This document shows, piece after piece, positions 1-22,358 of a stretch of DNA of 22,358 bases. The position numbers were made by a program, and so were the translations under genes. The notes beneath the pieces were generated by a model, which saw nothing but the letters and a program-made list of their open reading frames with translations, ran no database searches and was not told the DNA's origin. How positions within the stretch are numbered: the stretch's first letter is position 1; every line of letters begins with the position of its first letter. The stretch is from a virus, in the IMG/VR virus record IMGVR_UViG_3300003690_000427, positions 1 to 22,358 of that record; one strand, given 5' to 3'.

Positions 1-2129
1 CAAGGATCGCTAGTAGTCCCGGTTTCCTCTGTTGTGTCCTCTTCGATCGGCGCTGTTGCCGGCAAAAACATTTGTTTAAAATTAACATTCAAATCTATTT
101 TTCGTGCCGTCTTTTTTGAAATAAGGCGTATTTTAAACCTTTTATTCCACGTAGAATCATCTGCTGTGCCCAAATATGCGCCATGGCGTGTAAGATTGAA
201 AGCTGAAGAAACTTCGTCTAACCTTTCTTCATTAAAAGAAAGTTGATTAAATGCCGGCTTTATCTGAATCATTTTTCGGAACGATCTAGACGGCTGCATA
301 TACTGTGGGTCTGTGGGTATTTCAAATATTGAAGTGTTTAAATAAATAGAATTTCCATCGTTTATAAGCTCTACTTTGTAAATATTACTTACATCGGAAT
401 AGTTCTCATGTACATCAACGCTCCTAAAAACATAATAATACGCCGTATTTGGCTGTAAAGAATCCAGCGCGCTGGCGGCATAAGAATAGCTCACGCTGTA
501 TAGATTGTTTGAGGTATTAATTTCTAATCTAATATTTCCATCAAAATCCTGATAACTTGTAGGTTCATCTTGTATGCGATAAACGATAAACTTTGTAGGA
601 ACATCGTCTGTTCTGTAAGTTAATTTGTCGTCACTAGATAAATTTAATTTATCGCGATAATTTTGAATTATTTCGGTTTCATCTGTCGATATAATTGTTG
701 GATCGGCTTCGTATTCATGAATTGGAGAATAAAGTAAAAACAATAATTTATCATCGACACCCTTATAGGGTATTATTTCTATTTCCGGCTTAACAGACGG
801 TGAATCTATCATATAACCGGTTGATGAAAAATACGGCGCAGGAATTATCTGGACTGATGGGGACGATTCTACTTGAAAACTGGCGTTGTAATGGTGTGAA
901 ACTTGAGTTTTAGAATAACTTCCTTTAACATACCTATATTTTGTTCCAACCACCATTTTGTGAGCATTGATAATATAGCCATAAGTACTGTTATATCTTA
1001 CCTGGCGATCAATTATATCGTTTATACTCCCATCTGCGCTATTTGGAATAAAAAAGGTCTCAATTAAAATACCATCTTCGTACTTTTTGACTTCAAAAAA
1101 TAAAGTTTCTGTGTATGCTTCTTTGCCATCTAAAATTTCCGCGTAAGACCTTAAATTATCCGAAATTATATTATTGAGGCGAGAACCTACTATTATTTTT
1201 GCGAAAAACGCAGATACATCCATATAATAAGATGTATTGAATCCTTTTTCGGCATTATTCAGATCATATACTTGTACTCTGGTGCCATCTAGTTCAATCG
1301 CGCTAAAATCAGTCTGATCAAGGAACTGTTCCAAATCGACACTGGGATAGCTTAAGCTGACAGAAGTGATACTGGTTTTGTTTTCGCCTATTGCAACATG
1401 TTCGAACACTTCGAAAGGAAAAGAAGTTGGAATTAATTCCGAACTATTGTCCGTATCAAATGATATATTATTATACATCGGAAAGTCGCGCTTGTCAAGT
1501 GATATATCGTTTAAATTATCAACAATAGCAGGAGAAAGTATAATATCTTCCGGTATTATATCCGAATTAAGTATGTTAATGTCGGAATAATAATCAAATA
1601 TGTTTTTAAGGCTTTGAATTCCGCGCTTACTCATTTTTTCGGTTCTGCTTTCATAAATGCTAGAATAATAGTTATATACATATTCAACGTCGCCATTTAG
1701 CCCAACCGAAGCTTCATTTAAATCGATCTTTTCGGAAGAATTATATGGCGAATTGTAATCAAAAGTGTGATCATAGATCAAGGGCGCCTCCACATCGCCC
1801 TCGCCACCCGGCGCCAGAAGTTCTAAAACAGAAACCAGATCCGGTACTGCGCTATCATCATAATAATCATTAGTAACAGGATTTGGCCACTGAAACCGCT
1901 GCCACCTGTCCAATGTTATTGTTTCAACTATGGTGTTTCCTATTCGACTATCAGTTTCAATTGAATAATCAACACCGAATTTTTTTAAAATGTCCACGCC
2001 GGGTTCGCCATAAGAAAGCTTTTTGCTATTATCGGATACCCAATATTTTCCTGTATATTTCCTAAATGGATCATATACAGATCCGCTGATCGTGGTTGTG
2101 TCAATAAAAGTTCTTTTTTTGCCTATCAT
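1..2129 (-). CDS. Partial virion protein with an FN3-like segment, C-terminus beyond the left edge
   Basis: The minus-strand frame opens at an ATG at 2129-2127 (protein begins MIGKKRTFIDTTT) and stays open to base 1, giving 709 residues without a stop. An in-frame stop at 2157-2159 makes this ATG the first possible start. It lies 19 nt after the upstream stop, and the leader is A-rich with no clear Shine-Dalgarno. Around residues 505-585 there is a fibronectin-III-like pattern: a beta strand with FIVYRIQDEP, then SLQPNTAYYYVFRSVD and NYSDVSNIYKVEL, like the last strands of FN3 folds. After it comes RFKIRLISKKTARKIDLNVN, a motif I remember from structural proteins of environmental T4-like phages. 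The visible end is Thr/Glu-rich and looks like a linker. The position, last in a baseplate gene run, suggests a peripheral tail or baseplate protein. That role is inferred. The FN3 call is by pattern only and could be another beta sandwich. Confidence 0.85.
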   Translation of the reverse strand, partial: MIGKKRTFIDTTTISGSVYDPFRKYTGKYWVSDNSKKLSYGEPGVDILKKFGVDYSIETDSRIGNTIVETITLDRWQRFQWPNPVTNDYYDDSAVPDLVSVLELLAPGGEGDVEAPLIYDHTFDYNSPYNSSEKIDLNEASVGLNGDVEYVYNYYSSIYESRTEKMSKRGIQSLKNIFDYYSDINILNSDIIPEDIILSPAIVDNLNDISLDKRDFPMYNNISFDTDNSSELIPTSFPFEVFEHVAIGENKTSITSVSLSYPSVDLEQFLDQTDFSAIELDGTRVQVYDLNNAEKGFNTSYYMDVSAFFAKIIVGSRLNNIISDNLRSYAEILDGKEAYTETLFFEVKKYEDGILIETFFIPNSADGSINDIIDRQVRYNSTYGYIINAHKMVVGTKYRYVKGSYSKTQVSHHYNASFQVESSPSVQIIPAPYFSSTGYMIDSPSVKPEIEIIPYKGVDDKLLFLLYSPIHEYEADPTIISTDETEIIQNYRDKLNLSSDDKLTYRTDDVPTKFIVYRIQDEPTSYQDFDGNIRLEINTSNNLYSVSYSYAASALDSLQPNTAYYYVFRSVDVHENYSDVSNIYKVELINDGNSIYLNTSIFEIPTDPQYMQPSRSFRKMIQIKPAFNQLSFNEERLDEVSSAFNLTRHGAYLGTADDSTWNKRFKIRLISKKTARKIDLNVNFKQMFLPATAPIEEDTTEETGTTSDP

Positions 2130-2148
2130 GGTTTTGTAATTAGTTTTT

Positions 2149-4806
2149 CTATAATTCTAGAATAAAATAGGAATTAATAATATTATGATCGAATACGTAC
2201 TGGGATTTGTCCGGGTATCCTCCCGTACTAGAGATCTGCGGAAGAATCCTTCTAATTTTGCAAAGCAAATTTCCTGAGTTATTTGAAATGATATCAGATG
2301 TTAACCTTTCCCATTGCGGATCGGAAACTCCTCCATCGGACGAATAAGACGGATCACTTAAATATTCTATACGACCCATAGTCCCATATTTCAAATATAG
2401 AACAAATTTAGCTATTTGGATATTTAATCCAGTATATCCCGCGCCGGAGACCAATTCCCCCAATGAGCCAACGGCAAATCCTGATGTCGTGCCGCCTATG
2501 GCCTTTATAATGGTTTCGGATTGAGTTGCCCAATAATCTGAGTCCGGATCTATTCCGTTAATAGCCCGTATGACTGCTTGATTATACACCTCGGCGCCGG
2601 CATTATGATCATCAAATGGGATAAGAGTTGAAAGGTTTAAAAAAGTTTCAGACTCTTGCGTATTTAAACTAGACATATACCGAATTGGCTGCTGGCCGGT
2701 GCCGGGCCCGCGAAATGCGCCGGCGCCGGGGGTCGACATCAGCGCTTCCGATGGGATAAGCGCCAAAGAGCCGAAATCAATCGATATTCCCGAATTGTTC
2801 ATTAATTGGGCGGCTTCATAGCCGGTATATCCGGATTCCATGGATCTTCGGTCATTCTCGTCTTCCAAATTATAAAGCGCCATTAATTCCTTATACACAT
2901 CTATGTCCCATGTCGAAGTATCATAAGAGGAGCCGTTTAAGTTTACAGAATTTAACGAGAAAAACGAATAAGTTGCATCATCAATTGCTATAGCAAAGCC
3001 GGCCATCGTCGGACTGATATATTGAAATACATCGTCCGACCAATTACCTTGAAATTTAGCAAGAGATATCTTCCCATCGTTTCTAGGAATTTTCAAAAAT
3101 TCTAGATATGAAGTATAATCAGAAACATCAAAAGGCTCAAAATCATGATCAATATATATGATATTTTTTGGATGATCAGAGCTACTATTCGGAGAACTCT
3201 CGTTCAACGCATCAAAATCAGCAGTATTGGTTAGACTTTGAAAATTCGATTTGATTACTTCAAATACCTCCATCATCTCCAGAATACCCCCTAAATTAGC
3301 AGTTTCGGGTGTTAAATAAGTCCCCACATTACTTGCTAGCGTGAAAAGATCGCCAATAGAAATATCAAAATCAAATGCGCTAAAAAACTCTAGTAAAACG
3401 TTTTGCGCCTTTGTCCAATAAGGCTCAGTACCATTAAAGCGAGAGTTCAGTTCATCAATGTAGTCATTTTTGAGCGTATCTAGAGTATAATTGTAATTTG
3501 TTTGCCGAGATGCTTCGTGATAATAGTAAGTTAAGTCAACAATAACATCTGAAAGATCATTGTAAAAATCACTTAAAAAGTCATATATCGGATCCCTTAT
3601 TGTTAATTTTAACTTATGTGTGTATATTCCGATACCCGTCCCAGCGATATAATCCATAAACTGAAACGTTGGATGACCGGAGGAGCCTAGGTTGTGGGAA
3701 GTCAGTGAAGTTTTGCTCATGTTTTCGGTACTCATCAGATCTTCCAGTCGACCGTTCTCAATATCCGTCCTTTGTCTTATTATTCGTAAGTCTATGATTT
3801 CCACTTTTGATATAATCTCCTCCCGAATGCTATCAGAAAGACGCGAATATATGTAACCAAATTCGGAATTGAAAAGCATCATTTTTAGAAAATCAATGCT
3901 AAAGAACGAGCACATTTTACTATTGTTTGATAGTGTTATAAATTCATTTGTAATGTAAGCCTCTTCCGATATATTAATATATCCGGCGCGAATTGTTTGT
4001 TCGCCTACTTGCATTAGATCTTGCAAGCTATTGCTTTGTGAAAAATCAATTATAGTTGCAACTGTTTCGACTGTTGCCCCAGCGGCCAAAAAAACGGGAT
4101 TTGTTACCTGAACACCGATTAATGTAGGGTGTTCCACGGTTGTTGAGTGTTTTACGCCGGCCATAACAGAACCAGCGCGCTGGTGAGTTGCACCAAGCCA
4201 CCATTCATGATCTGTAGCCGTATAATATTGAGTTCGCTTCGTGGATATTTTTCCATTTTTTACAACTGATATGGTTGAAACGAGCGGAGAGGAAGACGGA
4301 ATTTCAGTTGCTGAAACGCTATAATCTATAACCATCTGTTCTACATCTAAATAAAAATTGGCCGTTACATCAATCCTGCCCCAGTCGCTTATAGAATAAA
4401 CATTATCCAATTTAAGAGTGATTTCATACGGTATTTTGTAAATTATACCGGCGGGGTCGCTGATTGTATCGTAGGCATAAGAATCCAAATCGCCGGCATC
4501 AAAAGATAATGTCTCCTCGCCGCGATCGGGCGTCTCGGTGAGGCCCACTATATATCCAACGTTCATCTTAAAATATTTTCTTGCTGTCTCATTCGTATAC
4601 CATAATGAATCTTGGGCGCCCGTCGATATTTCATATACGGATAGTTGTACCTGAAGACTTACTGGGGTATTATCCTCTGAATTTCCATCTGTGACGTAAA
4701 CCTTTTCGATATACACATTTGGGATCCCATCTGTGCCAAATACATCAGAATCAATATATCTTTTATAGTTTATCGGTGCGGTACCGGACGGTGGGGCGGC
4801 TGCCAT
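2149..4806 (-). CDS. Large putative phage structural protein, 885 residues
   Basis: The open frame can start at 4815 or three codons later at 4806. I prefer 4806: the GGAGG at 4821-4817 is only 1 nt from the first ATG but 10 nt from the second, and the second forms a TAATG stop/start overlap with the upstream gene, as at 16260. The protein then begins MAAAPPSGTAPINYKRY. The first 300 residues look beta-rich, with repeated strands such as VSLQVQLSVYEIS. The middle is more helical, with a run including REEIISKVEIIDLRIIRQR and, further on, LKLTIRDPIYDFLSDFYNDL. There is no signal peptide, membrane helix or catalytic motif. I cannot assign a function. The neighbours imply a virion component of the baseplate or tail periphery, probably translationally coupled to the 310-residue gene before it. 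The helical middle vaguely recalls large structural proteins of environmental myoviruses, which is memory rather than proof. Confidence 0.88.
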   Translation of the reverse strand: MAAAPPSGTAPINYKRYIDSDVFGTDGIPNVYIEKVYVTDGNSEDNTPVSLQVQLSVYEISTGAQDSLWYTNETARKYFKMNVGYIVGLTETPDRGEETLSFDAGDLDSYAYDTISDPAGIIYKIPYEITLKLDNVYSISDWGRIDVTANFYLDVEQMVIDYSVSATEIPSSSPLVSTISVVKNGKISTKRTQYYTATDHEWWLGATHQRAGSVMAGVKHSTTVEHPTLIGVQVTNPVFLAAGATVETVATIIDFSQSNSLQDLMQVGEQTIRAGYINISEEAYITNEFITLSNNSKMCSFFSIDFLKMMLFNSEFGYIYSRLSDSIREEIISKVEIIDLRIIRQRTDIENGRLEDLMSTENMSKTSLTSHNLGSSGHPTFQFMDYIAGTGIGIYTHKLKLTIRDPIYDFLSDFYNDLSDVIVDLTYYYHEASRQTNYNYTLDTLKNDYIDELNSRFNGTEPYWTKAQNVLLEFFSAFDFDISIGDLFTLASNVGTYLTPETANLGGILEMMEVFEVIKSNFQSLTNTADFDALNESSPNSSSDHPKNIIYIDHDFEPFDVSDYTSYLEFLKIPRNDGKISLAKFQGNWSDDVFQYISPTMAGFAIAIDDATYSFFSLNSVNLNGSSYDTSTWDIDVYKELMALYNLEDENDRRSMESGYTGYEAAQLMNNSGISIDFGSLALIPSEALMSTPGAGAFRGPGTGQQPIRYMSSLNTQESETFLNLSTLIPFDDHNAGAEVYNQAVIRAINGIDPDSDYWATQSETIIKAIGGTTSGFAVGSLGELVSGAGYTGLNIQIAKFVLYLKYGTMGRIEYLSDPSYSSDGGVSDPQWERLTSDIISNNSGNLLCKIRRILPQISSTGGYPDKSQYVFDHNIINSYFILEL

Positions 4807-5738
4807 TAGTCGCATGCCTCCGTATCTTCAGCCGAAGAGTCATATATATCTGGGAATTGCGGATTGAAAGACTCTTCGCATTCAAATTCTGTTTCTATAT
4901 AGATATTTCTTGAGTTTAGTCGACTAACTGCTGCGCATAAATCGTCTTTTGTTATTTGATCGTCAACATTTATATCGAAATAATACTCAACATAATCTTT
5001 TGTAATTTCTAGATCCACCGGTGTAGTGGTTGGTTCAGATAGCAAAAGATCGTTTTGGACGTATATCGGCTCTTGAATAAAATTAAGTTTTCTGGTTTTT
5101 TCTGTTCCGCTAACGGTTTCTATTAAATAAACCTCTATTTCAAAATTCTCGTTTTGATATGGAGTATTGTTCTCGATCGATCTTAATATGATATCGTCAG
5201 GGATAACAACAACGGATGTGCCATTATCCATAAAAGCGCGCTGAATGTTTGCTTCATTTTGTAGTGAAGCAGACGCTTCCAAGGGGCGAAGCAAATATTT
5301 TTGTTCAATGTCAATCTGTATTATTGGCAAAACTACTTGGTTCGAGCCAGTATAGGTACTGGAAGCTGACACAATTTTTCCACCAAAGAAGTCCATCGAA
5401 AATTGTGGAGCGGCCGGAACTCCCAAATCTGTATTTTCTCCCAATTGAGAAGAGAGTTGAATTTCATTAACGTTCATAAATTCGTTATCTTCTAAGGAGC
5501 TAATCTTATCGACAGTGGAAAAATTATGTTGAGTTTGCAAGTATATTGTTTCGTCTTTTATTCTAGTAAGGGTGTCGTTTTGATTTTCAGTAAATCCAGC
5601 ATATAGGGAATCGTAAATTATACCGGTATCGTGAAAAGTATAATATTTTGGCTTAAAACCGCCCGTGGCCAAAAGTTGTCGACCTTTTTGTGTCAATTGA
5701 AGGTCTATAACCTCTTCTTTGTTATCAAAAATTTTCAC
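4806..5738 (-). CDS. Putative virion structural protein, 310 residues, GTG start
   Basis: The start is GTG at 5738-5736, with GGAGA (5749-5745) 6 nt upstream; the previous gene stops 16 nt before it. The N-terminus is the most recognisable part: MKIFDNKEEVIDLQLTQKGR, then a Gly-Phe-Lys-Pro/Tyr-Tyr stretch at residues 27-33, IYDSLYAG (41-48) and TENQNDTLTRI (50-60). I remember this pattern (a short 'linear' N-terminus, KP.YY.F.D, IYDS, E.QN....RI) from structural proteins encoded beside baseplate genes in marine T4-like phages, but that family has no settled function that I know of. The C-terminus is acidic and carries three cysteines in its last 50 residues. No membrane segment or enzyme motif is visible. 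The gene ends in a 1-nt TAATG overlap (or a 10-nt overlap, if the upstream ATG is used) with the next gene, which suggests coupled translation. A minor tail or baseplate protein is the best guess. Confidence 0.88.
   Translation of the reverse strand: MKIFDNKEEVIDLQLTQKGRQLLATGGFKPKYYTFHDTGIIYDSLYAGFTENQNDTLTRIKDETIYLQTQHNFSTVDKISSLEDNEFMNVNEIQLSSQLGENTDLGVPAAPQFSMDFFGGKIVSASSTYTGSNQVVLPIIQIDIEQKYLLRPLEASASLQNEANIQRAFMDNGTSVVVIPDDIILRSIENNTPYQNENFEIEVYLIETVSGTEKTRKLNFIQEPIYVQNDLLLSEPTTTPVDLEITKDYVEYYFDINVDDQITKDDLCAAVSRLNSRNIYIETEFECEESFNPQFPDIYDSSAEDTEACD
4817..4821 (-). promoter_or_regulatory. Ribosome binding site that decides the start of the 885-residue gene
   Basis: GGAGG on the minus strand, inside the end of the upstream gene. 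It is 1 nt from the ATG at 4815, too close to work well, and 10 nt from the ATG at 4806, which is acceptable. This is why the downstream start is preferred. Confidence 0.55.
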
Positions 5739-5744
5739 TAGCTA

Positions 5745-5749
5745 TCTCC
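5745..5749 (-). promoter_or_regulatory. Ribosome binding site for the GTG start at 5738
   Basis: GGAGA on the minus strand, 6 nt before GTG at 5738-5736. It supports GTG as the real start of the 310-residue gene, and no ATG lies in frame nearby. Confidence 0.6.
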
Positions 5750-5754
5750 ATACG

Positions 5755-8700
5755 TCACCTTCCGGCGCCACTCCCCGGGTCGTACACGCCTCCATTGCCA
5801 TTTCCATTTCCATTACCGTTTCCATTACCGTTTCCATTGCCATTTCCATTACCGTTTCCATTTCCATTGCCATTTCCGTTGCCATTACCGTTGCCATTTC
5901 CGTTGCCGTTGCCTCCGTTAGAACTGGGTGCCGGCATATTGGTACTCATTGGATCTATTCCGGTACCATCTGCCGAGCTAAACTCAATTCCCAAATCAAG
6001 ACTAGCATATTCAACCAAACTGAAAAAATCATAAGGCCAATTCACATATGTATCATCCTCCCAGCGAGTAGTGGTGCCAACATATGTTTGGTCAAAATAG
6101 CTGGTTGCTGCCTTTTTCTTTACTTTAAACACCATAAAACGTAAATTTTCAAGCGTATATTTCATCGTCGTCGCGGCAACTGTTTGGCCGGCTTGATTTA
6201 CCTGACTGCGGAGCAATCCCCCTAAAAACTCTGAACTGTCGATTTGGTGCTCTATCGTCACTTCCTGTTCTTCAAACGTTCTTCCAATTTTTGGGGGCAA
6301 ATTCTGCCAAATATCGCTTAAATCTAAACTATCCAACGTATGACTAAATTCAAAAATATACATCACAAACGGATCTATAGAACTATCAGATATAAAATCA
6401 AACTCCTGCGGAAAATAATATTTTTGCATTTTTTCAACCATGTTAACAATAGAATCGCCGATGCCCTCCGTATCTCCAGCAAGGACATTATCAAGGACTC
6501 CCCGGGCGTCATCAACATCAAGCTTAACAAATGAACGATCGGAGCCGTGCTCTACAAACGGAATTGCCACAATCGCTTCTGTTATTTCCTTACCATATAC
6601 TCTGGTTTGTCCTAATTTTTTTGCGGTGGTGTCAAATCCAATTACTGATGCTAAATCTTTGGTTACTGATGGGGCATAACCGTATTTTTCTGTCATCCAT
6701 CGCTGTTCAATTTCCCCTATTTGCAAATAGATTCCCTCTGCCGAGGAAGATGGCGTGTGACCATACTGATGCCACATCCCGCGGGGTGTAGAGCCGGTAC
6801 CGTATGCGGGGGCTGTAACCTCTCCCGAAGTTTCCTTAAAATCTAAAATAGGAGTCTCAAATTTCGGCGAAATAACCCATCTAGTGGAATTTGCTGTTGG
6901 AGAACCGCCGCGGACAGGTTGTGGAGGAACTATTTCAGAGCCAAACAAGTTGATTGATGCGCTAATTTGCATAGCATATGCGTTAACTAATGATTCGTGT
7001 TGCGGTCCTTCGTGCGAATGCGCTGCTTGCCAACCCTGCGCGTTGCTGCCAGTAACACGCCAATAATGAACCACGCTAGCGCTTAAGATGTCTTCGATCG
7101 AAGGATCAGTAGCATCGTCCCCCGTGGGCGCAAAAATAATATCAGCCCATGCTTCGCCATAATAATATGGCGGAGTGAACGGATAATTATATCCGTGTCT
7201 ACTATCAAACGATCCACCTGGCGTTTCTAAAACGGGGGGCCCAAAAGCAGTTGGACGACTATACATCAACAATGATTGATGAATATTTGACCCGGTCAAT
7301 TGTGGTATCTCAACCTGAGTGGTGTCCAGTGGCCTAGCAACACCGCCACGAGTTGAAGAATATAATTTAACCCTCATTCCATAGGCTTTTCCCGGATTAA
7401 ATAAATTCGCATAAGAATCAGAAGCCTTTGATTTAATCGTTGTAAACCCACTTAAAAAGAAATTAGGTACTTCTCCAAAAAAGTTTTCTGCCATCAACCG
7501 ATATTTGGTATCATCAGCGGCTACTTTCAAAGAAGCGGTAATGTTTATGGAGGCAGATGGGTGCGGAAACATATCAACTATTTCCAAGCCCCTAACTTGC
7601 GCTGGATCGATCAAAGCTTCAAAAGGGATTCTCTTTTGGAATCCTTCTTCAACGGTGTGCGATGATGTCATTATAAGAAAATCGTATACCGGTAACGAGG
7701 CTGATGTTTTATAAACTCCATACGAGGATGTATATACGGGGAAATCTACAGCCATCCCGGATTTTATTGTATTATACATGATTCCCGGGGCATAAAATGG
7801 AGCCAAAAATGTTCTGAACGCCGTCCCCTCTTTCTTCAAATTAGTTTCGCCTTCATAAGTAAGCTTTGAAGAATATGAGGAGGAAAATTCTTCTGCTAAT
7901 TGAACAGTTCTTTCTGCAGGATAGAAGCCATCATATGGGAGTAATTTAAGAATTCCCCTTGCTTTAAATTTTATTTTAGACGGTAGCACATATCCATTGT
8001 GATCGTTGAACACTTTCATGAATTCATCGCCCAACAACTCAGCAAACGAGTACGTCTCATAAAATTTATCAGCTAATGCAGTTTCAGATCTCCAACTATC
8101 AGAAATTCCACCAGTTATGAACAGCGCGCCGTTATCTAGCGTATCAAGCCCCAAAAGTCTTGGGAGGTATCTTTCAGAAACTCTATATTCAGGTAATGTT
8201 GTATATCCCTTTCCTTTAAATCTAATAATGTCAGCATAATCTTCATATGAATCATAAAAAGGATTTCTGACTGAAGCACTAAAATTGATTATGTTATTTT
8301 CGTCCTGATCGACAAATAGCGAGTTATAGCCGGCCTGATCGGCCGCTTGCCACAAGGCATTGCCGCCAAATAATCCATTTTCTTGAATTATTGGCAGCGT
8401 CGATGCAGTTTCTGGCATTTCTATGTCTGCCAATGGATTAATTGCTGATTTTGGATGATAAGACGTCTGCTTTAAAGAATAAAGCGCCCTAGGGCGCAAT
8501 ACTCCCAAAATTTTATTAATGGTACTCTGACCATGTACATGAGTTTCATAATTTTGCAGCACGCCGGCGCCGGTAGGTGGTGCCGAAGGATAAAATGAAG
8601 AATCATGAGACGTAAAATCACTTTCTGCGTCCAAAGTCCACATACTTTGCGTCAAAAACGAATAGTTAAACCTATTCTTTATTGCGGTACCGTCTTTAGT

Positions 8701-8856
8701 CCTTTTTGAGCGGCTGTCTTTCCAGAAAATGTTAATATATGTGGGCCGTGATCTTATATCTCCAATATTGTTCTTATCTTGCGGATATATATTTTTTTGA
8801 AAAGTTAAAGAGTTAAATCCTTCGGCCGGAATTATCGTCGTGACGTCCTCGTCCGA
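5755..8856 (-). CDS. C-terminal part of a split large virion protein, no canonical start codon
   Basis: The frame is open from 8856 to the TGA at 5757-5755. The first ATG, GTG or TTG is a TTG at 8655 (966 residues from there), but the 67 codons upstream still read as protein: IIPAEGFNSLTFQKNIYP, then INIFWKDSRSKRTKDGT and, across the TTG, SFLTQSMWTLDAESDF. From the TTG, residues 238-250 read LLPYDGFYPAERT and residues 289-305 contain APGIMYNTIKSGMAVDF. I remember these motifs from one large structural protein of marine myoviruses, whose N-terminus is the HRNGPYGWPT region. Here that region is the separate frame at 8813-9388. So this is most likely the second half of one gene of about 1210 codons, joined by a +1 shift between 8856 and 8816. 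The C-terminus ends in 20 Asn-Gly repeats plus 11 residues. A role in the tail or baseplate periphery is inferred. Confidence 0.85.
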   Translation of the reverse strand, partial: SDEDVTTIIPAEGFNSLTFQKNIYPQDKNNIGDIRSRPTYINIFWKDSRSKRTKDGTAIKNRFNYSFLTQSMWTLDAESDFTSHDSSFYPSAPPTGAGVLQNYETHVHGQSTINKILGVLRPRALYSLKQTSYHPKSAINPLADIEMPETASTLPIIQENGLFGGNALWQAADQAGYNSLFVDQDENNIINFSASVRNPFYDSYEDYADIIRFKGKGYTTLPEYRVSERYLPRLLGLDTLDNGALFITGGISDSWRSETALADKFYETYSFAELLGDEFMKVFNDHNGYVLPSKIKFKARGILKLLPYDGFYPAERTVQLAEEFSSSYSSKLTYEGETNLKKEGTAFRTFLAPFYAPGIMYNTIKSGMAVDFPVYTSSYGVYKTSASLPVYDFLIMTSSHTVEEGFQKRIPFEALIDPAQVRGLEIVDMFPHPSASINITASLKVAADDTKYRLMAENFFGEVPNFFLSGFTTIKSKASDSYANLFNPGKAYGMRVKLYSSTRGGVARPLDTTQVEIPQLTGSNIHQSLLMYSRPTAFGPPVLETPGGSFDSRHGYNYPFTPPYYYGEAWADIIFAPTGDDATDPSIEDILSASVVHYWRVTGSNAQGWQAAHSHEGPQHESLVNAYAMQISASINLFGSEIVPPQPVRGGSPTANSTRWVISPKFETPILDFKETSGEVTAPAYGTGSTPRGMWHQYGHTPSSSAEGIYLQIGEIEQRWMTEKYGYAPSVTKDLASVIGFDTTAKKLGQTRVYGKEITEAIVAIPFVEHGSDRSFVKLDVDDARGVLDNVLAGDTEGIGDSIVNMVEKMQKYYFPQEFDFISDSSIDPFVMYIFEFSHTLDSLDLSDIWQNLPPKIGRTFEEQEVTIEHQIDSSEFLGGLLRSQVNQAGQTVAATTMKYTLENLRFMVFKVKKKAATSYFDQTYVGTTTRWEDDTYVNWPYDFFSLVEYASLDLGIEFSSADGTGIDPMSTNMPAPSSNGGNGNGNGNGNGNGNGNGNGNGNGNGNGNGNGNGNGNGNGNGGVYDPGSGAGR
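5791..5910 (-). repeat. Hexanucleotide tandem repeat encoding (Asn-Gly)20
   Basis: Twenty tandem 6-base units of the form AAY-GGN read on the minus strand. They encode residues 916-955 (counted from the TTG at 8655) of the downstream half of the split gene, just before its 11-residue C-terminal tail. Units vary at synonymous positions (AAT/AAC, GGA/GGC/GGT), so the array is not perfectly uniform at DNA level while the dipeptide is perfectly kept. The product should be a flexible, unstructured tether. Repeats like this can change length by slippage. The same repeat reappears at 21351-21374. Confidence 0.95.
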
Positions 8857-9388
8857 TCATGTCTGACAATACTATATCATGATCAAGATTGACTTGTTCG
8901 TTGGCAAAAAATGTGAAATTATTATTATAGGATACTTTAATTTTTACATTTATTCCGGTGTCGTCCGAATCTTTTACTACAATTAAATCATATTCCAAAG
9001 GATAATTATTAAATTTTATGGACGGCTCTGTTGCAATTGCTATATTATCTTGGGGGTTGTTTGTCACCTCGTAAGTAAAAATGGAGTTTTCCTTATAATA
9101 TTTAACAATTCTTTTATCAGCATTTCTTGTTTGTTTAAACGTTGGCCAACCATACGGGCCATTACGATGTAAGTTTAATACAACAAGCTCAGTAACATCC
9201 GGAATCGTAGTAAACAAGGTGTTTTTATATGGAGATGGCCATGACCCCTCGCGAGACGCGGCGCCGCTGAGAGCCGTTGGATATCCTATACTGGAGGTTG
9301 TGTCTGAATCAGAACGAAAAAGAGAGCCACTCACAATTGGGTCATAAACATACGTATTCAGTCCTACAAAATCAATTTTATGTGCCAT
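8813..9388 (-). CDS. N-terminal part of a split large virion protein, 191 residues
   Basis: ATG at 9388-9386 follows GAGAG at 9398-9394 by 5 nt, and the stop of the upstream gene lies within 10 nt. The protein begins MAHKIDFVGLNTYVYDPIVS. Residues 74-88 read HRNGPYGWPTFKQTR, a motif I remember near the N-terminus of very large structural proteins of marine T4-like phages. In those it is followed by beta strands, then a YP...FWRDSR..RT region and an SQSMWPLD region. The latter two are present here, but in another frame just downstream (5755-8856). The frame stops at 8815-8813, about 40 bases after the other frame opens. The last residues (GRGRHDDNSGRRI) look like out-of-frame sequence. This is best read as the front of one interrupted gene. 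A truly separate 191-residue protein is possible but less likely. Confidence 0.85.
   Translation of the reverse strand: MAHKIDFVGLNTYVYDPIVSGSLFRSDSDTTSSIGYPTALSGAASREGSWPSPYKNTLFTTIPDVTELVVLNLHRNGPYGWPTFKQTRNADKRIVKYYKENSIFTYEVTNNPQDNIAIATEPSIKFNNYPLEYDLIVVKDSDDTGINVKIKVSYNNNFTFFANEQVNLDHDIVLSDMIGRGRHDDNSGRRI
8816..8856 (-). other. Frameshift window joining the two halves of the split gene (+1)
   Basis: The upstream frame (from ATG 9388) ends at TAA 8815-8813. The downstream frame is open from 8856, just after a TGA at 8859-8857. A single +1 shift (one extra base in the DNA, or one base skipped by the ribosome) anywhere in these 41 bases joins them. An extra G in the run read GACGAGGACGTC would be enough. 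The SD-like GAAGGA at 8824-8819 sits directly before TTTAA, but I see no CTT-TGA type +1 slippery site. An assembly or sequencing indel, a real mutation and programmed frameshifting are all open. Confidence 0.7.
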
Positions 9389-9397
9389 ATTTACTCT

Positions 9398-12300
9398 CTA
9401 TAGGGTAGATGATATATCTTCTGCAAATTCTGGGAAATTAACCGCAGAAACGAATGTATCATTACTAATAACTAGCCCAGATCTAGGAATGTATCCTGTA
9501 AATGAGCCACTGGTATATTCTGCTGGATCCAAAGCCTTGCTTCCCAATGAGGCCGTCAGCCATGTATATTGAAAATCTGTTCTCGGAATCGCATGCTGAA
9601 CCCAAAAATTATCATTTGCAAATCCCAGAGAGACATTTACATTTTCAGCACTAGCGTCATAGCTATATCTTCTTAATCTATTTCTAGGAATTTTATGAAT
9701 AGACGCCGTTGTTGGATAAGTATTGGTCAATACGGTACCGTATTCAGAATCGATGCCAAATTTGCCACAATGGCGCGTCAAAAGTGTTCTAAGGCCCTCT
9801 CGTTTTCCAATTTGAGAATTTACTCTTATTGTGCTACTTTCGCCAGATCCCGATCCGCGTACGCTAAGATTGCGGAATGGAATTGCGTTATAGGGAGAAT
9901 ATTCTTGCGATTTAAGGTCTAAATATCCAAGAGATTGAACCTCTGGGCCTCCAGGGGCTGAAAATTTGTTTGCTATAATAATGTTCGAGGAGGAAAAGTT
10001 TGTAATTTTTTTATTATTTGTCGTAGGGAATCGGTTACTACTCGTCATCGTCTGGGTTATATCACTATTTTTGCGACCAAAGAAGTTACCCTCGGCGTTC
10101 TCGGCAGGACTGGGTCCAAATAGAGAATTAATATTTGTGGTTGCCGTTAAGTTTCTTCCACTAGCCGTTAATAATGACGGCAAAGATGTACCACCATTTT
10201 TTGTAAATTCGGAACTATTAAGAGATCGTCCACCAGCATTAACAACTTCGTACATGTTGGTATAGTTTCCAATTACAGTGTGCGCCGGCGTACCAGAACC
10301 CGTTGTTTGCTGAATATTTCGAATATTAACCGGTCGTTTTGCGTACTCATCGCGGTATTTTGTTGCGCGAAGTCGACTGGGGTCTGGATAAGGACCACCA
10401 TAATCAGCACCAACAAAGCCAAAAGCGCCGGCGGCTAGCGTACCGCCACCAATCAACAATTGCCAAGCCTCCGGCCGGCTGTATTCATCGTGTAAATTGT
10501 TTAAAGTGGCGGTACCATCCTCGGTTTTTAAAGAAGTATTATATACATTTAAATCTACATGTCTAGATTGGTGACCCCCAACATATTTTTCAGTGAACGG
10601 ACCTTGCATTGGTATTTCGCTGAGAGGTCCATACGAATCATTATGAAGATTTACCGCATTCGCACCAGTAGCAAAACCGTTCATGAAATATTTAGAGTAT
10701 CCGCTGCGCACAGATGAACTAACAATATTAAATGGAAGTGCTATGGCACCTTTAAGTATATCTCCATAATCTTTTAAATCAGTGAAGTCGCGACCCAATT
10801 GAACAGAAGTGTTCAGTTTCTTTTTAACATTCGGAACAAGCTCGTCAACACACTCGGGCGTGAGAACAGTAAGAGGTACACTCCCTGTGCTTGGTGACGG
10901 GAGACCAACGGTTAAAACGTTTAAAGGAATTCCTAGGGATGTTGGGCCATGCGGATAAGTAGAATTGAATACAAATTCAGATTTTTTGGAATCATTAAAG
11001 TTTATGCCGCCGCGCAACTCTCTTACTCTACTAATAGAAAAACGTTGTGGTTCGGATAGAGTTCGAAGAACAAATGTAGAGCCGGTATAAGTCGTACCAT
11101 CGCTTTTGGCCAATACCGGCGCCGATCTAGAAACGTGCGTTGTAATAATTTCCTGTATCGTGTCTCTCTGGCCATCGACGGTAGCGTCTCCCGACGTGGC
11201 GCCGGCGGCGACTCTCTTGACCCTCTCCTTCCACCACTGACAATTCGAGCCGGTCTGCTCAACATTAGATACAGCAAGGGGGTGGTGATTGAATTTCCAA
11301 TTATAAAGAAGCTCGTTTATTCCAAGAACTGCAGATTCCGGATCCGGATGCTTCATTTCCAACGTTGGGAATTTATGACGGTGTTTTGATCTCTCTAAGA
11401 TATGACTTTCAATGATATTAAGGACGCCATCAGAAAAATTAGCATTAGCGGGAATCAACTCCGTTATCATCAGGCTCAAAGAATTATCAATCCACTTAAA
11501 GTATTCTAAAAACTTTTCTAGATCTGGTGTATTGTTCATCCTCTCAAAGAAAATTTGCCGAAGAATTCTGAATCCCTTATATTCGCCACGATATCTGTGA
11601 ACCGGTTCACCAATAAGGTTGTTAAATTCAACAATTCCACTAAAAAATTTTAATATTTCGTCTGAAATAACACTGTACATGCTTTTTTCAAACATGAAGT
11701 AATGATCAATCGGCTGGCTGGTCTTCAAAAATACCTTATCGGAACCCTCTCCGATGGATATCAGATCTGAACTGTTATTAACATCTGGCAATTGTTGTCT
11801 ATTCGTGAAAATATACTCAACATTAACAACATCCTTCTTGAAAGGCAGAAAGTTATTACCCTGGCCAGTGTGTTGGCGGTTTAATATTTTAGTAACCCAG
11901 CTATAACGATTGTTGATATTCGAAGAACCGGACGAAAGATCTTTCACAACAAAAGTCGCATCCGATGTTGTTGTGGTACCATCGCTATTTGGACCAGATC
12001 CAGTTACGCCCTCAAAGTCCCAATGCAGCGCTAGCGTTTGAGCCTTTGGAATATAAGATCCAGAAACACTATCGACCAGGAAAAACGCATTTTCCATTGG
12101 ATAGTCCACTCCAAAGTTACGAGGATCCCGCGCGTGGGACTTTATTTCATCATCCGAAAGATAAGAATACCAATATTTAGCAGACAACACCTTTACATCT
12201 GTTTTCTGTTGTATTGTGCCGGTAATGTTTTCTCTATGCGCCCCAACAAACAGGCGTCGTGGAGTATGTAAAAAGGCAAATGCGGATCCTGTTGAGACTG

Positions 12301-14758
12301 ACGCCGTTAAAGTAAATTCATTCTCTACCAAATCGCCATATAATTGAATACCGTGAAATTCTAATTTATAATCATCATCTAGTGTGCCAGAAACAATACC
12401 CTGTACAGGAGAATTATTCGGCTTAAGCCGTATAGCAAAGGTCCACTTGTTATTATCATATAGATTTTTGTAAAGACTGCTGGTTAGTGTCGTATTGAAA
12501 GTGTATAACGAACTAGTCAACATGAACCGCGCATGCGGAGAATCAATCTTATCGCGAAGAGCAAGTATTTGAAAGCTCGCGCTGTCTGGGCTACGCCATG
12601 ATAAATTAGTACCAGTGGTGCCGTCTGCCTCATGCATGCCAAAGAGAGACGACGAAAGGACATTGGTGTCGAAATAATTTACTGCATCTGATTCTGGCTT
12701 TTTAGGGAAAACTATATCAACTTCGGCAGTATTTGATATAAAGGCTTCTAGGTTATACCCTTCGGATCCGGATATAAAGCCAACAGAATCGCCATTATCG
12801 ACGTCCTCATACTGATAAACAACACCGCCGGCGCGATCAGGACCATTAAAATCAATTATTTTTTTCTTTGTACTAGTATTTCTATAATTATTTAATAGCT
12901 CGTAGGTGCTATTGTTCGCATATAGACGAATATTAATTAATTCATCGTCAACCCCAAAGCATCGAATAAGATTGCGGAAAGATTTCTCAGTTCCCTTTGA
13001 TTTATATATCGCCGTTAAGTTGTTATAAATATTGATATAAATCAGATTTTTAATATCTGACAAATCTTTGGTGAAATCAAAATCATCATTCCTGGCTAAA
13101 AACTTTTCTAATATGTCCGAATCGATCAATATTTCCGAAGTGGTGAGTCCCTGAGATGATAACAGTTCTTTGGCAAATGGCAACGGCTTATAGGAAGAAC
13201 TGGGATAGGACATGTTCCGAAGTTTAGGCATCGCCGCTATTTGTGCGTGTAAAGTATCGAAATAACTTGATAAAATCTGTACTAATTGGCCCAAATGGCC
13301 CTGTCCCCGACTGTCCTCTTCATCGCGGATCCACATAGGAATGGAGTTTATTATATTAGAATTATTGGTATAATCGTATGTGGCGCCCTTGTCCCTGTAA
13401 GTCGAATAAGTAGACCTAACATCCGGATGGAAATCGTAAATTATAGGATCTCTAAATTCAGTCGAACTTGCACTGGCTATCACCATAGCGGAAGATGTCA
13501 AACGTGCGTGAGTTCCGGGATATCCTATCCAATCTCCGTTGGATATGCGTCCGGAATAATCTAAAATCGTCGCGTCTGTCGAGGACGTCTGTGTTGTACC
13601 TTCGTTGAATTTGTAATAAATTCCCAGGTCAACATTGGCATCATCTGTATTTGTGCCGCCATTGACTTGTGTCCACCAATTTTTTCCAACTTCAGCAGAC
13701 GAGCGAGAATCTTTCCAAAATCTAAACTCATCAATTGAAGCAGATAATTTACCCCAACCGTCTGTCGGAGAATCGAGCAAAACACCAGTCGGCGCTGTCA
13801 ACAGGGCGCCTATCCTAGCCTTTAATCCACCGGTTATCTCATTTATTGAGGTTCCTGTAACAACAGTCTGTAATAAGTTACCATCTTGATAAAATTTTAT
13901 TTTTCCATCACTACCGGTATTTTCAAAAACAAACGCATAATGGTGCCACGCATTAAGAGAGGAAGTTGTTAAAGAATCTCCAATTGGAACGTTAAGATAT
14001 CCAGACGAGCCAGAATATACTGTCACCAAAAACGGAGAAGTGTCATTTAAAGAAGTGGCGCCTGTAATTTCAATTCTGAGACGACCGTAGGATCCGACCG
14101 ATTGTGTTGCACTATTCCAGACATCAAATATGATTTCTTTTTTAGTTAAAGAAGTACTCCAACTACCGGTTGGCTTTTGTAGCCAAAATTCTATAGTGTT
14201 TCCAGTTGATAAGTCAAGTTGTAAATTTGAGGCGCGCTTTTTGCTTGTATCATATAGATTTGAATCGGCAAACGTCTTGTATGTTTCACCAGCAACCACA
14301 CCATCGCTAGCGGTATGGGGACCGCCATATATCATAATATATTCAGCGGTTGCCGGAAGTCCATAGCCAGCAAGAACGCTACTGCCGGCTGCTGCTTGTC
14401 CCCAGCCATCAGCGGACATAATAATGTGGCCATTTGTCCGGGGGTAGATTTTATCAAATACGTATTTATCTAAATAAGAGGAAGAATTTTCGTATCTTTG
14501 TTTTTCGGAAAGTGCTCCATCATACGGATATTCATTATAGATCCTTGTGATGGCGTCGACATAATATCTCTCAGCAGAACCATACTTAACAAAATTGGAC
14601 GCAGTAGTAAAATCTATTTCCGGTTCGAACCTTTCAATATCTTGTACTTTTGCTCTAATATATCGTTCGGATTCTACTTCAGAACCCTTTTCGTTGAGTG
14701 AGGCAGAAGCCAGAATCTTTGATGATTGGTTTTTCTCAAAAAGCTTTTTTAAACTCAT
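9398..14758 (-). CDS. Giant LamG-domain virion protein, 1786 residues
   Basis: ATG at 14758 overlaps the previous gene's stop as ATGA. The N-terminus (residues 1-110) is charged and contains FEPEIDFTTASNFVKYGSAE. A clear LamG/concanavalin A-like domain fills about 176-410: NTIEFWLQKPTGSW, the hallmark WHHYAFVF at 271-278, FYQDGNLLQTVV and the closing SIDEFRFWKDSRS at 341-352. A second, more diverged jelly-roll spans about 700-870 (NKWTFAIRLKP, RRLFVGAHRENITG, RDPRNFGVDYP). Later come KFLEYFKWIDNSLSLMITEL (about 1082-1105), GPFTEKYVGGHQSRHVDLN (about 1385-1402) and YRDEYAKRPVNIRNIQQ (about 1467-1483). I remember these last motifs from large structural proteins of marine myoviruses. LamG folds often bind glycans, so contact with the host surface or another virion protein is plausible but inferred. 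No enzyme motif is seen. It follows gp6 and the DNRLRE-like gene in the baseplate cluster. Confidence 0.93.
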   Translation of the reverse strand: MSLKKLFEKNQSSKILASASLNEKGSEVESERYIRAKVQDIERFEPEIDFTTASNFVKYGSAERYYVDAITRIYNEYPYDGALSEKQRYENSSSYLDKYVFDKIYPRTNGHIIMSADGWGQAAAGSSVLAGYGLPATAEYIMIYGGPHTASDGVVAGETYKTFADSNLYDTSKKRASNLQLDLSTGNTIEFWLQKPTGSWSTSLTKKEIIFDVWNSATQSVGSYGRLRIEITGATSLNDTSPFLVTVYSGSSGYLNVPIGDSLTTSSLNAWHHYAFVFENTGSDGKIKFYQDGNLLQTVVTGTSINEITGGLKARIGALLTAPTGVLLDSPTDGWGKLSASIDEFRFWKDSRSSAEVGKNWWTQVNGGTNTDDANVDLGIYYKFNEGTTQTSSTDATILDYSGRISNGDWIGYPGTHARLTSSAMVIASASSTEFRDPIIYDFHPDVRSTYSTYRDKGATYDYTNNSNIINSIPMWIRDEEDSRGQGHLGQLVQILSSYFDTLHAQIAAMPKLRNMSYPSSSYKPLPFAKELLSSQGLTTSEILIDSDILEKFLARNDDFDFTKDLSDIKNLIYINIYNNLTAIYKSKGTEKSFRNLIRCFGVDDELINIRLYANNSTYELLNNYRNTSTKKKIIDFNGPDRAGGVVYQYEDVDNGDSVGFISGSEGYNLEAFISNTAEVDIVFPKKPESDAVNYFDTNVLSSSLFGMHEADGTTGTNLSWRSPDSASFQILALRDKIDSPHARFMLTSSLYTFNTTLTSSLYKNLYDNNKWTFAIRLKPNNSPVQGIVSGTLDDDYKLEFHGIQLYGDLVENEFTLTASVSTGSAFAFLHTPRRLFVGAHRENITGTIQQKTDVKVLSAKYWYSYLSDDEIKSHARDPRNFGVDYPMENAFFLVDSVSGSYIPKAQTLALHWDFEGVTGSGPNSDGTTTTSDATFVVKDLSSGSSNINNRYSWVTKILNRQHTGQGNNFLPFKKDVVNVEYIFTNRQQLPDVNNSSDLISIGEGSDKVFLKTSQPIDHYFMFEKSMYSVISDEILKFFSGIVEFNNLIGEPVHRYRGEYKGFRILRQIFFERMNNTPDLEKFLEYFKWIDNSLSLMITELIPANANFSDGVLNIIESHILERSKHRHKFPTLEMKHPDPESAVLGINELLYNWKFNHHPLAVSNVEQTGSNCQWWKERVKRVAAGATSGDATVDGQRDTIQEIITTHVSRSAPVLAKSDGTTYTGSTFVLRTLSEPQRFSISRVRELRGGINFNDSKKSEFVFNSTYPHGPTSLGIPLNVLTVGLPSPSTGSVPLTVLTPECVDELVPNVKKKLNTSVQLGRDFTDLKDYGDILKGAIALPFNIVSSSVRSGYSKYFMNGFATGANAVNLHNDSYGPLSEIPMQGPFTEKYVGGHQSRHVDLNVYNTSLKTEDGTATLNNLHDEYSRPEAWQLLIGGGTLAAGAFGFVGADYGGPYPDPSRLRATKYRDEYAKRPVNIRNIQQTTGSGTPAHTVIGNYTNMYEVVNAGGRSLNSSEFTKNGGTSLPSLLTASGRNLTATTNINSLFGPSPAENAEGNFFGRKNSDITQTMTSSNRFPTTNNKKITNFSSSNIIIANKFSAPGGPEVQSLGYLDLKSQEYSPYNAIPFRNLSVRGSGSGESSTIRVNSQIGKREGLRTLLTRHCGKFGIDSEYGTVLTNTYPTTASIHKIPRNRLRRYSYDASAENVNVSLGFANDNFWVQHAIPRTDFQYTWLTASLGSKALDPAEYTSGSFTGYIPRSGLVISNDTFVSAVNFPEFAEDISSTL

Positions 14759-16260
14759 ATTCTCTCAACTCTGAATTTAAACGTGTAGGGCTGTTCTTGC
14801 CAACCACCGGCGGAATCATTATAGAAAGAAAACTTAATCCCATATTGATAGCCAGGATCCAGCATTGACATGTCTAGATCAAAATAGCTTCCAGACTTGT
14901 CATATGATAAGAAAGAGTAATAATAACTTCCGGTACCATACGGAATCGCCTTAAGGTCATCTACTGTTCTGTAAATCATGTAAGATGCGCTTTCAATAAT
15001 ATTTCCAATCACTTCAGATGTGGCCCGGGAATAAATATTTGGACTCCAATTCTTGTCCCTTACAAAAAGCCTAAATCGAGCGGTTTCATAATTGTCGTAC
15101 TTCTGCTTCAAATTTGTTATAGAAAGCACATATCTATTTGATGGGCTTACCAGTTCTGCTTCCTCGGCCATGGGCCTAATTGAACCAGTAAAATAGCGGG
15201 TGCTTCCGGAATACCAAACATCAAACAAATTGGTAAGCGGTACCTTGGAGGATGTGATGGCAACGCTGCAGCTATAAATTCCCGTCGATACATAACCGGC
15301 TGTGGCGTATTCGGTAGAATCCGCCGTAACATGCGTATCGTCTTGTACTAATGTTAATTTACTACCAGAAGGCGCCGCATTATCTAACGAACCAGAGTAC
15401 AGACTAGTTCTCAATAGTCCAGTTCCAACATCGGGAATATTGGCAAGCTTGCCGCGAACAATGTTGTACAGATAAAGTGTATTTAGATTATCCTCCGCCG
15501 GAGCCAGAGAACTACTATAATAAAAATTGCCTCGATCATCTCTTGTCCGCGAGTCCCACCGTGCTTCAATAATCGGTCGTTTAAAGAAAAATTCTGATGT
15601 TCTAGAGGAGAATTTTTTAGTATAAAAAGTCTCGCTGATTTCAGCAAATGAACGCGAAAGGGAGTCGGAGTTACCGGTTAGCGTTCCCGACATTCGAATT
15701 AATAATCCGTAATTATCGTACGTTTCAGCAATCCAATACTCTACCAAGTCAGTTATGTCAATGTCCAAATCCTCATTACCGATATACATATTTTGAGTAT
15801 AAATCAGATCCCCGGAAGATGTATGGGCGGATCCACCCGTCATTGACCAGGCAGTTGTGCTGCTAGCAGACATCCAATTGGATTCCCCGGAATCAAGATA
15901 CTCATCCATATCAACGCCGCGGCCCTCGTCCCAAGATTGGGAAGTCGCGAAAATCTGCAAATTATAGTTTTGGGGCAGCGTCTGCGAGTGTTTGACGTTA
16001 TACATCTTAAGATAAAAACTCGTACTTCCGCTAGCTGCAATTGTATTAGATGTTCTATCCGTGCTAATATCACTAATAGGAAATTTAATTAAAATTCGCG
16101 CCTCTTCAAAAGACGCAGATGATGCTTGCTGGTAAATGTTAAAAGTTTCCAAGGAGTCGGCTAGGCCCATATTAGAGCCGGTACCTCTCTTTTTCAGATC
16201 GCTTTTATACGCATTTGTGATAGTACCATCTGCGTCTGCAAAATATCTTTTAATGGCCAT
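14755..16260 (-). CDS. Putative baseplate or tail protein with a DNRLRE-like beta domain, 501 residues
   Basis: ATG at 16260 overlaps the gp6 stop by 1 nt (TAATG), with AGAGGA about 12 nt upstream, so translation is probably coupled to gp6. The N-terminus is MAIKRYFADADGTITNAYKS. Residues 33-210 follow the pattern of DNRLRE-type surface beta domains: ARILIKFPISDI (54-65), then a strand with SFYLKMYNVKHSQTL (81-95), SQSWDEGRG (107-115), an Asn-Trp dipeptide, and DIDITDLVEYWIAETYDNYG (166-185), the usual 'D.T..V..W......N.G' ending. The rest is beta-rich and reaches FKFRVERI at the C-terminus without any catalytic motif. DNRLRE domains are known from secreted and cell-surface adhesion or structural proteins. 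Its use on a phage tail here is inferred from position. It could be the functional stand-in for one of T4 gp7 to gp10, but I see no direct similarity to them. Confidence 0.88.
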   Translation of the reverse strand: MAIKRYFADADGTITNAYKSDLKKRGTGSNMGLADSLETFNIYQQASSASFEEARILIKFPISDISTDRTSNTIAASGSTSFYLKMYNVKHSQTLPQNYNLQIFATSQSWDEGRGVDMDEYLDSGESNWMSASSTTAWSMTGGSAHTSSGDLIYTQNMYIGNEDLDIDITDLVEYWIAETYDNYGLLIRMSGTLTGNSDSLSRSFAEISETFYTKKFSSRTSEFFFKRPIIEARWDSRTRDDRGNFYYSSSLAPAEDNLNTLYLYNIVRGKLANIPDVGTGLLRTSLYSGSLDNAAPSGSKLTLVQDDTHVTADSTEYATAGYVSTGIYSCSVAITSSKVPLTNLFDVWYSGSTRYFTGSIRPMAEEAELVSPSNRYVLSITNLKQKYDNYETARFRLFVRDKNWSPNIYSRATSEVIGNIIESASYMIYRTVDDLKAIPYGTGSYYYSFLSYDKSGSYFDLDMSMLDPGYQYGIKFSFYNDSAGGWQEQPYTFKFRVERI

Positions 16261-17948
16261 TAAACAACTGTTCCTCTGATGTCAGAATCTGGGAATTTAA
16301 TTTCAAAAACAACATTTTTCGGCGCCATAATATATCTACCATCTGCTGATTTCATAGCTTCAATTGGAAAAAAGGTAGAAGCATAATCGCCACCTTTCTT
16401 GATTACAACATCTATACTTTCAACATCAACAACTCCATCAACTTTATTTAAAAGCTTCATGGTTCTAGATATCTCAAATGGCTGTCCGATCATTTGCTTA
16501 TTAGAATATTCCTCTTTTAGAATGGTTACGCATTTCTCTAAGACATCGTATTTATTAAAATTTTGTTCGGCAACAACCTTAAAATGTACCGCAAGATTAA
16601 CTATTAATGCATCTAGCAAATCAATCGTATCATTTATCATCTTATGCTGAGAAAGCCAAGTTTTTACATTATTCTTAATTGTACTGTTCGCTGTAGATAA
16701 GTTTCGACTTTCATCCTCGGATATCAAATAAATATTTAAATTTCTCCGGAGTGAGTCGTTGTCGGTCATTACACGACAGCGCTTAATAGCGCCATATTTG
16801 CCGGGCATCGAATAAATAAAACTTTCATAATCTTGCGCTGTCACTGCCCTATTTTGAGTTGCAAAAAAGTCCTTTGAGCGGATCCGCAACTCATCGGCCG
16901 ATGGGATTTGAGAATCGCCAGAAATTGGCCCCTCATTTAATACCTCCAAAGTCACGCTGGGATTAATCCGATAATTAACGGTCAATGTTGTATCGGACGG
17001 ACCTATGCCAAATTTATCTGTATTTAATAATTTATAGGGATCAAAGTTAACATCTGAGACGTAGGATTTTCCAATAGCGTCAATCACAACATCAGAAGGA
17101 TCGGCCACATTATTAATTTTAATATCCTCTTCGGAACCAAATCCAAATTGTAAATATATATCATTCAAGCCATCGCGCTCAACAGTAAAACGCCTAGCAA
17201 CCAAGGCCGGCTTTATTATTGACGGCGTATTATCGGTACCAAAATTTGGATTTGGAAATTCCTTAAGGACAACGTTTTGAGACAAGTAATCAACTTCAAA
17301 ATATTCATTCCCCTCGGCATCAAAAACAGACATCATTTCAGTAAAGCTTCTACTGCGCAACTTCACTTTTCGAAACCGCTCAAATGAACCGACTGAAATA
17401 TCTTGTGTAACAAAGTCTCCGGAGGTGACTCGCCCGGGCATTCGAATGGCATAATAAGTCGGTAATCCACTAGTTGGATTCACGCGCGCGGCGACAGTAA
17501 TTGCTTCGCTACTGTTGAAATTTACATTTTCGGTTAATATAAAGTTTACACCATTCTTCGAAGAAAGCATGGTACCTCTTTTAAGAATAGGAATATAATC
17601 AGCATTTGGTCCCAAGCCCAAAGTGTTTGCGGGTACCAGAATATAGAGAGAAACTATACCATTCGCAGCGGGCTTGCCCCTATATTTATAGCCCAATTGC
17701 CTTGAATGTCTTAAGACGTTGTTGTACTCAATGGCAGTATCAAAAAACGATTCATTAACATTATAATCTACATAATATGAAAGAATATCGCCAACATAAG
17801 AGACTGTATCGATCATCAGGGAGCCGAAGCTGGCTTCGCTAAAATCCTTATAAGTATCCGGATAATAGCGGCGCGCATAATCTTCTAAATCTCTTTTTAT
17901 ACTATTAAAATCTCTACTAGTATATTTTATTGGTACCTTTTTGGCCAT
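16260..17948 (-). CDS. gp6: Baseplate wedge protein, gp6/J-like
   Basis: ATG at 17948 has AAGGA (17961-17957) 8 nt upstream. The N-terminus YTSRDFNSIKRDLEDYARRY followed by SEASFGSLMIDTVSYVGD and YNVNESFFDTA (residues 9-72) is the classic opening of T4 gp6-type baseplate wedge proteins and the J-like family. The middle has FGFGSEEDI. About residues 320-390 carry VNYRINPSV, ADELRIRSKDFFATQNRAVT and AQDYESFIYSMPGKYGAIKR, the conserved block with 'F..QNRAVT..DYE'. At 562 residues it is somewhat shorter than T4 gp6 (about 660). In T4, gp6 dimers link the six wedges into the inner baseplate ring, interacting with gp25 and gp53; the same role is expected here. It follows the gp25 gene by 35 nt. This is a firm family call, and the conserved blocks are all in place. 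Confidence 0.95.
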   Translation of the reverse strand: MAKKVPIKYTSRDFNSIKRDLEDYARRYYPDTYKDFSEASFGSLMIDTVSYVGDILSYYVDYNVNESFFDTAIEYNNVLRHSRQLGYKYRGKPAANGIVSLYILVPANTLGLGPNADYIPILKRGTMLSSKNGVNFILTENVNFNSSEAITVAARVNPTSGLPTYYAIRMPGRVTSGDFVTQDISVGSFERFRKVKLRSRSFTEMMSVFDAEGNEYFEVDYLSQNVVLKEFPNPNFGTDNTPSIIKPALVARRFTVERDGLNDIYLQFGFGSEEDIKINNVADPSDVVIDAIGKSYVSDVNFDPYKLLNTDKFGIGPSDTTLTVNYRINPSVTLEVLNEGPISGDSQIPSADELRIRSKDFFATQNRAVTAQDYESFIYSMPGKYGAIKRCRVMTDNDSLRRNLNIYLISEDESRNLSTANSTIKNNVKTWLSQHKMINDTIDLLDALIVNLAVHFKVVAEQNFNKYDVLEKCVTILKEEYSNKQMIGQPFEISRTMKLLNKVDGVVDVESIDVVIKKGGDYASTFFPIEAMKSADGRYIMAPKNVVFEIKFPDSDIRGTVV

Positions 17949-17983
17949 AATCTATTTCCTTTCTTAAATAAGTAGTGAAAATG

Positions 17984-18352
17984 CTAATTTATAGGAATCG
18001 AAAGCACCTCTCTCCCGAGTCCCATTGATGGCGAACTATAATAAATATTAACAACCAACGAATGATCTTGCTCTCCCGTAAATATATCAACCTTCTCAAT
18101 GGTGACCCATGACAAATATTTTTGGGTTTGAGACATAATTCTGTTTCTGAGTGGCCCAAAATTGGAAGTATTGTTCATGAATAAGAAGCTTCTTATCCCA
18201 ACACCAAACTCAATATCCATAACTCTTTCTCCGGGGCTTGTCAGGACAATCATTTTTAAATTCTGCGTTGCCAGATCTTTGATGGTCTGAATCAAATTAT
18301 AACCACCGTCTCCATTTTTAGCCAGTGGTAATCGGGGTGATATTCCTATCAT
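17984..18352 (-). CDS. gp25: Baseplate wedge protein, gp25/GPW family
   Basis: ATG at 18352 has AGGAG (18365-18361) 8 nt upstream. The 122 residues match the GPW/gp25 family closely in length (T4 gp25 is 132). The conserved block is VLTSPGERVMDIEFGVGIRS (36-55), with the signature PGER at 40-43 and the FG at 49-50, then a Leu-Phe and a helical stretch RNRIMSQTQKYLSW (69-82) leading into two beta strands. In T4, gp25 sits at the core of the wedge where it contacts gp6, gp53 and the sheath initiation interface. It is related to contractile-system proteins of type VI secretion and R-type pyocins. It lies between an unrecognised 791-residue gene (14 nt away) and gp6 (35 nt away), which matches the usual gp25-gp6 adjacency in many T4-like phages. 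Confidence 0.95.
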   Translation of the reverse strand: MIGISPRLPLAKNGDGGYNLIQTIKDLATQNLKMIVLTSPGERVMDIEFGVGIRSFLFMNNTSNFGPLRNRIMSQTQKYLSWVTIEKVDIFTGEQDHSLVVNIYYSSPSMGLGREVLSIPIN

Positions 18353-18366
18353 AATTAAAACTCCTA

Positions 18367-20742
18367 TTAATCAGAACCTGAAAACAAATCTCCAAGATCG
18401 TCTTCGCATACACTATCAACTTGTCTGCGTCTCAACCACCATTTGAGATTTAAATTAAAGCCCATTTTTATATCCTTTAATAATTCTTTGAATCGAGAAT
18501 TCCTCTCAGACTCTGCATCGCCATCCTCAAACATGTCATCCATTGAATTATATTGATAAAGAAACATTTTGGCCAAGAATTTTTTTGTTTTTGGCAACAT
18601 TTCTCTATCCCAATCCTCGATCGTTGTACGGAACAGTCCCAATCCGCCCAAAGTATTCATAATAGAGAACCCATCTTGCGGTTGCCCGATTGAATTTAGG
18701 CTAGATACGTTAACATGCACGGATACATAACTGAGCATTCTGGAAAGTGAGACAATTTTCTTAAACATAAGATTATATTGATCACTATTAAGTAGTTTTG
18801 ACACCAAACAATCATAATACGTGATTCCGTTGTCATCTGTTCGCTCATCGAAATCGTCGGAGGAGAGGCTATCAAGTTCCGAAATAGTCATATCCGGCAA
18901 ATCAAGCTCAACAGAAACCAGAGGAAAAAGAAAATTGGTATTATCATAAGACGTACCATCGCCATCAACATACGCATTGTTCAAATAAAACGCGCTCATC
19001 AATTCTGACAATTCTTCAATATTATCTGTTTCGCTCAATATAACTGCCAAAGACGTGTTTAAAGACTCTGGCGGCATGTAAGAGATACGTAGACCATAAC
19101 TAATTCCATTTGAATCGCCACTAAGAGTATCTTCGCTAGTCTCTTCATCTGTTGTAATCTCCAGATCTCCAAAATAATCAGAAATGTTTGCATCAGAATC
19201 AAAACCAAAATTAGAATTAAAGGTTCCAACCATATCATCATAAAAAGTGTCTAGATTGACGTGGGCGCGCTCTTTGTTTGAAAACGGGGATTCGTCTTTT
19301 GGTGTTATTTTGACATATTTTTCAAATATAAATACACCAGTATCAAATATAGTAGCTATCGTTGCTGGATAAATGTCTTCGGCGCCAGTACTGCCAATAT
19401 AAGGTATCGAATAATTCGGTATGGTAACATCAGAATCATCTAGCGGATTTGTCAAATAGCGCTGGCCTGCCCAACTGACTTTAAGTGAAGGGATGTTTAG
19501 AGGCCCTCCATCAGAACTTCGAAGGACAAAATCTGAATTATTTAAAAAATATTTGTTCAAATCCTCGATCAAACCACCATCCGACAGACTTTCGCTAGCG
19601 AAATATTCATTTTGTGACAATTCTTTATACATATATTCGGCAATATACGAAGATTCCTGCTTCAAAAAATATTTTAATATCACAACGCAAGAATCTTCAA
19701 CAGATTGTATCGTCTCTAATTTTCTTTCAAGTATAAGCTTTAATTTCGCCTTTCTTTTGCGCAATTCATCGAATAAAAGTACAGCCAACCCAATTGGACC
19801 GAATGCCCTGACTATACCATATGGCGCCAAAGATGCGACAGAGGCTCCTCCAACCAAAAGCGATCTGAGATCGGCCGACGCATCAAATATTTCCGCTTCT
19901 GTTGGAAAGGCAAATGCATTTTGAGCCTCTTGGCATGCATCAATTGCGGCTTCTTCTTCCTCAGTTGGTGTTATTTTGCCTTCATCTCTTAAACGAACAT
20001 ACAATTGTACACATTGCTCCAAAAACAAGAGCCAAAATCTGGGAACGGGGTCAAATTCGGTCACAAATACGCGCTTACCTATAGATGTGCTTAATTCATA
20101 CATGTCTTTTGACATACTTTGAGCAATATATTCAAAAAACAAATCATCAATGTTTCCATTTTCGAAAGATGGAACAACCTTCGAAAAAACTGGTAACGTT
20201 TTAAGGGTATGTTCGGTCATGTATGTCCGACATGTCGCATAGATCAGTGCTTCTATACCAGAAAACGACTCTCTAGAATGAATTTTTGCAAACGGAGTCT
20301 CAATATCGCAATCTGGATTTAAAAATAATCGCGGATCATCATCAAGATTTTTATACGAGTCAGATGCACGCTGGATGATTTCTTTAATTCCCAATATGTT
20401 TTTGTCTTCGGGGTTACAATCATTTGGCTCCGGAAAAACAACATCCATCAGTGCCATCCAGCCATTTTTTACAGGCGGAATAATATAAAATGCTGGATTT
20501 CCCGGGGTTCCTCCGTATAATTCTGGATCTAAAAACACAACTTTGTTATCGGTACTGATTTTTGGCCAATCAGAGTCGGAATTAATCGAGGAAGCGGAAC
20601 TGACATCGAAATCAGAGGGTTTATCCGAGAAATCAACACTCCCGTACGCAAATCCCTGCTCATTATTCGCTATTAATCGAAACATAGCGCGCAAAACCGT
20701 GGTACACGCGGCGTCATATAATTTTTTACGGTAAAAGCTCAT
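18367..20742 (-). CDS. Unrecognised large protein, 791 residues, probable structural
   Basis: ATG at 20742 overlaps the previous stop as ATGA and has GAGGG (20756-20752) 9 nt upstream. I do not recognise the family. The N-terminus is MSFYRKKLYDAACTTVLRAM, followed by an acidic Ser/Asp-rich stretch (about 38-60) and a more compact region with YATCRTYMTEHTLKTLPVF (168-186). Residues 294-324 are markedly hydrophobic (SLLVGGASVASL, GPIGLAVLLFDEL), followed directly by a basic helix (RKRKAKLKLILERK). This could be a buried helix, or a membrane-active segment. The C-terminal half contains several Asp-rich stretches and ends with LNLKWWLRRRQVDSVCEDD. It sits immediately before gp25, so it may be part of the baseplate or hub, but I would not name it. 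No lysozyme, peptidase or tape-measure repeat pattern is visible. Confidence 0.85.
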   Translation of the reverse strand: MSFYRKKLYDAACTTVLRAMFRLIANNEQGFAYGSVDFSDKPSDFDVSSASSINSDSDWPKISTDNKVVFLDPELYGGTPGNPAFYIIPPVKNGWMALMDVVFPEPNDCNPEDKNILGIKEIIQRASDSYKNLDDDPRLFLNPDCDIETPFAKIHSRESFSGIEALIYATCRTYMTEHTLKTLPVFSKVVPSFENGNIDDLFFEYIAQSMSKDMYELSTSIGKRVFVTEFDPVPRFWLLFLEQCVQLYVRLRDEGKITPTEEEEAAIDACQEAQNAFAFPTEAEIFDASADLRSLLVGGASVASLAPYGIVRAFGPIGLAVLLFDELRKRKAKLKLILERKLETIQSVEDSCVVILKYFLKQESSYIAEYMYKELSQNEYFASESLSDGGLIEDLNKYFLNNSDFVLRSSDGGPLNIPSLKVSWAGQRYLTNPLDDSDVTIPNYSIPYIGSTGAEDIYPATIATIFDTGVFIFEKYVKITPKDESPFSNKERAHVNLDTFYDDMVGTFNSNFGFDSDANISDYFGDLEITTDEETSEDTLSGDSNGISYGLRISYMPPESLNTSLAVILSETDNIEELSELMSAFYLNNAYVDGDGTSYDNTNFLFPLVSVELDLPDMTISELDSLSSDDFDERTDDNGITYYDCLVSKLLNSDQYNLMFKKIVSLSRMLSYVSVHVNVSSLNSIGQPQDGFSIMNTLGGLGLFRTTIEDWDREMLPKTKKFLAKMFLYQYNSMDDMFEDGDAESERNSRFKELLKDIKMGFNLNLKWWLRRRQVDSVCEDDLGDLFSGSD

Positions 20743-21386
20743 ATTTCTGTTCCCTCGACATCAACATCAATCGTAATCCCGGTAATATTGGAATAATTTT
20801 CCTTCAAAACACTAGCAAATATATTACCATACGAAGAATAGCCCTCGACAAAATCAAAAGAATTTTCTTGTTCACTGTTCAGGCCAAAATCTTCAGACAC
20901 AGAGAATTCAGTAATTTTTGATTCTGTTGTGGCTGGAAAATCGGCGATCGCGTACAGCCCAAATGGGTTATAGATTCCCAGAAAATCGTAACCAGAACTC
21001 TCCAATGTATCTAATCCGCCAGGATCCGCAGCCACAGGCAAGCCGCTCGCATCTCCGGATTTATAATCCGCTAAATATTCTAAATATGCTTCATAATTTT
21101 CAATATAGTTCTCGGCAGCAGCAAGAACTGCCAGGCCGTATCCTTCCAGACTAGTATACCCGGCAGCATTAATAAGTTGTTCAAACTCCTCCAAAGAGTC
21201 ATATTGCTCTGTGATTTCGATCGAAGTCGGTGCGCCGGCTTCAATACCGGCAATAACTGAATTCGCAAAGGAATATATCTGACCAACTGTTACTGTTGTC
21301 TGTAAAGTGTCATATTCTTCTTCTGGTACTTCTTCTTCAGGCTCCTCCTCGCCATTTCCATTGCCATTTCCATTACCTCCTGCCAT
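20739..21386 (-). CDS. Small acidic protein with an N-terminal Asn-Gly repeat, 215 residues
   Basis: ATG at 21386 has a perfect AGGAGG (21397-21392) 5 nt upstream, and the upstream gene stops 1 nt before the ATG, so the start is secure. The protein begins MAGG, then (Asn-Gly)4, then a Glu/Pro-rich stretch (EEEPEEEVPEEE at 13-24). The remainder is acidic and rich in Glu, Tyr, Ala and Gly, with helix-like runs (YGLAVLAAAENYIENYEAYL), and ends with a beta-like ITGITIDVDVEGTEI. No cysteine, no membrane helix and no recognised domain. The first 25 residues look like a disordered tether joined to a small folded domain. The end overlaps the next gene as ATGA. A structural or assembly accessory role is inferred from context only. 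The NG repeat links it to the split gene at 5755-9388. Confidence 0.85.
   Translation of the reverse strand: MAGGNGNGNGNGEEEPEEEVPEEEYDTLQTTVTVGQIYSFANSVIAGIEAGAPTSIEITEQYDSLEEFEQLINAAGYTSLEGYGLAVLAAAENYIENYEAYLEYLADYKSGDASGLPVAADPGGLDTLESSGYDFLGIYNPFGLYAIADFPATTESKITEFSVSEDFGLNSEQENSFDFVEGYSSYGNIFASVLKENYSNITGITIDVDVEGTEI
21351..21374 (-). repeat. Hexanucleotide repeat encoding (Asn-Gly)4
   Basis: Four AAT-GGN units at the N-terminus of the small acidic protein. On the plus strand, bases 21355-21377 are identical to 5831-5853 inside the larger (Asn-Gly)20 array, a 23-base exact match between genes 15 kb apart. Confidence 0.9.
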
Positions 21387-21387
21387 T

Positions 21388-22358
21388 TTATCCTCCTACT
21401 AACTCATCGACGCCGTCAGTGGCGCCTTGATCATTTTCTTCATTCTCCGCTAGCGCCGTGTCATATACTTCAACAACTTCTATGCTGTACACGTCCGGTG
21501 TTTCGTGGTTTGAAGAGTGTGTATATGAAATATTGGACACTATGGACGAATCATCAGTCGAAAATGATGTTGATATCGATTCGGCGTCGATCGTAGAATC
21601 AAATTCTATCTCGCCGGCATAAGTGATCAAGTCTTCTCGTAATTTATTACATATGACGAACGGATAATAATCATTGGCGGTGAACGCCGACAAATCTGTA
21701 TTGAAAGACCTAGCAACACGCGCACTTAAGCCGCCCAAGAGTGGATTTTTCATAAGAAAATTCTGTTTTCGCAGTCTAGTTCCATCCGTTACAGACATGG
21801 CAAAATCAAAAAACCCTTTTCGACCATAAACATCTCTCTTGAAACTCTTCTCGATGTCTTCTAGAAGATCTTCGATATTATCAACGCCGGATATATAACT
21901 TCCCGGGTCGTCTTTTTCAAAAATTCCCTGTACAGTTGGACACGATGGATCTCCTGTCGAAAAAATACTCGGATATTGCCTAGCAAATGAAGCTTCGGGG
22001 CCTCCATGGATAAAATCAAGTATGGTTTCGACATTTTCAAGAGTATTTTCATTAATTTTGTCCAACATGCTATCAACATCACACGTACCGTTCTCTTCTA
22101 ATATCTCACGACGTAAATTTTGGATTCTAGAGTAAATGGCACTATCTCCACAAACGCTAGCACCAGCAAATATATCATCACCAGCACTCTGAGAGACTGC
22201 ACACAACTTATCTAATTCTTCGGGATTCATATAGTTGCCTAGGGTCTTGAAAAACGAACGAATCGCCTCTGGAGTGTTCATTATGCTTAAAAATTCACTA
22301 TTATTGTATTTTATTATTTTTAGGGCAATTTTTAGACTACTGTCGTCCGGATTTCCCT
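21388..22358 (-). CDS. C-terminal part of an unrecognised protein, start beyond the right edge
   Basis: From an ATG at 22281 there are 297 codons to the TAA at 21390-21388. The same frame stays open from that ATG to the window edge (codons from 22356, reading as GNPDDSSLKIALKII...), and no Shine-Dalgarno precedes the ATG. So the gene most likely starts outside the window, and the ATG is internal. Visible parts include TLGNYMNPEELDKLCAVSQ, a helical region (YSRIQNLRREILEENGTCD), an 'IEDLLEDIEKSF' segment and a KQNFLMKNPLLGGLSARVAR motif. The C-terminal third is acidic and Ser-rich, ending GVDELVGG. No domain is recognised. It is co-oriented and nearly contiguous (1 nt) with the 215-residue gene, so it belongs to the same operon. 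Structural role inferred from neighbours only. Confidence 0.8.
   Translation of the reverse strand, partial: GNPDDSSLKIALKIIKYNNSEFLSIMNTPEAIRSFFKTLGNYMNPEELDKLCAVSQSAGDDIFAGASVCGDSAIYSRIQNLRREILEENGTCDVDSMLDKINENTLENVETILDFIHGGPEASFARQYPSIFSTGDPSCPTVQGIFEKDDPGSYISGVDNIEDLLEDIEKSFKRDVYGRKGFFDFAMSVTDGTRLRKQNFLMKNPLLGGLSARVARSFNTDLSAFTANDYYPFVICNKLREDLITYAGEIEFDSTIDAESISTSFSTDDSSIVSNISYTHSSNHETPDVYSIEVVEVYDTALAENEENDQGATDGVDELVGG
21392..21397 (-). promoter_or_regulatory. Strong ribosome binding site of the 215-residue gene
   Basis: AGGAGG on the minus strand, 5 nt before the ATG at 21386 and lying within the last codons of the upstream gene. It fixes the start and suggests strong or coupled translation. 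Confidence 0.75.

Follow-up and report, generated by a model that had tools for sequence, protein, structure and literature searches.

A reading-frame break in a giant tail-region gene of an IMG/VR virus is probably a lesion in the contig

Introduction

Phages make use of +1 ribosomal frameshifts, Listeria phage PSA being one example (PMC5009743). The PRFect motif rule for +1 sites demands a codon that is a run of one base (PMC10885494), and in GeneTack unclustered frameshifts that are validated by BLASTp are expected to be sequencing errors (PMC3711429).

Here we analyze a frame break in a viral sequence of 22,358 nucleotides (IMG/VR record IMGVR_UViG_3300003690_000427), referred to in its entirety as the window. 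A first-pass annotation had noticed that a large virion gene is divided between two frames in a +1 relation, the downstream one lacking a start, and had left three options side by side: a true split, a programmed +1 shift or an assembly indel. Our comparisons favor a lesion or an error and disfavor the programmed shift and the split.

Results

The minus strand of the window holds a run of tail-module genes, and the broken gene lies among them:

17984-18352, minus strand: gp25-like baseplate wedge gene (PHROG/Pfam match)
16260-17948, minus strand: gp6-like baseplate wedge gene (PHROG/Pfam match)
9398..14758, minus strand: ORF1, 1786 aa, N-terminal part of the putative giant tail/baseplate-region protein, ending with TAG
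9388..9400, minus strand: ORF1/ORF2 border, TAG, then three same-frame codons, then the ORF2 ATG, with GAG 5 nt upstream
8813..9388, minus strand: ORF2, 191 aa, ATG at 9388 and TAA at 8815-8813, N-terminal piece of the broken gene
8813..8859, minus strand: switch zone, 47 bases, the sole stretch permitting a frame change
8656..8856, minus strand: start-less stretch of the +1 frame, 67 codons, conserved in relatives
8653..8655, minus strand: TTG, earliest possible start of the downstream frame, without a Shine-Dalgarno sequence
5755..8655, minus strand: ORF3, 966 aa counted from the TTG, C-terminal part of the broken gene, with a (GN)n tract at its end

A gene for a 501-aa protein lies between the gp6-like gene and ORF1. 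This order (gp6-like gene, ~500-aa protein, giant gene) is common to relatives L002, L003, L006, L007 and L008, and the gp25/gp6 neighborhood suggests a baseplate or tail-fiber role for the giant protein. Residues 177-357 of ORF1 match a Laminin_G_3 domain (Pfam PF13385, E 8.8e-9), and ORF1 aligns with relatives at 35-44% identity across its length. ORF1 and ORF2 share one frame. The frame of ORF3 is +1 relative to ORF2, so that a shift of either +1 or -2 would lead into it. It opens at 8856, directly after an in-frame TGA (8859-8857), and stays open until the TGA at 5757-5755. The TGA at 8859-8857 and the frame-0 TAA of ORF2 set the limits of the switch zone, which takes in the final ~14 residues of ORF2 (IGRGRHDDNSGRRI). 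Joined, ORF2 and ORF3 make a protein of ~1,210 aa. On re-reading the frames, the coordinates, the missing start (8856 to TTG 8655) and the joined length given in the first-pass annotation were all correct.

The 67 codons ahead of TTG 8655 contain no ATG, GTG, TTG or CTG. From codon frequency alone a run of this length without a start is expected with P = 0.03-0.05, and the absence of a start is by itself only mildly unusual; what exceeds chance is the homology. The 67 codons encode the conserved stretch ...SLxYxExVYP...RxRxxYxNxFWRDSRxDR..., in which VYP, RxR and FWRxSRxDR are conserved across the family. They had been described as coding-like, and these residues bear that out.

We built a profile of the junction region (298 positions) from 74 relatives, with the window left out. 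This relatives-only profile matched ORF2 at model positions 2-163 (107 bits) and, adjacent to that match, the +1 frame at positions 192-296 (81-86 bits); joined ORF2/ORF3 sequences scored 183-193 bits. Profile searches yielded ~160 further IMG/VR loci; each search returned its best 80 loci, which possibly favors unbroken copies, and loci overlap between the two profile searches, so that locus counts exceed counts of independent genomes. Among the matches listed, a single ORF spans the junction at 161 IMG/VR loci (136 distinct sequences), and the window alone is broken in the switch zone. In tblastn searches of the window with the relatives' ORFs, 112 single-chain proteins switched frame at 8800-8900, and no frame switch was detected elsewhere in the window with all of the relatives' ORFs as queries. 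In the first relatives found (L002, L003, L005-L008), ORF1, ORF2 and ORF3 align one after another with a single ORF of up to 3,974 aa, and in most relatives the three correspond to a single chain of ~2,800-3,970 aa. By blastp against relatives, the C-terminal gene has ~30-37% identity on both sides of the break. Judged by homology, ORF2 and ORF3 are the two halves of one protein. The proposal that related phages encode both frames as one long protein is thus supported by the 161 one-ORF loci, and the search for single-chain homologues that had been recommended gave, at this site, the same 161 loci.

The giant tail-region protein (to 3,974 aa) is widespread, occurring at >500 IMG/VR loci, and neither ORF1 nor ORF3 had a match in 50,697 phage records or in PHROGs. 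We found no near relative of the window in IMG/VR by protein, profile or DNA pattern, and none among phages by DNA or protein, in collections that may lack entries for this genome and its closest kin; the closest sequence in the tree set has 41% identity. Through the gp6-like gene, the nearest cultured relatives are two phages with 29% identity, Flavobacterium phage immuto and Microcystis phage Mel-JY01. A genome scan returned distant matches and fragments only, all in metagenome bins. One relative with 46% identity (L094) sits in a WOR-3 metagenome 'chromosome' with repeated runs of N. This contig is probably stitched and not a provirus, and because of the runs of N and its stitched look we did not take it as evidence of a host.

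An AlphaFold model of a fused stretch of 442 aa was weak overall (pLDDT 56), but confident at residues 161-170 (pLDDT 86) and 191-200 (84), on either side of the loop that holds the switch, where residues 178-184 fall below 50. The model suggests that the break may interrupt a domain. A fold search with this low-confidence fused model found two viral matches, neither of known function. For 572 aa of the conserved C-terminal part of ORF3 (window 5935-7650) the model reached pTM 0.79, and this stretch had no PDB match by sequence or fold. (GN)n tracts occur in two proteins of the window, a long one near the ORF3 C-terminus (5780-5920, minus strand) and a short N-terminal one in a 215-aa protein (21345-21386, minus strand). 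A Pfam TrAA12 match on ORF3 residues 850-956 covers the low-complexity (GN)n end.

Some relatives encode the giant protein in two genes. About 20 distinct relatives begin a gene at the point where ORF2 starts, with a homologous 'M..(V)DFVGLNT', and nearly all of them have a Shine-Dalgarno sequence there. Of these DFVGLNT-start relatives, 18 form one clade (SH-aLRT 95) in a 94-sequence tree, and the window lies outside it on a long branch. The ORF1/ORF2 border (9398/9388) is thus a normal gene start that splits the same giant chain; the first-pass annotation was silent on this border, a second split of the chain but one with a real start. Recoding of the TAG to join ORF1 to ORF2 was considered and rejected, as TAG terminates other genes here and the border is normal in ~20 distinct relatives. 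Five further loci (L027/L028, L046, L054, L072) split just before SQSxWxLDA, with ATG and GGAG or GGAGG. Overall, recurring two-gene splits were seen in different lineages before DFVGLNT, before SQSxWxLDA and near the DNYWVSHPIPRSDLQYSW motif (L027, L028, L046, L054, L072, L019, L086, L044 and others), pointing to gene fission or fusion that may have happened repeatedly in this protein.

These borders bear on whether the window's break is a true split, with ORF2 and ORF3 as separate chains and ORF3 starting from TTG 8655 or from a non-standard ATA or ATT (~8835-8830) behind GAGGA. The family does split, at the ORF1/ORF2 border and before SQSxWxLDA, and TTG 8655 coincides with the SQSxWxLDA split point. 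However, the TTG lacks the ATG and the Shine-Dalgarno sequence of the five relatives that split there, the window's frame break lies ~160 nt upstream of that point, and none of the relatives among the matches listed is split in the window's zone, with or without a working start. Moreover, the FWRxSRxDR segment belongs to the upstream chain in the SQSxWxLDA-splitting relatives and to the +1 frame joined to ORF3 in the window, and a start at TTG 8655 would drop conserved residues that those relatives carry on the upstream chain. ATA and ATT are very weak start codons. A usable downstream start with a ribosome-binding site was not found, given the 67 start-less codons and the bare TTG. We therefore favor a lesion over a true split, which we consider quite unlikely, because the zone is unsplit in the relatives listed, a usable start is absent and conserved sequence would be lost.

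We then examined the switch zone for recoding signals. In relatives this zone is a variable, weakly conserved loop. It contains no frame-0 codon of three identical bases, no local repeat and no homopolymer longer than TTT, and its predicted RNA folding was no better than that of shuffles (z 0.44), giving no structure at the zone. Homopolymer slippage at the A7 (~8798) or T6 (~8910) run was rejected, as neither run falls within the switch zone. In a codon-by-codon re-pairing table, only the slip from AGG (8821) to GGA pairs as well as that of prfB from CUU to UUU, forming a G-U and two Watson-Crick pairs. This AGG sits two codons ahead of the TAA and is rare here (5.1 per 1000). The A-site codon that follows it is ATT, a common rather than a rare codon, and the ATT ahead of the TAA mispairs at position 1 on a +1 slip. 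A Shine-Dalgarno-like AAGGA overlaps the candidate AGG, with spacing unlike that of prfB. Profile scoring placed all single-base switch points at 183-190 bits and -2 paths at up to 192; because these scores are nearly equal, the exact switch point cannot be fixed. Late switch points fell 4-6 bits below early ones, a weak difference, and a codon-usage scan of the zone gave no clear switch point.

A lineage-specific programmed +1 (or -2) ribosomal frameshift could join ORF2 to ORF3, as in some phage capsid and tail genes, with AGG 8821 to GGA as the best candidate site. Conserved sequence is encoded in both frames, and the rare AGG, its prfB-like re-pairing and the AAGGA are consistent with it. 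Against it, the zone lacks a codon of three identical bases, the codon after AGG is common, no downstream structure was found and the late switch points at which AGG lies score slightly worse. The +1 relation was found in 0 of 136 distinct sequences of relatives (among the matches listed, a set that holds no near relative), and a low-yield shift would be expected to leave a structural protein short of its C-terminal part. We consider this explanation unlikely, and favor a lesion over it because standard slip motif, structure and conservation are all absent. A more specific version, in which a deep-branching lineage uses a non-standard site, maybe AGG to GGA, and makes short and long virion proteins, is a doubtful prospect.

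Discussion

The best explanation of the frame break is, in our judgment, probably a frame lesion in the contig, either an error of sequencing or assembly or a recent indel. ORF2 and ORF3 would then be a single gene of ~1,210 codons that encodes the C-terminal portion of the giant tail/baseplate-region protein of an uncultured phage group, and whose frame is broken a single time, within 8859-8813, by a lesion amounting to a shift of one base. Such a lesion could have arisen as a sequencing or assembly error, as a minority variant, or as a recent indel in the sampled phage. The comparisons show the single-chain homology, the uniqueness of the break and the lack of a start, and we infer that the cause is a lesion rather than recoding. 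Further points in favor are the GeneTack expectation for unclustered frameshifts and the hint from the model that the break falls inside a domain. A fixed mutation is less likely than an error or a minority variant, since conserved residues survive in both halves and every comparable relative has an intact gene; the contig sequence alone does not separate sequencing error from real mutation.

Several observations run counter to an error. With no run longer than TTT, the zone is not the site of a typical homopolymer error. No start-less frameshift of the giant gene occurred in the ~160 relative contigs among the matches listed, indicating that errors are rare in this gene, though the window was chosen as odd. 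In addition, the break falls within a variable stretch, which is also where one would expect a tolerated change. The sole other lesion of the giant gene among ~170 loci (matches listed) is in L203 (202-204), where one in-frame stop close to the contig end breaks the ORF1 homologue.

A broken frame could also mark a decaying pseudogene in a phage no longer in need of the gene. All other frames in the gene and its neighbors are intact, however, and conserved residues persist both before and after the break; because the +1 frame retains FWRxSRxDR, we see no gene decay, and this explanation is very improbable.

Should the break be an error, the matter is a practical one: an automatic pipeline would list two proteins, a 191-aa orphan and one of 966 aa begun wrongly at the TTG, and a conserved segment of a single virion protein would be lost from the annotation. 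A genuine programmed shift would instead be a site of a new type for a structural gene of a phage. What also emerges from the comparison is a widespread giant tail-region protein, which certain lineages divide between two genes at fixed positions.

The window resembles known +1 frameshift genes, prfB among them, in that two coding stretches of a single gene stand in a +1 relation. Those genes have a proline or CUU slip codon beside a stop codon or a pseudoknot, none of which was found in the window, and the prfB frameshift is conserved across species, whereas the window's frame relation lacks such conservation. The gene splits of the same protein (the DFVGLNT type of L044 and the SQSxWxLDA type of L046/L072) likewise yield a long protein from more than one gene. 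Those splits have an ATG, a Shine-Dalgarno sequence and a fixed break site, whereas the break in the window comes without a start. In layout the window is like the giant single-chain tail/baseplate-region proteins of uncultured phages in IMG/VR (for example L002, L007, L008 and L044), which follow gp25-like and gp6-like genes in the same order, share ~30-44% identity with the window along the whole chain and carry the same conserved motifs; they cross the site in one ORF, where the window is broken.
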